Positions 1 to 64,000 of a stretch of DNA of 64,000 nucleotides are shown one piece after another; the first letter of the stretch is position 1, and the number at the start of each line of letters is the position of its first letter. A model generated the notes under the pieces. The model ran no database searches. It was not told where the DNA came from and saw only the letters and a program-made list of their open reading frames with translations. The translations under genes were made by a program, and so were the position numbers. This stretch comes from Gammaproteobacteria bacterium (GTDB lineage: Bacteria > Pseudomonadota > Gammaproteobacteria > Arenicellales > Poriferihabitantaceae). The stretch lies in contig JAUILZ010000002.1 in NCBI GenBank assembly GCA_030432755.1, positions 1 through 64,000 of the forward strand, in the 5' to 3' direction.

Positions 1-235
1 GTCCGAAAAGGTTGAAACGCACTTCCGGTTTTAGAGATAAAACCTCGGCACTGCAACACTTTCCCGCCCCTTTTCCAAAACATGTCCCCAACACGCTGAA
101 TCGGCGCAAACTGACGCCAGCCAGGGCTTCCCGCGACTACCCGAAAATTATTCCGGACAGTAGTGAGCGCAGGCTGGGATCCATCGTGACGTCTATGAAA
201 GCGCCGGTTCCACATGGTAACAGCCCCGCTACCGA
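1..235. other. Left-edge segment without a recognised gene
   Basis: No convincing gene is visible. A 75-codon plus-strand frame (12-239) has no ribosome binding site, an unstructured basic composition and no recognisable motif, so it is not called. The segment is slightly richer in A+T than its surroundings and may hold the end of a gene outside the window. Confidence 0.4.
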
Positions 236-847
236 TTAAAGCATCCACACCGAGCAGTAGTGACACGCGCTCCCGCCGATGACGAACAGGTGCCAGATTT
301 CGTGGCCCCAGGGCATCCAGCGATCGAGGATGTAGAACGCGACCCCCGCGGTATAGACGACGCCTCCCGCCAGCAGCCAGGCGAAGCCGGCGCTGGACAG
401 TGACGCGAGCATCGGCTCGAGGGTGAACAGGCAGAGCCAGCCCATCACCAGGTAGAGGATCACCGGGATGATTCGCGGTCCCTTGCGTGGCAGGCTGTCG
501 ATGGCTACTCCCAGGACAGCAAGTCCCCAGACGATGCCGAACAGCCACCAGCCGGTGGCGCCCTGGATGCCCACCAGCGCAAACGGAGTGTAGGTGCCCG
601 CGATCAGCAGGTAGATCGACTGGTGATCGAACATCCGGAACCAGCGCTTCGCCCGGCCGACGAGGCCGTGGTAGAGCGTGGACATCAGGAACAGGAGAAA
701 CAGGCAAACGCCATAGACGGCGAAGCTGACGATCCGCTTCGGCTCGCCGTCCATCGCGGCCACCGTGATCAGCACCGTGGCCCCGACCAGCGCGAGGAAG
801 GCCGCCACCAGGTGGCTGATGCTGTTGAAACGTTCGCCGCGGGTCAT
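236..847 (-). CDS. Hemolysin III / TrhA family membrane protein
   Basis: This is a seven-helix inner-membrane protein of the Hly-III (TrhA, YqfA-like) family, which shares the fold of PAQR receptors. Family members are linked to membrane-lipid homeostasis, but no substrate can be read here. Family signatures are visible: the STLYH segment after the second helix, a D-H pair at the start of the third (FDHQSIY) and the C-terminal HEIWH...SACHY cluster of metal-binding histidines. The frame opens further upstream at 874. I prefer the ATG at 845-847 because a GGAG (complement of 856-859) lies eight bases before it, while the upstream ATG has no such site. It gives 203 residues, usual for the family. 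It stands alone. Confidence 0.85.
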   Translation of the reverse strand: MTRGERFNSISHLVAAFLALVGATVLITVAAMDGEPKRIVSFAVYGVCLFLLFLMSTLYHGLVGRAKRWFRMFDHQSIYLLIAGTYTPFALVGIQGATGWWLFGIVWGLAVLGVAIDSLPRKGPRIIPVILYLVMGWLCLFTLEPMLASLSSAGFAWLLAGGVVYTAGVAFYILDRWMPWGHEIWHLFVIGGSACHYCSVWML

Positions 848-874
848 TGGCATAGCTCCGATTGGCTCCTGCAT

Positions 875-1071
875 TCTAACGCGTAGTATTCATCGGGGTT
901 CTGACAACCGGGTTACAGAACCTTCCCGGAAATACCGCGTTTGTTACCGGTTATTTTGCAACTTTCCGCGATACCGCGACTGTGACGGAAGTCACTGCAT
1001 GCCCGGCCCGATTCCGGCAGAATGGAACATCAATGCACGTTCTCACAATCGGCTAGTACCAGGGGTGAACC
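875..1071. other. Intergenic region carrying a CRP-type promoter
   Basis: About 200 bases between divergent genes. It is A+T-rich near 900-965 and carries the CRP-like palindrome and -10-like box listed separately, placed to drive the secreted-protein gene at 1072. Confidence 0.5.
981..996 (+). promoter_or_regulatory. CRP/Vfr-like operator with -10 box
   Basis: The sequence TGTGACGGAAGTCACT matches the CRP consensus TGTGA-N6-TCACA at nine of ten defined positions. A -10-like CAGAAT lies at 1018-1023, which would put the transcription start near 1030 and centre the operator at about -41.5, the class II activator position. The gene at 1072 follows with a good ribosome binding site. The same geometry recurs at 22094. 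Assignment to CRP rather than a relative such as Vfr is an inference. Confidence 0.5.
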
Positions 1072-1470
1072 ATGAAAACCAGAACCACCGGCCTCATTTT
1101 CCTGTTCCTGGCAGTTGCCTGGATTTCCCCGCCGACCATCGCGCAGCAGCTCGTCAAGCGGATGAAATGCGCCGACTTCTACATCACCACTCCCATCGAT
1201 CACCGCAACTCCAGCTCGGAAACGAGGGCTATCACCGTTCAGATCGTCAGGGACTCCTGCCGCCCGAAAATGCCCGGGGGCTACTTCGTCCTGCAGAAAA
1301 CCGGCGCTGGCGAAGGAAACGGAAACTATTCCTTCACAGATCGATACCAGGGATACAGCGAGAGCATCACGCTGCCTTTTCCACCGGGAGCAGCCGTCAG
1401 GGTATTGTTTGCCCGGCCGATCGGAGATAGGGCCAGGGGCACCTTCGACTACACCTATACCATTAACTAG
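1072..1470 (+). CDS. Small secreted protein of unknown function
   Basis: A 132-residue protein with a clear Sec signal peptide: MKTR, a hydrophobic core of about 14 residues, then a probable cut after TIAQ or IAQQ near residue 24. The mature part is about 108 residues, beta-rich in character, with two cysteines (in RMKCADF and RDSCRPK) that could form a disulfide in the periplasm. I recognise no family. The start is supported by AGGGGTGA just upstream of the ATG. It is monocistronic and lies behind the CRP-like site at 981, so expression may respond to carbon status. The next gene is on the other strand. Confidence 0.75.
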   Translation: MKTRTTGLIFLFLAVAWISPPTIAQQLVKRMKCADFYITTPIDHRNSSSETRAITVQIVRDSCRPKMPGGYFVLQKTGAGEGNGNYSFTDRYQGYSESITLPFPPGAAVRVLFARPIGDRARGTFDYTYTIN

Positions 1471-1547
1471 TTCGACCGCCCGCGCCGCCGAAACTTGAAT
1501 CGTAACGCGGCCAGTGGATGGCGTGCGTCCGAAGCCTGCCGAACGGA

Positions 1548-4500
1548 TCACGCGGTTTCCGTGGAGGATTCCGTGCTCTTCCCTGTCTTTGCCTTTGCCT
1601 TCTCGTGAAGGTGTTCCGGGTGCACCAGTGAGTAGATCACCGGAATCAGCACCAGTGTCACCAGGGTGGAGACGGTGAGGCCCCCGACTACCGCGCGCGC
1701 CATGGGCGCCTGGGCGTCGGCGCCTTCGCCGTAACCGAGCGCGAGGGGCAACAGGGCGAGGATGGTGGTGAGGGTGGTCATGAGAACCGGCCGCAAGCGC
1801 CGCCGGCCCGCCTCGAGCAACGCCTCGCGGGTCGGCATGCCGTCTCGCCGGTACTGACCCGTCTGGTCCACCAGCAGGATGGCGTTATTCACCACTATTC
1901 CCCCAAGCATGATACAGCCGATACCCGACTGCAGGTTGAGGGTGGTGTCGGTGAGGAACAGCGTCACCAGCACGCCGGTCGCGGCGAAGGGCACCGAGAA
2001 CATCACCACCAGCGGGTCTATGAAGGACTCGTACTGCGAGGCGAGCACCATGTACACCAGAGCCAGCGCCAGGATCAGTGACAGCATCAGTTCCTGGAAC
2101 GCTTTCTCCTGTTCCTCGAAGCTGCCGGAGATGTTGAGTTCGTAGCCAACCGGTCGCGGTATGGTGTCGAGTCGCGCCTGGATATCCGCCGCCACCGAAC
2201 CAAGGTCGCGTTCGTCGACGTTGGCGCTGACGCTGATGATCCGCTGCTGGTCCTTGCGCTCGATGGTCACCGGTCCGCTGCCACGCACCGTGGTTACCAG
2301 GTTCCTGAGCGCCACCAGTTCACCTTCCGGGGTACGCACAACGAGGTCGAGGATCTCGTCCAGCGAACGCCGTTCGGCGTCCTCGAGTTGCACCAGGATG
2401 CGGTAGGAATTGCCTTCGACGCGGTATTCCCCCGCCACCGACCCCGCCACCGCGGTTTCCACCACCTCGGTGACGTTGCGCACGCTGAGGCCCAGATCCG
2501 CGGCCTTCGCCCGGTCGACGATGATCTCCTGCTGCGGGATGCCGGCGTCGCGGCTGAGTCTTACGTCCGTGATTCCCGGGATATCCCGGATGCTTTCCTG
2601 GACCTTGTGCGAGAGCGCGCCGAGTATGTCGAGCTCGTAACCGGTGACCTCCACCGTCACCCCCTCGACATCGGGCAGTATACGCTCCAGCAGGAACTGG
2701 CCCTGGGGGGCGCGTACCCGGATCTCCATGCCGGGAATGGTGCCTTCGAGCGCGGCGCGGATGTCGTTGGCGATTTCGGTATTGGAACGGTCCCGCTCCG
2801 CCGCCGGCACCAGCGACATGCGGATCTCGCCGGAGGCGTTGGAGCGACCGAAGGTGCCGGAGGTCTGCACGCTGGTCACCGAGGACACCGCCTCGGGCAC
2901 GAGCTTGAACACCTCCTCCTCGAGGATCCGGGTCTGCGCGTCGATGAGGTCAATACGCGTCCCCACCTCCATCTCGCCGGTGATCCTGACCTCGCCCTCG
3001 TCGCTCGGCGGAATGAACTCGGTGCCGATAAAACGATAAAACTGCAGGCTCGCGCCAAAGATCAGCGCGGCCACCAATAGCGTGAGCAGGCGGAAGCGCA
3101 GTACGAAACCGACGAAGCCGGTGTAGACCGATTCAAGCGAGCTCAGAAACCAGCCGGAGCCCTTCGAACCGGCGCTGCCGCCCAGCATGCGCGAGGCCAT
3201 CACCGGCACCAGGCTGAGGGAAACCAGCAAGGCGCAGAACAAAGAGAACATGATCACGTAGGCGAGTTCCTTGAACAACACCCCGGAAACCCCCTGGACG
3301 AAGATCAGCGGCAGGAAAATCACGAGGGTGGTCACCGTGCCCGCGAGCACCGCGGAACTTACTTCGCCGGCGCCGCGGATCGCCGCGGTCGACGGGTCCT
3401 CCTTCTTCTCCTGCTTTCGCCGGAAGATGTTTTCCAGCACCACCACGGAACTGTCCACCATCATCCCCACGCCCAGGGCGAGGCCGCCGAGCGACATCAG
3501 GTTGAGGGTGAAGCCGCCGACGTAGAGCATGGCGAAGGTGGCGATCACCGAGATCGGGATCGCAAGGGAGATCACCAGGGTACTGCGCAGGTCGCGAAGG
3601 AAGAACAGCAGCACCAGGATCGCGAGCGAGCCACCATAGAGCACCGACTGGGCGACATTGAAGATCGCGCGCTCGATGAAATTGCCCTGGTTGATCACCG
3701 GGATGACCTGGATCTGGGGAAAGTCCTCGTTGATCGCCTCCACCTCGGCCAGCACCTGCTGCGCCACCTCCACGGTGTTTTCACCGGGCTGTTTGCGGAT
3801 CGCCACGCGCACTCCCTGTTCGCCGTTCACCCGGATGATGCGCGAAAGCACCTCGTAGGTGTCCACCACCCTGGCGATCTGTCGCAGGGTGACTACCACC
3901 CCGTCGCGCCGCCCCACCACGGTATTCCGGATCTGCTCGAGGTCCGTGAACTCCGCCGGCGCGCGCAGGGTCATCTGGAAACTGCCCTCCTCGATCTTGC
4001 CCGCGGGCAGGTCGAGGTTTGCGTTGCGGATGGCGTCGAGGACGTCCTGCAGAGGCAGACCGAGGGCATTGATACGCGTCGGGTCGAGTTCCACCCGCAC
4101 CTCGCGGTTGAATCCCCCCCAGGGATCCACCTGGGCGACACCGGGAATGCGCGAGAAGCGATAGCGGATCTGGTTCTCGACGATGGTGGTGAGTTCGATG
4201 GGATCGAGCTTGCTCGAGATTCCGAGCAGCACCACGGGGAAGCTGTCGACGTCGAACTTCGACACCCGCACGCTGCCGACGTCGTCCGGCAGTTCGCTGA
4301 TCTCGTCCTCTATCGTGGCGCGCACCTCCAGCGCGGCGGTCTCGACGTTGGTGCCCCAGGCGAAACTCACCCGCACCCGGCTGTTTCCCTCGTAGGACCG
4401 GGAACTCATCTCCACCACCCCGGGAACGGTGGCGACGATCTCCTCCACGATCTGGGTGACGAGCTGTTCCATCACCAGTGGATCGGCGCCGTCGTAACTG

Positions 4501-4646
4501 GTGCGCACCGTGATGGTAGGCAGTTCGATACTGGGCAGGAGGTCGATGCGCAAACGGTCCAGCGCGGCGATGCCGAGCACCACCACCACCATCGTCGCCA
4601 TCAGCGTGAACACCGGACGGCGCACGCTCGCGCTGGAAAGAATCAT
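1548..4646 (-). CDS. RND efflux transporter permease (AcrB/MexB type)
   Basis: A 1032-residue inner-membrane proton antiporter of the resistance-nodulation-division superfamily, close to the usual 1020-1050 for the HAE group that exports drugs and other amphiphiles. The N-terminal helix ([19 protein letters not shown]), two large periplasmic loops and two blocks of transmembrane helices are all present. The fourth-helix proton-relay segment reads [15 protein letters not shown]: the first of the two AcrB aspartates is kept (Asp398) and the second is replaced by serine. The start ATG overlaps the stop of the upstream adaptor gene by four bases, so the two are translationally coupled. No outer-membrane channel gene is in the operon. 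Substrate cannot be predicted. Confidence 0.93.
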
Positions 4647-5818
4647 CCGCTTTCTCCGTTGGCTATCACGATGGTGGAGCCGTCGTCCAACAACTGCTGG
4701 CCCAGCACCACCACCTCTCCGTCCAGGGAGTCATCCATCACCTGCACCTGGCCGCCCTCGCGGATCCCGGTCTCCACCGGCTGCCAGCGTACCGATGCGC
4801 GATCCTCCGTTACCACGAACACGCCACTGGCGCCGCCGCGCACCACGAGCGCGCGTTCCGGCACGATGGCAGCCTGCTCCACCCGCTCGAGACGCACCCG
4901 CGCGCGCACGAACATCCCGGGCTTGAGTTTGCGCGCGGCGTTCTCCACCCGCAATTCCACCCGCGCCTGGCGGGTGTTCTCGCGAAACACCGGCGCGATC
5001 CGGGCGATGGTGCCCTCGAATTCCTCGCCGGGATAGGCATCCGTTTCCAGGGACACCGACTGGCCGGCGGATAACAGGCCATAGTCACGTTCGGTCACGA
5101 AAAACACCGCCAGCACCGGGTCGAGTTCGACGATCCGTAACAGCGGTTCATTGGCGCTTACGTTCTGGCCCTCGTCGACGAATCGCTCGGCCACCGTGCG
5201 CTGGTCGCTGCCACCGCTCCAGCTCGCGAGAACGTCACTGTAGCCGAGGCGGATGCGCGCGGTTTCCACCACCGCCTCGGCGCGGGTGAGCTGCGCCCGG
5301 GTGACCTGCAGATGGGCCGAGCGCGCGAGCTGGTTGGCGCGCGCGGTGTCGCGCTCCGCCTCCGAACTGACACCGCGCTGGTTCAGGGTCTCGATGCGCT
5401 GGAGTTCGCGGTTCGCGATCTCGAGAAGATTTTGCGCCTCGGCGAGGTTCGCCCGCGCCACCGCGAGTTCGGCCTCCGCCTGGGTCAGCTCCTGCCGGTA
5501 TTCGTCGTTGTCGAGCCGCGCGACCACCTGGCCGCGGCTCACAGTGTCCGCCAGGTTGACGCCTATATCCTCGATCCTCCCTCCCACCTTGGCCGCCACC
5601 ACGAACTCGGCATTGGGGGCCAGGGTGCCGGTAAAGGAACGGATGCGATCTATCGCGCCGTGCTGCACGGGCATCACCTCCACCGGCGCGGCGCGGCTGG
5701 CGCGGTCACCACGTTGCTGCCCCGCACCGGCGGTTTCGGCTTCCAGGCGCTGGTAGATCTGTTGTCCCAGCCACGAGCCCAGGGCGAGAACCGCAAGCAG
5801 GGCGATAATGGTTTTCAA
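4643..5818 (-). CDS. Periplasmic adaptor (membrane fusion) subunit of RND efflux
   Basis: This adaptor joins the RND pump encoded downstream to an outer-membrane channel. The order is typical: an N-terminal membrane anchor ([17 protein letters not shown]), a first barrel-sandwich half with [19 protein letters not shown], an alpha-helical hairpin around residues 90-165, then the second half and beta-barrel domains. I place the start at a TTG (complement of 5816-5818) because GGAGAAG lies immediately upstream and translation then begins directly with the anchor. Earlier in-frame codons to 5854 lack a ribosome binding site. It yields about 391 residues and is first in a two-gene operon. Confidence 0.9.
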
Positions 5819-6043
5819 AGCTTCTCCGCTATTCTTGTGTCGAGCCGGTAGCAAGATAACTACGCTGGGTGAACCGCCGGTGAATCCGGATTCGATTCGC
5901 GCATGCTATCCATGGACGCGGCGCGTTGTCGACCGGGCTCAAAGCGTGACGCCACGTCGATATCCGACAATACCGTCAGGCGGAAATTCCCCGCAGGATC
6001 ATCATACCTTAGTGCGGTGGCGATGGCGCGGACGCCGCACGGG

Positions 6044-6889
6044 TCAGCCGTGATAGCGGATCACGATCACGCCGAGGCAGACAAGGCAGGCGGCGATCAC
6101 GCGCCGGCGGCCGAACGGTTCCTTCAGCAGCAGGGTGCCGATCAGCGCCGCGAAGATCACGCTGGTCTCCCGCAGCGACGAAACCAGCGCCATGGCGCCC
6201 TGGCTCATCGCGTAGATCACCAGCCCGTATGCCGCGGACGAGGCAATGGCGCCGAACAGCACCTTGGCGGTGTTGGCGCCGAGGTAGGCGCCAAAGTCTC
6301 GAGCGCGGGTCGCGAGTATCCAGGCGCAGATCGGCAACGGCTCGAGAACGAACAACCACAGGATATAACTCAGGCTGTTGTCCACCCGGCGCACCCCGGA
6401 GCCGTCCACCACGGTATAGGCGGCGATCATGAGCGCGGTGGAAAGCCCCCAGAAAAGCGCCGCGCGGGATGGCCGGCTCCCCGGGCTGCCGAGGAACGAC
6501 AGCGCGAGCAGTCCGACGCTGACCAGCACCACTCCGACCAGGGCGTCCGGTGGCAGGTGCTCGTTCGCGACGAAGGCCGCGCCCAGCGCCACCAGCACCG
6601 GTGCCAGCCCGCGGAACAGCGGATAGACCAGCGACAGGTCGCCGCTGCGATAGGACATCGACAGGGTGAAGTAGTAAACATTGTGGATCAGCACCGAGGC
6701 GATAATCCAGGGCCAGGCCGCGGCAGCGGGAAACGGCACCAGCCAGGCGAGCGCGAGGCAGATCACCCCGCCAACAAGCTGGTAGGCGGCAATGCTGAAC
6801 GCCGGCGATCCCCCGGACTTGGCCATCGCGTTCCACACCGCGTGCAGCACCGCGGCGGCGAGAACCAGGGCAACGATCTCGGGGGACAT
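6044..6889 (-). CDS. EamA/DMT-family transporter
   Basis: A 281-residue integral membrane protein with about ten hydrophobic helices in two repeated halves, typical of the drug/metabolite transporter superfamily. The first half has the usual HAVWNAMAKSGG segment near the start and the second has SLRETSVIFAALIGTLLLKEP, a motif typical of the second EamA repeat. Substrate is unknown. The frame is open to 7003, but those 38 extra codons overlap the upstream peptidase gene and are hydrophilic; the ATG at 6887-6889 starts the first helix. It lies 43 bases behind the iminopeptidase stop and may be co-transcribed with it. Confidence 0.85.
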   Translation of the reverse strand: MSPEIVALVLAAAVLHAVWNAMAKSGGSPAFSIAAYQLVGGVICLALAWLVPFPAAAAWPWIIASVLIHNVYYFTLSMSYRSGDLSLVYPLFRGLAPVLVALGAAFVANEHLPPDALVGVVLVSVGLLALSFLGSPGSRPSRAALFWGLSTALMIAAYTVVDGSGVRRVDNSLSYILWLFVLEPLPICAWILATRARDFGAYLGANTAKVLFGAIASSAAYGLVIYAMSQGAMALVSSLRETSVIFAALIGTLLLKEPFGRRRVIAACLVCLGVIVIRYHG

Positions 6890-6932
6890 GGAAACTTGGT
6901 GCGACCCGCAGCCGGTCGAGCTGGGACTCGTT

Positions 6933-7919
6933 CTAGGTAATACTGGCGTAACGATCGGTCGCCCGGACCAGCGCGTCGGCAATTCCCGGTTCGTCGAACG
7001 CATGGCCCGCGTCGGCGATGATCTCGAAGGTCGCTTCCGGCAGGGCGCGGTGCAGCTCCCAGGCGGTGATCATCGGCGTGCAGACGTCATAGCGCCCCTG
7101 GATGATCGTGGTAGGGATATCCCGGATCCGGTCCACGTTCTCCAGCAACCAGGCATCGCTGTCGAAGAAGCCGCCGTGCTGGAAGTAATGGGTCTCGATG
7201 CGGGCGAAGGCCTCGGCGTAGCCGTCGGCGCCGTAATGCGCGATCTGCGCAGGGCGCTGCAGCAGGTTGATGGTGGCGCCCTCCCACATGCTCCATGTTC
7301 GGGCGCATCTGTTGCGCGTCTCCGCGTCGTCACCGGTGAGGCGACGATAATAGGCGCCGATCATGTCGCCACGCTCGGCCTCCGGGATCGGCGCAACGAA
7401 TGTTTCCCATTCATCGGGAAACAGGTTCGCCGCTCCGCCCTGGTAATACCATTCCAGTTCCTGCCGGCGGAGAGTGAAGATGCCGCGCAGAATGAGCGTG
7501 AACACCTGGTCGGGATGGGTTTCCGCATACGCCATCGCCAGGGTACTGCCCCAGGAACCGCCGCAGACCAGCCAGCGCTCGATGTCGAGTGCCTCGCGAA
7601 TGCGTTCCATGTCCGCCACCAGGTCCCAGGTAGTGTTGTGTTCGAGGGAAGCCCAGGGCGTACTCTTGCCGCAGCCACGCTGGTCGAAGAGGACAATGCG
7701 ATAGCGCTCGGGGTCGAACACCCTGCGTTGCCCGGGGTTGCTGCCACCGCCCGGCCCGCCATGGAGGTAGACCGCCGGCGCGCCGTCGGGATTGCCGCAT
7801 TGCTCGACGTAAATGACATGCCCCTCGCCGGCGTCGAGTCGGGTGGTCTCATAGGGTTCGATGGCCGGGTAAAGCGGGCGATAGGCGGACATGACGGTTA
7901 CGGGGGTGACGGGCCGCAT
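6933..7919 (-). CDS. pip: Proline iminopeptidase (alpha/beta hydrolase, S33)
   Basis: This cytoplasmic serine peptidase removes N-terminal proline from peptides. Sequence hallmarks are the oxyanion segment HGGPGGG, the nucleophile elbow GGSWGS (serine near residue 122), QGRYDVCTP carrying the acid and DAGHAFDE carrying the histidine. Length, about 328 residues, matches the family. A GTG at 7928 is possible, but the ATG at 7917-7919 has GGAG eight bases upstream and is preferred; another ATG lies at 7892. It is divergent from the glycosyltransferase-like gene at 7950, leaving only about 30 bases between them. Confidence 0.92.
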   Translation of the reverse strand: MRPVTPVTVMSAYRPLYPAIEPYETTRLDAGEGHVIYVEQCGNPDGAPAVYLHGGPGGGSNPGQRRVFDPERYRIVLFDQRGCGKSTPWASLEHNTTWDLVADMERIREALDIERWLVCGGSWGSTLAMAYAETHPDQVFTLILRGIFTLRRQELEWYYQGGAANLFPDEWETFVAPIPEAERGDMIGAYYRRLTGDDAETRNRCARTWSMWEGATINLLQRPAQIAHYGADGYAEAFARIETHYFQHGGFFDSDAWLLENVDRIRDIPTTIIQGRYDVCTPMITAWELHRALPEATFEIIADAGHAFDEPGIADALVRATDRYASIT

Positions 7920-7949
7920 AATGTACACTCCGGCCCTTCCCTTGCCTAC

Positions 7950-9059
7950 GTGCTACCGCCAGTGGCTACTCACGCCCTGTCTCCATCCGGTCGTCACCTG
8001 TTGCTGTTGACCCGGGGACATACCGACTTTACCAACCAGATCGACCCGTTCGAAATCCACGCGGCGCAACTTGCCCGACGGGAGATTCATGTGCGCAAGG
8101 CACTCTGGGATGCGCCCCTGGCGGACGATGTGCTGGACTTTCCCTGGACCGCGGTGCTGTTTCACTACCGTCTGTCCCGCGAGTACCCGTTGCCATGGCT
8201 CGCGGGACTGCTTGCCAACCTGAGGGAGTTGGTGCCCGGTTGTCCCATTGTGCTGCTCGACGACCACGGCAGTCCCTATGTCCCGATGATGCGGCTTTCA
8301 AACCTGGTGGATCTCTACGTCGCGGAGTGCCTGCCGCGTGACCGTCGCTGGTGGAGTACCACCGGCAGTCACTGGGAACGGCCGCTCGAGCACAGGCTGC
8401 GGCGCATCCTGGACGATCCCCCTGAAGACCCGGCACCCTATCGCGCGGAACCGGAAGGACCGCTGCCGGCGAATTTCCACCTGGGCTGGAACATCGCGCT
8501 CGATCGGCGTTATTACTCGGAATACAATCATCCCGCGGGATGGAACCGCCCCGCGGAAGATCGCCCCAATGCCATTCACTGTCGCATCGGCGTGGACCCG
8601 GACATGCCGGATATCCTGCAACGTCATCGACTGCGCGCCCTGCAAGCATGCGGCGCGCTCGCCGGCAATCATGCGGTGATCAGCAGTCCGGAACGCATCC
8701 CGCACGACGATTACCTGCGCGAGATGCTGGATAGCCAGGCAGTTCTTTCACCCTATGGCTGGGCCGAGGTCTGCTTCCGCGACTTCGAGGCCATCGCCTG
8801 TGGAAGCCTAATGATCAAGCCCGATATGTCCCACCTGGACACAGCTCCGGACATCTACCACGACGGGGAAACATGCGTGATCGTTCGCGCTGATTTCGGC
8901 GATCTCGAGGAAAAGCTCATCCACTATGCAAGCCGCCCCGATGAACGCACGGCGATCGTGCGAAACGCCCATGAACGGTTCCGGGAATTTCTCGGCGACG
9001 ACTGGTTCGCGAACCAGGTCTGTGCACTACTCGATCGACTGGTGGAACTGCGCCAATAG
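7950..9059 (+). CDS. Glycosyltransferase family 1-like protein
   Basis: About 369 residues. The C-terminal third looks like the nucleotide-sugar-binding half of a GT-B enzyme (Glyco_trans_1_2 type): SPYGWAEVCFRDFEAIACG followed by a DMSH...YHDGETCV segment, the usual pattern for this region. The N-terminal half is divergent and contains a motif-poor receptor domain. Donor and acceptor are unknown. The start is uncertain: the frame is open far upstream with no ATG near, and GTG codons at 7950 and 7962 are the first plausible starts, neither with a clear ribosome binding site. It opens the accessory glycosyltransferase island. Confidence 0.7.
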   Translation: MLPPVATHALSPSGRHLLLLTRGHTDFTNQIDPFEIHAAQLARREIHVRKALWDAPLADDVLDFPWTAVLFHYRLSREYPLPWLAGLLANLRELVPGCPIVLLDDHGSPYVPMMRLSNLVDLYVAECLPRDRRWWSTTGSHWERPLEHRLRRILDDPPEDPAPYRAEPEGPLPANFHLGWNIALDRRYYSEYNHPAGWNRPAEDRPNAIHCRIGVDPDMPDILQRHRLRALQACGALAGNHAVISSPERIPHDDYLREMLDSQAVLSPYGWAEVCFRDFEAIACGSLMIKPDMSHLDTAPDIYHDGETCVIVRADFGDLEEKLIHYASRPDERTAIVRNAHERFREFLGDDWFANQVCALLDRLVELRQ

Positions 9060-9118
9060 CAAACGCATGGAGCATCAGATACCGATTTCCGCCGGCGGCA
9101 CACTGTCACTCCTCCGCA

Positions 9119-9148
9119 TTGACCCGCTTCGCGCGCAGGTGCTAGCAT
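9119..9148 (+). promoter_or_regulatory. Putative sigma70 promoter for the 9292 gene
   Basis: TTGACC at 9119-9124 and TAGCAT at 9143-9148 are separated by 18 bases. It would give a leader of roughly 135 bases before the gene at 9292. The rest of the 9060-9291 gap shows no gene. Confidence 0.35.
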
Positions 9149-9291
9149 GTGAAAGTTATATGGTGGAGGGGTGTTCACCGCGTGCAGCCTGCAAGAACAT
9201 GCTATCGGTCCCGGTACGGCAATAGCCGCGCCAAACAGGTCACGGCGATCCCCTGTTTCAGTAATCCTTTCGACCCCAAGGGAGTCATGAC

Positions 9292-9882
9292 ATGAAAGAT
9301 GTGCACCGCAAACCGGATTCACCGGAAGAAAAATCAGTCAACGAAACGCGATCACAGGACAGGGAAAAAGCACGCCGTCGGCTGCTCCGCAATCTCGCCG
9401 CCGGCGGTGGCGTGGCGGCGCTGGGGGCGGCCACGCCGGACAAGTGGACGCGCCCGATGGTGGATTCCGTTCTCCTGCCAGCCCATGCATCCACCTCCGT
9501 GGTACAGAGTTTTACCGGCGCCGTGGCGACGCCGTTTGCTTCGGACGATGGCACCATCCTCGACTTCTTCGTCTCGAAAGCCTACGCGGCGGAATGCAAC
9601 GGGATCACGTTGCCGGAAGCCAACACGCCGGTCTGCATCCAGGAAACTCTCTCTGGTGTACTGATCACGTTTCTCGGAGGTTCCGGTTTCGGCACCCTGG
9701 CGCAGCTTGGATCCGGGGGCATTGGCGTTTCCGCGGGCGGTCTCGCCTATATCTTTTCCGGCTCCCTGACCAGTGGACAGATCAACGTCTCCTGTGGCGG
9801 CGGTGGAGGCGGCAAGTCGAAAGGGGGCGGAGGCACCGTGCGGACCTCCAGCTATGCAAGCGTGCCTGGCGCCTGCGCCTGA
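9292..9882 (+). CDS. Twin-arginine-like secreted peptide with Gly/Cys-rich tail
   Basis: A 196-residue protein of unknown function. Residues 1-30 are highly charged. An RRRLLRN stretch then precedes a short Ala/Gly-rich segment, resembling a Tat signal or a leader. Next comes a conserved-looking motif, DKWTRPMVDSVLLPAHAST (about residues 50-68), which I recall from other proteobacterial proteins of unknown role. The middle carries two cysteines (AAECNG, PVCIQ). The C-terminus is low-complexity: a cysteine, six glycines, a second glycine run and a terminal GACA. AAGGGAG seven bases before the ATG supports the start, and a strong terminator follows. Next to a PqqD-containing enzyme it could be that enzyme's peptide substrate (inference). 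Confidence 0.65.
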   Translation: MKDVHRKPDSPEEKSVNETRSQDREKARRRLLRNLAAGGGVAALGAATPDKWTRPMVDSVLLPAHASTSVVQSFTGAVATPFASDDGTILDFFVSKAYAAECNGITLPEANTPVCIQETLSGVLITFLGGSGFGTLAQLGSGGIGVSAGGLAYIFSGSLTSGQINVSCGGGGGGKSKGGGGTVRTSSYASVPGACA

Positions 9883-9914
9883 TAGTTACACGGAGCGCTT
9901 GACTCAACTCCCGG

Positions 9915-9938
9915 GGCCCGGCAATGCCGGGCCTTTTT
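9915..9938 (+). terminator. Rho-independent terminator
   Basis: GGCCCGGC (9915-9922) pairs with GCCGGGCC (9926-9933) around a three-base loop and is followed by five T residues (9934-9938). It ends the transcript of the secreted-peptide gene. It has no T-run on the minus strand, so it does not serve the convergent gene. Confidence 0.85.
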
Positions 9939-9975
9939 CGTAGCGCGGACGGCACGGCCGGCCAAACACAGCGTA

Positions 9976-12180
9976 TCAGGCCGGCCGGAGCGCCGCGAGC
10001 CGCGCGACCCAGGGCGCGTAGATCCCCAGCCGGCTGGCCTCGCGGAAGAGAACCCGGGCGTCCATCCAGTCCGCCCGGTTGATGCTGTCGGCCGCCAGCG
10101 CATCGTCTATGGCCTCGTCGGTGAATCCCGGCCCGAGAAATGAAGCGTCTGCTCCTGCCACCCGCGCCATCAACCCGGTCATCACGCACTTTACACAGGT
10201 GCCGCAATTGGTGGCCCGGTGACCCTCCTGCCAGCACACCCGCAGGTTCGTCAGCGCTTCCGGCCACGAGGCCAGGTGGCGCATTTTATCCAGCCGGTTC
10301 AGGTGTGCGCCGTCGTGCACGATGGTAAATCCGTCGCGGCCCATCCAGGAATCGGTGAGTGGATTGCTGCCCCAGGGCATCATCGCGTTGTAGGCGAAGG
10401 TAGAGGGAATGAGGCCGTGGGAACAGCCGCGTGAGAGCAGGGTGAGGCAAGCGGCGGCGGCCAACCCGTGGGCTTCCGGCCACTGGCGGTTGAAGTCCCG
10501 CAGGTTGGTGGTCATCTCCTCCAGCGCCACCCCTTCAATCGGCATGAACCGGCGGATCCGCTCCAGCGCCACGCGCCAGGTCGCGCGATCCTCCCAGGGG
10601 ATGTCGAAGCCGCGCACGACGAGCGCGGTATCCATCCGGAAGCGCGCCGGTTCTTCCCCTATAATGGCATGACGGTAGACAGTCTCGCAGGAATCCAGCC
10701 CGCCGGAGAAGCAACTGATCGCGCGCTGTTCCTGACTGTCCGCGGAATCGTCCAATGTCTCGCCGACGATCGAAATGACCGCAAGATCGGAGTTCCAGCA
10801 ATGCCATGCACGCTGGTACTCCCGCAGGTTGTATAGCAGCGAAGCGGAAACCGGCGCGCCGCGCACCCACAGGTCGTCGCCGGACGCCATGCAGCCGTAC
10901 AGGCAGGCGAGCACGAACGGATCCGCGGTGCCAACCAGCCGGTCGCGTAGGCGGCCATCGACCTCGAACCAGAGTTCCCCCACGTCAACGACGTCCGTCG
11001 CCAGGGTCGCGCACAATCGCAATCGACCACCGACTTCCCGCGGCGACTGGATCGTCAGGACCCGCATGCCTGGACGTCGCCTGACCGAGCGCGCGACGGG
11101 ATTGTCGTAGGGGGTCAGCAAGCCCTTGTTCCAGTATTCGCGGGCAAACCGGTCGACGCTCGCGGCTGCCTCGCCGGCCGGAAGCCGGTCGTCTGTGATC
11201 TCTCGGGCAAGATCGCGGAAGCTGCGTTGGCCATCCATCAGCGACCAGATGCGCAGCGAGGTATCATCCGGTCGCGCCAGGATTTCGCCCTCGGCATCCT
11301 GGAAAACCACGGCCTCCCCGCCCGCTGCCCGGATTCCCGTCATGGCCGCGGGACGCGCACTCCAATCGATGCGCCGGGACTCGTAGCCCGCCACTTGCTC
11401 CCCCAGGGCATGGCGTACCGGCACGGGATCGAAATCGATGCCGTGGAGATCGTCGCGCCAGCCGCAGCCGAGCTCGGCGAGCCAGCTCTCGTACATACCA
11501 CGATTCTTGTGATAGCTGTTGGGCAGCAGGGTGGCCTCGCGACCGATCAGGAGCGCCGCGACCGCGAAATGCAGTCGATCGGTAATGACATGGGCGCACG
11601 TCGCCGCCAGTCCCATGTACTGGTCCACGGTCTCGCAGCAGCGGACGGGGTCCACCACCGATCGCGCATCGTCGACGAACAGGCCTTCCTGGTTGGTGCG
11701 CAGGAAAACACCGAGCGCGAAGCGCGGGGAACCGGGGTCCCAGGGGTAGTCCACCGCGAGCGCGGTATCCGGGCCGAGTCCCGTAACGCCGGCGAACTGG
11801 AGGCTGTAGCGCTCGCGCGCCCACACGCCTGCATATCGTGACAGGTCCTCGCCGGGCCCGGTGATACTTTGAGGCAGGATATACAAGGGCCGACCGGTCT
11901 CCAGCGCCAGTTCCCGAAGTTCCACCGGTTCCGGGTAAGCCGGGCCGAGATTGCCACCACCGGAAACCACGATGGCTTCGACCCGGCTCATGTGCCTGGC
12001 ATCGAACAGGCGACGCCAGTCGAGCTGGCGGTAATCAATCTCCCAGCTATCGAACAACTGGCGCGCGCCGAGATCGATGAGACGGTCACCGACGTTGCCC
12101 GGCAGTGGCAGGAAGCCGATGCGCAACCCGCGAAAATGTTCGACGACTTCCCCGAACGCCGCGTGATCAACCAGTGGCAT
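9976..12180 (-). CDS. Tripartite pyruvyltransferase-like / PqqD-like / PP-loop ATPase protein
   Basis: A 734-residue multidomain protein. Residues 1-280 resemble polysaccharide pyruvyl transferase (CsaB/ExoV type): PLPGNVGDRLIDLGARQL, VVSGGGNLG, YILPQSITG and TDRLHFAVAALLIG. Residues 288-352 resemble PqqD, the fold that binds peptide leaders: RPDDTSLRIWSLMDGQRSF then a helix ending in YWNKGLL. After a beta-rich linker, residues about 490-680 form a PP-loop ATP pyrophosphatase: SGGLDS near 492, VVRGFDIPWED, and a C-terminal NCGTCVKC that could bind zinc or a cluster. The pattern recalls an uncharacterised PP-loop family with a GFDI and NCGxCxKC signature. It overlaps the upstream glycosyltransferase gene, so the two are coupled. 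The start is ATG 12180 or 12192. Substrate unknown. Confidence 0.75.
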   Translation of the reverse strand: MPLVDHAAFGEVVEHFRGLRIGFLPLPGNVGDRLIDLGARQLFDSWEIDYRQLDWRRLFDARHMSRVEAIVVSGGGNLGPAYPEPVELRELALETGRPLYILPQSITGPGEDLSRYAGVWARERYSLQFAGVTGLGPDTALAVDYPWDPGSPRFALGVFLRTNQEGLFVDDARSVVDPVRCCETVDQYMGLAATCAHVITDRLHFAVAALLIGREATLLPNSYHKNRGMYESWLAELGCGWRDDLHGIDFDPVPVRHALGEQVAGYESRRIDWSARPAAMTGIRAAGGEAVVFQDAEGEILARPDDTSLRIWSLMDGQRSFRDLAREITDDRLPAGEAAASVDRFAREYWNKGLLTPYDNPVARSVRRRPGMRVLTIQSPREVGGRLRLCATLATDVVDVGELWFEVDGRLRDRLVGTADPFVLACLYGCMASGDDLWVRGAPVSASLLYNLREYQRAWHCWNSDLAVISIVGETLDDSADSQEQRAISCFSGGLDSCETVYRHAIIGEEPARFRMDTALVVRGFDIPWEDRATWRVALERIRRFMPIEGVALEEMTTNLRDFNRQWPEAHGLAAAACLTLLSRGCSHGLIPSTFAYNAMMPWGSNPLTDSWMGRDGFTIVHDGAHLNRLDKMRHLASWPEALTNLRVCWQEGHRATNCGTCVKCVMTGLMARVAGADASFLGPGFTDEAIDDALAADSINRADWMDARVLFREASRLGIYAPWVARLAALRPA

Positions 12181-13357
12181 GGCTACGGACATCCTCCCCG
12201 CGACGCGACGCGGCGATCCGCGCGGCATGTTCCAGCGCCTCGCAGGCCATTCTGCCGTTATAGCGCCAGTCGTCCCGCGGATCGGCCAGGCGGGCACTCA
12301 TCATCCCACGCCTGGCAAGTTCGTCTGCAGGCAGTTCGAGGAGCGCGCTCAGCTTTGCCGCGAGGTCGGACTCGTCACCGGTGCGGAACACCTGGTCCGC
12401 GGGTAACCGCAGGTCACCCTCCTCCACCATCACCTCGCTGATGAACACGGGTTTCGCGTAGGCCCTGGCCAGGTTGTAGACCCCGCTCTGGATACCCTCG
12501 AGATAGGGCAGCACCACGAGGTCGCAGGCGCGGAACAGGGTCTCGATCTCGTCGGTCCCAAGGTGCCTGGTGATGCGTTCGACATCGCTGCACCCGGCGG
12601 TGATGCGGGCATCCTCGGCGTGCCAGCTTTCGACCCTGTGATGCTCGAGGTTGGTATGACAGACCAGGCGCGTGCCCGGATGCCGACGCCGGACTTCGCG
12701 AAACGCGCGCACCAGCAGGGACACGCCCTTGCCTGCCCGCGCCATGCCGAAGTTCAGCAACATCCGCTGGTCACGTGCGAGGCCGAGTGACGCCCGCGCG
12801 GCATCCCGGGTCACGGTGTTCCTGGCAAGCAGGTGATAGGCCGGGTGCTTCGCCACCCGGATACGCTCCGCGGGTATGCCACTGAAGGCGCGCAGGCGCG
12901 ATTTTTCCCGCTCACTCGCCACCAACACCGTATCCAGCAATGCGTACTGACTGCAGAGCCGGTCCATGGATACGCCCTGGTCGGAAAATGGCATAACCTC
13001 GTGCAATACCGCGCAGATACCCATACCGGCTTCCCTCATACCGGCCATCAACTCGCTGTAGAACGAGGTGAACACCTTGCTTCGCTGCGCCAGGTGCAGT
13101 AGCGCCACCGTGGAATCGAGATCGCAGGCCGCCTGGACCATGCTGACGATGCTTTCCCGGTCGTCGACGTCCAGTACTTGCCGGTATCCGATGCCGACGT
13201 CTTTCCAGAGGGTGTCCACCAGGTCTTCCCGATACGTGAGCGCGGTGGGGCGGAAGCGCTCCGCCAGGATGGACCACTGGTGCGCGAGATATACGGCCAG
13301 ACCCCCGTCACTTGCACAGACGACGGGCAAGGCAGGCTTGGGTGGTTGTAGAGTCAA
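12167..13357 (-). CDS. Glycosyltransferase, GT4-like
   Basis: A 396-residue GT-B-fold glycosyltransferase candidate. The second half has the retaining GT4 features: LLNFGMARAGKGVSLLVRAF (start of the donor domain), a segment ending in DLVVLPYLEGIQSGVYNLARAYAKPVFIS that corresponds to the ExxxxG/S donor-binding loop, and a short alpha-helical tail. The N-terminal acceptor domain is divergent but has HEVMPFSDQG and a predicted Rossmann pattern. Its last 14-26 bases overlap the start of the tripartite gene, so they form a two-gene operon; the enzyme may act on the same product. Donor and acceptor cannot be read. Confidence 0.78.
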   Translation of the reverse strand: MTLQPPKPALPVVCASDGGLAVYLAHQWSILAERFRPTALTYREDLVDTLWKDVGIGYRQVLDVDDRESIVSMVQAACDLDSTVALLHLAQRSKVFTSFYSELMAGMREAGMGICAVLHEVMPFSDQGVSMDRLCSQYALLDTVLVASEREKSRLRAFSGIPAERIRVAKHPAYHLLARNTVTRDAARASLGLARDQRMLLNFGMARAGKGVSLLVRAFREVRRRHPGTRLVCHTNLEHHRVESWHAEDARITAGCSDVERITRHLGTDEIETLFRACDLVVLPYLEGIQSGVYNLARAYAKPVFISEVMVEEGDLRLPADQVFRTGDESDLAAKLSALLELPADELARRGMMSARLADPRDDWRYNGRMACEALEHAARIAASRRGEDVRSHATG

Positions 13358-13438
13358 TTGGGGTAAGTTGGTGTCGTTTTGCCCCGGCTGGCGCGCACCG
13401 GGCGGGAGGCGAGCCGGACGCCACGCCAGGACAGCGAG

Positions 13439-13444
13439 TATAAT
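13439..13444 (+). promoter_or_regulatory. Consensus -10 box upstream of the 13507 gene
   Basis: A perfect TATAAT lies 63 bases before the ATG at 13507. The matching -35 region is poor (GGACGC about 17 bases upstream), so this may need an activator. The gap 13358-13506 holds nothing else recognisable. Confidence 0.35.
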
Positions 13445-13506
13445 GCCGCGGCAGTTTCACGCCACCTTCCCCGCCCACGGGCAACGATCCTCGACACGCT
13501 CCCTCC

Positions 13507-14337
13507 ATGTCCCGCCAGGACCGCAACGACCCGTTCGCGCGCCGCGACCTGACCCTGATGCTCTGCTCGCACAGCCGCGCGCATTGCCTGCCGGGCCTGC
13601 TCGAGCGGCTCACCGCGCAGGATTATGAGGGCAACGTCGAAGTCATCCTGTGGAACAACAACTACGCCGACCGCGAGATCCTGGACGCCGTGGTGGACGA
13701 TTTCGCGCAATCCCTGGACATCCGCCTCATCCATTCGCGAAACAACTACTACTGCGCGCCCCGCCTCGCGGCGCCGGCCCTGATGCGCAGCGACATGCTG
13801 CTGGTCTGTGACGACGACGTGCTCCCGGAGCCCGGGTACATCCGCGGGTTTCTCGACGCCTACCGGGAGCTTGGGCCCGAGGCGGTGCTTGGCGCCACGG
13901 GTCATATCTTCCTGCCACTGCCCGAGGATGACGCGGCGCCGGAAGAGGTGATCTGGCGCAATCCCGGGCACCGTCTCTCGTTGCGCCAGAAACATGCGAC
14001 CAGCCGGGTACATTTCCTGCATGCCAACAACTATCTCGTCCCGCGGTCGGTGCTGAGCCGGCTGGCGACCCATACCCCGCCCAGCCCCGACTTCGTCCTG
14101 GTGGACGACTACTGGATGTCCTACGTGCTCGATCACGTCATGGGGGTGCCGCTCTACAAGATCCAGAGCGACCACCTGCTCACCTTCGACCCGTCGGCGG
14201 ACGACCCGGAACGGGCGTTGTGGCTGAATCCGGAGGTCGTGGCACGCAAGCTCGCGTTCTGCGCATGGCACCTCGCGCGCGGATGGCCGGATTTCAGCCG
14301 CGACCTGGCAGCGAGCTATCACGCCGGTAGCGCCTGA
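13507..14337 (+). CDS. GT-A-fold glycosyltransferase (GT2/GT64-like)
   Basis: A 276-residue protein with a GT-A nucleotide-sugar fold: an opening beta strand (DLTLMLCSHSR), a VILWNNN segment, the metal-binding CDDDVLPEPGYI (about residues 99-110) and an acidic LVDDYWMSYVLDH (about 198-210) that would hold the catalytic or second acidic site. The DDD motif together with the late DD is reminiscent of exostosin-like GT64 enzymes as well as GT2. No membrane anchor is visible, so it is likely cytoplasmic. It is the only plus-strand gene between two minus-strand transferase genes, and its 3' end overlaps the neighbouring gene by 19 bases tail to tail. Confidence 0.72.
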   Translation: MSRQDRNDPFARRDLTLMLCSHSRAHCLPGLLERLTAQDYEGNVEVILWNNNYADREILDAVVDDFAQSLDIRLIHSRNNYYCAPRLAAPALMRSDMLLVCDDDVLPEPGYIRGFLDAYRELGPEAVLGATGHIFLPLPEDDAAPEEVIWRNPGHRLSLRQKHATSRVHFLHANNYLVPRSVLSRLATHTPPSPDFVLVDDYWMSYVLDHVMGVPLYKIQSDHLLTFDPSADDPERALWLNPEVVARKLAFCAWHLARGWPDFSRDLAASYHAGSA

Positions 14338-15443
14338 GCGCGCGCGCGGCCGACCACCTCGCGGCAGACCCGGTCCATGGCGGACTTGCCGGCAAATTCG
14401 CTGACAAACTCCCTTCCCGCTTTGCTCATACGTCGCCAATCGTCCGGATTGTCGTGGGCCGCCGCCAGGACTTCGGCAAAATCCCCGGGATCAGCGGCGA
14501 CGTGCATGTCGGAAAACGGCGCGAGCTGGGCGGCGATCAGCGGCGAAACCACGAGCGGCAGCCCGTGGGCCATGGCCTCGAGTCCTTTCCAGGGCAGTCC
14601 GCCGGCAATCAACGTGGGAATCACGAACAGCCGCGCGCGAGCATAGAGGGGAGACAGCTCGGGCACGAATCCGAGCATTGTCAGGCCATCCCGCGAGGCG
14701 CCCGGCGGCAGGCGGAGCGTGTCGGTACCGAACCCCGCCACCGACAGCGCCAGGGGCTTGCGCCGTCGCACCCGGGGGAGGATGTCGCCAACAAGCAGGT
14801 TCACCACGCGCTGGGTCGGGTGGCGCGGGTAGTTGCCGTTGACGAAAAGGATGCCACTGCGTTCCGCGAAGGGCGGTAGCAACGACGGCAGCGCGAGCTC
14901 GCCCGGCAACACCTCTACCGGCGCGGTGCGATGCAGGCGGATGAATTCCCGGTCCCGGGGTCCGGCGCAGACCACCAGCGGAGCGTCCCGGTACTCCGCC
15001 ACCTCCGCGGCCAGCATATTCTCTTCGGCAGCCGGGCTCACGTCGTGCCCCCGCGCCCGCGCCAGTTCCGCATCCCGGGGAGCGGTAACGGCCTCGGCAT
15101 CGAATACCCAGGACGCGTTACCGCCGATCAGCCCCGCCTCGCGAAGTGGCGCAAGATTACGCCGCCGCGACACCCAGACGAGATCGTATCCCGGCACGCG
15201 ACGCGCGAGCGCGGGCAGGGATCGGGCAATGGATTCACCCTCCCCGCCGGCCAGCCTCGCCCCGGTGTCGTTGAGTTCCCGCAGACGCGCCGGGGGCGGT
15301 GGGGCCAGATCCTGCAATGCCAGGAAATCCACCACGGCGCCCGCACGTACCAGTCCACGCAGGATGGACAGCGCCCGGGGAAATCCATAACCGAGCCCGG
15401 CCCCCGGCACGGCGTCGTCGCAGAAGAGAATACGCGGCTTCAC
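14319..15443 (-). CDS. Glycosyltransferase, GT-B fold (GT4-like)
   Basis: About 374 residues. The C-terminal donor domain is recognisable: ILFVNGNYPRHPTQRVVNLLVGDILP, a central LGFVPELSPLYARARLFVIPTLIAGGLPWKGLEAMAHGLPLVVS block and a DPGDFAEVLAAA helix, all characteristic of GT4-type enzymes. The N-terminal half contains LFCDDAVPGAGLGYGFPRA, a glycine-rich acceptor-domain loop. I choose a GTG at 15441-15443 because it lies directly after the stop of the upstream gene (15448) and the protein then begins with a beta strand; the frame is open to 15554 but that part overlaps the upstream gene. Confidence 0.75.
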   Translation of the reverse strand: MKPRILFCDDAVPGAGLGYGFPRALSILRGLVRAGAVVDFLALQDLAPPPPARLRELNDTGARLAGGEGESIARSLPALARRVPGYDLVWVSRRRNLAPLREAGLIGGNASWVFDAEAVTAPRDAELARARGHDVSPAAEENMLAAEVAEYRDAPLVVCAGPRDREFIRLHRTAPVEVLPGELALPSLLPPFAERSGILFVNGNYPRHPTQRVVNLLVGDILPRVRRRKPLALSVAGFGTDTLRLPPGASRDGLTMLGFVPELSPLYARARLFVIPTLIAGGLPWKGLEAMAHGLPLVVSPLIAAQLAPFSDMHVAADPGDFAEVLAAAHDNPDDWRRMSKAGREFVSEFAGKSAMDRVCREVVGRARAQALPA

Positions 15444-15447
15444 GATG

Positions 15448-16632
15448 TCAGTCTGGTGGTCGCGGACGCCACGGCGGAAAGTCGACCACGCCGGCAGCGT
15501 TGGCAGCGCCGATGAACGCGTCCAGCATCCCGAGCGCTTGCATGTAGCGGACACCCGCGCGCTCCGCGTGCAGCACGGCGAGCTGCTGGACGTTCAGGTT
15601 TCCGTCGAGCCGGTCACGGAGCCAGTGCAGCTCAGGCGGCAGCAACGGCATTGCCCCCGCGGGGACTACCCGGGGGCGCCGCGCCAACTCGACAGGATCG
15701 CGGCGCGGCTCCCGCGGCAGGGTGAGGGTCGAGCTTCCCGCGCGATACGCCGACTCGCCCGGGCAATAGGTATCCAGCCGGGGATCATGAATATCGATCC
15801 GCATACCGCCGGACTCCAGGAATTCCTGCAGACGTGCATGTTCCGCGAGCCGCCATGCCTCGCCGGCGGTAGCCACGCCCACCGGCCGGGCCTTCATCTC
15901 CCGGCTGCGTCCGTGCACCCCGGCGGACCACTTGTAATGATCCACCGTCACATGCGCCAGCGCGGCGGGACAGCCCGTGCCGTTCAGCGCGTGGTGCTGG
16001 CCCTCGGTGAGGCGCACCCCGGGTCGGATGAGCGGTACCTTGTACTTCCAGGCGCCCATGATCGCACCGGTAATGTCCGCCACCAGCGGAAACTGTCCGG
16101 CCGGATCGCCGGATGACAGTTCCGCGAGTTCTCCATCCGCGGTGACGCGGTCCCGCAACATGCCGCAGACGTAGTCGTAACCGTCCTGCGCGCACAACGC
16201 GATCAATTCGTCGAGCGCCATGGGAAAGCGCGGGAACTCGTCGAGATCGCTGACGACCACCCAGTCCGCGTTGCCGCAACGGCTTGCCAGGCAGCGCTCG
16301 CGCCGTGCCACAAGTCCGTCGTAGTGACCGGAATGGACATTGGCGATTTCCGCGTCGAACGCCCGCGCACGGCGGTGCAGGTCCCGCAGCGCGACCGTGT
16401 CATCTGCTGACCGGAGATGCAGGTCCAGCAGGATTCGATCGACTCCCTGGGTCCTGGCCCAGGCAAGATGGGCCTCGAGCAGCCCGGTATCCGGGCCGAC
16501 GGGAATATAGGCGAACAGCGTCAACGGAGCGGATTCATGATTCGCGGTGGTTCGAATGGACGGCGCCGCAGGCGGACCGTTGGAAGTTGGCGGCGCGCCT
16601 GCCGGATACGTTACCATCCGGGCCCGCCGCAA
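15448..16632 (-). CDS. Glycosyltransferase family 2 (Glyco_tranf_2_4-like)
   Basis: A 394-residue protein. From about residue 36 it matches the Glyco_tranf_2_4/GT92 pattern: LFAYIPVGPDTGLLEAHLAWAR, a long helix, VVVSDLDEFPRFP with the metal-binding DxD, then HVTVDHYKWSAG. The N-terminal 30 residues are Pro/Ala-rich and probably disordered, so the true start may be later. The last 60 residues (LDGNLNVQQLAVLH ... AAGVVDF) have a helical rhythm like that of a PqqD/winged-helix domain, a weak resemblance. It ends five bases before the next gene starts and is divergent, 13 bases apart, from the oxygenase gene at 16646. Confidence 0.72.
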   Translation of the reverse strand: MRRARMVTYPAGAPPTSNGPPAAPSIRTTANHESAPLTLFAYIPVGPDTGLLEAHLAWARTQGVDRILLDLHLRSADDTVALRDLHRRARAFDAEIANVHSGHYDGLVARRERCLASRCGNADWVVVSDLDEFPRFPMALDELIALCAQDGYDYVCGMLRDRVTADGELAELSSGDPAGQFPLVADITGAIMGAWKYKVPLIRPGVRLTEGQHHALNGTGCPAALAHVTVDHYKWSAGVHGRSREMKARPVGVATAGEAWRLAEHARLQEFLESGGMRIDIHDPRLDTYCPGESAYRAGSSTLTLPREPRRDPVELARRPRVVPAGAMPLLPPELHWLRDRLDGNLNVQQLAVLHAERAGVRYMQALGMLDAFIGAANAAGVVDFPPWRPRPPD

Positions 16633-16645
16633 ATGACCCCGTTAC

Positions 16646-17437
16646 ATGTCTCTCGATCCGGAAACGTTTCACCAGAGCCTGGAATCCCGGCATTTCGCCC
16701 GGGTACCCCATGGCATGGCGTCGGGGGAACTGCAGGCAGCGGCGGACGCCTTTCTCGCATTTCTCGCGCTGCCGCCCGCAGTGAAGCGGCAACTTCATTT
16801 TAGCGCACGCAGCCCGCGCGCGAGCGCCGACGGATACACTGACAAGACCACCATCGAGCGCAAGGACCCGAAAGAGTTCTTCCACTGGAGCCCGGCGCTG
16901 ATGGCGCGGGAACCCTGCATTGAACTCGCCGCCAGCGAACCGGTGGTGGCCCGTTTCTTCACTGCCGCGGAGCGCATCTTCGCGCAGGTCGAGGCCGTGC
17001 TTTGGGATGTCTATAGCAGTTGCCTGCCCGAATACAGGGAGCGCATCTTCCGCGACGGCCGCCTGGTGGACGGCATCCTGCGATTCCTCTGCTACGCTCC
17101 GCGACCGGAACATGCCTTCTGCGCGCGCGCCCATTTCGACAAGGGATTCAGCACCCTGGCGCTCGCCGACAGCGCCGCCGGCCTGCGCATCGGCTGCTGC
17201 AATGATCACCCCCTCGAACCGGTTCGCCATGCCGACGGCAGCGCCATCTTCATGCCCGCCTGGATGTTGTTCAAGGCATCGAACGGCACGATCAAGCCGT
17301 CCTGGCACGACGTCGTGCACCAGCCCGGTGAGCAGGACGTCAGCGCGATCTGCGCGCGCTGGTCCATGGTTTTCTTCGTCAACGATCCCGGTACGCCGTT
17401 TTCCGAGTGGGACACGGTGCATACGCCGCTGCACTAA
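16646..17437 (+). CDS. 2-oxoglutarate/Fe(II) or isopenicillin N synthase-like oxygenase
   Basis: A 263-residue protein of the double-stranded beta-helix oxygenase superfamily. The iron-binding facial triad is visible: H and D in ARAHFDKGFSTL (about residues 166-168) and the distal H in HDVVHQPGE (about 220-224). The C-terminal RWSMVFFVNDPG carries the arginine usual for 2-oxoglutarate binding. The N-terminal region (FLAFLALPPAVKRQLHFS) resembles the LP..VK segment of the isopenicillin N synthase-type N-terminal domain. Substrate is unknown; the neighbouring glycosyltransferases and tripartite enzyme suggest tailoring of a small molecule, peptide or glycan. Confidence 0.8.
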   Translation: MSLDPETFHQSLESRHFARVPHGMASGELQAAADAFLAFLALPPAVKRQLHFSARSPRASADGYTDKTTIERKDPKEFFHWSPALMAREPCIELAASEPVVARFFTAAERIFAQVEAVLWDVYSSCLPEYRERIFRDGRLVDGILRFLCYAPRPEHAFCARAHFDKGFSTLALADSAAGLRIGCCNDHPLEPVRHADGSAIFMPAWMLFKASNGTIKPSWHDVVHQPGEQDVSAICARWSMVFFVNDPGTPFSEWDTVHTPLH

Positions 17438-17476
17438 GCCCGAATATTCCACCAGCCGAAACCGGACCTGTTAACC

Positions 17477-18217
17477 ATGGACGTTGCCGCGATCCCGCTG
17501 GTCATGGCCGGCGCCCTGCTCGCGGGGTTGGTGTCAGGACTCGCCGGATTTGGCACCGGGCTGGTGGCCGCCGGGCTGTGGTTCCATTTACTGCCCGCGG
17601 ACATGGTGCCACCCCTGGTGGCGCTGACCTCGGTGGCGGGACAACTGGTGGGTTTTGCCGCGCTCCGCAAGTCCCTCGACTGGCGCGGCGCCCTGCCCTA
17701 TCTTGCCGGTGGAGTGGTGGGTGTTCCCATGGGGGTGGCGCTGCTGGCGCTTGCCTCGCCGAACGGCATACGCCTGGCCGCGGGATTCTTTCTCCTTGCC
17801 TATGCCGGCAGCAGTCTCGCGGGATTGTTCCGGCACCACATCGACAATCGCGGGGGCAGGTCGGCGGACGGGGTGGTGGGATTGCTGTCCGGCGTGCTCG
17901 GGGGTTTTGCCGGGCTGTCCGGCGCCCTGCCACTGGTCTGGCTACAGATGCGCGGCGGCGAGGTGCGGGACCAGCGCGCCATCTACCAGCCCTTCAATCT
18001 GGTGATCCTGTCCCTCGCGGCATTGGTGATGCTGGCAGGCGGGCAGTTTCCCGTCGGCACCTGGACCACCTTCTGGCTCTGCCTGCCGATGACACTGATC
18101 GGCGCGTGGGTCGGTACGCGGCTATACGCGCGCATGGACGACCGCCTGCTGCGGCGCATCGTTCTGGTGCTTTTGTGCCTGTCGGGACTGGTGCTGGTGG
18201 TCAACGGATTACGCTGA
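17477..18217 (+). CDS. Sulfite exporter TauE/SafE-family permease
   Basis: A 246-residue membrane protein with eight predicted helices in two repeats, matching the TauE/SafE family of anion exporters and importers. Family motifs include the opening glycine-rich helix GLVSGLAGFGTGLVAAG and the repeat GLLSGVLGGFAGLSGALPLVW. Family members move sulfite, sulfoacetate or related anions across the inner membrane; the substrate here is unknown. It follows the oxygenase gene by 39 bases on the same strand and may be co-transcribed, in which case it could export a product of the island. It converges with the MFS gene. Confidence 0.85.
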   Translation: MDVAAIPLVMAGALLAGLVSGLAGFGTGLVAAGLWFHLLPADMVPPLVALTSVAGQLVGFAALRKSLDWRGALPYLAGGVVGVPMGVALLALASPNGIRLAAGFFLLAYAGSSLAGLFRHHIDNRGGRSADGVVGLLSGVLGGFAGLSGALPLVWLQMRGGEVRDQRAIYQPFNLVILSLAALVMLAGGQFPVGTWTTFWLCLPMTLIGAWVGTRLYARMDDRLLRRIVLVLLCLSGLVLVVNGLR

Positions 18218-18228
18218 CGCGAGGCCGT

Positions 18229-19431
18229 TCAGGCCGGCGCCGCCACGGCGCGCGGGCCGAACCCTGCCGGCAGGCGAAGGGTGGCGAAGAAGATCAGGAG
18301 TGCCGCCAGGGACAGTAGCGGAAACAGCCCGTCGAAACCCCAGCGACCATGAATCCAGCCGATCAGCGGCACCGACGAGGCCATCACCGAGAACGTGACG
18401 ATGTAGCGCAGCGCGTAGGCCCGGGCGCGCCACTCGCTCTTCGCCACCCGGCCGACGAGCACGTCGTTGATCGGGATCTGGCCGAACACCGCTAGCATGA
18501 ACGCGATCGCCACCAGCAGCGCGGCGATGCCGGAAAGCTGCGTCATCGCCAGCAGAAATACCGCCTGCAGCAGCGCCACGCTGGCGAATACGCGGCGCAC
18601 GGGATAGTTGTCCACCAGCCAGCCCACGAGCAACTGGGCGAACGCGGCTACGGTGAACACCAGGAAAGCGTAACCGCCCACCGCGGTGGCGCTGCCGGCG
18701 AGATCACCGAGTCGCTCGTCGAAAACCTTTGGCAGCGCGAAGGTGGTGCTCTGGAACACCAGCCCGCCGATGCCGGTGGTGATGAGCACGATGGCGAAGA
18801 TACGCAACAGGGTGGCGCGCGGCAGCGCCGGTGCAACGGAAGCGGCGCCGGACTTCTTCACAACGACGGTCGGCACGGCCGCGCGGCGCACGAGCTGGAG
18901 GTACCAGAGCCCGGCGACGATCGAGAAAATCCCGGGAACGATAAATGCCTGGCGCCAACCGGCGACGTCCACCAGCAGCCCGGTGATCAGCGCCGCGCAG
19001 GCCACCCCCATGTTGCCGAAGATTCCGTTCACCGCCAGCGGGATGCCGGTGCGCTCGCGACCCTGTACCACCAGCGCGAGCCCCACGGGGTGGTAGATAG
19101 CGGCGAACAGTCCCACCAGTGTCAGGCAGGCCGCCATCTCCAGCGGCGTGTCGGCGAAGCCCGCGAGGATCGCGGCGGCGCCGATGCCGACGAAGAACAC
19201 CACGATCATGCCTTCGCGGCTCCACTTGTCGGCGAGCCAGCCCGCGGGGATGGCGCCCACGCCGAAGGCGATGAAGCCAGGTGTGGCGTATGGCACGAGT
19301 TCGCCGTAGCTCATGCCCCATTCGCGCACCAGCGCCAGCGCCGCCGCGGTGGCGAAGATGAGCATGAACAGGTGATCGAGGAAGTGGCCGATGTTGAGCG
19401 CGAGAAAACGCAGCCGTCCCGGTTGTTCCAT
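18229..19431 (-). CDS. Major facilitator superfamily transporter
   Basis: A 400-residue, twelve-helix MFS protein. The loop after helix 2 has the family signature as GAIPAGWLADKWSREG, and an equivalent lies after helix 8 (VGWLVDNYPVRR). The opening ALNIGHFLDHLFMLIFATAA is typical of a subgroup often annotated as MFS sugar-phosphate or fosmidomycin-resistance-like antiporters, but the substrate is not readable. The gene starts six bases after the stop of the ABC permease gene and probably forms one operon with the ABC pair. Confidence 0.87.
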   Translation of the reverse strand: MEQPGRLRFLALNIGHFLDHLFMLIFATAAALALVREWGMSYGELVPYATPGFIAFGVGAIPAGWLADKWSREGMIVVFFVGIGAAAILAGFADTPLEMAACLTLVGLFAAIYHPVGLALVVQGRERTGIPLAVNGIFGNMGVACAALITGLLVDVAGWRQAFIVPGIFSIVAGLWYLQLVRRAAVPTVVVKKSGAASVAPALPRATLLRIFAIVLITTGIGGLVFQSTTFALPKVFDERLGDLAGSATAVGGYAFLVFTVAAFAQLLVGWLVDNYPVRRVFASVALLQAVFLLAMTQLSGIAALLVAIAFMLAVFGQIPINDVLVGRVAKSEWRARAYALRYIVTFSVMASSVPLIGWIHGRWGFDGLFPLLSLAALLIFFATLRLPAGFGPRAVAAPA

Positions 19432-19437
19432 GTTGCC

Positions 19438-20199
19438 TCAGGTCTTGATGCGATAGCCGGTGGCGAAGATCCGCCACACCAGGAAGATGCAGGCGCCGAG
19501 AAACACGCAGATCATGAGCAGGCTCACGCCCACCGTGACATCCGAAAGCTCGTAGAAGCTCCAGCGGAATCCACTCACGAGGTACATCACCGGATTCAAC
19601 AGCGAGATCTTCTGCCACACGGGCGGCAGCATGTCCACGGAATAGAAGCTGCCGCCGAGGAACACCAGCGGGGTGACCACCAGCAGCGGGATGATCTGCA
19701 GCTTCTCGAAGTTGTCCGCCCAGATGCCGATGATGAAGCCGAACAGGCTGAAGGTGATCGCCGTGAGCAGGAGGAACAGCAGCATCCACCACGGATGGGC
19801 GATCTCGAGTGGGACGAACAGCCCCGCGGTGGCGAGGATGATCAGGCCCACCATGACCGACTTGGTGGCCGCGGCGCCGACGTAGCCGAAGGCGATCTCC
19901 AGGTAGGAGATGGGCGCCGAAAGGATTTCGTAAATGGTGCCGGTGAACTTGGGGAAGTAGATGCCGAAAGAGGCGTTGGAGACGCTCTGGGTCATCAGCG
20001 ACAGCATGATCAGGCCCGGGACGATGAACGATCCGTAACTCACACCCTCCACTTCCTGGATGCGCGAGCCGATAGCTGAGCCGAACACCACGAAATAGAG
20101 CGCGGTGGAGATCACCGGCGACACCACGCTCTGGAACAGCGTTCGGAAAGTGCGCGCCATTTCGAACCTGTAGATCGCCAGGACGCCGCGCCAGTTCAT
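19438..20199 (-). CDS. ABC-2 type transporter permease
   Basis: A 253-residue inner-membrane subunit with six helices, of the ABC-2/NodJ type (SIGVVSPVIS-like start after the first helix, here [17 protein letters not shown], and the [31 protein letters not shown] block near the C-terminus). Together with the ATPase encoded just upstream it forms an exporter for a drug, lipid or polysaccharide; the close relatives include the YadH/YadG pair. Its start overlaps the ATPase stop by four bases, which indicates coupled translation. Confidence 0.9.
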
Positions 20200-21122
20200 T
20201 CCTGTTCCCTCACAAGATTGACGAAAATATCCTCGAGGGAGCTCTGGTCGGTCTTGAGGTCGCGGAAACGTATCCCTGCCTCACTGAGGGCGCCGAGCAG
20301 CGCGGTGATGCCGGTGCGCTCGCGGTGGACATCATAGGTATACACGAGTTGCTGGCCGTCGTTCTGCAATTCCAGGCCGTACTCGGCCAGCGCCTCCGGT
20401 ACCTGGTCCAGCGTATCGTGGAGGTCCAGCGTCAGTTGCTTGGAACCCATCTTGCGCATCAGCTCCACCTTGTCCTCGACCACCACGATGCGGCCGCGGT
20501 TGATCACCCCCACGCGATCGGCGATCTCCTCGGCCTCCTCGATATAGTGGGTGGTGAGAATGATGGTGACGCCGGATTCCCTTAGCCGCCGCACCAGCCC
20601 CCACATGTCCTGGCGCAGGGAGACGTCCACCCCCGCGGTGGGCTCGTCGAGGAACAGGATACGTGGCTCGTGGGACAGCGCCTTGGCGATCATCAACCGC
20701 CGCTTCATCCCCCCGGAGAGTTGCATGATGCGGTTGTCCTTCTTGTCCCACAGGGAGAGATCCTTCAGCAGTTGCTCGATATAGTCAGGGTCGGGCGCCT
20801 TGCCAAACAGGCCACGGGTAAACGACACCGTATTCCACACGGACTCGAAGGCATCGGTGGTCAGCTCCTGGGGTACGAGGCCGATGCGCTCGCGCGACTG
20901 GCGGTAGTCCGCGACGATGTCGAAGCCGTCCACCGTCACGCTGCCGCCACCGGGATTGACGATGCCGCAGACGATGCTGATGAGGGTGGTCTTGCCGGCA
21001 CCGTTGGGCCCGAGAAGCGCGAGGATCTCGCCCTCGCGTATCTCCAGGCTGATGTCGTGGAGGGCGGTGAAACCACCCTCGTAGGTCTTCGACAGGTTGA
21101 CGACGGAAATCAGCGGGCGCAT
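20196..21122 (-). CDS. ABC transporter ATP-binding protein (YadG-like)
   Basis: A 308-residue ATPase partner of the downstream permease. Walker A is GPNGAGKTT, the signature is LSGGMKRRL and Walker B is [13 protein letters not shown]; the switch histidine follows in [10 protein letters not shown]. After the nucleotide-binding domain a C-terminal extension of about 80 residues (from about 230) matches the DUF4162 region found in many ABC-2 partners. I take the ATG at 21120-21122 because it opens directly with the first beta strand; the frame reads upstream to 21251 but without family similarity. Confidence 0.92.
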
Positions 21123-21312
21123 GGTCGGAAATTCTTTTCGCGGCGCGGCCGCCCGAAGTCCACCGGGTTCCGCGAGGCGGCAAGTATAACCGCTCTCAAA
21201 ATGACCTGCGCCCGGTCGATTTCGGGAGGTTCCGGCACCCCGGGGTAGCAACCTCGGAATATTTTTGGGCCGGTTCCATTAGAATGGCTGCCCTTTCACC
21301 AATGGAGTCCCC

Positions 21313-22041
21313 ATGACCATCGAAAACCGGAACCTGAGCTATGCCTGCGGCGCTGATCAACTCGAGGGCTACCTCGCCTGCAACGCCGATGCCGACGGAC
21401 CGCTGCCCGGCATCGTGGTGATCCATGAATGGTGGGGACTCAACGACTATATTCGCGAGCGCGCGAACCAGCTCGCCGAGGCTGGCTACTGCGCCCTCGC
21501 CATCGACATGTTCGGCGGTGGCAAGACCGCGGCCACGCCTGACGAGGCCGGGGCGGCGATGAACGCGGTGCTGGGTGACATGGAAACCGGCACCGCGCGC
21601 CTGAAAGCCGGCTACGATGCCCTGCTGGCGGAATCCCGGGTGGACGCCTCGCGCACCGCCGCCATGGGCTATTGCTTCGGCGGCGCCATGGCGCTGCACA
21701 TGGCGCGTATCGGTCTGCCTCTACGCGCGGCGGTGAGCTTTCACGGCGCGCTGGGTTCGTTCCACAAGCCGGCTCCCGGCGAGGTGAAGGCGCGCATCCT
21801 GGTCTGCCACGGCGGCGCAGACGCGATGGTCTCCATGGACGACGTCGCCGCCTTTCGCGAGGAGATGGATGCCGCGGGCGCCGACTACGAGATCATCGTT
21901 CACGACGGTGCGATGCATGGCTTCACCAGCCGCGAGGCGGACGAGAACGGCCGCAAGTACGGCATTCCCGTCGGTTACAACGCGGACGCGGATCGCGACT
22001 CCTGGGCGGCGATGTCGCGCCTCTACGACGCGGTGTTCTGA
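21313..22041 (+). CDS. Dienelactone hydrolase family protein
   Basis: A 242-residue cytoplasmic alpha/beta hydrolase. The nucleophile elbow is MGYCFGGAMAL, with the cysteine nucleophile of dienelactone hydrolases; the acid lies in HGGADAMVSMDD and the histidine in DGAMHGFTS. The segment VVIHEWWGLNDYIRERANQLAEAGY is a family hallmark. True carboxymethylenebutenolide activity cannot be shown from sequence, since many relatives act on other esters. It stands alone: the divergent ABC operon is upstream and the CRP-like site follows. A -10-like TAGAAT lies at 21280-21285. Confidence 0.9.
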   Translation: MTIENRNLSYACGADQLEGYLACNADADGPLPGIVVIHEWWGLNDYIRERANQLAEAGYCALAIDMFGGGKTAATPDEAGAAMNAVLGDMETGTARLKAGYDALLAESRVDASRTAAMGYCFGGAMALHMARIGLPLRAAVSFHGALGSFHKPAPGEVKARILVCHGGADAMVSMDDVAAFREEMDAAGADYEIIVHDGAMHGFTSREADENGRKYGIPVGYNADADRDSWAAMSRLYDAVF

Positions 22042-22093
22042 TCCCGCGACTCCCGGCCACACGCCGTGGAATGTGACAAATTACCGCTCTCGC

Positions 22094-22109
22094 TGTGATC
22101 CCTGTCACA
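22094..22109 (+). promoter_or_regulatory. CRP/Vfr-like operator, perfect consensus
   Basis: TGTGATCCCTGTCACA is an exact TGTGA-N6-TCACA palindrome. A -10-like TACATT follows at 22131-22136, which places the expected transcription start near 22143 and the operator at about -41.5, as in class II CRP promoters. No protein gene starts nearby; the transcript would be the predicted small RNA that follows. Confidence 0.55.
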
Positions 22110-22142
22110 GCATCCACTGCCAGGGAGCGCTACATTATCTTC

Positions 22143-22239
22143 AACGCGACAGCTTCCGCGTTACTTTTGAAACTGTATCGGATTTCCTCACCGCATAGCG
22201 GACATTACAAGCGGCAGCCCACTCTGCCGCTGTTTTTTT
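22143..22239 (+). ncRNA. Predicted small regulatory RNA
   Basis: About 97 bases from the predicted start to the end of a T-run. The 5' end can form a hairpin, AACGCG (22143-22148) pairing with CGCGTT (22157-22162). An unpaired middle includes TTTCCTCACC (22173-22182), a CCTC-type segment that could base-pair with Shine-Dalgarno sequences. The 3' end is a strong terminator with seven T residues. There is no plausible reading frame. Architecture resembles Hfq-dependent small RNAs; no known family is recognised. Confidence 0.4.
22210..22239 (+). terminator. Rho-independent terminator
   Basis: AGCGGCAG (22210-22217) pairs perfectly with CTGCCGCT (22224-22231) around a six-base loop, followed by a G and seven T residues to 22239. 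It would end the predicted small RNA and any read-through from the dienelactone hydrolase gene. Confidence 0.9.
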
Positions 22240-22370
22240 GCCCGCGCAAAGCGTGGCGGTGACCACCCCGGGGTTTCAGGGGTAGTTCAGATTCCGGGGT
22301 TACAATGATCGCCCTGCCATTCCAGCCGGTTGTCGCCGGCGCGCGCCGGCTCACTCCCCGGACCCTCTCC

Positions 22371-22724
22371 ATGCGATACGCCAAGGTTTCCATCCCGATC
22401 CTGCTCACGGCGCTGGCCAGCCTCGTCATGCCATCCGCGGCACTGGCGGACTGCATCAAGTATCGATTGTCGTCGTTTGGCGGCGAAGGGGGATTTCGTG
22501 TCACCAGCAATCCGAACAACTTTCATCGGGTCAGCAACGGCAGCGTACACGGCAAACTCTGCCAGCGTGGCCAGGCGCAGGTGGAACTCTCCAAGCGCGA
22601 CCCGGGCACCCGGGTCAACCTTGAGATCGGTGGCCGGACCTATACCTTCGACCAGGGCAGCCGGGGCGACAAGCAGGTAAACAACTGGTATCGCGTTTAC
22701 TTCAACGTCGATCTCGGCGGATAA
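22371..22724 (+). CDS. Small secreted protein of unknown function
   Basis: A 117-residue protein with a clear Sec signal peptide (MRYAKVSIPILLTALASLV, cut probably after SAALA near residue 26). The mature domain of about 90 residues has two cysteines (at the mature N-terminus and in GKLCQRG), many Gly/Arg residues and an alternating beta pattern ending in YRVYFNVDLGG. No family is recognised. The frame opens earlier at 22305, but the ATG at 22371 starts the signal peptide. The periplasm is the likely location. Confidence 0.75.
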   Translation: MRYAKVSIPILLTALASLVMPSAALADCIKYRLSSFGGEGGFRVTSNPNNFHRVSNGSVHGKLCQRGQAQVELSKRDPGTRVNLEIGGRTYTFDQGSRGDKQVNNWYRVYFNVDLGG

Positions 22725-22847
22725 GAGTTAGCCTACCGCAGGGAGAAATCCGCGCGGTGGACCCTGCGCCGGCGCGGCGCTAGAATCGCGTCCCCGCGTC
22801 CTGGCGCCATTTATGGGCCCGGCGAAGCACCTCCCACCTCCGGATTC

Positions 22848-23417
22848 ATGAACGCCCTCCATCAAAGTCCCGCCCTCCGTCTCGCGCTGCTGCACATCTG
22901 CATCATCGCGCTGGCGAACTACACGGTACAGTTCACCGGGACGTTCCTCGGATACCACTTCACCTGGGCGATGTTCGTGTTTCCCCTGGTAATCCTTGCC
23001 ACCGACCTCACCGTGCGCCTGTCCGGCCAGGGCACCGCGCGCCGCATCGTCGGCACTGCCTATATTCCGGCGATCCTGGTGAGCGCGTGGCTCGCGGACT
23101 GGCGCATCGGCCTCGCCAGCGGCACCGCCTATCTCGTCGGGCAACTGGTGGATATCAGCGTCTTCCAGCGCATCCGGGAGCGCTATCCGGCGTGGTGGGT
23201 CGCGCCCGCGATCTCCACCTTCTTCGCCAACATCATCGACACTTACGTCTTCTATTCGGCGGCATTCCTTCGATCCTCCGATGCCTTCATGGCGCAGCAC
23301 TGGCCCGCGATCGCGAGCGTCGACCTCGTCTTCAAGATCGTCGTCTCCATCGTCTTCTTCCTCCCCGCCTACGGCATCACGCTGCGCTTCCTGAAGCGGC
23401 GCATGGCGCTGGCCTGA
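22848..23417 (+). CDS. yhhQ: YhhQ-family queuosine precursor transporter
   Basis: A 189-residue inner-membrane protein of the QueT/YhhQ (VUT1) family that imports 7-cyano-7-deazaguanine and related queuosine precursors in E. coli. Visible features are about six helices, the FVFPLVILATDLTVRLSG segment with a conserved aspartate, ASGTAYLVGQLVDISVFQRIR and the ISTFFANIIDTYVFYSAAF block with conserved N, D and T. Length is at the lower end for the family. No queuosine biosynthetic gene is next to it. It converges with the cyclic-nucleotide-binding gene. Confidence 0.85.
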   Translation: MNALHQSPALRLALLHICIIALANYTVQFTGTFLGYHFTWAMFVFPLVILATDLTVRLSGQGTARRIVGTAYIPAILVSAWLADWRIGLASGTAYLVGQLVDISVFQRIRERYPAWWVAPAISTFFANIIDTYVFYSAAFLRSSDAFMAQHWPAIASVDLVFKIVVSIVFFLPAYGITLRFLKRRMALA

Positions 23418-23466
23418 CGCCGGTTCGCTGACCCGTCTCCCTAACTCCGGCTCGCCCGCGGCAGCC

Positions 23467-24444
23467 TCAGCTCTGCCAGCGATGGGTCCCGCTCATGCCC
23501 ATCTGTTCGCGCCGTGCGAATTCCCGGGACTGCGCGTCCAGCTTGACCTGCAATCCCCTGAGAAGACCCTGGTAGAAACGGAACGACAGCCGTGAAGCCG
23601 GGTCCATGAGCGTTACCCGGCAGTCGGGCGAAAGCCGCAGAAAGGTACATTGCGACATCGCGGTCACCTGCACCGCCGCGGCGTCCCCCAGCAGCCAGTT
23701 CACCTCGCCGAACGCGCGGCCGGGACCCAGCACCGCGGTGCGCAGGGTGCCCGCGTCGGTCACCAGGCTGGTCTGCACCGCGCCCCGTAATATCACGTAG
23801 AGATGGTGGTCCGCCTCCCCCGGTCCGCGGATGCGGCAGCCGCGGGGGGCGGTAAACACCGTGCAAAGGGCCACAAATTCCTCGCGCTCGGCGGGGCCGA
23901 AGTCGCGGAAGAATCCGAGCAAAGGCAGAAACGGCTGAAAATCGTAGGGCGCTCCTGGAGCGATGATGCCCGTACCGCTGATCGCGCGGCAGCCGTCGGC
24001 GGTTACCAGGTGGGACGCTGATTCCGTGGTATCACGCAGCCTCCGCGCCACCGCCATCGCAAGCTCGCGCAGAAGCTGCAGCGACGCCGGGTGGTAATGG
24101 GCGCAGAGCGCGGAGAGGTCGGCGCTCTCCATCACCGCCGCGCGCACCGGGCCCCTGGCCACCGCGGTGGCGGCGCGCCGATGGTCCGCCATGAGACCGA
24201 GCTCACCCAGCACCTCGCCGGCCTCCACCTGCGCGATTTCCACCCCGTCACCACCCGGCAGGCGGGCGACGATGCTCACGCTGCCCTCGAGTACGAACAG
24301 GACGGATCCCGCGGCTTCCCCCTGGCGAAACAGGATGTCCCCGTCGGCGAACTCGTCCTCGCGCACGATCCGGCCAACGACATTGAGAAGGTCTGCGCGC
24401 AGCGTGCGAAAGAACGGGTGACTCGAGAGGTCCACCACGCTCAC
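23467..24444 (-). CDS. Protein with two cyclic-nucleotide-binding domains
   Basis: A 325-residue cytoplasmic protein. The first domain (about residues 10-130) keeps the phosphate-binding cassette as GEVLGELGLMADHRRAATA, with the glutamate and arginine that bind cAMP or cGMP. The second (about 180-300) has the fold pattern GRAFGEVNWLLGD but lacks the arginine, so it may not bind ligand. There is no helix-turn-helix, so it is not a CRP-like regulator; a C-terminal helix of about 25 residues ends the protein. Its start overlaps the stop of the glutamine amidotransferase gene by four bases. It is the last gene of an operon that also encodes the aminotransferase fusion. Confidence 0.85.
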   Translation of the reverse strand: MSVVDLSSHPFFRTLRADLLNVVGRIVREDEFADGDILFRQGEAAGSVLFVLEGSVSIVARLPGGDGVEIAQVEAGEVLGELGLMADHRRAATAVARGPVRAAVMESADLSALCAHYHPASLQLLRELAMAVARRLRDTTESASHLVTADGCRAISGTGIIAPGAPYDFQPFLPLLGFFRDFGPAEREEFVALCTVFTAPRGCRIRGPGEADHHLYVILRGAVQTSLVTDAGTLRTAVLGPGRAFGEVNWLLGDAAAVQVTAMSQCTFLRLSPDCRVTLMDPASRLSFRFYQGLLRGLQVKLDAQSREFARREQMGMSGTHRWQS

Positions 24445-25370
24445 CAGATGTCGATGTCGGCGCTGACGATGCGCCTGTCCGAGCCCGCGCCACTGACCGA
24501 GAGTGCGGTGTATTCCGGCACCTCCACCCAGCCGGTGGTGTCCCGGGTCAGCGGCTCGGAGGCGAGCAGGAACGCCGTGCAGCGATCCGCGCGGCCACTC
24601 ATGCGGAACTCGTTCTCGGTAACCTGGTAGCGCTCCCCCGTGGTGTACCAGAGGCTGAGGTAGCCGAGGTTGGACTCGTGCACGCTGTCCGGCCGGGTGA
24701 CGTCGTAGCAGCCGAAGTCATAGGTGTAGCGCAGCGCGAGAATCGCTTCGCCATCGGAGAAGAACAGGTTCAGCGCGCTGTTGCGCTCGACCCCCAGTCG
24801 CCGGCGGATGTCGCCGACCAGCCGCAGGCAGGCGAAGAGCGCGTGCAACAGCTCGCCGCCGTCCGCGTCCCCCGCGCGCTGGCCGAGCAGGGTGGTGACC
24901 AGCGCATAGATGGTTTCGGAATCGGTAGTGCCGCGCATCTGCTTGAGTACCGGCGCATCGATATGACGCAGCAGCTCCGGCTTCAGCCGGTCGTGGTCGT
25001 GGAGGTCGCCGTTATGCGCCATAGCCCAGCGACAGCCGGGATAGCGAAACGGATGCAGGTTGTGCGGGCCGAAGCCGGCATCCGTGTTGTAGGGAATTCC
25101 GCGTACGTGGGCCAGCAGGCAGGTGGCCCGCGCCTTGCGCGCGAGGGCTCGCAGGTTGCCATCGAACACCGGCAACTCTGTGGAACGGTAGTCCCAGGGC
25201 AGGTCAGGTTCGGCGGAACCGCCGTCCCAGGCCAGCATGCCGAAGCCGCCCAGGTTGAGCTTGTGCAACTGGCGCGGCGCGTAGGCCTGGCGGATGAGGG
25301 AGCTGTCGGGGCGGTAGAGCAGGTCTTCCAGGGTGACCGGCGGACCGCTGTAGGCGAGGACGCGGCACAT
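24441..25370 (-). CDS. Class II glutamine amidotransferase
   Basis: A 309-residue Ntn-hydrolase domain protein. The start MCRVLAY exposes Cys2 as the nucleophile after methionine removal; other glutaminase features are LLAHVRG, the AHNGDLHDHD loop and the GTTDSETIYALV segment. Length and layout resemble stand-alone YafJ/EgtC-like amidotransferases. There is no synthase domain, so it would act on a small gamma-glutamyl compound or pass ammonia to a partner. The neighbouring class V aminotransferase fusion is the obvious partner. Egt genes B and D are absent here, so an ergothioneine role is unsupported. Confidence 0.88.
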   Translation of the reverse strand: MCRVLAYSGPPVTLEDLLYRPDSSLIRQAYAPRQLHKLNLGGFGMLAWDGGSAEPDLPWDYRSTELPVFDGNLRALARKARATCLLAHVRGIPYNTDAGFGPHNLHPFRYPGCRWAMAHNGDLHDHDRLKPELLRHIDAPVLKQMRGTTDSETIYALVTTLLGQRAGDADGGELLHALFACLRLVGDIRRRLGVERNSALNLFFSDGEAILALRYTYDFGCYDVTRPDSVHESNLGYLSLWYTTGERYQVTENEFRMSGRADRCTAFLLASEPLTRDTTGWVEVPEYTALSVSGAGSDRRIVSADIDIW

Positions 25371-25384
25371 GGCGCAGGTCCAGG

Positions 25385-28195
25385 TCAGCCCTGGCGGCCA
25401 GCGCCGCGCGCGGCGATTTCATGGGGCAGCGGAAACCAGCGTAACTCCTCGTATTCCCGGGGGAGTTCCGGCGGCTCGAGATCCGGCATCGGGCGGGACA
25501 TCGCCTCGTGCAGCAATTGCCGACCGACATCCAGTTGCCGCTCCAGTGCCTGGTCGTCCAGGCTGTCGTAGCCGGGCAGCCTATCGCCGTCCACGACGCG
25601 GCCAAATTGATCCAGCGACACACCGGGAACAGGGTCATGATCGCGGTGGCGCCACAGGCCGGAGCGCGGATCCAGCAGATACCACGGCAGCATCGCCCAG
25701 CCATAAGCCGCAACCAGGTGCACGGCCTGGACGATGTATCGGAACTCGGACGGGCCGATGAAATAGTTGAAATTGACCCGCGTCCAGCCTGGCTTGAGCG
25801 AGGTCCAGCCTTCGTTCGCGCTCGCCATGTAGCGGTCGATAAGCGGGTCGTCCATGCCGAGCAGTTCGACCCCGTAGGGCCCCGCGCAGGAACAACCACC
25901 GCGAGACTGCAGGCCGAACAGGTCGTTCAGCAGGGCGACGACGAAATTGTGATGCACGAAACGATCACCGTAGCGCACCATGAACGCGGTGATCGACAGG
26001 CGTTCAGCATCGGGGTTACCGAGGATGCGGATCGCGGGGTTGGCGCGCCATGCCGCGAGCGCGCTACGCACGTAGGCGCTCTCCATCTGGTGGATGTTTT
26101 CCGCCCCGACCCGGTGCTTGAGGGCGAAGGCGAGTCCGCAGCGGATCGACTCGAGTATCGCCGGGGTGCCGGATTCCTCGCGGTGCTCGATGTCCTTCGA
26201 GTACACCATGTCGGACCACGTGACGAAGTCCACCGTGCCCCCGCCGGGCTGGGTCGGAACGGTCCCGCTGACGAGGGATTTTTTCAGCGCCAGCACGCCC
26301 GGCGTGCCGGGTCCGCCGATGAACTTGTGGGGCGAGAGAAATATCGCGTCCTTGGCGAGCAGGGCCGGGTCCACCCCCTCGCGCCGGGGATTCATTTCCA
26401 TGGGCAGGTAGGGCGCGGCGGCGGCGTAGTCCCAGAATGCCAGCGCACCGTGCTCGTGCAACAGGCGGGTGATGGCGACGGTGTCGGTGGCGATGCCGGT
26501 GACATTGGATGCGGCGGAGAAGCTGCCGATGCGGAGGGGACGGTCGCGGTACTGCTCCAGGTAGCGCCGCAGGGCGGCGACGTCGATCTGTCCCTGGCGA
26601 TCCAGCGGGATCATGATCACGTCGGCAAGGCTGTGGCGCCAGGGCAGGATATTGCTGTGGTGTTCGTAGGCCGAGATGAATACGACGGGCCGCTCGGCCG
26701 CGGGAATCGCCGCGGACAGGTGGTAGCGTGCATCGAGTTCCACCGGCAGGCGAATGTTGAGGATGTCCAGCAGGCGGTTGATCGCGCCGGTAGCGCCGGA
26801 ACCGACGAACAGCACCGCATCCCGGTCGTCCGCCCCCAGGCCGGCACGGACCTGTTGCCGCGCCTCTTCCCTGAGGCGCGTGGTCTGCAGCCCGGTGGCC
26901 GACGCCTCGGTATGGGTGTTGGCGTACATCGGCATCACCCGGTCGCGGAGAAAGTCTTCCACCATGCCCAGCGATCGTCCGGAGGCGGTGTAGTCCGCGT
27001 ACACCAGGCGGCGCGGACCAAACGGGGTGGAGAGCGCCACGTCTCCACCGATGATGCTGTCGCGAATGCGGGAGAAGAGCCTGCCGAGAGCGGCGTCCGG
27101 CGGCGCTACCGGGTCCGGATTTGGGAGGCAGGCGGGATCGATGTCGATACTCGCCTCGCCGCCGGCATAAGCCTGCAGTTCCCTGAGCGCCCGGGTGGCC
27201 TCCGACAACACCACCGAGCCGCGGGAACCGCGCGCCGCCAGCGCCAGCCGGTTCACCCGGATGAGCTGGCTGCGGAGAGTGTCCGCCAGGGATTCCAGCA
27301 CCACCCGGCGCGCGCGTTTTGGCAGCGCGTCGATCGCGGCGCGGTCGATCTCGAAAACCCAGCAGGACGTCCCGGCCACCAGCGACGCACTGCGCGCGCC
27401 CTCCTCGAGTAGCGCGGCGACGCCGAGGATCGTCCCGGGACCCACGCGCCCGACCTCGATCCGGCCGGCTTGCGCGACGCCTTCCGCCGGCACATCGATC
27501 ATCACACGAAGCTCACCCTCCCCGAGGAGGTACATCGAGTCGGCGACCTCGCCCTGGAGGCAGAGCGCCGCGCCTCCCGGTACGCGAACCGGGCGCGCGA
27601 TCCTCTCCAGTTCGGACACCACGTCGAGGGCATACTCGATATGCGGCAGGGCGGACAGGGCCGGGGTCGCGGACGGTGGTTCCCCCTCTCCGGCGGCGTC
27701 CGCCGGCGGCGATGCGCTCATGGGCTCGATGGTGAGCCGCGCAATGCCGTCATGGGCGCGCGCCAGGCGGGCGATCCGGTCGTCCTCCCTGGCGATGCGC
27801 CGCGCCATGGTGCGTACCGCGGCCTGGAGCAGGCTGTCGTATACGTCTGGCGCTCGAGTTCTCAGCGTGAGCAGCGCGTTGCGTGGCAGCATCCACAGGA
27901 CCGATGCGTTGAGTGCGCGCACTCCCGCGGTACGGCGTTGATCCGGAGTGAAGATGGCGACCTCGCCCAGCAACTCGCCACGGCCGGCACGGGCGATATC
28001 CTCCCCGTCCACGAGCACCTCCAGGTCCCCACGTTCCACCCACGCGAGGGAGTTCGCCGGCTCGCCCTGGCGCCAGAGCATCTCCCCGCCGTGCAGGTTG
28101 CGGCGCTCCCAGCCGCCGCCCGGCGCCTCGCTGCTCCCCAGGTGCCGGCGGAGAACACCCGCCACGCCAGCGTCCGCCGATGCCGTCTCGTTCAT
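25385..28195 (-). CDS. Fusion of two cyclic-nucleotide-binding domains and a class V aminotransferase
   Basis: A 936-residue protein. Residues about 30-140 form one cyclic-nucleotide domain with GELLGEVAIFTPDQRRTAG, which keeps the glutamate and arginine. Residues about 195-310 form a second, degenerate one (GVAALLEEGARSAS). Residues about 370-830 are a PLP-dependent class V aminotransferase/cysteine-desulfurase-like domain: SGATGAINRLLDI, WDYAAAAPY, the PLP lysine in SPHKFIGG (Lys624) and RGGCSCAGPYG with Cys768/Cys770 in the place of a desulfurase cysteine. A tail of about 100 residues follows. The layout suggests an enzyme gated by cAMP or cGMP. The amidotransferase gene follows after 14 bases. 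Confidence 0.85.
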   Translation of the reverse strand: MNETASADAGVAGVLRRHLGSSEAPGGGWERRNLHGGEMLWRQGEPANSLAWVERGDLEVLVDGEDIARAGRGELLGEVAIFTPDQRRTAGVRALNASVLWMLPRNALLTLRTRAPDVYDSLLQAAVRTMARRIAREDDRIARLARAHDGIARLTIEPMSASPPADAAGEGEPPSATPALSALPHIEYALDVVSELERIARPVRVPGGAALCLQGEVADSMYLLGEGELRVMIDVPAEGVAQAGRIEVGRVGPGTILGVAALLEEGARSASLVAGTSCWVFEIDRAAIDALPKRARRVVLESLADTLRSQLIRVNRLALAARGSRGSVVLSEATRALRELQAYAGGEASIDIDPACLPNPDPVAPPDAALGRLFSRIRDSIIGGDVALSTPFGPRRLVYADYTASGRSLGMVEDFLRDRVMPMYANTHTEASATGLQTTRLREEARQQVRAGLGADDRDAVLFVGSGATGAINRLLDILNIRLPVELDARYHLSAAIPAAERPVVFISAYEHHSNILPWRHSLADVIMIPLDRQGQIDVAALRRYLEQYRDRPLRIGSFSAASNVTGIATDTVAITRLLHEHGALAFWDYAAAAPYLPMEMNPRREGVDPALLAKDAIFLSPHKFIGGPGTPGVLALKKSLVSGTVPTQPGGGTVDFVTWSDMVYSKDIEHREESGTPAILESIRCGLAFALKHRVGAENIHQMESAYVRSALAAWRANPAIRILGNPDAERLSITAFMVRYGDRFVHHNFVVALLNDLFGLQSRGGCSCAGPYGVELLGMDDPLIDRYMASANEGWTSLKPGWTRVNFNYFIGPSEFRYIVQAVHLVAAYGWAMLPWYLLDPRSGLWRHRDHDPVPGVSLDQFGRVVDGDRLPGYDSLDDQALERQLDVGRQLLHEAMSRPMPDLEPPELPREYEELRWFPLPHEIAARGAGRQG

Positions 28196-28238
28196 CGGTC
28201 GCTGTTCCCTGTCGTCCGTGTTCCCCGCGGGATTTTAA

Positions 28239-28505
28239 TCAGGCGCTGAAGTTGCGCAGCACACCGCTCAGGCTTTCCAGGATGCGGCCAAGCGTCGGGT
28301 ACTCCGACTCGATTTCCAGCACCATTTCCCGCGCCTGGTCGGCGAGCGCGGAGTAGCGGTCGAAGTCATCCGGGTAGAGACGTTGCTGCTCGAGGGATTC
28401 CACCAGGTCGTCGAGCCGCTGGTGGCGCTCGCGGTCTACCGGGTCGATCTGGTCGCGGGCGGATTCAAGTTGCCGCAACAGGTCATGGAGCTGTTCCTGG
28501 GTCAT
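28239..28505 (-). CDS. DUF4404-family small helical protein
   Basis: An 88-residue, fully helical, acidic protein. The pattern LHDLLRQLESARDQI, a central DLVESLEQQ and the closing YPTLGRILESLSGVLRNFSA match DUF4404, a family of unknown function common in gammaproteobacteria. It lies upstream of the aminotransferase fusion on the same strand with a 43-base gap and may share its transcript. Probably cytoplasmic. Confidence 0.8.
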   Translation of the reverse strand: MTQEQLHDLLRQLESARDQIDPVDRERHQRLDDLVESLEQQRLYPDDFDRYSALADQAREMVLEIESEYPTLGRILESLSGVLRNFSA

Positions 28506-28549
28506 GGGCTGTCAAGTCACGTGTCGCCAAAGCCCATGATAGCCGCAGC

Positions 28550-29134
28550 TCAACTTTTCTTCCATTGCGCGCCGAGACCAACCGGCGCGGGTACCAGCGA
28601 GACGATGTCGCTGTGGAGCTTCGCGAACAGCGCTGACGGGGCGCTACCGAACATCGGATCGCGGTTGTCGAGAAACGCGGCGTCAATAGGCGCCCAGTCT
28701 TCCGCATTCAGTTTTTCTTCCGCCACCGGCATCACTTCGCGTTCCTCGCGGAGCGCATGATCGCGCTCGAAACGGGTGTAGCGATAGACCGCGTCCCGAA
28801 AAGCGGCGAACTCGGTGGCGCCAGCGAATTCGTAGGCGGACAGCGCCTTCAGCACGTCGATGAACAATCGTTCGCCTTCGTGATGCTGCTGTTCCAGTTC
28901 GCCGATGACGGCATCCAGCTCCGGTGCGCGATGACGCAGGGCGGGGAACAGGTACTGGTCCTCCTTGGGATGATGGTAACGGTCGAGGAACCGGTCGAGA
29001 TAGGTCAGCAGCCCGTGGAATACCTCGAAGCGCGGCACTTTACCAGACTCGATCTGGTCAACAAGCTGGTCCAGCGTGTAGAGGACGGCACCGAGGTTGC
29101 GGTGCTCGTGCCTGATGATCTCGAGAGACTGCAT
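28550..29134 (-). CDS. Hemerythrin (HHE) domain protein
   Basis: A 194-residue four-helix bundle protein with the histidine/glutamate pattern of hemerythrin-like domains: EIIRHEHRNLGAVL (residues 5-18), RYHHPKEDQYLFPALRH (about 54-68), EQQHHEGERL and FERDHALREEREV. Such domains bind a di-iron centre and serve in oxygen or nitric oxide sensing, iron storage or stress protection; which applies is not readable. The C-terminal 45 residues are outside the domain. It stands between two other minus-strand operons. Confidence 0.88.
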   Translation of the reverse strand: MQSLEIIRHEHRNLGAVLYTLDQLVDQIESGKVPRFEVFHGLLTYLDRFLDRYHHPKEDQYLFPALRHRAPELDAVIGELEQQHHEGERLFIDVLKALSAYEFAGATEFAAFRDAVYRYTRFERDHALREEREVMPVAEEKLNAEDWAPIDAAFLDNRDPMFGSAPSALFAKLHSDIVSLVPAPVGLGAQWKKS

Positions 29135-29214
29135 GACTCGCTCCTGCAGGATTCGGGTATCTGTCGACGATATTCCCAGACTAACACATCCGTTGCGCCG
29201 CCAATTGAGTGAGG

Positions 29215-29793
29215 TCAGGTACCGCCCTCTTCTTCCGCCGGATGGGCATGGACCACGAAACGCATCGGCCCGCCGGGTAATAGCGCGTCGAATGGCCAGC
29301 AGGTAACCAGGACGAGCGCGCCATCGTCCCGCGGGATGGACAGTCCCGGGCGGCTGTCGATCACCGCGGTGGCGCTCACGGCATACTGCCGCCGCCTGCC
29401 GGCGAGATCCTCGACTACCAGCCGGTCGCCCGTCCGGAGCCTGCGCAGGAAGGAGAAATGCGAATCGCGGTGGCCCGCGATCACGAGGGCGGCATCACCC
29501 GGATCGTTCACCGGCAGGACCAGGCCGGGACCAAAGGCGAGGGACTCGCCACTCGCATCCTGCATGACATAGCGCGTCTCCCCGAGTGCGGGCGCCGAGA
29601 GCCGCGCCGCCACCCGGGTGTCCGCCCAGGGCCAGGGCCGCCGCGGCGGCAGGCCCGGCTCGCGCGCGCCCCAGCTCAACCCGATCAGCGCCTGGGCAAG
29701 AGATGCCTTCGCATCGAGGTAGACGCCCTTTGCCGCAAGCAGGCAGCCGCCGACGGCCAGCGCGGCCACGAGCGCCAGGCGCGCCCGGGTCAT
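29215..29793 (-). CDS. Class GN sortase
   Basis: A 192-residue transpeptidase of the class found in Gram-negative marine proteobacteria. It has an N-terminal membrane anchor (RLALVAALAVGGCLLAA), the catalytic histidine in VIAGHRDSHFSFL (His108), the cysteine in LVTCWPF (Cys165) and a C-terminal arginine in PMRFVVHAH. Its start ATG overlaps the stop of the target-protein gene by four bases, and the pair co-occurs in other Gram-negatives, so it most likely has that one substrate. It acts at the periplasmic face of the inner membrane; what it joins the target to is unknown. Confidence 0.92.
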   Translation of the reverse strand: MTRARLALVAALAVGGCLLAAKGVYLDAKASLAQALIGLSWGAREPGLPPRRPWPWADTRVAARLSAPALGETRYVMQDASGESLAFGPGLVLPVNDPGDAALVIAGHRDSHFSFLRRLRTGDRLVVEDLAGRRRQYAVSATAVIDSRPGLSIPRDDGALVLVTCWPFDALLPGGPMRFVVHAHPAEEEGGT

Positions 29794-31868
29794 GCCGGAA
29801 CGAGCGGTCGGCGCCGGTACAGGATCGCCGCGAGAAGCAGCAGGACCGCGCCCGTGATCTGCAACAGTGCCGCCGATGTGGCGGTGCGCGGCATCGGCAC
29901 GGACATCGTGTTCCCGGCGGGCATGCGATTGGGCACGTCCCTGTCCCTGCCCGACGCATCGACCGGGCGAACCGGGGTCTCGTCGACGGCGACAAAGGCG
30001 GTATAACGATTGAGCAGCTGGTGACGGGTGCCGAGGGCAACCAGTTCATCGCGGATCTCGTCCATGGGCCTGCCGCGGATCACCTGGCCGCTCTCGAGAT
30101 CCTCTATACGCCGCCGCGCCCACAGCTTGTCGAGATGCGTGGCTTCCGGGGCGCTGGAAAAATCGATCGTTCGCGACCACGGAGATTCGGCCAGCACTCC
30201 GCTCACCGTCAGCGAACCGCTGACGGGAGCACCGCGACTCAGCACCATCAACGGTTCGCCGGCGTAGAGGTCCGGTATCCGTGACGGATAGAAGTCCACC
30301 GCGCCCGGCCGCGGCTCCCAGGACAGGTCGATATCTCGCATCAACGGGCTGCCGATGCGCCGGAACAGCGTGGCCATGGCGCCGGAGACGACCTCCGCGC
30401 TGTCGATGTACAGGAACAGGCCCCGGCCATGCTGCGCGGCGCCGCGCATGAAATGCGCATTCGGCGCGCTGCCGATACCCACGGTGAACAGGCGCGCGTC
30501 GCCAAGGCCACGGCGGATGCGTTCAAACAACGCCTGCTCGTTGCCGACGCTGCCGTCGGTGATGAACACCACCTGGTGGAGCCGGCCGGACTCACGCGGC
30601 TGGGCGAAGGCGAGATCAAGCGCCGCCAACATCTCGGTGCCGCCATCCGCCTCCAGGGAGTTCACGAAACGGGCGGCGTGGTGCAAAGCTTCCACGGATG
30701 CCTCACGGGGATGGCGAAACAGGGCACGCGCGTCGCTGTCGAAGTCTATGATGTTGAATCGGTCACCGGGATCCAGGTGCGCGAGCGCGGCATGCAGTCC
30801 CTGCCTGGCGCGCTCCATGGAGACCCCGGCCATGGAGCCGGACGAGTCGATGATGAAGATCACTTCCCGCGGCAATGTCCGTGCCGGTTTACCCGAGGGC
30901 GGCATCAACATGGTCAGTTGATAGCCCTCTCCGTCCACCTGCTGGCGGAACACGGCGGCGCGCGGCTCGGCGCCCGGCGTCGGCGACCATTCCAGCACCA
31001 CGTCACGATCCAGCGGCGCATCCGCGATGTGGATACTGGCCACCACCGGATCCGCACCGTCATCCCCGCGCACGAATGCATGGGTCGGGCTGCTCACCGC
31101 CGCCAGCGGCAGGCCGGCGTGCAATTCGAGATCCAGGCGGAAGCGATGGGTTGCCGACAGGGATCTGCCAGCGGCGTCTTCGTCGTGCCCGCCACCGTCG
31201 GGACGGAACTGTGGCGGCGTGATGGCGGAAGCATCCGGCACCTGGTCGGTGTCGCGCGCCCAGCCGCTGCCGGCGGCGATCCGGAGCGGCACGCCGACCC
31301 GTTCCGCGTCTTCCCCGAGTTCTCGCCCGGGAATGTAGCGTGGCGTCAGGGTGGTGGGAAGACGCAGGACAAATCGCCCTTCGTCGTAGCGCACGGTGTC
31401 TACCCAGGTGATCTCCGCGCTGACCACGGCGCCCGGGGCGATATTGGCGATCGCCATGGAGAACAGGTTGGGGCGATTCTGTTGCAACAGACCGGCGCGT
31501 TTGCCCGCGGACTTCGCCGCGGCGTATTCGCGTTTCGCTTCCTCGCGTTCGCGCACCCGTCCACGCAGTATGCGACCGTCGGTGCGCAGGGTGAGGCTGT
31601 CCACCGCCGCGGTTTCGGGTAGCGGAAACACGTAGCGCCCGTTGACCCATTCCTCGCTCTCGTTCTGGAAACGCTGGGTGAGGGTCATCGACAACACCAG
31701 GCCGTCCACCCTGCCCCGCAGTTCGCTTTCCAGTAGCAGCGCCGGGCGCTCCTGTTGCCCCGCCCCCAGGATCAATTCGCCGGTGGAGGTTTCGGCGCTC
31801 GACGTTGCCGTGCAGACCAGGGTGATAGCCAGCACCGCGGCGGATCCGCGGCAAAGTCGTCGCAGCAT
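29790..31868 (-). CDS. Class GN sortase target, VIT and vWA domain protein
   Basis: A 692-residue exported protein. Residues 1-25 are a Sec signal peptide. A vault protein inter-alpha-trypsin (VIT) domain follows (about 30-160, with RYVFPLPETAAVDSLTL), then a von Willebrand A domain (about 345-520) opening EVIFIIDSSGSMAG, with an intact metal-binding DxSxS. The C-terminus shows a sorting signal: PMPRTAT, a hydrophobic helix (LLQITGAVLLLLAAILY) and a basic RRRP tail. The motif is an LPxTG variant. The start has GGAGGTG seven bases upstream, which lies in a hairpin described separately. Likely surface- or membrane-anchored. Confidence 0.9.
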   Translation of the reverse strand: MLRRLCRGSAAVLAITLVCTATSSAETSTGELILGAGQQERPALLLESELRGRVDGLVLSMTLTQRFQNESEEWVNGRYVFPLPETAAVDSLTLRTDGRILRGRVREREEAKREYAAAKSAGKRAGLLQQNRPNLFSMAIANIAPGAVVSAEITWVDTVRYDEGRFVLRLPTTLTPRYIPGRELGEDAERVGVPLRIAAGSGWARDTDQVPDASAITPPQFRPDGGGHDEDAAGRSLSATHRFRLDLELHAGLPLAAVSSPTHAFVRGDDGADPVVASIHIADAPLDRDVVLEWSPTPGAEPRAAVFRQQVDGEGYQLTMLMPPSGKPARTLPREVIFIIDSSGSMAGVSMERARQGLHAALAHLDPGDRFNIIDFDSDARALFRHPREASVEALHHAARFVNSLEADGGTEMLAALDLAFAQPRESGRLHQVVFITDGSVGNEQALFERIRRGLGDARLFTVGIGSAPNAHFMRGAAQHGRGLFLYIDSAEVVSGAMATLFRRIGSPLMRDIDLSWEPRPGAVDFYPSRIPDLYAGEPLMVLSRGAPVSGSLTVSGVLAESPWSRTIDFSSAPEATHLDKLWARRRIEDLESGQVIRGRPMDEIRDELVALGTRHQLLNRYTAFVAVDETPVRPVDASGRDRDVPNRMPAGNTMSVPMPRTATSAALLQITGAVLLLLAAILYRRRPLVPA

Positions 31869-31875
31869 GCTGCCA

Positions 31876-31900
31876 CCTCCAAGGTGTATTTCTTCGGAGG
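31876..31900 (-). promoter_or_regulatory. Hairpin covering the ribosome binding site of the sortase target
   Basis: On the minus strand, CCTCCGA (complement of 31894-31900) can pair over seven bases with TTGGAGG (complement of 31876-31882), which includes the ribosome binding site. The loop is 11 bases and A-rich. Closing it would hide the site. The remainder of 31901-32057 shows no gene. Confidence 0.35.
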
Positions 31901-32057
31901 TTCAGTGTAGGAGCCGGGAATGGGCAAGCCATGAGCGACGGATGAAAAAGCCGTGGCGAGCGCGGTGCAAAGTCCTGTCCCCCGGCAGGAGGACGAACCC
32001 GGCGATGAGGACGTCCGCGCGGCATCGGGCGTCGGGCGCCGCGCGCCGCGCGCCGGA

Positions 32058-32894
32058 TCAGGGTCCGGGTTCTTCCCTGGTGGCAGTAGTCGCGGTAACG
32101 GCGGAATCGGCTTCCGCTGGCTCTTCCTCTTCGTCCGCGTCTTCCTCTTCAGCTTCTTTCTCCGCCTGCTTGCGGGCGATGAAACGCGAGGCATGGACGC
32201 CGAGCTCGAACAGCAGCCATACCGGCACCGCCAGCAATGTCTGCGAGAAGATATCCGGCGGGGTCATCAACATGCCGACCACGAAGGCGCCAATGATGAT
32301 GTAGGGGCGCTTCTTCACCAGGTCGTCCGGCGTGGTGATGCCGAGCTTTACCAGGATCACCGTCGCCACCGGCACCTCGAATGCCACGCCGAAGGCGAAG
32401 AACAGCTTGATGACGAAGCTGAAGTAGGCGTTGATGTCGGTCATCACCTGCACACCTTCCGGCGCGCTGTTGGCGAAGAAGGCGAAGATGATGGGAAACA
32501 CCGCGAAGTAGGCGAACGCGATGCCAAGGTAGAACAGCAGGCTGCTGGATACCACGATGGGCAGCGCGAGCCGCTTCTCGTGCTGGTAGAGGCCCGGCGC
32601 GATGAACGCCCAGGCCTGGTAAAGAACATAGGGAATCGCGATGGCGAAGGCGCAGGCGAAGGCGAACTTGAACGGCACGAAGAACGGGCCGTGGGGCTCG
32701 GTGGAGATCATGCTGTTGCCTTCCGGCAGGGCCGACATCAGCGGACGCGCCAGGATCTCGTAGAGTTCGTTGGCGAAGGGCACCAGGCAGACGAAAATCA
32801 CCACCACCGCCAGGATCGCGCGTAACAGCCGGTCGCGCAGCTCCAGCAGGTGGGAGATCAGGGTGCCTTCACCCGTGGTGTTGTCCTTGCTCAT
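32058..32894 (-). CDS. tatC: Sec-independent translocase TatC
   Basis: A 278-residue polytopic receptor subunit of the twin-arginine translocase, which binds RR signal peptides. Family motifs: [16 protein letters not shown] at the N-terminus, [17 protein letters not shown] and [11 protein letters not shown]. Six helices are present. A charged C-terminal tail of about 40 residues ([11 protein letters not shown]) extends it beyond the 250-260 usual length. It is the last gene of hisBHAFIE-tatABC, six bases after tatB. Confidence 0.95.
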
Positions 32895-32900
32895 CGGGAC

Positions 32901-33428
32901 TTACTGCGCGGGAGAGGATTTCCCCGCGGCCTTCGAGGTATCGGTGGCCCCGGTCTCGCCGGCGGCGGCTTCGCCCTGGCCCCCGCTTTCCCCGGAAACG
33001 CTTTCCCCGGAAACGTTGTCGGCGGAAACGCGACTCGCTGAACCGTCCTCCGCGGCCAGTTTCTTGCCGGCGGCATCGATATCCTTCAACTCGCTGGCGA
33101 GTTCCTCGCCCACCGGCGCGGCATCCTTGAACGCCTCCTTGAGTGAGCCGCTCACTTCCTCCGCGCCACTCTCCTTGCGCAGGTTGTTCGCCGCCTTGTC
33201 CACCTCCTTGCGCACGCTGTCGAGGCCTTCCTTGACGTCCTTGAGCTCGTTCATCTCGCTGGCCTTGATCTCGCGGTCGATGTCCCGCTTGACGTCCGCG
33301 ATCATGCGCCGGCCCTTGCCGATCCACAGACCGGCGGTGCGCGCGAGGCCGGGGAGGCGTTCCGGGCCCACGATGATCAGCGCCACCACGCCGATCACCG
33401 TCAGTTCCCAGAAACCGACGTCAAACAT
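32901..33428 (-). CDS. tatB: Twin-arginine translocase subunit TatB
   Basis: A 175-residue protein with the TatB N-terminus (MFDVGFWELTVIGVVALIIVGPERLPGL), one membrane helix followed by an amphipathic helix, then a long charged tail (residues about 60-175). TatB partners TatC in signal-peptide recognition. The tail is Glu/Ser/Gly-rich and contains two exact 15-base tandem repeats coding GESVS (see 32985). The length is typical for a TatB with an extended tail. It lies between tatA and tatC, six bases before tatC. Confidence 0.93.
   Translation of the reverse strand: MFDVGFWELTVIGVVALIIVGPERLPGLARTAGLWIGKGRRMIADVKRDIDREIKASEMNELKDVKEGLDSVRKEVDKAANNLRKESGAEEVSGSLKEAFKDAAPVGEELASELKDIDAAGKKLAAEDGSASRVSADNVSGESVSGESGGQGEAAAGETGATDTSKAAGKSSPAQ
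32985..33029. repeat. 15-base tandem repeat inside tatB
   Basis: GCTTTCCCCGGAAAC occurs twice in tandem (32985-32999 and 33000-33014), and a third, degenerate copy follows to 33029. The 15-base unit keeps the reading frame, so copy-number change would lengthen or shorten the disordered tail only. Confidence 0.7.
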
Positions 33429-33457
33429 GGATTTCGCCGATCAGGAAGCCGGTCGGA

Positions 33458-33739
33458 TCAGGACTTGGCCTCGCTCGACTCCTTTTTCACCGCCTCGGTC
33501 TTTACCGTCTCGGTCGCCTCGCTGGCGGCGTCCTTGACGTTTTCACCGGCCTCGGCGACGTTTTCCTTCGCCTCGTCCAGTTTTTCCGCGACGTCCTCGT
33601 CCTTCATCGCTTTCTTGAATCCCTTGATGGCGCCACCCAGGTCGCCGCCGAGGCCGCGCAGCTTCTTGGTGCCGAAAATCAACAGCACGATGACCAGGAT
33701 AATGAGTAGCTGGAATGGACTGATACCGCCAAGACCCAT
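33458..33739 (-). CDS. tatA: Twin-arginine translocase subunit TatA
   Basis: A 93-residue pore subunit. [31 protein letters not shown] is the classical TatA helix and FGxKKL hinge, followed by an amphipathic helix ([14 protein letters not shown]) and a charged tail. The presence of a glycine, not proline, motif after the helix separates it from TatB. It is first of the tat genes in the operon, behind hisE with a gap of about 109 bases, and precedes tatB by 29 bases. Confidence 0.95.
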
Positions 33740-33848
33740 TGTGTTTCTCCAGTTGCGTAAATTGGTAGGATCCGGCGGGCAGGGTCATGGACCTGTCGTT
33801 TCCGCCGGCGGGCTGGTTCGCCCGGGGAGTGGATCGAATCTGTCGATT

Positions 33849-34196
33849 TTAGCCGGATTCGTCCTGAGTGCGAAGGGGTTTGTCCGCCAGCCCGGAGCGA
33901 CCGAATCGCGCCACGAGCACCGCGCGCACGTCGTCAAGGCCGAGGTCGTGGCGCGCCAGCACCAGCAGGAGGTGAAAGAGCAGGTCCGCGGCCTCCTCGC
34001 TCAGTTCGCCGCGCTCCCCCTTCTTCGCGGCGAGGATGACTTCAGCCGCTTCCTCGCCGATTTTCTTCAGCAGGCGATCCTCGTCGCCATCGAGCATGGC
34101 CGCGACATAGGATTCCCCCGGATCCCCGCCGCGGCGCTCGTCGATGACGGAGGCCAGGCGTTCCAGGATATCCGCGCTCGACTCAGCCGCGGCCAT
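33849..34196 (-). CDS. hisE: Phosphoribosyl-ATP pyrophosphatase
   Basis: A 115-residue enzyme that hydrolyses phosphoribosyl-ATP to phosphoribosyl-AMP, the second step of histidine synthesis. The nucleotide pyrophosphohydrolase fold shows as [18 protein letters not shown]...[14 protein letters not shown], with the paired acidic EExxE and ExxDL motifs that bind magnesium. I choose the ATG at 34194-34196; a further ATG at 34211 would overlap hisI more. The gene overlaps the end of hisI by 14 bases, so translation is coupled. Confidence 0.93.
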
Positions 34197-34578
34197 AGAT
34201 TTCCGACGCATCTTTCAGCACCGGTTCGACTTCCTCCCAGCGACCATTTTCCAGGCGCCGGTAGAAGCAGTTGTGCCGCCCGGTGTGGCAGGCGATACCG
34301 CCGATCTGCTCCACCTGCATCAGCACCACGTCGGCGTCGCAGTCGATACGAATTTCGCGCAGGGTCTGGACGTGGCCGGACTCCTCGCCCTTGCGCCACA
34401 GTTTCCTGCGCGAGCGCGACCAGTAGATGGCGCGCCCCTCGCTGATCGTCAGCGCCAGCGCCTCGCGATTCATCCAGGCCACCATCAGCACCTTGCCGGT
34501 GTCGTGCTCCTGGGCGATGGCTGGCACCAGCCCGTCCGCGTTCCACTGGATGGCGTCGAGTATCTCTGAGTCGTTCAT
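34183..34578 (-). CDS. hisI: Phosphoribosyl-AMP cyclohydrolase
   Basis: A 131-residue metalloenzyme that opens the adenine ring of phosphoribosyl-AMP, third step of histidine synthesis. Signatures: [34 protein letters not shown], the magnesium-binding DCDADVVL and the zinc ligands in [14 protein letters not shown]. It is separate from hisE, as in Pseudomonas, not fused as in E. coli. It lies 21 bases behind hisF. Confidence 0.95.
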
Positions 34579-34599
34579 GATTCGTTTCGGATTGCCGGA

Positions 34600-35376
34600 T
34601 CAGACCGGGAGGCGCACGCTGATGCCGCGTGACGCCATGTGTTGCTTGGCTTCCTCTACGGTGTGATCACCGAAGTGAAAGATGCTCGCCGCCAGCACCG
34701 CGTCCGCGCCTCCATCGAGCACGCCATCGGCGAGATGGTCGAGGGTGCCTACACCGCCGGAGGCGATGACCGGCAATGACACCGCGTCGGTGATCGCGCG
34801 CATCAGCGGCAGGTCGAAACCGTCGCGCGTGCCGTCGCGGTCCATACTGGTGACGAGGAGTTCGCCCGCGCCCAGGTCCTCCATCCGGCGCGCCCATTCA
34901 ACGGCGTCGATGCCGGTGGCGTTGCGCCCGCCGTGGGTGAATACCTCCCAGCGCGGATCGTCTCCGTCGCCTGCGCGTTTCGCGTCGATGGCGACGACGA
35001 TGCACTGGTTGCCGAAATGCTCGCTCGCCTCGCGGATGAAATCCGGATTGCGCACCGCGGTGGTATTGATGGAAACCTTGTCGGCGCCTGCCTCGAGCAG
35101 GCGGTGAATATCTTCCAGCCGGCGGATGCCGCCGCCCACGGTAAGCGGAATGAACACTTCCCCCGCCACTGCCTCCACCACGTGGACGATGGTGTCGCGC
35201 TGGTCGGAACTGGCGGTGATGTCGAGGAAGGTGATCTCGTCTGCACCCTGGCGGTCGTAACGCCGCGCCACCTCCACCGGGTCACCGGCATCGCGGATGT
35301 CGACGAACTGCACACCCTTCACCACGCGCCCGGCGTCGACATCGAGACAGGGAATGACGCGGCAGGCAAGACTCAC
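34600..35376 (-). CDS. hisF: Imidazole glycerol phosphate synthase, cyclase subunit
   Basis: A 258-residue TIM-barrel protein that joins HisH to convert PRFAR and ammonia into imidazole glycerol phosphate and AICAR. Both active-site aspartates are visible: [12 protein letters not shown] (residue 11) and [13 protein letters not shown] (about 130). The phosphate-binding loops VGGGIR and ASGGVG are intact. It starts one base after the hisA stop. Length is standard. Confidence 0.97.
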
Positions 35377-35377
35377 G

Positions 35378-36133
35378 TCAGAGGCCGAACACTGAATGGC
35401 CGGCTATCTCGTCGGCGGCCTTCTGTCCCTCGGTAAAATCCAGCGTCCCCTCGTAGATCGCGCGCCCGGTGATGGCGCCGATGATCCCCGAACCGGAAAC
35501 TTCCGCCAGCTTCTTCACGTTCTCGATGTTCTGGATCCCGCCGGAGGCGATGACCGGGATATTGATCGCTTCCGCGAGTTTCACCGTGGCCTCGATATTG
35601 ACCCCCTGCATCATGCCGTCGCGGGCGATGTCGGTGTAGATGATCGCCTCGACGCCGTCCTCCTCGAAGTGCTGCGCCATGTCGATGGCGTCGTGTTTCG
35701 ACAGCTTTGACCAGCCATCGGTGGCCACGCGCCCGTCGCGCGCATCGAGACCGATGATGATATGGGTGGCGAACTCGGCGCAGAGGTCGCTGATCAGGTG
35801 CGGTTCGTTCACCGCCTGGGTGCCGATGATGACGTAGCGCACTCCCGCCTGGATGTAGACGTCCACGGTGTTCTCGTTGCGGATGCCGCCGCCGACCTGG
35901 ATCGGCAATTCCGGGAACGCCTCGGCGATCTCGTGAATCACGTCCGCGTTCACCGGCTCACCCTTGAACGCGCCGTCGAGGTCCACCACGTGAAGCCGTC
36001 TCGCACCCGCCTCCACCCAGCGGCGCGCCACTTCAAGGGGCTGGTCGGAAAACACGGTGACGTCCTGCATGTCGCCCTGGCGCAGGCGCACGCATTTGCC
36101 GTCTTTGAGGTCGATCGCGGGTATCAGGAGCAT
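35378..36133 (-). CDS. hisA: ProFAR isomerase
   Basis: A 251-residue TIM-barrel isomerase that converts ProFAR to PRFAR. The catalytic base lies in [13 protein letters not shown] (Asp8) and the acid in [11 protein letters not shown] (about Asp130); phosphate loops are QVGGGIRN and ASGGIQN. It overlaps the end of hisH by ten bases. Confidence 0.97.
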
Positions 36134-36798
36134 GGTTGGGAAACCCCGTTCCAGTGGATGAAGTTGGTCAGCAGTTGCAGCCCGTCACGCTGACTCTTTT
36201 CCGGGTGAAACTGCGTGGCGAAGAGGTTGTCGCGCGCCGCGGCGGCGATGAACCGGTTGCCGTATTCGCAGGTCCCGGCGACATGGTCGGCATCGTCGGA
36301 CTCGGCGTAATAGCTGTGGACGAAGTAAAAGCGGCGGCCATCGTCGATGCCGCGCCACAGCGGATGTGCGGATTCCTGACGCACCTGGTTCCATCCCATG
36401 TGGGGAATCTTGCGCCGCGGCGTCGCGTCAGCCGCCCCGGCGGAGCGGGGATCGGCGTCGAATCGGCGCACCGCGCCCTCGAGAATTCCCAGGCAGCGGG
36501 TACCGCCATTTTCCTCGCTTGCATCGTAGAGCGCCTGCAGGCCGAGACAGATGCCGAGCACCGGTCCCGCTTCGGGCGCGAGGCGCTCTCGCACGGCGGC
36601 GCCGAGCTCTTCATTGTGTTCCAGTTGCCGCATCCAGGTGCCGATCGCCCCCTGCCCCGGCAACACGAGATGACCGGCATTGCGGATGTCCGAAGGATTG
36701 CCGCTCACCAGCACCTCGTCGGCGCCGACATGCTCGAGCGCCTTGCGCACCGAGCGCAGGTTGCCGGTCCCCAGGTTGACGATGACCACCGCGGGCAT
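36124..36798 (-). CDS. hisH: Imidazole glycerol phosphate synthase, glutaminase subunit
   Basis: A 224-residue class I glutamine amidotransferase subunit that feeds ammonia to HisF. The nucleophile lies in [10 protein letters not shown], the histidine and glutamate in [11 protein letters not shown], and LPGQGAIG forms the oxyanion strand. A loop of about 20 residues ([18 protein letters not shown]) after the LG-ILEG segment is longer than in E. coli HisH. It lies 18 bases behind hisB. Confidence 0.96.
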
Positions 36799-36816
36799 AA
36801 TGCCTACCGAATCGGG

Positions 36817-37407
36817 CTAGAGAACTCCCTTGGTTGAGGGAACGCCCTGCACCCGGGGGTCCAGTTCCACCGCCATCCTGAGGGCGCGGCCAAACGCCTT
36901 GAACATGGTCTCGGCGATGTGGTGGGAGTTCGCGCCGCGCAGGCTGTCGACGTGGAGCGTGGCCAGGGCATGGTTGCAGAAGCCCTGGAAGAACTCGTGC
37001 ACCAGGCCGGTGGCGAAACGGCCGATCATCGCCTCGGGCCAGGTGGCCTTCTGCACCAGCAGCGGCCGCCCGGAAAAATCGATCACCACCCGGCTGAGCG
37101 CCTCGTCCAGTGGCACGTAGGCATGACCGTAGCGGCGGATGCCGGCCTTGTCGCCGAGCGCGCGGCTCATGGCCTGGCCGATGGTAATACCGATGTCTTC
37201 CACGGTGTGGTGATCGTCGATATGCAGGTCACCCTCGGCATCCACCTCGAGATCCATCACGCCGTGACGCGCCACCTGGTCAAGCATGTGCTCGAGAAAC
37301 GGCACCCCTGTGGCGAACCGGCTCTTGCCGGAGCCGTCGAGATTCAGACGCACGGTTATACGCGTTTCCGCGGTATTGCGGCTGACTTCGGCGATACGTT
37401 CAGTCAT
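36817..37407 (-). CDS. hisB: Imidazoleglycerol-phosphate dehydratase
   Basis: A 196-residue, monofunctional enzyme of histidine synthesis (sixth step), without the histidinol-phosphatase domain found in enterobacteria. Manganese-binding histidines are visible in [26 protein letters not shown] and the second-half repeat [16 protein letters not shown]. It is first in the nine-gene his-tat operon; hisG, hisD and hisC lie elsewhere. Confidence 0.97.
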
Positions 37408-37849
37408 GGGATGTGGCGGGACCGGCGTTCAGCCCGTCCACCGGAAGGTGGGCAGGGGCCGGAATGAATGCACTGGTCTTTCTGGGATGGTGTCTGGCAG
37501 TTGACGGCGGCAGGTCGCGAAACCTTCAGGAGATCGGATCAAACGGGGGAGACGTAAAACGGGGCGCCATCGGCAACGTGATCCGCTGGCTGTATCCTGG
37601 GTTTGCTGGTTACCGTTCTGGTTGGGCAGTGATTGCGCAAGCTTCAGAAACGGGGATTGTAACCCCAAATCCGGCGAGGTGGTAAGAATCCCGCCTTGTG
37701 CCTTGCTCCGTCCCGCCCCGGGAGGATTGGACTCTGGCGGCCAACTGCCCCTAAAATCACGCCCTGAACAGTGAATGGGGCATTCTCGCGAACCTCACCA
37801 ATCGATAAGACTCGCGAATCTTACCAATCAGAATTAAAGGGGACACCGA
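37408..37849. other. Intergenic region between the divergent hisB and LysM genes
   Basis: About 440 bases without a credible gene. Short plus-strand frames here have no ribosome binding site or recognisable content. The right end holds the direct-repeat pair at 37785-37829 and the AAAGGGG ribosome binding site of the LysM gene. No histidine-rich leader peptide or attenuator was found before hisB. Confidence 0.5.
37785..37829. repeat. Pair of 19-base direct repeats, candidate operator
   Basis: CTCGCGAACCTCACCAATC (37785-37803) and CTCGCGAATCTTACCAATC (37811-37829) match at 17 of 19 bases, with a 26-base period. Each unit begins with the palindrome TCGCGA. They lie 20 to 65 bases before the ATG at 37850 and may be regulator binding sites or part of the untranslated leader. 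Confidence 0.5.
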
Positions 37850-38947
37850 ATGAGATGTACGACAGGTATGACCGGAACGGGCGTATCGCCCTGCGTGAAT
37901 GCCGGCGCCGGGGCGAATCGCTCCCGGCTTCCGCGGATGCTGCGGCTTCTCACGGGCAGCCTGCTGTCGGCGCTCCTCCTGTTCGGTGGGTCGCTCGCTG
38001 CTGCCCAGGAAACACCGGCGTTGAGCGACAATCACCCGGACCGTTACGTCGTACAGGAAGGCGATACCCTGTGGGATATCGCCAGCCGCTTCCTGCGCGA
38101 TCCGTGGCGCTGGCCGCTGATCTGGCAACATAACCCGGATATCAAGAACCCGCACCTGATCTTCCCGGGCGACCTGCTGGTGGTCACCGGCGACGGCAAC
38201 CTCAAGGTTGTGCGTCTCGAGCCCAGCGTGCGGCGGAGTGAACTCGATCGCGGTATCCCGGCGATCCCGCCCAATGTCATCCAGCCGTTTCTGACCTCGC
38301 CTCTCATCATCCAGCCCGGTGAACTCGACACCGCAGGCTACGTGCTCCAGGGCGTGGACGATGAACTCGTCCTCGGCAAGTACAGCCACTTCTATGCGCG
38401 CGGACTCGAGAAACCGGAAGTGGAGAACTACCGCATATTCAAGGTCGGGGAATCGCTGCTGCATCCCGAATCCGGGGAATTGCTCGGCATCGAGACCCGC
38501 CACCTGGGAGACGCGCGCATGTTGCGTCCGGGTGAAGACGACATCTCCAAGCTCGTGGTCACTGACTCCAACCTGGATATCGGCCCGGCGGACCGGATGC
38601 TGCCGCAGACCGACAATGCGCCGCTGCCTTATTTCGAGCCGCGCGCACCAGCCACCGACATCAATGGCTGGATCCTGTATGCACCGAGAGGCGTAAAGGA
38701 TGTCGGCCGCTATGACGTGGTGGTGATTTCCGGCGGCAAGCGCGAAGGCCTCGAGCCCGGCCACGTGTTGCGCGCGATGTTGCACCGTACCGGGCGCAGG
38801 GACCCGGTGACCGGCGAGTCATTTACCCCGCCGGACGAATCTTCCGGTCTGATGATGGTATTCCGCGTATTCGACAAACTGAGTTACGCGCTCATCATGG
38901 AAGCCACCCGACCTATCAGTATCGGCGATCGGTACGTCAATCCCTGA
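37850..38947 (+). CDS. LysM peptidoglycan-binding protein
   Basis: A 365-residue secreted protein. A LysM domain opens RYVVQEGDTLWDIASRFLRDPWRWPLIWQHNPDIKNPHLIFPGD (about residues 64-107) and would bind cell-wall glycan; the remaining 250 residues have no known catalytic motif. The ATG at 37850 has AAAGGGG in good position and gives an unusually long N-region before the hydrophobic core; an ATG at 37937 would start directly at the signal peptide (MLRLLTGSLLSALLLFGG). Homologues of this gene precede dprA in many gammaproteobacteria. It heads LysM-dprA-smg-topA. Confidence 0.88.
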   Translation: MRCTTGMTGTGVSPCVNAGAGANRSRLPRMLRLLTGSLLSALLLFGGSLAAAQETPALSDNHPDRYVVQEGDTLWDIASRFLRDPWRWPLIWQHNPDIKNPHLIFPGDLLVVTGDGNLKVVRLEPSVRRSELDRGIPAIPPNVIQPFLTSPLIIQPGELDTAGYVLQGVDDELVLGKYSHFYARGLEKPEVENYRIFKVGESLLHPESGELLGIETRHLGDARMLRPGEDDISKLVVTDSNLDIGPADRMLPQTDNAPLPYFEPRAPATDINGWILYAPRGVKDVGRYDVVVISGGKREGLEPGHVLRAMLHRTGRRDPVTGESFTPPDESSGLMMVFRVFDKLSYALIMEATRPISIGDRYVNP

Positions 38948-38982
38948 CGGCCCGGGTTGCCGGTGCTCATGGCATCGGCGCC

Positions 38983-39008
38983 GGTCCCGCGCGGGGATGC
39001 GCGGGACC
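38983..39008 (+). other. Strong hairpin between the LysM gene and dprA
   Basis: GGTCCCGCGC (38983-38992) pairs perfectly with GCGCGGGACC (38999-39008), a ten-base stem with a six-base loop. There is no T-run, so it is not a classical terminator; it may stabilise or process the upstream transcript. Confidence 0.5.
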
Positions 39009-39063
39009 AGAGTGAGGAATCAAGGAAGCTCATCATAATGACTACACGACAAGGAGTGTCGGC

Positions 39064-40197
39064 ATGCTGGAAGCCTGGCTACGGCTGATCCACCTGGGAG
39101 GCATCGGCCTGCCCGCGAAACGACTGCTGCTCGAGCATCTCGGTGACCCCGAGGCGGTGCTTGCATTGCCGGCGTCCCGGCGGCGCGAACTGGCGGCCTC
39201 GCTCACCGGGCGCGCACCACCGCGAACCGTCACGAATGCACCGATCACGGGGCACATGGCCAATCGCGACGCCGACATCCTGCGCGGCCTCGGCGCCGAT
39301 TTCATCCCCATCACCGATCCGCGCTACCCGGAATGCCTGCGCCAGGTCGATCCGGCGCCCATCGGTCTTTTTACACTTGGTGACGTCTCGCTGCTGGGTG
39401 CGCCGCAGGTGGCGCTTGTGGGAAGCCGGCATGCCTCTCCCGGCAGCCTCCAGACCGCGGCGAGGTTTGCCGCGGGCCTGGTGCGCGCGGGGGTCACCGT
39501 GACCAGCGGACTCGCTCTGGGCATCGATGCAGGCGCCCATCGCGGCGCGCTCGACAGTGGCGGCAATACCGTCGCCGTGATCGCCAACGGCCTCGAGCGC
39601 GAGTACCCGTGGCGCAACAGGGCGCTGCAACGGGAGATCGTGGAGCGAGGTCTGCTGGTCACCGAGTTCCCGCCGGGTACTGAACCGCGGCGCGGGAATT
39701 TTCCCCGGCGTAACCGGATCATCAGCGGACTCTCGCGCGCAACCGTGGTGATCGAGGCGGGACTGAAGAGCGGCAGTCTGATCACCGCCCGCCTGGCGGC
39801 GGAACAGGGGCGCGAGGTATTTGCCGTACCGGGCTCGATCTATGCCCCGGGAAGCCGAGGTTGCCACTACCTGCTGCGCCAGGGTGCGGCGCTCGCGGAA
39901 TCGGCGGATGACGTGCTTGCCGAGATCGGCATCGCAACTCCAGGGAATGCGGAAATCGTCGCGCCGGTGACGCGGCCGATGCCGGAAGGCGATGCCGGGC
40001 GCGTGTATGCGTTGCTGGATCATGCGCCGCGGCCACTCGACCAATTGATTGAGTGCAGCGGATTGACGGCGGACCAAGTTTCATCCATTCTAGTAAGACT
40101 TGAACTTCAGGGGCTGGTCTTGGAAACAGGCGGGGGATACCAGTGTCTGCCACTCGGCAAGGGCCCTGAACCGACCCGGAAAAAACCATCAATATGA
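39064..40197 (+). CDS. dprA: DNA-processing protein DprA
   Basis: A 377-residue protein that protects incoming single-stranded DNA and loads RecA during transformation. The Rossmann-like core is clear: VALVGSRHASPGSLQTA, VTSGLALGIDAGAHRGAL, VIANGLEREYPWRN, EFPPGTEPRRGNFPRRNRIISGLS and EAGLKSGSLITARLA. The N-terminal helical domain precedes it, and a winged-helix domain (about 310-365, YALLDHAPRPLDQLI) ends it. It overlaps smg by four bases. No competence pilus genes are in the window. Confidence 0.95.
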   Translation: MLEAWLRLIHLGGIGLPAKRLLLEHLGDPEAVLALPASRRRELAASLTGRAPPRTVTNAPITGHMANRDADILRGLGADFIPITDPRYPECLRQVDPAPIGLFTLGDVSLLGAPQVALVGSRHASPGSLQTAARFAAGLVRAGVTVTSGLALGIDAGAHRGALDSGGNTVAVIANGLEREYPWRNRALQREIVERGLLVTEFPPGTEPRRGNFPRRNRIISGLSRATVVIEAGLKSGSLITARLAAEQGREVFAVPGSIYAPGSRGCHYLLRQGAALAESADDVLAEIGIATPGNAEIVAPVTRPMPEGDAGRVYALLDHAPRPLDQLIECSGLTADQVSSILVRLELQGLVLETGGGYQCLPLGKGPEPTRKKPSI

Positions 40198-40676
40198 AAG
40201 AAAGCGTGCTCGACGTCCTGATCTATCTGTTTGAAAACTATATGTTTGACGACGATGGATACGAGCCCGACCAGGAAACGCTCGCGCTCGAACTGAGCCA
40301 GGCGGGCTTCGAGCACGGGATGATAGACCAGGCCTTCGACTGGCTCGAAAACCTGGCCCAGCTGTGTGAACAGAATCCCGAGGAACTGCCCGCCGCGCCG
40401 GCGGGCGCGATCCGCCATTACACCACGGCGGAATGCGAGCACCTCGACCTCGAGGCCCGCGGATTGCTCCTCAGCCTGGAGCAATGCGGGGTCCTCAACA
40501 GCGTCACCAGGGAGATGGTGATCGACCAGCTCATGGCGCTCGGCGTCGAGCAGGTGGAACTGGATCACATCAAGTGGGTGATCCTGATGGTGCTCAGCAA
40601 TTACACCGGTGGCGAGGGAATCAGCGAACTGACGGAAACCCTGGTACTGGACGGGCTTCACGCCTGCATCCACTAG
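40194..40676 (+). CDS. smg: Smg (DUF494) family protein
   Basis: A 160-residue acidic, helical protein. MKESVLDVLIYLFENYMFDD at the N-terminus is the hallmark of Smg, a protein of unknown function that is almost always linked to dprA and topA in gammaproteobacteria. The ATG overlaps the dprA stop as ATGA. Likely cytoplasmic. Confidence 0.93.
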   Translation: MKESVLDVLIYLFENYMFDDDGYEPDQETLALELSQAGFEHGMIDQAFDWLENLAQLCEQNPEELPAAPAGAIRHYTTAECEHLDLEARGLLLSLEQCGVLNSVTREMVIDQLMALGVEQVELDHIKWVILMVLSNYTGGEGISELTETLVLDGLHACIH

Positions 40677-40713
40677 CTGTTCCAACTCCGTACCGGGTAG
40701 TACCGTTGTCTCC

Positions 40714-43146
40714 ATGGGCAAGCCGTTAATTATCGTCGAGTCGCCTGCCAAGGCGCGTTCCATGTCACGTTACCTGGGGGACGACTTCGTCGCCCTGGCG
40801 TCCTATGGCCATGTCCGCGACCTGCTGGCAAAGAAGGGCGCGGTGGACCCGGAACAGGACTTCGAGATGACCTACGAGATCATCGAGAAGAACCAGAAAC
40901 ACGTCGACGCCATCGCCCGGGCGATGAAGAAGGCGGATGCGCTCTACCTCGCCACTGACCCGGATCGCGAGGGCGAGGCGATTTCCTGGCACCTGTACGA
41001 GCTGCTCAAGGAACGCGACCTGCTGAAGGACAAGCCGGTTTACCGGGTGGAGTTCCACGAGATCACCCGCGACGCGATCCGGCGCGCGGTGGAAAATCCG
41101 CGCGAGCTGTCCAGCAACCTGATCGACGCCCAGCAGGCGCGCCGCGCGCTCGACTACCTGGTCGGATTCAACCTCTCCCCGCTGCTCTGGAAAAAGGTCC
41201 GCGCGGGGCTCTCAGCGGGCCGGGTGCAAAGCCCGGCCCTGCGCCTGATCTGCGAACGCGACGCCGAAATCGAAAGCTTCGTCCCGCGCGAATACTGGAC
41301 CATCGAGGCGGACTGCAACACTGCTGAGGCCGACTTCGTCGCGAAGCTGAGCCAGTTCGAGGGCGAGAAGCAGCAGCAGTTCAGCATCACCGACGGCGAG
41401 CGCGCCGCGCTGGTGGAAAGCCGCCTTGCAGACGCCGCGAATGGCATCCTGCGGGTGGCCGCGGTGGAGAAAAAGGAACGCAGGCGCAACCCTGCGCCAC
41501 CGTTCACCACCTCGACGTTGCAACAGGAGGCCTCGCGCAAACTCGGCTTTACCGCGCGCCGCACCATGCAGACGGCGCAGCAGCTTTACGAGGGCATCGA
41601 TACCGGTGGCGGCTCGGTGGGTCTGATCACCTACATGCGTACCGACTCGGTGGTGCTCGCGGGAGAAGCTGTCAGCGAAATCCGCGAGCTGATCGCGAAA
41701 CGCTACGGCGCGGACATGGTGCCGGCGGAACCGCGCACCTTCAAGAACAAGTCCAAGAATGCCCAGGAGGCCCACGAGGCGGTGCGTCCGACCTCGGTGA
41801 CGCGCACTCCCGAAGAACTCCGCGGCCACCTGAGCGATGACCAGTTCCGTCTCTACGACCTGGTGTGGAAGCGCACCATGGCCTGCCAGATGCTGCACGC
41901 CACCATCGACACCGTGGCCGTTGACCTCGCCGCCGGCGACGCCGGGACGTTCCGCGCCACCGGTTCCACCATCCGCATCCCCGGCTTCATGTCGGTATAC
42001 CGCGAGGGCCTCGACGACAAGAAGGACAAGTACGAGAAGGACGTCATCCTGCCCGCCATGCGCGAGGGCGATACGGTCACGCTGAAGCAGATCCGCCCGG
42101 AACAGCATTTCACCGAGCCACCACCACGCTACAACGAGGCGTCGCTGGTGAAGACCCTGGAGGCCTACGGCATCGGCCGTCCATCCACCTATGCCAGCAT
42201 CATCAGCACGCTGCAGAACCGCGAGTACGTCACCCTGGAAAACCGCCGCTTCGAGGCGACGGATATCGGCAAGATCGTCAATCGTTTCCTCTCCGAGCAC
42301 TTCAATCCCTACGTGGACTACGAGTTCACCGCGAAAATGGAGGACGCCCTCGACGAGATCTCCCGCGGCGAAAAGGAATGGGTGCCCCTGATGCGGGATT
42401 TTTGGGCCGCGTTCGAGAAACGGCTCACGGAAAAGGAGAATATCGATCGCGATGAAGTGAGTCCGGACCGGGTCCTCGGGGACGACCCAGATTCAGGTAA
42501 GCCGGTGATTGTTCGCATGGGCCGCTATGGCCCCCTGGCCCAGATCGGTGACCGCGACGAAAAGGAGAAGAAATTCGCCAGCCTGCAGCCCGGACAGAAG
42601 CTCGACACGATCACCCTCGAGGAGGCGCTGGCCCTGTTCAAGCTGCCGCGCGACATGGGGGAAACCCCGGAGGGCGAACCGCTCCGCGTCGCCATCGGAC
42701 GTTTCGGTCCCTACATTCGTTACGGCGACAAGTTCGTTTCCCTGGGCAAGGACCACAGTCCCTATACCGTGGAACGGGAAACCGTGCTGCGCCTGGTGGC
42801 GGAGAAAAAGGAGCGTGACGCCAACCGCATCATCCTCGATTTCGCCGAGGCAGGGGTGCAGGTGCTGAACGGCCGCTGGGGACCCTACATCACCAATGGC
42901 GAGGTCAATGCGCGGGTGCCCAAGGACATCACCGAACCCAGGACCCTGACCCTGGAGGATTGCGAGGAACTGCTCAAGGACGGCAAGCCGGTGCGGGGCC
43001 GGAAGAAGGCGAGCAAGAAAAAGGCCGCCGCGAGAAAGGTGACGAAAAAGAAGGCAGGCAAGAAAAAGACCAAAAAGAAAGCGAAGAAAAAGGCGAAGAA
43101 AAAGACCGGGAAAAAGAAAGCCGCCGGGGCCGGAAGCACCGACTGA
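40714..43146 (+). CDS. topA: DNA topoisomerase I with lysine-rich tail
   Basis: An 810-residue type IA topoisomerase that relaxes negative supercoils. TOPRIM domain: PLIIVESPAKARSM and YLATDPDREGEAISWH. The catalytic tyrosine lies in GLITYMRTDS (Tyr307). After the core there are no CxxC zinc ribbons; instead topoisomerase C-terminal repeats occur with GRYGPL, GRFGPYIRYGD and GRWGPYITNG (about 600-745), followed by a 45-residue, extremely lysine-rich tail (from about 763). Such tails add non-specific DNA binding. It is the last gene of the LysM-dprA-smg cluster. Confidence 0.96.
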   Translation: MGKPLIIVESPAKARSMSRYLGDDFVALASYGHVRDLLAKKGAVDPEQDFEMTYEIIEKNQKHVDAIARAMKKADALYLATDPDREGEAISWHLYELLKERDLLKDKPVYRVEFHEITRDAIRRAVENPRELSSNLIDAQQARRALDYLVGFNLSPLLWKKVRAGLSAGRVQSPALRLICERDAEIESFVPREYWTIEADCNTAEADFVAKLSQFEGEKQQQFSITDGERAALVESRLADAANGILRVAAVEKKERRRNPAPPFTTSTLQQEASRKLGFTARRTMQTAQQLYEGIDTGGGSVGLITYMRTDSVVLAGEAVSEIRELIAKRYGADMVPAEPRTFKNKSKNAQEAHEAVRPTSVTRTPEELRGHLSDDQFRLYDLVWKRTMACQMLHATIDTVAVDLAAGDAGTFRATGSTIRIPGFMSVYREGLDDKKDKYEKDVILPAMREGDTVTLKQIRPEQHFTEPPPRYNEASLVKTLEAYGIGRPSTYASIISTLQNREYVTLENRRFEATDIGKIVNRFLSEHFNPYVDYEFTAKMEDALDEISRGEKEWVPLMRDFWAAFEKRLTEKENIDRDEVSPDRVLGDDPDSGKPVIVRMGRYGPLAQIGDRDEKEKKFASLQPGQKLDTITLEEALALFKLPRDMGETPEGEPLRVAIGRFGPYIRYGDKFVSLGKDHSPYTVERETVLRLVAEKKERDANRIILDFAEAGVQVLNGRWGPYITNGEVNARVPKDITEPRTLTLEDCEELLKDGKPVRGRKKASKKKAAARKVTKKKAGKKKTKKKAKKKAKKKTGKKKAAGAGSTD

Positions 43147-43169
43147 TATCCGGCAATGTCAGCGCGCGG

Positions 43170-45113
43170 TCAGCGCGCGATTCGGTAGAGCGTGATATCG
43201 CCACCGGACCAAATTTCCCCGTAGCGATCGGGATGCGCCGCCAGGTGCTGCCTCAGCGCCTCCGGGTAGTAGCGCGAGACCTGCATGATATCCGCCGGCC
43301 AGTGCCCCGAACGGCGCCCGGTTTCGCTCGTCGCTCCATCACGCAGGTTCACCGCCAGCAACCAGCCGCGATATCGCGACAACGGATCATCCGTGTAGTC
43401 GTCGAAGGCGAACGGAAAGGCCTGGTAGAGCGCATCGGCGAAGAACTTGTAGCGGAATGTCCGGTGTGGCGTGAGAGCGCTCAGGACGTAACCCGTCACC
43501 GGGTCGGTGAGCACCTGTTCACTGCCGGGTAACGCATTCATCGCGTCGACCAGGTCGCCCCAGTACTGCGCGCTGTTGGCCTCCGGCACCGGCAGGTTGG
43601 TGCTGCGGACGTGGGGGTTGAGCGCCGCCACCGGCGTTCCGGGAACTACCAGCAGAAACAGGAGCGCGGTTGCTGGCAATGACAGCCAGCGCGGCAATGT
43701 TGCGCGCCCCGCGCCAGAGAATGCGCGCACCACCCAGATAGCCGCCACCTGGGCGAGGGGCACCAGGAAGAGCAGGCGCCAGAGTGAATGCTCGCCTTCG
43801 ATCCGCAGGTAGATGTCCACGAACACCGGGTTGAATACCGTCAGCAATGGCAGCAGCATGCCAGCGACGAGCCAGGGCTGCTCGCGAAAGTGGCGCCAGC
43901 CGCTGATAAAGAGCAGCGCCACGAGACCACCCCAGATGGTTATCGTTTCGGCGAACTGGTAGCCGGGGTGGAGGATATGCAGCGGCCCGAAACCCGGCAC
44001 TGCCAGCGGCAGGGCCACCACCTTGCCGCTGCCGTCCACCGGTATCGCCGATCTGTCGAACGCCAGTTCAAGACCAAGTATCCCGATGCAATACAGTGCC
44101 GAACAGGCAAGAATCAGCAAAGTCAGATTGCGTCCCACGGAAGCACCGCTGCGCAACCACCGGTCCACCACCACCCATGCCAGCGTGGCCACGCCCATGA
44201 GAAGAATGAACAGACCTTCCTGCTGGTGCATCACCAGGGCGATGCCGAAGCAGATCAGCCAGAGGAGCCCGTTGCCTGCGATAACACCACGAAGCCGCCG
44301 GCCTTTGGCGTACGCTTCGCGGCGCGCGAGCAAATCCAGCAGGCAGACCTGGGCGGCGAGGAACACGATGCAGTTGAGGATCACCGGCGCCAGGCTGTAA
44401 TAGCGGACGAAGGAAAACGCGCTGGTGCCCAACTGAAGCGCGGTGAACAACGCCGCCAGGAATGCCGCGAGAGAGCGCGCCCGGGGCGTCTCCAGCAAAC
44501 TCTCCGCCAGGCGATGGCTGAAGGTATAGACGGCGAGCAGGAAGAGCAGCCCGCTCATTCCCATGACCGGCGCCAGCAACGCATCCGGCTCCGACCCGGT
44601 CGCCCAGGCCTCGAGAGCGATCAGGACGTACCAGAAACCACCGTGCTGCGTGACCAGGTGGGTCAACCGAAGCGGCGGACCCAGGTTGCCCTGCTCGATG
44701 TAGCCGAGCTGGATGCGGGTGAATTCCAGGTGACGGAACAGGTCCGCCGGCACCTCGGTGTAGGGTCCGGTCCAGGCATACCAGGCAAGAAACAGTACCG
44801 CGGTGGCGAGGAGGCCGTTACGCCACGCCGCGTTTCCCCAGGCCGCCGCCAGCGCGCTGCCCTGGGCGTGCAGCAGGGGACGCCCGGCGAACCACAACAA
44901 CCCGCCGAGGAAGGCCGTCAGTATCGCGTAGCCGGTCAACAGTTCGGACGGACCGAGTATGTAGTTGCGTGTCAGCGAAACGAGAGCGATAAGTACGCCG
45001 CTCGAAAACGCCACGCTGAACAGCAACTGTTGGCGACGGATACCCAGCAGGATGACCAGCAGGTAACCGGGCAGCACGGTGATCAGCAGGTGTATGACAA
45101 TGGCGCCCATCAT
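43170..45113 (-). CDS. Polytopic membrane protein, GT-C glycosyltransferase-like
   Basis: A 647-residue protein with about 12-13 hydrophobic segments, a large soluble C-terminal part of about 150 residues (from about 495) and an early outer loop reading TGPYTEVPADLFRHLEF. An acidic residue in the first large outer loop is typical of GT-C enzymes that use lipid-linked sugars, so a surface-glycan glycosyltransferase is plausible, but no specific family is recognised. The neighbouring DegT aminotransferase supports a sugar-related role. It converges with topA, 23 bases apart. Confidence 0.6.
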   Translation of the reverse strand: MMGAIVIHLLITVLPGYLLVILLGIRRQQLLFSVAFSSGVLIALVSLTRNYILGPSELLTGYAILTAFLGGLLWFAGRPLLHAQGSALAAAWGNAAWRNGLLATAVLFLAWYAWTGPYTEVPADLFRHLEFTRIQLGYIEQGNLGPPLRLTHLVTQHGGFWYVLIALEAWATGSEPDALLAPVMGMSGLLFLLAVYTFSHRLAESLLETPRARSLAAFLAALFTALQLGTSAFSFVRYYSLAPVILNCIVFLAAQVCLLDLLARREAYAKGRRLRGVIAGNGLLWLICFGIALVMHQQEGLFILLMGVATLAWVVVDRWLRSGASVGRNLTLLILACSALYCIGILGLELAFDRSAIPVDGSGKVVALPLAVPGFGPLHILHPGYQFAETITIWGGLVALLFISGWRHFREQPWLVAGMLLPLLTVFNPVFVDIYLRIEGEHSLWRLLFLVPLAQVAAIWVVRAFSGAGRATLPRWLSLPATALLFLLVVPGTPVAALNPHVRSTNLPVPEANSAQYWGDLVDAMNALPGSEQVLTDPVTGYVLSALTPHRTFRYKFFADALYQAFPFAFDDYTDDPLSRYRGWLLAVNLRDGATSETGRRSGHWPADIMQVSRYYPEALRQHLAAHPDRYGEIWSGGDITLYRIAR

Positions 45114-45191
45114 TGGAGCCTATCCCGAATTGCCCTCGCCTGGCCGAATCTGAGGCAGGCAGGATCCTGCCCAGGGCACCCCGGGGGTGAT

Positions 45192-46313
45192 TCAGAAAGC
45201 CTTGCGGATGGCGTCGATGACGCGGTCCTGTTCGTCGGCGGCGAGATAGGGGTGCATGGGCAGGCTGATCACCTCCTTAGAGAGGCGTTCGGATACCGGC
45301 ATCGAGACGCCCGCGCCGTCGGCGTCGCTGAAGGCCGGCTGCAGGTGGAGCGGGCAGGGATAGTAGATCGCGGACGGAATCGACGCCGCTTCCAGGGCTG
45401 ACCTGATCCGGTCGCGCTCCGGCGAACGCAGGGTGTACTGGGCCCAGGCGCTGGTGCAGTCCGCGGGTATTTCCGGTGTGGTGACGATATCCCCGAGCGC
45501 CTCGCTGTAGCGCGCCGCCACCCGCTGGCGCGCCTCGATCTCCGCCGCCAGCACCTTGAGCTTGCAGCGCAGCACCGCCGCCTGGATGGTGTCGAGGCGG
45601 CCGGTGATGCCGGTGCGGACGTTCTCGTACTGGGTCGCGCCCTTGCCGTGGAAGCGGATCGAGCGCAGCACCTCCGCGCGATCGGCGTCAGCGGTGAATA
45701 CCGCGCCGCCGTCGCCGTAGCAGCCGAGGGGCTTGGCGGGGAAGAAACTGGTTGCGCCGATGTCGCCGAAGGCGCCGACCTGCTTGCCGCCACGCGCGCC
45801 GCCGAAGCTCTGCGCCGCGTCGGCGAGAACGAACATTTCGTTTTCCCGGGCAATGGCGCCGATGGCGTCGTAGTCCGCGGGCAGGCCGAACAGGTCCACC
45901 GGAATCACCCCGCGCAGGCGAAGCTTTCCTTCACGCCGGATACGCTTCACCGTGTCCTGCAGCAGGTCGGGATCGATGTTGAACGTGTCCTCCTCCACGT
46001 CCACGAATACCGTGGTGGCGCCGAGGAGCTGGATCACCTCCGCGGTGGCAACAAAGGTGAAGGGCGGCGCGATCACCGCGTCTCCCGGGCCGATGCCATA
46101 GCTCATGAGGGACATGAGCAGGGCGTCGGTGCCGCTGGCGGTGCTGATCACGTGCTCGGCGCCGCAGAACTCGCCCAGCTCCTGCTCGAAGGCGTAGACC
46201 TCCGGTCCCATGATGAACTGGCCGTGTTCGAGCACGGCGTCGATGGCGCCGCGGATCTCTTCCTCGAGGAGTCGGAACTGGGCGTTCAGGTCTACGAATT
46301 TCATCTGTGGCAA
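45192..46313 (-). CDS. DegT/DnrJ/EryC1/StrS aminotransferase
   Basis: A 373-residue PLP-dependent enzyme that makes amino sugars on nucleotide-sugar substrates. MKFVDLNAQFRLLEEEI at the start, the GTDALLMSLMSYGIGPGDAVI block, ADAAQSFGG and the PLP lysine in SFFPAKPLGCYGDGGAVFT (Lys194) are all diagnostic. WbpE-like enzymes that make UDP-GlcNAc3NA-type sugars open similarly, but the exact substrate is unclear. The 78-base gap to the next gene (43170-45113) is compatible with one operon. Confidence 0.92.
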   Translation of the reverse strand: MPQMKFVDLNAQFRLLEEEIRGAIDAVLEHGQFIMGPEVYAFEQELGEFCGAEHVISTASGTDALLMSLMSYGIGPGDAVIAPPFTFVATAEVIQLLGATTVFVDVEEDTFNIDPDLLQDTVKRIRREGKLRLRGVIPVDLFGLPADYDAIGAIARENEMFVLADAAQSFGGARGGKQVGAFGDIGATSFFPAKPLGCYGDGGAVFTADADRAEVLRSIRFHGKGATQYENVRTGITGRLDTIQAAVLRCKLKVLAAEIEARQRVAARYSEALGDIVTTPEIPADCTSAWAQYTLRSPERDRIRSALEAASIPSAIYYPCPLHLQPAFSDADGAGVSMPVSERLSKEVISLPMHPYLAADEQDRVIDAIRKAF

Positions 46314-46342
46314 TCTCCTGTCGGTGTCTCTCGCGGGACCAG

Positions 46343-47155
46343 TCAGTGTATTTCCAGGCGTCGCCCGTGAATCCGCGGGCGGGAATCGTTTGCCTCAATG
46401 GCGGGATACATCAGCGATGCCACCGCGGCGAATGGCAGCCCCACCTGCACCCCGGCCAGCGCAGCGGGCATGCCCACGGTATCGGTGTCGGCGAACAGGC
46501 CGGTCCGCGGGGTGCGAAAATCATACCGCGCGGGATCGGCAAACAGGGATACCGCGCCCAGGTAATAGCGGATACCGACCCCGAGCGCCTTGCCATAGGC
46601 CTCCTTGCGGGTCCAGCAACACAGCATCGCGTCATTTTGCCGTGCTTCCGGCAGCGATTCCCAGGCGGAGCGTTCGTCGGCGGCCAGTTTGCCCCGGGCG
46701 AGCCGCGCGGCAGCGATGGGTCGCGGCAGGGCCTCCATATCGACGCCCAGTTCCCTGTCGGTGGCGAGCGCGTAGAGAACCTTGTCGCGCGAGAGGCTAT
46801 AGTTGAAATGCAGGCCGACCGACGGTTCTGCCAGTACCGGCTTGCCTCGCGAGCCGTAGGCGAAGCCGATCCCGGTCGCGGGAATCCCGGTGTACGCGCC
46901 GAGCAGGTAGCGCATGCCAGCGCGACCGCCGAGGTAAAGGCGGCGTTTTTCCGCGTTCACAATACGCGCGCCGCGGGCGTGGTCCGCCGGGGTGAGGCAG
47001 CGCGCAAGGGCGGTGCCCTGGGTCGTCAGGTCGAGGGACCAGAGGTCGATTGCGCCAGGATTTGGAAGCGCCTGCTGACTGGCGGGGTCCATCGCTTCCC
47101 AGTTCAGCGCCAGCATGCCCACCACCGCCTCCAGCGCCGGCTCACCAGGCATCAA
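46343..47155 (-). CDS. 4'-phosphopantetheinyl transferase (Sfp type)
   Basis: A 270-residue enzyme that attaches the phosphopantetheine arm of CoA to a carrier-protein serine. Sfp-type features are GKPVLAEPSVGLHFNYSLSRD (substrate loop), GVDMEAL (magnesium site) and CWTRKEAYGKALGVGI (second acidic/basic site). There is no carrier protein, NRPS or PKS gene in the window, so the target lies elsewhere. It overlaps the 73-residue gene upstream by 14 bases and is likely in the ilvA operon. Confidence 0.9.
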   Translation of the reverse strand: MMPGEPALEAVVGMLALNWEAMDPASQQALPNPGAIDLWSLDLTTQGTALARCLTPADHARGARIVNAEKRRLYLGGRAGMRYLLGAYTGIPATGIGFAYGSRGKPVLAEPSVGLHFNYSLSRDKVLYALATDRELGVDMEALPRPIAAARLARGKLAADERSAWESLPEARQNDAMLCCWTRKEAYGKALGVGIRYYLGAVSLFADPARYDFRTPRTGLFADTDTVGMPAALAGVQVGLPFAAVASLMYPAIEANDSRPRIHGRRLEIH

Positions 47156-47363
47156 AAACCGGCGCGAAACTGTTCATCTGCAGCAGGGCGTTCTCCTCGG
47201 TGCTGGTGTCGAGCCCCTCGCGCTTGCGCTGCAGTATGCGGTACTGGAGCCCCTGCCGGTCGAACAGGGCGGTGCCTTCGCCGGTGCCGAGTTCCACCAC
47301 AAGGCCCTCGCCGGGCATGCTGAAGATGCCCACCAGGCGCGTCTTGTCTGCCTTGCCGTTCAT
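47142..47363 (-). CDS. Small conserved-looking protein of unknown function
   Basis: A 73-residue soluble protein with a predicted beta-rich start (DKTRLVGIFSMPGEGLVVELG) and a helical end. No family is recognised. It lies between ilvA (10-base gap) and the phosphopantetheinyl transferase (14-base overlap), all on the minus strand, which supports it being a real, co-translated gene. It starts with an ATG at 47361-47363. Confidence 0.6.
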   Translation of the reverse strand: MNGKADKTRLVGIFSMPGEGLVVELGTGEGTALFDRQGLQYRILQRKREGLDTSTEENALLQMNSFAPVFDAW

Positions 47364-47373
47364 GTCGGATGGA

Positions 47374-48912
47374 TCATGACAGAAATAGCCGGTACACGGG
47401 ATTGTCGGTTTCCTCGCGATAGGAGTAACCGAGATTGCGCAGGAACCGGTTGAAGGCCACGCGGTCCGACCGGGGAACGATGATACCGCAGAGCACGCGA
47501 CCGAAATCGGAGCCGTGGTTGCGGTAGTGGAACAGGGTGATGTTGAAGTCGGTGCCGAGCTGGTCGAGGAACTTGCGCAGCGCGCCGATACGCTCGGGAA
47601 ACTCGAAGCTGAACACGCGCTCGTTCTCGAGGCCCGGCGCGCGCCCACCCACCATGTGACGCGCATGCACCTTGGCGATCTCGTTGTCGGTGAGATCCTG
47701 GGTCGGGAAGCCGGCTGACTCGAGCTTGCCGACGAGATCCTCGATCTCGCCGCTCTCGCGGATCTGTACGCCGACGAAGATATGCGCGCAGTCGTCGCCG
47801 GCATAGCGGTAGTTGAACTCCGACAGCTCGCGATTGCCGATCAGGCGGTAGAAGCGGCGGAACGAACCACGCTCCTCGGGGATGGTCACGGCGAGGATGG
47901 CTTCCCGGCGTTCGCCGATCTCGGCGCGCTCTGAGATATGCCGCAGGCGGTCGAAGTTGACATTGGCGCCGGTGCAGATCGCCACCAGGTTGCGGTCCCG
48001 CACCGGCTTGCCGGCGTCCTCGCGCTCCTGCAACCAGCGCTTGATCCCGGCCACGCCGAGCGCGCCGGAGGGTTCCACCAGCGTGCGCGTATCTTCGAAG
48101 GTGTCCTTGACCGCAGCGCAGATCTCGTCGGTGGAGACGCGCACGTAGTCGTCCACCAGTTCCCGGCACAGGCGAAAGGTCTCCTTGCCGACCTGCTTCA
48201 CCGCCACGCCGTCGGCGAAGATGCCGACCTGCTTCAGCCTGATCCGCCGCCCGGCGCGCACTGACTGGGTCATGGCGTCCGACTCTTCAGGTTCCACGCC
48301 GATGATGCGCACTCGCGGCTGCACCTGCTTGACGTAGGCCGCGACTCCGGAAATCAGGCCACCGCCGCCCACCGGTACGAATATCGTGTCGATATCGCTG
48401 ACGCCCTGCTTGAGGATCTCCATCCCCACGGTGCCCTGGCCGGCGATGATGTCCGGGTCGTCGAACGGCGGGATCATCACCCTGCCCTCCCGTCTGGACA
48501 GGTCCCGCGCGTATTCCGCGGCGCCATCGAAGCTGTCTCCAACGAGCCGCACCTCGGCGCCCCAGCGCTCGACCGCCTCCACCTTGACCGCGGGCGCCGT
48601 CTGCGGCATCACCACGATGGCCTGGCAGCCCAGCCGATGGGCGCTCAATGCGACGCCGATGGCGTGATTGCCCGCCGACGCCACCACCACGCCGCGGCTG
48701 CGTTCCTTCTCGCCGATGGACGTCATCTTGTTGTAGGCGCCCCGGATCTTGTAGCAGAACACCGGCTGCTGGTCCTCGCGCTTCAGCCAGATGGTATTGC
48801 CGAGGCGATCGGAAAGCAGGCGGGCATGGTCGAGGGAGGTCTCCCGCGCGACGTCGTATACCCGCGCGTTGAGGATCGCGGTGAGATAGGAAAGGTGTGA
48901 CCTGGCCGGCAT
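47374..48912 (-). CDS. ilvA: Threonine ammonia-lyase, biosynthetic
   Basis: A 512-residue PLP enzyme that deaminates threonine to 2-oxobutyrate, the first step of isoleucine synthesis. The PLP lysine is in VFCYKIRGAYNKM (Lys55), the glycine-rich phosphate loop is VGGGGLISG and SAGNHAIGVALSA is the family motif. Two C-terminal ACT-like regulatory domains (about 330-415 and 425-505) bind isoleucine and valine, which gives the allosteric form. A TATAAT promoter lies upstream on the minus strand. Confidence 0.96.
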   Translation of the reverse strand: MPARSHLSYLTAILNARVYDVARETSLDHARLLSDRLGNTIWLKREDQQPVFCYKIRGAYNKMTSIGEKERSRGVVVASAGNHAIGVALSAHRLGCQAIVVMPQTAPAVKVEAVERWGAEVRLVGDSFDGAAEYARDLSRREGRVMIPPFDDPDIIAGQGTVGMEILKQGVSDIDTIFVPVGGGGLISGVAAYVKQVQPRVRIIGVEPEESDAMTQSVRAGRRIRLKQVGIFADGVAVKQVGKETFRLCRELVDDYVRVSTDEICAAVKDTFEDTRTLVEPSGALGVAGIKRWLQEREDAGKPVRDRNLVAICTGANVNFDRLRHISERAEIGERREAILAVTIPEERGSFRRFYRLIGNRELSEFNYRYAGDDCAHIFVGVQIRESGEIEDLVGKLESAGFPTQDLTDNEIAKVHARHMVGGRAPGLENERVFSFEFPERIGALRKFLDQLGTDFNITLFHYRNHGSDFGRVLCGIIVPRSDRVAFNRFLRNLGYSYREETDNPVYRLFLS

Positions 48913-48972
48913 GATCTGGATGGTTGATGCCCGACTTCGACCTGCGTCGCGGGCGCCCTGGCAAAGCGCCGG

Positions 48973-48978
48973 ATTATA
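48973..48978 (-). promoter_or_regulatory. Consensus -10 box for ilvA
   Basis: The minus strand reads TATAAT at the complement of 48973-48978, about 60 bases upstream of the ilvA ATG. The -35 region is weak (AGCCCG at the 17-base position). Confidence 0.4.
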
Positions 48979-49012
48979 TTACAGGACACTTACCACGGGC
49001 TCGCGGCGGGCA

Positions 49013-49039
49013 TTGGCCGTGGTCAAAGTTTGCTACAAT
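49013..49039 (+). promoter_or_regulatory. Putative promoter of the Pcm-like gene
   Basis: TTGGCC (49013-49018) and TACAAT (49034-49039) are separated by 15 bases, shorter than ideal. The methyltransferase ATG follows at 49076. This lies within the gap shared with the divergent ilvA gene. Confidence 0.35.
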
Positions 49040-49075
49040 TCGCGCGGTTCCCCACTCCCCGTATCGCGTCCCGCC

Positions 49076-49726
49076 ATGGACTTCGAAGTCGCCCGCGCCA
49101 ACATGATCGAGCAGCAGATCCGCCCGTGGAACGTGCTCGAGATCCAGACCCTGGAGGCTCTTGCGGCGGTACGGCGCGAGGATTTCGTCCCGCCGGCTTA
49201 TCGCGACCTGGCCTTCGCCGACGTGCAGATTCCCCTGGGCGGCGGTGAAGTCATGCTCGAGCCCAAGGTCAGCGCGCGGATGATGGAAGCGCTTCACCTC
49301 GGCGCCGGCGACCGGGTGCTGGAGATCGGCACAGGCAGCGGCTACCTCACCGCCCTGCTGAGCCGGGTCTGCGCCCACGTCACCAGCGTCGAGATCAATC
49401 CCGAACTGCTGGGCCAGGCACGCCGCAACCTCGGCATGGCCGGCATCGCCAACGTCACCCTCGAGGAAGGCGACGGCCATAACGGCTACGGCGCCCCGGG
49501 GAGCTACGACGCGATCCTGGTAAGCGGCTCCATGGCGCGTATCAGCGACGGCCTCACCCGCGGCCTGGTCACGGGCGGCCGGCTGGTGGGCATCGAGGGC
49601 TTCGACCCGGCGATGCAGGCGGTACTCTACCTGCGCACGTCATCGGGAGTGGATCGTCGCACCCTGTTCGAAACCTCGGCGCCACGATTGAAGAACGCGG
49701 AGGATGCCGCCGAGTTCATCTTCTGA
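49076..49726 (+). CDS. Protein-L-isoaspartate O-methyltransferase family protein
   Basis: A 216-residue SAM-dependent methyltransferase of the Pcm type. Motif I is VLEIGTGSGYLTALLSRV and the family N-terminus is MIEQQIRPWNVLE, with REDFVPPAYRDLAFAD after it. The PCMT fold is complete but short of the canonical Pcm C-terminus. In many gammaproteobacteria a Pcm-like gene of this kind sits directly before tolC, as here, and is not the main repair enzyme. The ATG at 49076 is preferred over in-frame starts from 48911 that overlap ilvA. Confidence 0.88.
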   Translation: MDFEVARANMIEQQIRPWNVLEIQTLEALAAVRREDFVPPAYRDLAFADVQIPLGGGEVMLEPKVSARMMEALHLGAGDRVLEIGTGSGYLTALLSRVCAHVTSVEINPELLGQARRNLGMAGIANVTLEEGDGHNGYGAPGSYDAILVSGSMARISDGLTRGLVTGGRLVGIEGFDPAMQAVLYLRTSSGVDRRTLFETSAPRLKNAEDAAEFIF

Positions 49727-49778
49727 ACCGTCCGGCGCCCGCCGCCGGTCACCCTGGCCAACCCAACAGCATACCGAA

Positions 49779-51200
49779 ATGAAGACTGGATTCAGCAGCG
49801 GGTGGAAAGGATTGTCCATCGCCCTCTTCCACCTGGCCCTGTCCACGCCCGCGTCCGCAGAGGACCTGTGGGACGTCTACCAGCTTGCGCTGGCCAACGA
49901 CGCCCTGTACCAGGCGGCCGAGGCGGATTACCAGGCGGCGCGCTACGAGCTGCCCCTCTCACGCAGCAATTTCCGGCCGGCCGTCAATGGCGTCGGCACC
50001 CTGGGCAGGAATCGCAACGATGCCAGCGGGGACTATGTCACCGACGACGACAGCTCCATCGGTATTGGTCTCGACATGCTGCTGTTCGACCGCGCCACCC
50101 GTATCGGCGTCGACCAGGCGGAACTGCAGGTACAGAACGCCGGGGTGCAACTGGACATCGCGCGCGATGATCTCGTGCTCAGGGTATCGGAGCGCTACTT
50201 CAACCACCTCGCCGCGCGCGACGCGAAGGAAGTCGCGCGACTGCAGAAGATCGCGATCCAGCGGCAGATGGACCTCGCGTCGGAACGCCTCGACGTTGGG
50301 CTCGGCACGCGCACCGACCTGTTCGATGCGCGCGCCCGCTTCCAGCAGGCCGAGGCCGACCTGATCGCCGCCGACATCCTCATCAACAATACCCTCCAGG
50401 CGCTCATCGAGATCATCAACGTGGTGCCCGAGACCATCGCCGCACTCGAGGAAAATTCCCCGCTCGATCCGCCGGAGCCCAACAATATCGATCACTGGGT
50501 GGGACTCGCGCGCAGCAACAACCTTCAGGTCCTGTCAGAGGACCTGAACCTGCAGATCGCGAGCCAGGAAGTGGACCGCCAGCGCGCGGGCCGCAGCCCC
50601 ACGCTGACCCTCGGCGCCAGCCAGAGTTACAACGACAACGGCGGCATATCCGACGACTCGTACAATTCCACCGGGGTAAACCTGTCGCTCAACCTGCCCA
50701 TCTACCTCGGCGGTTCCATCAACCTGCGCACCAAGCAGGCAGGCATGCGCTTCAACGCCGCCGAACAGGTGCTGGAAGCGGCGCGCCGCCAGGCTACCAC
50801 CAGCACCACCACGGCCTTCCTCTCGGTGACCAGCGGAATCAGCCAGGTCGAAGCGCTTGCCGAGGCCATCGTCGCCGGGGAAAGCGCGCTGCAGGCCAAG
50901 GAAGAGGGATTCAGCGCCGGTCTCACCACCAACATCGACGTGCTCGACGCCCAGCGCGACCTGTCAAGATCGCGGGTGGACTACCTGCGCGCGCGCTACA
51001 ACTACATCATCGCCCTGCTGCAACTGGAACAGGCCACCGGCGATCTCGGCGACGAGGACATCCAGTTCATCAACGACTGGCTGGTGGAACGCAATTCGGC
51101 GCACCGGTTGCACAATGACTTCCGCGAGATCCAGGTCGCCGAAGACGCACCGGTGAAGCCGTTACCGGTGCAGACCGCCAACAACGCGGTCTCCGAGTAA
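49779..51200 (+). CDS. tolC: TolC-family outer membrane channel
   Basis: A 473-residue outer-membrane efflux protein. Signal peptide (residues 1-27, ending STPASA) precedes EDLWDVYQLALANDALYQAAEADYQAARYELPLSRS, the usual TolC opening. Two repeats of outer-membrane efflux domain follow (about 30-215 and 240-425), rich in long helices, with NLPIYLGGSINLRTKQA in the second. It would serve tripartite exporters including the RND pump at 1.5-5.8 kb. It lies 52 bases behind the Pcm-like gene on the same strand. ATG at 49779 is the start of the signal peptide. Confidence 0.93.
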   Translation: MKTGFSSGWKGLSIALFHLALSTPASAEDLWDVYQLALANDALYQAAEADYQAARYELPLSRSNFRPAVNGVGTLGRNRNDASGDYVTDDDSSIGIGLDMLLFDRATRIGVDQAELQVQNAGVQLDIARDDLVLRVSERYFNHLAARDAKEVARLQKIAIQRQMDLASERLDVGLGTRTDLFDARARFQQAEADLIAADILINNTLQALIEIINVVPETIAALEENSPLDPPEPNNIDHWVGLARSNNLQVLSEDLNLQIASQEVDRQRAGRSPTLTLGASQSYNDNGGISDDSYNSTGVNLSLNLPIYLGGSINLRTKQAGMRFNAAEQVLEAARRQATTSTTTAFLSVTSGISQVEALAEAIVAGESALQAKEEGFSAGLTTNIDVLDAQRDLSRSRVDYLRARYNYIIALLQLEQATGDLGDEDIQFINDWLVERNSAHRLHNDFREIQVAEDAPVKPLPVQTANNAVSE

Positions 51201-51207
51201 CGGCGGC

Positions 51208-53100
51208 TCAGTCCTCGTTCCGCGGCCAGATCCGGTCGTGGGCCTCCAGTTGGCGCGTGGTGCGGATCACGCAGGACACTGCCTCGGCTTCCTCCGGCAC
51301 TTGCTCTTCTTCCCAGCGATAAGGGTGCAGACCCTCGCGGTCCACGAGATAGAAACGGTCTCCCGCGGCGGCCAGGCCGCCGGGCCGGGAAAGGCTTTCC
51401 GGCTCAAAGATCGAACGCCCGAGAAAGGGATTGGCGCGGTTCTCGAGGCCAAGCAGGTGGGCAATCGAGGGCGCGAAGTCCAGCGAGGTGGCGCGAGCGG
51501 CGTCGTAGGACTGGGGTAGTCCCCCGCCTGGCCGGTAGACCATGAACGGAATCCGGTCGACGAAGAATGGCCGGTAGTCCTCCTGTCCTTCCATGAGGCC
51601 GACAAATCCCGCATCAGGGTAATGCGCATGGTCGGCGGTGAGGATGACCACCGTGTTGTCGAAATAATCTGATTCGCGGAACCAGCCCCAGAAGCGGCCG
51701 AACGCCCGGTCGTAGTTGTGGATCGCATTGAGGATCGGGTGTCCGCCGTCGTCAAATCGCGCGCCGTCCACCGCGACATCCTGCCAGGCATGGGTTTCCA
51801 GGTTGTACAGGGCGAGAAAGAATGGATCGTCGCCCGAACTGAATGCTCCCTCCTCCAGCATTGCGACCAGGCCGTCGAACAGCTGGTTGTCTGACATTGC
51901 ATCCGGGCGAAGCGGTTCCCCCTCGATGTAGAGTGGCATCACGTCCTCGGCGGTGTACACCCGGTCAAAGCCGAGCATCTCCATCATCTCGTCTACGTAA
52001 GCCGCGTCGCGCCGGTGGGTGTCGAGGAAGGCGGTGTGATACCCGGCTTCGCTGAACATGTGATTGAGGCAGAGATATCCGGTGGTGCGAATATCGCCGA
52101 AATGGGTTTGCCACCCACCGGTACCGCCGCGGGTGGGAAACAGTGAGCAGAGCTGCCCGTGAAGCCCGCGATAGGTGGCGTATGTGTGGTTGTAATAATT
52201 GTCCACGCGCATGGCGTGGCGGGAAAAGTCGTCGATATTCGGTGTCAGCCCGGGCGCCATCGCGTCGTAGGCGTCCAGGGTGCGCGCCGAGATGCCCTCG
52301 GCGAACAGGACGATGACATTGGGCTGGTCAGTCGGTGACTCCGGCTGGTATGGAGGTTCGGAGCGGTAGATCTCGTCGCGCGTCAACGGATACCGCTCGC
52401 GCAGCGCCAGGCTGATGCCGTAGCGATCCGCGGCCGCGAGTTCCGCGGGACCGATGAGGCAGGCATCCTCCGTGGGATCGTCGAACAGCACCCGGTAGAA
52501 GCTCTCGATGGGCGAGCGCCGGCCCATGCGATTGTCCTGGTGGCCGTCCAGTTCCTCGGTCGCCGCGAGTACACGTGCGGGCACCCAGGCGGCGTGGAAC
52601 TGCACCGCCAGGCCGAGACCAAGGAGAACCATCGCGGTGGCAATCAGTGGCCGCCATGACAGCCTGGCGCGATGGAGGCACTCGATAAACCAGATCCCTC
52701 CCAGCACCACCGCCGCGATGACGATGACCCCGGTGATGCTGCCGAGGTTCACCAGCAGGCTCAGGTGGTTGATATTGTCCACCGCCAGGATCGAGACGAA
52801 CTCGCCGCCGATACGCACCGACATCCACTGCAGGGCATAGCCGGCGACGAACTGCAGCCACCAGGCATAGCCGAAGATGCGCAGCCACCAGGGCCCGTTG
52901 ACGAGGAAGATGCCGACCAGCAGGAACAGCACGAAATCGAGGTAGAAACGCTCGAAGAAGAGCAGCCGCGCGGCGCGTCCGGTTGCATCCGTGGCGCCAT
53001 GGAGAAAGTCGAGGCGCCAGTAGAACAGCGGCACGATCACCAGCGCCAGCGCCAGCGCCGAGAGAATCAGCCCGCGTACGCGGGAGCGGTCGGTGGCCAT
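51208..53100 (-). CDS. LTA synthase-type sulfatase/phosphoglycerol transferase
   Basis: A 630-residue protein with four or five N-terminal membrane helices (residues about 10-190) and a periplasmic alkaline-phosphatase-superfamily domain (about 285-600). Visible signatures: NVIVLFAEGISARTLD, the nucleophile threonine segment YYNHTYATYRGLHGQLCS, FLDTHRRDAAYVDEMM and TADHAHYPDAGFVG with metal-binding D and H. Such proteins move phosphoglycerol, phosphoethanolamine or sulfate groups on glycans and lipids. The ATG at 53098-53100 is one base after the trkH stop, so expression is coupled to trkH. Confidence 0.85.
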   Translation of the reverse strand: MATDRSRVRGLILSALALALVIVPLFYWRLDFLHGATDATGRAARLLFFERFYLDFVLFLLVGIFLVNGPWWLRIFGYAWWLQFVAGYALQWMSVRIGGEFVSILAVDNINHLSLLVNLGSITGVIVIAAVVLGGIWFIECLHRARLSWRPLIATAMVLLGLGLAVQFHAAWVPARVLAATEELDGHQDNRMGRRSPIESFYRVLFDDPTEDACLIGPAELAAADRYGISLALRERYPLTRDEIYRSEPPYQPESPTDQPNVIVLFAEGISARTLDAYDAMAPGLTPNIDDFSRHAMRVDNYYNHTYATYRGLHGQLCSLFPTRGGTGGWQTHFGDIRTTGYLCLNHMFSEAGYHTAFLDTHRRDAAYVDEMMEMLGFDRVYTAEDVMPLYIEGEPLRPDAMSDNQLFDGLVAMLEEGAFSSGDDPFFLALYNLETHAWQDVAVDGARFDDGGHPILNAIHNYDRAFGRFWGWFRESDYFDNTVVILTADHAHYPDAGFVGLMEGQEDYRPFFVDRIPFMVYRPGGGLPQSYDAARATSLDFAPSIAHLLGLENRANPFLGRSIFEPESLSRPGGLAAAGDRFYLVDREGLHPYRWEEEQVPEEAEAVSCVIRTTRQLEAHDRIWPRNED

Positions 53101-53101
53101 G

Positions 53102-54550
53102 TCAGCTCTTCCAGAAAACCGGGCTGAAAAGCACCAGCAGGGTGAACAGTTCCAGCCGCCCGAGGAGCATGGCGACGATGAGGACCAGCTTGCCGCCGTC
53201 CGACACCCCGGCATAGTTCTGCGCCACGTCGGCCAGGCCGGGACCCAGGTTGTTGAGGCAGGCCGTTACGGCCGAGAACGCGGTGACGTGATCACTACCG
53301 GTCGCCATCAACGCAACCAGCAGGATGACGTAGCTCAACATGTAGAGCGCGAAGAAGCCCCACACCGCGTGGATCACGCTTTCCTGCACCGGCTTGCCGC
53401 CGAGCTTGATCGGGATCACCGCGTTGGGGTGCACCAGGCGCGAGGTCTCACGCGAGCCCTGCTTGAACAGCAGAAGCACGCGCACCATCTTCATCCCGCC
53501 GCCGGTGGAGCCCGCGCAGCCCCCCGCGGTGCTCATCAGGATCAGCAGCACCGGCAGGAACGAGGGCCAGAGGTGGTATTCCGAGGTGATGAAGCCGGCG
53601 GTGGTGACCACCGAGATAACCTGCACCGTGCCGTCGATGGCGGTCTCAAGGAAGCTATCGAAGTAACCGCTGGAATAGAGCACCAGGACGCTGAGCAGCG
53701 AGATCCCGGACAGGATGGCGAGGTAGAACCGCGCCTCCGGATCCTCGACATAGGCCTGCAGCCGGCGCGAGCGGAACACCCCGTAGTGGAGCGCGAAGTT
53801 GAATCCCGACAGCAACATGAACACACCGGCCACCACGTTCACCGCGTTGCTGTCGAACCAGGCCAGGCTGGCGTCGTGGGTGGAGAAGCCGCCGATAGCG
53901 ACCGTGGAATAGGCATGGCAGAGCGCATCGAACCAGCTCATCCCGGCGGCGCGGTAGCTGAGCATACAGGCGATGGTCAGTGACAGGTAGACGTACCACA
54001 ACCGCTTGGCGGTTTCCGCGATCCGTGGCGCGAGCCGGTTCTCCTTCATCGGTCCGGGAAATTCCGCGCGATAGAGCTGCATTCCGCCGATACCCAGCAT
54101 CGGCATCACCGCCACCGCCAGCACGATGATGCCCATGCCGCCCAGCCACTGGAGCTGCTGGCGGTAGTAGAGGATGGACGGCGGCAGGTGGTCGATGCCG
54201 ATAAAGATGGTGGCGCCGGTGGTACTGAGTCCGGACATGGACTCGAACAGGGCGTCCACCACGCCGAGCGTATAGGTGTCCTGCAGCAATAACGGCACCG
54301 CGCCCACCACCGACAGCACCGTCCAGAACAGCACGACGATCAGGAATCCCTCGCGGAACCTGAGCTCGGTGCGATCCTTGCGTAGCGGCAGCCAGAACAG
54401 CAGGCCGAGCCCGAGGATCACGGCGAAGGCGATGGCGAACGGCTGCAACTGGCCATCGTCGGCGATCCATGCCACCAGCATCGGCGGCAGCATGGTGGTG
54501 CTGAACATCCCCAGCATGATGCCGAGAATCCGGAAGACGGTCGAATGCAT
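53102..54550 (-). CDS. trkH: Trk potassium uptake protein TrkH
   Basis: A 482-residue membrane subunit of the Trk potassium transporter. Four pore-loop repeats are visible, including SGLSTTGATIF, ATVAIGGFSTHDASL, VTTAGFITS and TACLNNLGPGL, each with the selectivity-filter glycine. Two extra N-terminal helices match the TrkH/TrkG layout. TrkA, encoded upstream, gates it. Length matches E. coli TrkH. Confidence 0.95.
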   Translation of the reverse strand: MHSTVFRILGIMLGMFSTTMLPPMLVAWIADDGQLQPFAIAFAVILGLGLLFWLPLRKDRTELRFREGFLIVVLFWTVLSVVGAVPLLLQDTYTLGVVDALFESMSGLSTTGATIFIGIDHLPPSILYYRQQLQWLGGMGIIVLAVAVMPMLGIGGMQLYRAEFPGPMKENRLAPRIAETAKRLWYVYLSLTIACMLSYRAAGMSWFDALCHAYSTVAIGGFSTHDASLAWFDSNAVNVVAGVFMLLSGFNFALHYGVFRSRRLQAYVEDPEARFYLAILSGISLLSVLVLYSSGYFDSFLETAIDGTVQVISVVTTAGFITSEYHLWPSFLPVLLILMSTAGGCAGSTGGGMKMVRVLLLFKQGSRETSRLVHPNAVIPIKLGGKPVQESVIHAVWGFFALYMLSYVILLVALMATGSDHVTAFSAVTACLNNLGPGLADVAQNYAGVSDGGKLVLIVAMLLGRLELFTLLVLFSPVFWKS

Positions 54551-54595
54551 CTTGGGGGGGCGTCAGTCGGCTAGCCCGAGTATTGCACCAGCATC

Positions 54596-55972
54596 TTAGA
54601 AAAACCCTGCGGATACCTGGAACAGTTTTTCCACCTCGGGGATGTGCCGCTTGTCGATGACGAAGAGGATGATGTGGTCGAATTCCTCCACCACCACGTC
54701 CTTGTCGAGCGGCACCAGCTTGTCCTCGCGCAGGATCGCGCCGATGGTGGCGCCCTCGGGCAGCTTGATCTCCTCCAGTCGCCGGCCAACCAGCTTCGAA
54801 TGCTTGCGGTCACCGTGGGCAACCGCCTCGATCGCCTCGGCCACCCCGCGTCGCAGGGAATGCGCCGCCACCACGTCGCCGCGTCGCACCCGGGAGAGCA
54901 GCGCGCTTACCGTGGACACCCGCGGCGAGATCGCGATATCGAGAACGCTGCTCTCGATCAGGTCGACATAGGCGGGGCGGTTGACGATGGCCATGGTGCG
55001 GCGCGCACCGAGTCGCTTGGCGAGCATCGCGGAGAGGATATTGGCCTCGTCCGCGTTGGTGAGGGAGCAGAACAGCTCCATGTTGTCGATGTTCTCCTGG
55101 CGCAGCAATTCCTCGTCCGCGGCATCACCCTGGAGCACCACGGTATTGGCGAGTTTCTCCGATACCAGCCGCGCGCGGTCCGGATTGCGCTCGATCAGCT
55201 TCACCTGGTAGCCCGAACCTTCCAGCGACTGCGCCAGTTGCAGGCCGATGTTCCCGGCGCCCGCGAGAATGACTTTCTTCCCGGTCTCGTCCGTCGCGCG
55301 CAGTTCCATCATCACCTTGCGGATATCCTCCTGGGTGGCGATGAAGAACACCTCGTCGTCCGGTTCGATGACCGTGCTGCCGGTGGGTATGATGGCGTGG
55401 TCGCGGCGGTAGATCGCCGCCACCCGGGTGTTGACCGAGGGCAGGTGTTCCTTGAGTTCGCGCAACTGGTGATCCACCAGCGCGCCGCCGTAGTAGGCGC
55501 GCAGCGCCACCAGGTGCACCTTGCCGCCGGCGAAGTCGATCACCTGGAGCGCGCCCGGGTACTCGATCAGGCGCTTGATCTGGTTGGTAACGATCTGCTC
55601 CGGGCTGATGATGCTGTCCACCGGGATCGCGTGGTCGCCGAACAGCCGCTCGTGACGAAGGTAGTCCTGGGAGCGCACCCGAGCCATCTTGGTGGGGGTC
55701 TTGAACAGGGTGTGCGCCACCTGGCATGCGACCATGTTGACCTCGTCCGAGTGGGTCACCGCGAGCAGCAGGTCGACATCCTCGACGCCGGCCTGGATCA
55801 GCACCTCCGGGGAGGAAGCCTCGCCCACCACGGTACGGATGTCCATCCGGTCCTGGAGCCCGGTCAGCAGGCGCCGGTTACGATCCACCAGGGTGATGTC
55901 GTTGTTCTCCCGCGACAGGATTTCGGCGATGGAGCTACCGACCTGGCCAGCACCAAGAATGATGATTTTCAT
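54596..55972 (-). CDS. trkA: Trk potassium transporter NAD-binding subunit TrkA
   Basis: A 458-residue peripheral membrane regulator with two RCK modules (N and C) in tandem. Both Rossmann glycine motifs are seen: IIILGAGQVGSSIAE (residue 3) and KVILAGAGNIGLQLAQSL (about 233). The C-domains of each module follow. It lies between rsmB (56027) and trkH, and a promoter of its own is predicted at 56026-56054. Confidence 0.96.
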   Translation of the reverse strand: MKIIILGAGQVGSSIAEILSRENNDITLVDRNRRLLTGLQDRMDIRTVVGEASSPEVLIQAGVEDVDLLLAVTHSDEVNMVACQVAHTLFKTPTKMARVRSQDYLRHERLFGDHAIPVDSIISPEQIVTNQIKRLIEYPGALQVIDFAGGKVHLVALRAYYGGALVDHQLRELKEHLPSVNTRVAAIYRRDHAIIPTGSTVIEPDDEVFFIATQEDIRKVMMELRATDETGKKVILAGAGNIGLQLAQSLEGSGYQVKLIERNPDRARLVSEKLANTVVLQGDAADEELLRQENIDNMELFCSLTNADEANILSAMLAKRLGARRTMAIVNRPAYVDLIESSVLDIAISPRVSTVSALLSRVRRGDVVAAHSLRRGVAEAIEAVAHGDRKHSKLVGRRLEEIKLPEGATIGAILREDKLVPLDKDVVVEEFDHIILFVIDKRHIPEVEKLFQVSAGFF

Positions 55973-56025
55973 GGACGTGGATGGTTTGCGCCGGGCACCC
56001 TCCGGCCTGCCGGCTCAGGCTGCGG

Positions 56026-56054
56026 ATTATAGTTTACCCAGCCGGCAATAATAA
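56026..56054 (-). promoter_or_regulatory. Putative sigma70 promoter for trkA
   Basis: On the minus strand TTATTA (complement of 56049-56054) and a perfect TATAAT (complement of 56026-56031) are separated by exactly 17 bases. It lies in the 3' end of rsmB, about 55 bases upstream of the trkA start, so trkA need not depend on the fmt-rsmB transcript. Confidence 0.55.
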
Positions 56055-57337
56055 AAGCCGTCCCCCGGGTGAAGCCCGGGCAGCCGCTGCCGGCCATACT
56101 GCGTGGCGAGACCGCTCACCTCCGCCGGGGCGCCTGCGGTCGCGTCCGGATGATTTTCTATAAAATCTGCGATCACGCGGTCATTTTCGTCGGGAAGTAT
56201 CGAACAGGTAGCGTACAGCAGAGAACCGCCCGCCGCCAGCAGCGGCCAGGCGACCTCCAGCAGTGCGCGTTGCTGGTCGGCGAACCGGGCGGGATCCCCG
56301 GGCGCACGTCGGTGACGGATGTCCGGGTGACGCCGCATCACCCCGGTACCCGAGCAGGGCACGTCCAGCAGGATGCGGTCGAATGGCGGGCCTTCCATCC
56401 CGTCGGCGAAGGCCCCTAGGCCGATATCGTGGACCGTCGCCGACAACCCCAGTCGCTCGAGATTTTCGTGAATGGCGCCGCTGCGCTCCTCGAGATCCAC
56501 CGCGTCCAGGAGGATACCCGGTTCGCATTCGAGCATGGCGCAGGTCTTGCCGCCGGGCGCGGCGCAGCCGTCCAGCACCCGTTGACCGGGGGACAACGCC
56601 ATCGCCCCGGTGCAGAGCTGGGCCGATTCGTCCTGCACCGACACCCAGCCCTCGGCGAACATCGGTATGGCGTCCACTCCCACGGGATCGCGCAGGACCA
56701 CGCCAAGGGCGGATTCCGTGGTGGGCTCAGCTCCGATTTCCCTTCCGGCGAGTAGCGCAAGATAATCCTCGCGCGTGGTTTTCCGCGCGTTCACCCGCAG
56801 CGTCAATGGTGGCCGCTCCGCCAACGCGGCAACGATGACATCCCTGTGATCCGGCCAGGCCGCCTCTATCCAGTGGTGGACATGCGGCGGCAGGGAGGCC
56901 CGCTGCGCGGGATCGAGACGCGACTCGAGCGCTGCCAGGTCGCCCTCGTCGCGGCAGCGCAGGTAGCCCCGCAGCACGCCGTTCACCAGCCCCCTGGCCC
57001 AGCCCTGGCGCGTCGCGCCCAGCGCGGCGACCGCCTGGTTGACCGCGGCATGGTCCGGCGTACGCATGAATCGCACCTGGTAGAGCCCCGCCACGAGGAT
57101 GAAATGGACCATCCGGTCCTTGCGCCTGATGGGTCGCTCCAGCAGCGCGCCGAGGAGACCATCGAGGAAATCGTAGTGGCGGCAGCCGCCGTATCCGATT
57201 TCCCGCAGCGCGCCGAGATCCGCCGGTCGCACCCGTCGCTCCGCGGTGGACAGGGCCTGGTCCAGTGAACGCCCCTGGTCGATGACGTCGCGCAGCACCT
57301 GTGCCGCGGCGACCTGCAAACCCGGCTTGCTAGCCAA
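56027..57337 (-). CDS. rsmB: 16S rRNA m5C967 methyltransferase
   Basis: A 436-residue SAM enzyme (also called Sun or RsmB) that methylates C967 of 16S rRNA. A NusB-like N-terminal domain (residues 1-140) precedes the methyltransferase domain with SAM-binding [16 protein letters not shown] and the catalytic cysteines in [18 protein letters not shown] and [12 protein letters not shown]. It overlaps the fmt stop by eight bases. Length is normal. Confidence 0.95.
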
Positions 57338-58265
57338 GCCGCTCGCCCGCGGAAAGAGGATTGCCGTTGAGGTAGTCCCGCGCGGACAACGGGCGCCCGC
57401 CGGCTTTCTGCAACCGGGTCAGGCGAACCGCGCCCGCGCCGCAGGCGACCACGATGCCGTCGCCATCCGCCGCCAACACGGTACCCGGGGCGGCGGCGCC
57501 GGAATCGTATTCACAGGTATCGGCCATCAACAGGCGCAGTCTCTCCCCCGCGCGCCGGGTTTCCACGACCGGCCAGGGATTGAACGCGCGCACCCGCCGG
57601 GTAATTGCGGCCGAGTCCTCGTTCCAGTCCAGCGATGCCTCCTCGCGCGACAACTTGTCTGCGTAGGTCACCCCGGAGGCCTCCTGGGGTATGGGCGCCA
57701 GCGACTCGTCGAATATCGCGTCCAGGTTCTCGCCCAGCAGTCGGCCACCCATCCCGGCGAGGCGATCGTGAAGGCTGCCACCGGTGTCTTCGGGAGAGAT
57801 GGGCGTTTCCACCTGCGCGAGCATCGGGCCGCTGTCGAGACCGGCATCCATCTGCATCAGGGTGGCCCCGGTCACCGCATCGCCGGCGGCGATGGCGCGC
57901 TGGATCGGCGCCGCGCCGCGCCAGCGCGGCAACAACGATGCGTGGACGTTGACGCAGCCGAGTCTCGGAACAGCCAGTATCGCGGGTGGCAGGATAAGTC
58001 CGTAGGCGGTGACCACCATCAAAACGGGTTCCAGCGCGGAAAGCTCCGCCACCGCGGCGGCGCTGCGCAGGGATTCGGGCTGGAGTACAGGCACGCCGAG
58101 TTGTTCGGCGCGGCGTTTGACAGGAGAGGGGGTCAGCTTGCGCCCGCGACCGGCGGGCCGGTCGGGCTGGGTGTAGACCGCCACCAGGCTGGCCCGGGGA
58201 TGATCCACCAGTGCCTCGAGGCTCGGCAGGGCGAATTCCGGCGTGCCGGCGAACACCACATTCAT
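57330..58265 (-). CDS. fmt: Methionyl-tRNA formyltransferase
   Basis: A 311-residue enzyme that formylates the initiator Met-tRNA with 10-formyl-tetrahydrofolate. Motifs: [32 protein letters not shown], the formyl-transferase signature [20 protein letters not shown] and the C-terminal tRNA-binding domain (from about 205). It lies between def (55 bases upstream) and rsmB in the classical order. Confidence 0.97.
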
Positions 58266-58320
58266 GGCCGGCCTGGTCTGGATGTCGGGAATTTCCGCGA
58301 ATGCGGCGGCGCGGGAGAGG

Positions 58321-58830
58321 TCAGGCCGCCTGGGCCTGCTTCAGTTCCTTGAGCAGCTTGCGGCGTACCCGGTCCTGCTTCATGCGCGAGAGGTAGTCGA
58401 CGAAGACCTTGCCATCGAGGTGATCCACCTCGTGCTGGATGCAGACCGAGAGCAGGCCGTCGGCCTCTTCCTCGTAGGCATTGCCTTCCACGTCACGATA
58501 ACGGATGCGAACGCGCTCGACCCGCTCCACGGTGGCGAATACGCCGGGGACGGAGAGGCAGCCCTCGTCGTATTCCTGGGTACCTTCCAGGGGCTCGATC
58601 TCGGGGTTGATGAATACGCGGAGCGAATCGCGCTCGTCGGAGAGATCCATGACCACGACGCGCAAGGGCACGTCCACCTGCACCGCCGCGAGGCCGATAC
58701 CGGGTGCCGCGTACATCGTCTCCGCCATGTCGGCGACGAGGGTCGTGAGTTCTTCATTGAACTCTGTGACCGGCTTCGCCTGCTGGCGCAGCCGTTTGTC
58801 GGGATAGACCAGAATGTCGCGAATTGCCAT
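58321..58830 (-). CDS. def: Peptide deformylase
   Basis: A 169-residue metalloenzyme that removes the formyl group from nascent chains. All three motifs are intact: [18 protein letters not shown] with the metal cysteine and [12 protein letters not shown] with HExxH. I start at the ATG at 58828-58830, which gives the canonical [15 protein letters not shown]-terminus; an ATG at 58857 adds nine residues. It is first in def-fmt-rsmB. Confidence 0.97.
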
Positions 58831-58960
58831 GATCTTCAACCAGTTCCGCTGATACACGATTGTAAGTGCCGCCGGGAATGAGGTCCAGACGCACCCCGGT
58901 GGCTTGGCAATATGCGGTCGGCCCCCATATATTCCAATCCCTTACCGAAGGAATTCAGTC

Positions 58961-59362
58961 ATCAACGCCAAGAAAACCACCGCCAGCTCCCGAGCCCGCC
59001 CCGAGCAGATCCTGCTGGGCGAGCGGATCGCCAATGCGCGCGAGGCCCGCGGCCTGTCGCACAAGCAACTCGCGTACCAAATGGGCGTCAAGAAAGTCAC
59101 CCTGGAGCACTGGGAAAGCGGCAAGACCGCGCCCCGGGCCAACCGCCTGAACCAGCTCGCGGGAGTACTCAACGTTCCCCTTCTCTGGCTGCTCGGCGGC
59201 TCCGACCAGCCGCCTCCCGGCATGGGACCCGACAGCAACGAAACCGCCGGCATCGAGGGCCGGCTGATGCGCGCCGAGCGCCTGGTGAAGGAACTGTCGC
59301 AACTTCTAGGCGACCTGCGGGCGGAAACCCGCCAGGTGCAGCAGCGTATCAGCGACGACTGA
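58961..59362 (+). CDS. XRE-type helix-turn-helix regulator
   Basis: About 133 residues. The HTH is QILLGERIANAREARGLSHKQLAYQMGVKKVTLEHWESGKTAPRANRLNQLAGVLNV, typical of phage-Cro/XRE regulators (about residues 15-70), with PLLWLLGG after it. A charged helix (about 95-125) could dimerise. The frame has no ATG before the HTH. A TTG at 58904 lacks a ribosome binding site, while AAGGA lies eight bases before an ATC at 58961-58963, which could be a rare AUC start; the boundary is uncertain. It is divergent from def. Confidence 0.75.
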   Translation: MNAKKTTASSRARPEQILLGERIANAREARGLSHKQLAYQMGVKKVTLEHWESGKTAPRANRLNQLAGVLNVPLLWLLGGSDQPPPGMGPDSNETAGIEGRLMRAERLVKELSQLLGDLRAETRQVQQRISDD

Positions 59363-59387
59363 TCTCCCGGGCCGGGAAGGCCCGCGA

Positions 59388-60143
59388 TCACCCCAACCGG
59401 CGGCGGATGCGCTCCAGGTCCTCCACGGTATCGACGCCCGTCGGCGGCGGCTCCCGCGATACCGCGCAGACGATGACTTCCCCGTGCCAGAGCGCGCGCA
59501 ACTGCTCGAGCCGCTCGCGACTTTCCAGCTCACAGGGTCCACGTGCGGAGAACTCGCGGATGTACCCGCTGCGGTACGCATAGATGCCGAGATGGCGATG
59601 CGCCCCCTGCCAGGCTTCGGCGTCGAGCTCCGCGCCGCGGTCCGCGCGCGTCCAGGGCACCGGCGCGCGGCTGAAGTAGAGCGCCCTGCCGGCGTGATCC
59701 ACGACTACTTTCACCGCCGAGGGATCGGCGAACTCTTCGGCGCCGGTCGCCGGGGTACAAAGCGTCGCCATGACCGCGGACTCCGAGGCCGCAAGCAGCT
59801 CCGCCACCTGGCGGATGAGCCCCGGGGGCATCTCCGGTTCGTCTCCCTGGACGTTGACCACCAGGGCGTCGTCGGCCAGTCCGAGAATATGGCAGGCCTC
59901 CGCGATGCGGTCGCTTCCCGACTGGTGATCCGGAGCCGTCAGCACGGCCGTGCCACCCGCCTCCCGCACCACATCCGCGATGCGGTCGTCGTCGGTGGCC
60001 ACGGTGACGGACTCGGCGCCGCTGGCCGTCGCCGCCCCCAGCACATGCACGATCATCGGCCGGCCGGCAATGTCGAGCAGCGGCTTGCCGGGAAGACGGG
60101 TGGAGGCATGGCGTGCCGGGATGATGACGTGGAACGCGGTCAT
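59388..60143 (-). CDS. kdsB: 3-deoxy-manno-octulosonate cytidylyltransferase
   Basis: A 251-residue cytoplasmic enzyme that activates Kdo as CMP-Kdo for lipopolysaccharide. HVIIPARHASTRLPGKPLLDIAG at the N-terminus, TATDDDRI-like VATDDDRIADVV, QSGSDRIAEA and VVNVQGDEPEMPP are diagnostic. The ATG at 60141-60143 overlaps the lpxK stop by four bases. Activating Kdo and phosphorylating lipid A are parts of one pathway. Confidence 0.96.
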   Translation of the reverse strand: MTAFHVIIPARHASTRLPGKPLLDIAGRPMIVHVLGAATASGAESVTVATDDDRIADVVREAGGTAVLTAPDHQSGSDRIAEACHILGLADDALVVNVQGDEPEMPPGLIRQVAELLAASESAVMATLCTPATGAEEFADPSAVKVVVDHAGRALYFSRAPVPWTRADRGAELDAEAWQGAHRHLGIYAYRSGYIREFSARGPCELESRERLEQLRALWHGEVIVCAVSREPPPTGVDTVEDLERIRRRLG

Positions 60144-61189
60144 GCGTCCGGATCCCCGACCGGGTCCGCAGCAAGTCCTAACCCGCGGGACACGGCATTG
60201 AAAAATTCCGCGTCGAGGGATGCCGTCACCGGCAGCACCCAGACCGCGCCCGGAATACCGAGACCGGCGCATTTCACCGCATCCTTCTCCGTCATCACGA
60301 TGATGCTTTCCGCGTCGGTAAAATCGAAATCTTCGAGGGCAAACGAATGATGATCGGCAAAGGGGTGACGGATGATATCAAGTCCCGTGGATTCCAGCGC
60401 GCGGAAGAAGCTCTCCGGATTGCCCAGTCCGGCAACGGCATGGACGCTCTCGGCCAACGAACCGGGATCCATCCGCCGCTCCGGATCATCGAGGGAGTAC
60501 AACCGACTGGCAGCCATATTCATCCGGTGCGCTGGAGCACGCAGGCTGCGCGGCAGTTCCGGCGAGCCGCCGTTCAGCACGCAGAGATCCACCCGCGACG
60601 AACCGCACGCCGGCTCTCTCAACGGGCCCGATGGCAGGCACCAGCCATTGCCGAGCCCGCGTATACCGTCGATGACCACGATGTCGAGGTCGCGATGCAT
60701 CCGGTAGTGCTGAAGGCCGTCGTCGCTGATGATGACATCGCAGCCCTGTTCGTCGACGAGCAGCCGCGCGGCGGCATGGCGATCCGGGCAAACCGCCACC
60801 GGCGCGCCGCTCCGGCGGCGCAGCAGCAGGGGTTCGTCGCCCACCTCCGCGGGCGAGTCCCCTGTTTCGACCAGGCGCGGCGCGGACCGGCTGGCGCCGC
60901 CGTAGCCGCGGCTGACGATCCCGGGCCGTCGCCCGCTGGCGGTGAAGTATTCCGCCAGCGCGAGCACCAGCGGCGTCTTGCCGGTGCCGCCGGCGGTGAT
61001 ATTGCCCACCACCACCACGGGCGCTCCCACCCGATGAGGCCGACGCAGCGGGGTGCGCCACGTCAGGCGGTGGAGCGTGGCCAACAGGCCATAGAGCCAG
61101 GACAACGGCAGCAACAGCCAGTTGAGCGCGCGCGGCCGCTCCCAGCCCTGCTCCAGGTGACGGGCAATGGATAACGAGGTGTTCTTCAC
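60140..61189 (-). CDS. lpxK: Tetraacyldisaccharide 4'-kinase
   Basis: A 349-residue inner-membrane-associated kinase that phosphorylates the lipid A precursor. One N-terminal hydrophobic segment (LNWLLLPLSWLYGLLATLH) precedes a P-loop-like GNITAGGTGKTP (about residues 62-73); ISDDGLQHYRMHRDLDIVVIDG is a family motif. The frame reads upstream to 61504, but the GTG at 61187-61189 is the sensible start, seven bases from the divergent hydrolase gene. msbA is not adjacent. Confidence 0.94.
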   Translation of the reverse strand: MKNTSLSIARHLEQGWERPRALNWLLLPLSWLYGLLATLHRLTWRTPLRRPHRVGAPVVVVGNITAGGTGKTPLVLALAEYFTASGRRPGIVSRGYGGASRSAPRLVETGDSPAEVGDEPLLLRRRSGAPVAVCPDRHAAARLLVDEQGCDVIISDDGLQHYRMHRDLDIVVIDGIRGLGNGWCLPSGPLREPACGSSRVDLCVLNGGSPELPRSLRAPAHRMNMAASRLYSLDDPERRMDPGSLAESVHAVAGLGNPESFFRALESTGLDIIRHPFADHHSFALEDFDFTDAESIIVMTEKDAVKCAGLGIPGAVWVLPVTASLDAEFFNAVSRGLGLAADPVGDPDA

Positions 61190-61195
61190 GGTGCC

Positions 61196-61930
61196 ATGAT
61201 TGTAGCCCGCGACACTATCCACGAGCGCCGCCACGCCCGGGTTGCCGCCCTGCTGCTCGGCCTCGCGGCGCTGCTCGGAGGGGGGCTCGTGCACTCCGTG
61301 GACTGCGTGATCCTGCTCCACGGTCTTGGCCGCGGCCCGGCCTCCATGGCCCGCATCCAGGAGGATCTCGAGCGGCACGGTTTCGTTGTCTGGAACCGAG
61401 GCTACGAATCCACCGCCGCGGACATCCGGCTCCTCGCGGAGCACGCGGTGACTCCCGCGCTGGACTGGTGCGCCGAACATGACCGCACCCACTTCGTCAC
61501 CCATTCCCTGGGTGGCATCCTCGTGCGGGTGGCGCTAGAGAACCGGCCGTTCGACGGCCGTATCGTGATGCTGAGTCCGCCGAATCACGGCAGCGAGATC
61601 GCGGACGCCCTGGGTGATCAATGGCCGCTCCAGTACTTTCTCGGTCCCGCGCTCACCGAACTCGATACAGATGGACTGACCACTACCCTCGATCCGACTC
61701 CCGGCACCATCGGGATCATTACCGGCGACCGCAGCTCCGATCCCTGGTTCTCCTGGCTGATTCCGGGAGCCGATGACGGCAAGGTCTCGGTGGACGGCGC
61801 CCGGCTCGCGGAGATGGCCGATTTCCTGGTGGTGCACGAAGGCCACAGCTTCATCATGCTGCAGCCCGACATCGTCGAGCAGGTGCGCCATTTCCTGGTG
61901 GACGGGAGGTTTCGCCGTGAACCTCAGTAG
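61196..61930 (+). CDS. Lipase-like alpha/beta hydrolase
   Basis: A 244-residue protein with an N-terminal hydrophobic segment (ARVAALLLGLAALLGGG) that may be a signal or anchor. The serine hydrolase features are VILLHGLGRGPASM (oxyanion), the nucleophile THSLGGILVR, GRIVMLSPPNHGSEIAD and HEGHSFIM for the catalytic histidine. The pattern is that of small EstA/PGAP1-like lipases. Substrate is unknown. The divergent lpxK gene starts seven bases away. Its stop overlaps the end of the MttB gene by seven bases. Confidence 0.8.
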   Translation: MIVARDTIHERRHARVAALLLGLAALLGGGLVHSVDCVILLHGLGRGPASMARIQEDLERHGFVVWNRGYESTAADIRLLAEHAVTPALDWCAEHDRTHFVTHSLGGILVRVALENRPFDGRIVMLSPPNHGSEIADALGDQWPLQYFLGPALTELDTDGLTTTLDPTPGTIGIITGDRSSDPWFSWLIPGADDGKVSVDGARLAEMADFLVVHEGHSFIMLQPDIVEQVRHFLVDGRFRREPQ

Positions 61931-63453
61931 TTCATGTCGGCGAACTCACCCTTCCGCTTCGTAATGAACGCCTGCAACGCCTCGTCGATGGCGGGGTCCA
62001 GCGGCGGCGCCTCGTAGTTGTCGAGAAGGCGTTTCCAGATCGTGTTGGCGCGCATCACCGCGTCCTTCATGCCCTCGGATTCCCATTGCTCGAAACTGTT
62101 GTTGTCCGCGATGGTGGAGCGATAGAACGCGTTCATGAAGTTTTCCTGGGTATGGGCGCAGCCGAGGAAATGCGCGCCCGGACCCACCTCGCGCACCGCG
62201 TCCATGGCCTGGCCGTTCTCGGACAGGTCGATGCCTTGCGAGTAAACCTGCATCATGCCGAGCTGGTCGGCGTCCATGATGAGTTTTTCGTAACTCGAGG
62301 CGAGGCCGCCCTCGAGCCAGCCCGCGGCGTGGAGGACGAAGTTGACGCCCGCATGGATCGTGGGCAGCAGCGTCTGCGCGCTCTCGTAGGCGGCCTGGGC
62401 GTCGGGGATCTTGGATCCGCATAGCGAGCCGCCGCTACGGAACGGTACGCCGAGCCGGCGCGCCAGCGCTGCCGCGCCGTTGAGCACGATGGCCGGTTCC
62501 GGGGTGCCGAAGGTAGGCGCGCCGGACTGCATCGAGATGGAGCTGGCGAAGGTGCCGAAGATCACCGGCGAGCCCGGCCGCACGAGCTGGGTAAATGCCA
62601 TCCCGGCCATCGCCTCGGCGAGGACCTGCGCCAGCGTACCCGCCGCGGTCACCGGCGACATCGCGCCGGCAAGGATGAACGGCGAGATCACGCTCGCCTG
62701 GTTGTTGCGCGCGTAGACCTCGCAGGCGCCGAGCATGGTGTCGTCGAACACCATGGGTGAGTTGGCGTTGATGAGGTTGACGAGGACGCAGTTCTGGTCG
62801 ACGAATTCCTCACCGAACAGGATCCGGCACATCGCCACGCTGTCCTCCGCCCGCTCCGGGTGTGTCACCGAACCCATGAACGGCTTGTCGCTGTAGCGGA
62901 TATGGCTGTACACCATGTCGAAGTGGCGCTTGTTCACCGGCAGGTCGGTGGGCTCGCAGACCGTGCCGCCGGAATGGTGCAGCGACGGCAGCATGTAAGC
63001 GAGCTTGACGAAGTTGCGGAAGTCCTCGATCACCGCGTAGCGCCGACCGCGGTCCAGGTCGCGCACGAACGGCGGCCCGTACACCGGCGCGAACACCGTG
63101 TTGTTACCGCCGATGGTGACGTTGCGCGCCGGGTTGCGCGCATTCTGTTCGAATGTCGACGGCGCCGAGGCCTGGATGATCTCGCGGCACATGCCCGCGG
63201 GGAAGCGCACACGTTCGTCCCGGACATCGGCGCCCGCCTTGCGGAACAGATCAAGCGCCAGGGGGTAGCGAAAGTCGATACCGACTTCCTGCAGGATGGT
63301 ATCCGCGTTGCGCTCGATGATCGCCAGGCCTTCCTCGCTGACTAGCTCGTAGACCGGGATCTGGCGGGTAATGTAGGGGACGATGGCGGGCGCCGCCGCG
63401 CCGCTGGTACCGCGGGCGCGTCGGCCTCCTCGCTTGCGGGCCGGTTCTGACAT
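61924..63453 (-). CDS. Trimethylamine methyltransferase (MttB) family protein, non-pyrrolysine
   Basis: A 509-residue protein with the MttB-superfamily TIM-barrel: GIDFRYPLALDLFRKAGADV, TIGGNNTVFAPVYGPPFVRDL, GSVTHPERAEDSV and GPGAHFLGCAHTQENF. No in-frame amber codon interrupts it, so it belongs to the non-pyrrolysine group that includes glycine betaine:corrinoid methyltransferases (MtgB). No corrinoid protein gene is adjacent. The divergent GlxA-type regulator suggests quaternary-amine catabolism. The ATG at 63451-63453 is preferred over one at 63465. Confidence 0.9.
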   Translation of the reverse strand: MSEPARKRGGRRARGTSGAAAPAIVPYITRQIPVYELVSEEGLAIIERNADTILQEVGIDFRYPLALDLFRKAGADVRDERVRFPAGMCREIIQASAPSTFEQNARNPARNVTIGGNNTVFAPVYGPPFVRDLDRGRRYAVIEDFRNFVKLAYMLPSLHHSGGTVCEPTDLPVNKRHFDMVYSHIRYSDKPFMGSVTHPERAEDSVAMCRILFGEEFVDQNCVLVNLINANSPMVFDDTMLGACEVYARNNQASVISPFILAGAMSPVTAAGTLAQVLAEAMAGMAFTQLVRPGSPVIFGTFASSISMQSGAPTFGTPEPAIVLNGAAALARRLGVPFRSGGSLCGSKIPDAQAAYESAQTLLPTIHAGVNFVLHAAGWLEGGLASSYEKLIMDADQLGMMQVYSQGIDLSENGQAMDAVREVGPGAHFLGCAHTQENFMNAFYRSTIADNNSFEQWESEGMKDAVMRANTIWKRLLDNYEAPPLDPAIDEALQAFITKRKGEFADMNY

Positions 63454-63596
63454 CGGGCAAGTCACTGGGGCGAAGTCGCCTAGTATCCCGCCCCGGAAAC
63501 CTGCGCGCCAGAGCGTCCAGCGACCCCGTCAATACCGATTGCGCCACACATGTCGCTTGTGGATAATTCCGCGAATTCAGGTTGCGGAGGTTTCCC

Positions 63597-64000
63597 TTGA
63601 AGGAGAAGCAAAACGGTACCGGCCCCGCCCGCTATGGTTTCCTCATCGTGCCGGAGTTTTCGATGATGGCGTTCACGGCCGCCATCGACCAGATCCGCAT
63701 GGCGAACCGACTCTCCGGCAAGACCCTTTACGAATGGGTCGTGCTCGGGGACGGTGACGGTAAGGTCACCGCGAGCAACCAGATCTCAATAGACACAATC
63801 CCCTTTGCGGATGCAGGCCGCCTCGACGCGGTATTCGTCTGTGCCGGGATCAGCGTCGAGCAACACACCAGCCGTACCCGCAACCGCTGGCTGCGCGAGC
63901 AGGCGGCGCGCAAGGTAGCGATCGGCGCGATCTGCACCGGCACCTACCTGCTGGCGGATGCCGGCCTGCTCGACGGCTACCGCTGCACCATCCACTGGGA
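63597..64000 (+). CDS. GlxA-family transcriptional regulator (partial)
   Basis: The first 134 residues of an AraC-type regulator with an N-terminal DJ-1/PfpI-like domain: YGFLIVPEFSMMAFTAAIDQIRMANRLSG and AIGAICTGTYLLADAGLLDGYRCTIHW, as in GbdR/CdhR-type regulators of betaine and carnitine use. The DNA-binding part lies beyond the window end. The start is a TTG at 63597-63599 with GGAGG six bases upstream; there is no ATG near. It is divergent from the MttB-family gene by about 140 bases and probably controls it. Confidence 0.88.
   Translation, partial: MKEKQNGTGPARYGFLIVPEFSMMAFTAAIDQIRMANRLSGKTLYEWVVLGDGDGKVTASNQISIDTIPFADAGRLDAVFVCAGISVEQHTSRTRNRWLREQAARKVAIGAICTGTYLLADAGLLDGYRCTIHW

Follow-up and report, generated by a model that had tools for sequence, protein, structure and literature searches.

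The RRE is a peptide-binding domain. Several described systems come close to the genes reported here, the nearest being the RRE-dependent RiPP precursors, in which a conserved leader is joined to a variable following part and a PqqD-like RRE is fused to the modifying enzyme; RRE-Finder (PMC7470986) and PMC12710340 catalogue RRE-glycosyltransferase fusions as fusions absent from the known classes. The QueC-family protein modifiers QatC and Cap9 form a second group, and for QatC the analogy with Cap9 suggests that it modifies its partner QatB at the N-terminus, through a reaction that is unresolved (PMC13279940). Tat signal peptides are a third, with an RRxLLK motif, a hydrophobic stretch and an AxA site, and the fourth is hydroxyproline/mucin-type glycosylation, with prolyl 4-hydroxylase, the GT60 of Dictyostelium Skp1 and the plant HPAT (PMC8724618).

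We analysed a locus of a marine bacterium in a window of 64,000 nucleotides (the whole stretch of DNA studied) in which a leader-bearing gene adjoins an RRE-containing enzyme. The conserved leader, the variable part behind it and the RRE enzyme encoded beside it are those of an RRE-dependent RiPP, the last of these in only a subset of the family. In contrast to such precursors, most of the candidate substrates are 100-400 aa long and share a Tat leader genome-wide, a kind of substrate absent from the passages of PMC7470986 and PMC12710340 drawn on here, and the protein described here, at 196 aa, is longer than a short RiPP precursor (below about 150 aa).

The 196-residue protein

The gene occupies positions 9292-9882 of the forward strand, with an ATG start and an intact ORF of 196 codons, and its product is a predicted leader-tagged secreted protein. 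The observation in the initial annotation was confirmed there: the 196 residues, a twin-arginine motif, WTRP...LPAHA, four cysteines (two in AEC...PVC and two in VSC...GAC) and glycine runs (GGGGGG and GGGG, close to the C-terminus). The twin-arginine motif RRRLLR (residues 28-33, 9373-9390; family consensus RRxLLK) precedes the conserved leader block WTRPMVDSVLLPAHA (residues 52-66, 9445-9489), which holds the first AHA, a probable first cleavage or docking site. A second AHA-type motif, ILDFFVSKAYA (residues 89-99, 9556-9588), matches a pattern written post hoc, and is followed by the presumed mature part of 97 residues with the four cysteines and a Gly/Ser/Thr-rich end (9589-9879). About 35 bases 3' of the stop codon lies an intrinsic terminator, in which a GC-rich hairpin is followed by a stretch of T, GGCCCGGC-AAT-GCCGGGCC-TTTTT (9913-9940, forward strand; -19.7 kcal/mol, z -2.2), as the proposal of a dedicated terminator had it; a simple terminator scan did not list this hairpin, though the sequence is plain.

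The protein matched no family in Pfam and, taken whole, gave only weak Tat-type matches in NCBIfam. Its single-sequence fold (pLDDT 38) was uninformative, plasmid records gave no match, and a literature search with the string LPAHA gave nothing relevant among the matches listed. The proposed Tat signal was recovered with model TIGR01409 (cut-off 16.7 bits), which the 50-aa leader piece matched at 19.8 bits and the whole protein at 15.0 bits; 16 of 36 family leaders also match. As for the tatABC products invoked for export, the tatC part was located at 32058-32894 on the reverse strand (PF00902, 1.6e-72). Both marks of a Tat substrate are thus present, the twin-arginine signal in the leader piece and TatC of the Tat machinery. 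The family leader has the motif, hydrophobic stretch and AxA site of other Tat signal peptides, and differs from them in a long c-region, nearly invariant as W..P......LPAHA and often repeated later as [IL]LDxL[VI]PxA[HY]A.

The leader family

The leader block defines a family of approximately 130 distinct proteins with mostly unrelated mature parts, in agreement with the earlier idea of a leader plus a variable following part. Seven more genes of the same genome are alike in the leader and little besides, and 23 of the 60 relatives searched carry it, for a total of 131 places (including a weak own-genome copy, C50) and at most 20 per genome; with these homologues, the leader motif of the 196-aa gene is beyond chance. 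Of 109 genomes from the order, 39 have the leader by profile search, as do only seven of 369 genomes sampled across the class, and the named records that bear it are Arenicellales, uncultured Arenicella, and unclassified gammaproteobacterial or proteobacterial MAGs. The consensus is xRRxLLKxxxxGGGxxxxxxxLPxxWxKPVVxSVxLPAHAQTT, or in short form RRxLLK...GGG...WxKPVV[DE]SVxLPAHAQT[ST]. The 100% conservation of the W and the prolines is partly by construction, since the collecting pattern fixes them; the pattern also allowed T in place of the H, and T was never found. Synonymous codons are fully mixed at the conserved leader residues. Selection on the protein thus maintains the motif, and the likeness is not that of recent copying.

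Tails after the leader range from 7 to more than 400 aa, a range that does not fit the small modified peptide first proposed; some are mutually homologous, some are Thr/Pro repeats and some are a mere stub. The Gly/Cys tail had been put forward as the core. As a conserved element it was rejected, the pattern being kept neither in the family nor beside the same enzyme, where the proteins at loci L053 and L206 have different tails. The second motif, [IL]LDxL[VI]PxA[HY]A, resembles the first (VVDSVLLPAHA) and lies 27-70 residues downstream. It is present in 36 of 107 tails and in 8 of 274 other proteins, against a mean of 1.75 and a maximum of 6 in shuffles, a figure that is optimistic as the pattern was fitted after viewing the tails. 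A third AHA-type copy was seen by eye in own-genome C55 and in L125, L131, L152 and L197, and the L025, L136 and L188 tails end in a domain that, again by eye, resembles the self-cleaving S74 chaperone of phage tail spikes. At L089:7750-8150 a short-tailed leader gene is followed in the same frame, beyond stop codons, by a Ser/Pro-rich stretch, as if it were a broken gene or a second ORF.

The neighbouring enzyme and its pairing with the leader

The adjoining gene (9976-12192, reverse strand, with an ORF that extends upstream to 12297) is convergent with the leader gene, and with the terminator between them the two are not co-transcribed. Its product models as a pyruvyltransferase, a leader-binding RRE and a QatC-like PP-loop enzyme in one chain, consistent with the tripartite, PqqD-containing enzyme named in the initial annotation. 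The alignment profile of this tripartite enzyme matches WbbZ, Pvg1p, PqqD and the lasso RRE TbiB1, and the AlphaFold2 model has a pLDDT of 72; the VIA-align result bears mainly on residues 21-252 and 487-654 and is weaker elsewhere. The pyruvyltransferase domain (11452-12168) passed the gathering score of PF04230 (41.4 bits against 25.3; 2.1e-10), and its nearest solved relative is the LPS-cluster protein WbbZ (6x1l, Z 19.2), with Pvg1p at Z 17.6. The predicted RRE (11110-11358) matches PqqD 3g2b (0.0018) and TbiB1 (0.0078) by profile, and in the model aligns to the TbiB1-leader complex 5v1u over 81 of 83 residues (Z 8.9). Against PqqD model PF05402 the enzyme scored 18.1 bits, below the gathering score of 23.4, while its L053 homologue reached 42.1 bits.

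The PP-loop half (9997-11076; model residues 373-732) aligns to QatC 9y02 over 296 residues (Z 18.2) and to QueC 3bl5 (Z 11.9). The motifs SGGLDS and CWx(8)NCGTCVKC are complete, the latter with cysteines shared by every sequence that covers them. The PP-loop fold, the SGGxDS motif and the Cys4 motif of the QueC family are all present; the match to the curated QatC model NF041925 was not significant (10 bits against a cut-off of 280, E 0.29). Unlike QatC and Cap9 (PMC13279940), this half is fused to a pyruvyltransferase and an RRE, and its presumed partner lacks an N-terminal MG(T/G)S. In the genome itself (83% complete) neither QueD nor a strong match to QueC was found; this result and the missing MG(T/G)S disfavour Cap9-like deazaguanylation.

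The tripartite enzyme was found in five of the 109 genomes. Three copies, from three taxonomic families, bear the RRE (the window, L053 and genome G440), and in all three the leader gene adjoins. At L053 the enzyme gene directly neighbours the leader gene on one strand, and the surroundings of the pair hold no glycosyltransferase; in G440 the two genes are convergent as in the window, and the enzyme is divided by the end of a contig (L206/L207). The two RRE-less copies (L208 and L209) have no leader gene in the 11.5 and 16 kb fetched. Small as the comparison is (three copies against two), an RRE that tracks the adjacent leader is what one would predict of a domain that reads it. The proteins beside the three RRE-bearing copies have three unlike tails, and for this reason no target residue can be named. 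The glycosyltransferase cluster beside the G440 enzyme contains a radical SAM protein (L207:429-1352) and, by eye, a SPASM-like fragment (3404-3652).

Gene neighbourhoods and sister loci

The 60 relatives searched for the leader were also scanned across their genomes for PqqD domains. Of the domains inside frames longer than 200 aa, eight lie within 2 kb of a leader, at seven loci, where 0.35 would be expected; at 5 kb the count is 12 against an expected 0.88. The Poisson figures for this excess are overstated because several matches come from one locus (G056:C6). Stand-alone PqqDs, found once within 2 kb and three times within 5 kb (0.38 and 0.96 expected), show no clear departure from chance; the suggested co-occurrence with PqqD therefore holds for domains fused into large enzymes and not for stand-alone ones. 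By hand count, six of the nine GT25 domains in frames of at least 500 aa lie within 5 kb of a leader, as do none of 26 in shorter frames. GT60-type proteins (PF11397) occur in few genomes, and in four of their six main loci a pair of them flanks a leader gene.

Context of 5 kb or more was available for 103 members. A glycosyltransferase-like or PqqD gene neighbours 25 of them but not the other 78, and thus the leader does not require such a neighbour. Mucin-like tails are found in 9 of the 25 against 7 of the 78, and the second motif in 14 of 18 members with such a neighbour against 19 of 68 without, a comparison that is soft in that the query set came from loci already inspected and the members are related. 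Pfam families of the immediate neighbours were rich in glycosyltransferases in one set (A3), with no such excess in the other (A4). Since the neighbour is found in 25 of 103 members and enrichment fails in one of the two Pfam sets, the enzyme association belongs to a subset of the family. Homologues that occur widely without a PqqD-like or PP-loop gene nearby had been named in advance as evidence against a modified product; this is largely what was seen, about three quarters of the members being of this kind. The family leader is first of all a common Tat export tag, and only a subset, the 196-aa gene included, is paired with putative leader-docking enzymes.

In sister loci, whose leader proteins often end in Thr/Pro repeats, PqqD-GT2-GT25 fusions lie near or beside leaders (L055, L056, L057, L061 and L211), and at L213 the same parts are split among genes. 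There, a tandem pair of leader genes, each with a long poly-Thr tail (L213:3238-4153), adjoins a GT2 with a weak C-terminal PqqD, a GT2-GT25 protein, a 93-aa PqqD and an NTP_transf_5 gene. In four other loci, one of them from the same genome (L046; the others are L065, L075 and L089), a single protein joins HPAT-type, GT60-type and 2OG oxygenase (prolyl 4-hydroxylase) domains, and in three of the four a Pro/Thr-rich leader protein stands beside it. The L046 oxygenase matches prolyl 4-hydroxylases at 4e-20 with an intact HxD...H...K. O-FucT and sulfotransferase genes were also seen near the fused protein in L046 (2997-14395, contig C10), L065, L075 and L089. Bacterial hydroxyproline glycosylation is a possible reading of these loci: the domain types are those of the Dictyostelium and plant systems (PMC8724618), whereas here they are bacterial, fused in one protein and tied to a Tat leader, and they belong to the sister loci and not to the window.

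Possible roles of the protein

On balance, at slightly better than even confidence, we regard the 196-aa product as a Tat-exported, leader-tagged protein and a probable substrate of an RRE-guided modifying enzyme. The leader of this Arenicellales-centred family would serve as an export signal and, in the subset only, as a docking tag for cytoplasmic modifying enzymes. The RRE of the tripartite enzyme would most likely bind the leader of the 196-residue protein, and the enzyme would then modify its mature part in the cytoplasm; sugars may come from the glycosyltransferases encoded nearby. After modification the protein would leave the cell through Tat, with a cut at LPAHA and possibly a second one at SKAYA. 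The gene, the leader family, the Tat-type signal, the conserved pairing of the two genes and, by model, the domain make-up of the enzyme are established; leader binding, any chemistry, the order of the steps and both cleavages are proposed here from sequence.

A somewhat improbable alternative is that the leader is a Tat export and processing signal only, that the family members are ordinary secreted proteins, and that the enzyme acts on something else. It agrees with the fit of the Tat model, with the second Pfam neighbour set and with the position of most members among housekeeping genes without modifying enzymes. Against it stand a WxKPVV[DE]SVxLPAHA conserved far past the needs of Tat, the excess of RRE-fused enzymes beside leaders, and the persistence of leader and enzyme side by side in three families, in one case with no other sugar genes.

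The window also holds glycosyltransferase genes on both sides of the pair, at 7953-9059 (forward strand, PF13524; the start is that used in the search and not an established start codon), 12167-13357 (reverse, family 4 type), 13507-14337 (forward, family 2), 14319-15554 (reverse, family 4 type) and 15448-16632 (reverse, family 2-like, PF13704, below cut-off), the assignments being by Pfam. A 2OG-Fe(II) oxygenase (PF03171; 16646-17437, forward) stands at the edge of the group, its membership of the cluster being uncertain. Five glycosyltransferases within 8 kb, and a first enzyme domain whose closest solved relative comes from an LPS cluster, would suit a surface-polysaccharide cluster in which the pyruvyltransferase half pyruvylates the polysaccharide, with the leader gene either uninvolved or coding for a surface protein of that envelope. 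We think this unlikely, as the RRE binds peptides, L053 has the pair without glycosyltransferases, and no polysaccharide polymerase or flippase was noticed near the locus in an informal look. That the Gly/Cys tail is a short core peptide modified and released as a natural product, as in a classical RiPP, is highly improbable: the leader/variable-tail logic, the RRE neighbour, the paired cysteines and members with tails of only 7-60 residues would accord with it, but the tail here has 130 residues, its Gly/Cys pattern is not conserved, and no RiPP protease or exporter was identified.

Modification of a leader-tagged protein before its export by Tat thus remains our preferred reading. A bolder form of it, which we offer tentatively and consider less probable, is that the shared Tat leader is a genome-wide docking tag by which different RRE-fused enzymes (glycosyltransferases, the pyruvyltransferase-QatC hybrid) decorate proteins before export, the 196-aa protein being the substrate of the first RRE-guided QatC-type protein modifier. 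For the RRE-glycosyltransferase fusions catalogued in PMC7470986 and PMC12710340, the family provides candidate substrates and a testable docking sequence. If the preferred reading is true, RRE-guided modification would come to include folded proteins exported by Tat besides small natural-product peptides, and the protein-modifying QueC branch would gain a setting outside phage defence. The sister loci, if read correctly, would suggest bacterial hydroxyproline or mucin-like glycoproteins.

Follow-up and report, generated by a model that had tools for sequence, protein, structure and literature searches.

What does an enzyme act on when a polysaccharide pyruvyl transferase-like (PST) domain, a PqqD-type peptide-binding domain (RRE) and an ATP PP-loop region are joined in one chain? 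Such a PST-PqqD-PP enzyme is encoded at 9976..12180 on the minus strand of the 64,000-nucleotide gammaproteobacterial stretch analyzed here (the window). A sequence-only reading had recognized the three parts and proposed an ATP-dependent modification of a peptide or glycan. Our results support this proposal and sharpen it to a guided protein modification, probably of a glycan on the protein, as judged from sequence comparison. They add a QatC/QueC-like fold for the PP-loop region, an older PST/PP-loop pair free of PqqD, and a large family of leaders related to that of the neighboring gene at 9292.

Fusion Enzyme

The gene starts with ATG at 12180 and encodes 734 residues in a single open frame (12297-9976, minus strand). 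Its 5' end shares 14 bases with the upstream glycosyltransferase gene (12167..13357, minus strand). The domain order is PST (residues 5-251), PqqD/RRE (approximately 283-354) and PP-loop region (369-730). Pfam detected PF04230 (E 2e-10) and gave PqqD 18.1 bits, below the 23.4-bit cut-off. No Pfam match was obtained for the PP-loop part, and an NCBIfam search of the ORF gave no match. A full-protein AlphaFold model was built from 16 sequences (mean pLDDT 83). Taken together, Pfam, profiles and modeled folds place all three parts in one ORF, and we regard the domain and fold assignments as almost certain.

The PST domain (11428..12168, minus strand) is polysaccharide pyruvyl transferase-like in its Pfam match, its fold and its TDRLH motif (residues 200-204; 11569..11583, minus strand). 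Residues 1-251 of the model match WbbZ (6x1l, Z 23.5) and the yeast pyruvyltransferase Pvg1p (5ax7, Z 20.3). Both were also found by a PDB profile search, in which TDRLH aligns with the TDRLH of Pvg1p. The Pvg1p/CsaB/WbbZ superfamily has the same fold and the same GGGN, TDRLH and PNSY-type motifs; the window PST differs in being joined to an RRE and a PP-loop region. The entry 6x1l describes its own protein as functionally uncharacterized. One Planctomycete PST (L152:1-471) is 52% identical to that of the window, nearer than the gammaproteobacterial orthologues, and a transfer between phyla is possible from this similarity.

The PqqD/RRE domain (11119..11334, minus strand) was assigned from profiles, AlphaFold and Foldseek. 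It is the most divergent of the three PST-PqqD-PP copies: PF05402 gives it 18.1-23.1 bits, just below the 23.4 cut-off, and the orthologues from G049 and G075 score 46.7 and 28.1 bits, both over the cut-off. A PqqD profile from which the three orthologues were left out singled out the fusion ORF among the 583 ORFs of the window (E 3e-5; the next ORF had E 2.5). The family profile also matched the PqqD crystal sequence 3g2b over residues 276-356 (E 0.0023). The suspicion that residues 288-352 are PqqD-like is upheld by structure prediction. An AlphaFold model of residues 270-365 (pLDDT 75, best of five models) resembles the lasso peptide B1 proteins 6jx3 (Z 9.4) and 5v1u (Z 8.9), and the top six Foldseek matches are all leader-bound lasso B1 proteins. 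The RREs of lasso B1, PqqD and StsC have this fold and a W/YxxP leader motif in common with the present system. In contrast to them, the window RRE lies between two sugar- or carboxylate-type enzymes, and its proposed substrate is a Tat-like protein of 100-300 aa instead of a short precursor.

A PDB sequence search with one PP-loop protein gave no match, and the PP-loop profile gave weak ones (QatC, E 0.03). The region (residues 369-730; 9991..11076, minus strand) has an N-terminal beta extension and C-terminal helices. Its model matches QatC from the QatB-QatC complex (9y01_B) with Z 16.8 over 298 residues, spanning nearly the whole chain (2-454), as well as QueC (3bl5, Z 12.5) and Cap9 (Z 11.8). 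Both extensions are shared with the QatC of qatABCD. The SGGLDS pyrophosphate-binding motif (residues 492-497; 10690..10707, minus strand) is present as SGGxDS in most of the 21-sequence PP-loop family. The four-Cys zinc-type site CW-x8-NCGTCVKC (residues 649-665; 10186..10236, minus strand; pattern C-x9-CxxCxxC) is kept in 21/21 relatives, where the four Cys together with the N and the K form invariant alignment columns. Because of this conservation and the QatC/QueC fold, the C-terminal NCGTCVKC noticed at the outset is identified as the QueC-type zinc site. The SGGxDS loop and the four-Cys site are shared by QatC, Cap9 and QueC, and with C-x8-9-CxxCxxC and the QueC fold they place the region in the QueC superfamily.

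CDG is bound by a YPD motif in QueC and Cap9 (PMC13329287, PMC13279940). In the interval from TNxR to the Cys site, the window protein has no CDG-recognizing YPD-type motif, nor have 20/21 relatives overall, and therefore CDG is probably not the substrate. Unlike QatC and Cap9, the window family instead carries the motifs PWGSxPLxD and HDGxxxxRxxK. PP-loop relatives of QueC are repurposed for protein and cofactor chemistry according to a 2026 survey (PMC13329287), whose main text does not mention polysaccharide, pyruvyl, PqqD or DUF6395.

This kinship raises the possibility that the protein itself is modified. In such a case the RRE would deliver the neighboring LPAHA protein (see below) to the QatC-like site, which would join a small carboxylate to an amine or form a core amide, and the nearby glycosyltransferases would be unrelated or act on other targets. 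The QatC/Cap9-like fold of the PP-loop region fits this idea. An RRE fused to a modifying enzyme is, moreover, the classic RiPP layout, and QueC-family proteins conjugate to protein N-termini, Cap9 joining deazaguanine to CdnD (PMC13279940). The missing YPD motif speaks against it, as does the leader, which precedes a long core and so keeps the N-terminus far from it. Together with the polysaccharide-type loci described below, these points make direct modification unlikely.

An anti-phage QatC role was considered and rejected, as PADLOC gave no hit for the enzyme and qat partners were not seen. The gene differs from qatABCD and type IV CBASS in its surroundings: no QatA/B/D or CD-NTase partner was seen, and its window neighbors encode glycosyltransferases, an oxygenase and an LPAHA protein.

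Neighboring LPAHA Protein and Its Leader

The fusion gene lies in an island (~7986-17437) with five glycosyltransferases, an LPAHA gene and a 2OG-Fe(II) oxygenase (16646..17437, plus strand), the last being a possible member. A Glyco_trans_1_2 glycosyltransferase gene (7986..9059, plus strand, start approximate) precedes the LPAHA gene in the same orientation. The others are two GT4-like enzymes (12167..13357 and 14319..15554, both minus strand), a family 2 enzyme (13507..14337, plus strand) and a Glyco_tranf_2_4 enzyme (15448..16632, minus strand). The latter shares 37% identity over 251 aa with a GT-PqqD enzyme that stands beside an LPAHA gene in genome G056. Its last 60 residues were tried as a second window PqqD and rejected, since they align to the true GT-PqqD with profile scores that are not significant; this C-terminus may be a degenerate PqqD.

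The LPAHA protein (9292..9882, plus strand; 196 aa) has a Tat-like leader and a variable core and is the proposed substrate. The conserved leader (9292..9489, plus strand; A2 profile) reads RR-x-LLR, then WxxP, then LPAHA, with WTRP at 9445..9456 (plus strand) as the proposed RRE recognition motif. The stop codons of the two genes are 93 bases apart in convergent orientation, and this lack of a co-directional order weighs against a guided reaction. Nevertheless, RR-x-LLR, WTRP and LPAHA are found again beside the fusion enzymes of G049 and G075. A relative of the 9292 peptide thus adjoins 3/3 loci of the same architecture, and the window copy stands among glycosyltransferases, in line with the expectation that homologues occur near a peptide or glycosyltransferase gene.

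With the leader profile, eight copies were detected in the genome that contains the window, and as many as 20 in related genomes. W and P stand at fixed spacing in 62/66 unique leaders from the fetched loci, and twin basic residues occur in 63/66. Mean identity falls from 47% in the leaders to 16% in the first 40 core residues, and this is the pattern of a recognized leader. The locus thus resembles a RiPP cluster in its layout: the leader is conserved, the core is variable, and the enzyme adjoins the precursor at three loci. No Pfam or NCBIfam model covered the family in the tests made, and a literature search for the word 'LPAHA' returned unrelated text among the matches listed. Ser/Thr residues are more frequent in the cores of copies linked to an enzyme than in those of isolated copies (P 0.007, 12 vs 14 proteins). 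The three PST-PqqD-PP partner cores do not show this enrichment, and the modest Ser/Thr fraction of the window core (0.22) counts against the function proposed here.

One alternative is that the leader serves only as a Tat signal with an AxA-type cleavage site (LPAHA|xT). The WxxP would then have nothing to do with RREs, and both would co-occur because they are common in the same lineages and islands. The twin basic residues, the AHA ahead of the variable part and weak TAT profile matches are all consistent with this explanation. Furthermore, most sampled LPAHA/WxxP proteins lacking PqqD nearby sit alone beside housekeeping genes in the own genome and relatives (L125-L141). No PqqD was found near the 20 LPAHA loci L122-L141, and hence the leader is not restricted to RRE loci. 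Such copies may serve another purpose, depend on a discrete PqqD in trans, or have no such role. On the other hand, the leader combines W and P, invariant and at a constant spacing, with a hydrophobic PVVDSVVLP strand. To our knowledge, Tat signals need neither the invariant W/P nor a strand of this kind.

WxxP is, moreover, a measured recognition sequence. A 2025 article (PMC12710340) reports it for the PqqD-type RRE StsC, with double-Ala variants, and gives a W/Y/LxxP motif as common to the PqqD, FusE and McjB groups. PqqD also occurs in nearly all LPAHA genomes, so lone LPAHA copies could be served in trans. A mere Tat signal is therefore improbable in our estimation, and the RRE of the fusion enzyme likely binds the LPAHA leader, as the fold and the leader alignment suggest.

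Distribution of the Fusion and of the PqqD-LPAHA System

A single-sequence scan of genome contigs confirmed no full-length relative, and an alignment scan retrieved 23 loci. The profile search for the full architecture, as the sequence-only reading had proposed, found PST-PqqD-PP in the window, G049 and G075 only, that is, in three gammaproteobacterial families of one order; one of the three loci is split by contig ends. PST and PP-loop enzymes are encoded more widely as separate adjacent genes, in Cyanobacteria (L145, L147, L150, L157), Anaerolineae (L146), Planctomycetes (L148, L149) and Gammaproteobacteria (L010, L039). A PST-PP fusion without PqqD occurs in G010 (L009) and a reverse PP-PST fusion in G284 (L034). 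That the two enzymes are found fused in either order is an argument for their acting jointly. By these sequence comparisons, PST and PP-loop form an older two-enzyme pair found without PqqD across phyla.

Glycosyltransferases occur around the PST/PP pairs. An AsnB-like protein is the third neighbor of the PST and QatC-like PP-loop genes in L146, L157 and L149, a trio that thus recurs in Chloroflexota, Cyanobacteria and Planctomycetes. The Planctomycete pair of L149 also adjoins an ATP-grasp protein (8477-9739, minus strand) that resembles, below the cut-off, the L-aspartate--L-methionine ligase LdmS.

In Cyanobacteria, Chloroflexota and Planctomycetes, PST/PP pairs free of any RRE lie in polysaccharide-type loci, and this counts against direct protein modification. 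Such pairs are compatible with an ordinary surface-polysaccharide role, in which PST and PP-loop would pyruvylate and amidate a free or lipid-linked glycan, PqqD would be a structural or degenerate spacer, and the LPAHA gene a bystander. The PqqD-free orthologue of G010, the lack of an RRE in most PST/PP pairs, the weakness of the window PqqD and the multi-copy, scattered nature of the LPAHA family all fit such a role. However, the two orthologues, which come from other families, have kept a strong PqqD (54 and 56 bits). An LPAHA gene stands beside 3/3 PST-PqqD-PP loci, all of which were seeds of the leader profile, and beside 0/11 PqqD-less PST/PP loci; this difference is no more than suggestive, because some of the eleven come from phyla that may lack the leader family entirely. 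The same leader also stands beside many unrelated RRE-glycosyltransferases, including those in held-out genomes. A surface-polysaccharide role therefore appears slightly less probable still than direct modification of the protein.

The wider system was surveyed in 14 genomes of the order, where PqqD occurs in short proteins or in ORFs of 280-1316 aa. The large ORFs carry GT2, GT4, GT7C, GT10, GT11, GT25, GT32 and GT90 domains, and further partners are sulfotransferases, LicD, a PhyH oxygenase and a PIG-L deacetylase. Almost all remaining PqqD partners thus act on sugars, a further point against direct protein modification. In these 14 genomes, which include profile seeds and were picked partly for their LPAHA copies, 9/37 large PqqD ORFs lie within 5 kb of an LPAHA gene (0.92 expected), compared with 3/41 short PqqD proteins (0.90 expected). 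The held-out genomes gave 5/19 large ORFs within this distance vs 0.09 expected or, counted by cluster, 2/14 vs 0.07 expected (P 0.002).

Among 109 genomes, 38 contain both LPAHA and PqqD, 3 LPAHA alone, 8 PqqD alone and 60 neither. PqqD is thus present in 38/41 LPAHA genomes vs 8/68 without LPAHA, with a Fisher P of 6e-18 that ignores kinship and is therefore too small. PqqD/LPAHA pairs also occur outside the order (L199, L200). These relatives suggest a family of guided sugar-modifying enzymes. A point against it is that no LPAHA gene accompanies many of the PqqD-glycosyltransferase fusions within the stretch examined (L111-L121).

The densest PqqD/LPAHA locus seen (L196:6177-12480, in G056) has a GT32, a PIG-L-like deacetylase, a GT2-GT25 and a Glyco_tranf_2_4 enzyme, all PqqD-bearing, around one LPAHA gene. 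Two polypeptides (L111:368-2572 and L112:6884-9151) each link a hydroxylase and a glycosyltransferase to an RRE: a PhyH-type 2OG oxygenase and a GT7C galactosyltransferase are combined with PqqD and ankyrin repeats.

Proposed Function

We propose that the fusion enzyme is an RRE-guided tailoring enzyme whose target, prior to export, is the LPAHA protein or the glycan it carries, an explanation to which we give somewhat better than even odds. In the cytoplasm, the PqqD domain would bind the WxxP beta-strand of the neighboring LPAHA leader. The bound protein, or a glycan built by the island glycosyltransferases, would then be held at the PST and QatC-like active sites. Whether the glycan on the LPAHA protein is the actual target is, in our judgment, evenly balanced. 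As the most likely chemistry, PST would add a pyruvyl group to a sugar, and the PP-loop region would use ATP to adenylate a carboxylate, either of the pyruvyl ketal or of a uronic acid. Transfer of the activated carboxylate, perhaps the one supplied by PST, to ammonia or an amine could then yield an amide or conjugate. We are least sure of the amide step, because it rests on the chemistry of the QueC family and on the AsnB-like neighbor in distant pairs; by this analogy, combined pyruvyl and amide chemistry is conceivable though rather doubtful. The modified LPAHA protein would finally exit through the Tat pathway, for which the organism has the machinery, as a tatC gene and a tatA/B/E-family gene in the window (32058-33428, minus strand) show.

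Conclusions

RRE-glycosyltransferase fusions are known in bulk. As far as the accessible parts of the RRE-Finder papers show (PMC7470986, 2020; PMC12710340, 2025), PF00535 fusions are listed with no substrate named. In these, as here, PqqD/RRE is joined to a carbohydrate-active enzyme and is expected to recruit a ribosomal substrate; the 2025 text contains none of the words 'pyruvyl', 'PP-loop' and 'Tat'. A literature search, with subscription journals mostly outside it, found no work joining a PP-loop enzyme with a polysaccharide pyruvyl transferase. Within the same scope no earlier description of the LPAHA leader family or of the PST-RRE-PP architecture was found, in keeping with the first impression that no characterized enzyme has this set. 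As far as this search reaches, the PST-RRE-PP architecture and the candidate leader family are new.

Bacteria usually direct glycosylation to their proteins by means of short sequons or an oligosaccharyltransferase. In the present system, a glycoprotein is the likely target of the RRE-guided enzyme. It is possible, though we hold it somewhat short of an even chance, that this reflects a general modular protein glycosylation in which a Tat-type signal also works as a RiPP-style leader, its WxxP/LPAHA being read by interchangeable RRE domains. Such a pathway would draw on RREs fused to glycosyltransferases, sulfotransferases, a deacetylase, hydroxylases and the pyruvyl/QatC-like enzyme, and folded glycoproteins would be assembled in the cytoplasm and then exported. 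The LPAHA protein offers a concrete substrate candidate for the RRE-glycosyltransferase fusions listed since 2020. The fusion also places a QatC-like enzyme, of a type whose phage-defense reaction is unsolved, beside a candidate substrate outside defense. If the reading of one leader by swappable RREs is true, it would be a different way to aim sugars at a chosen protein, in which RiPP logic meets glycobiology.
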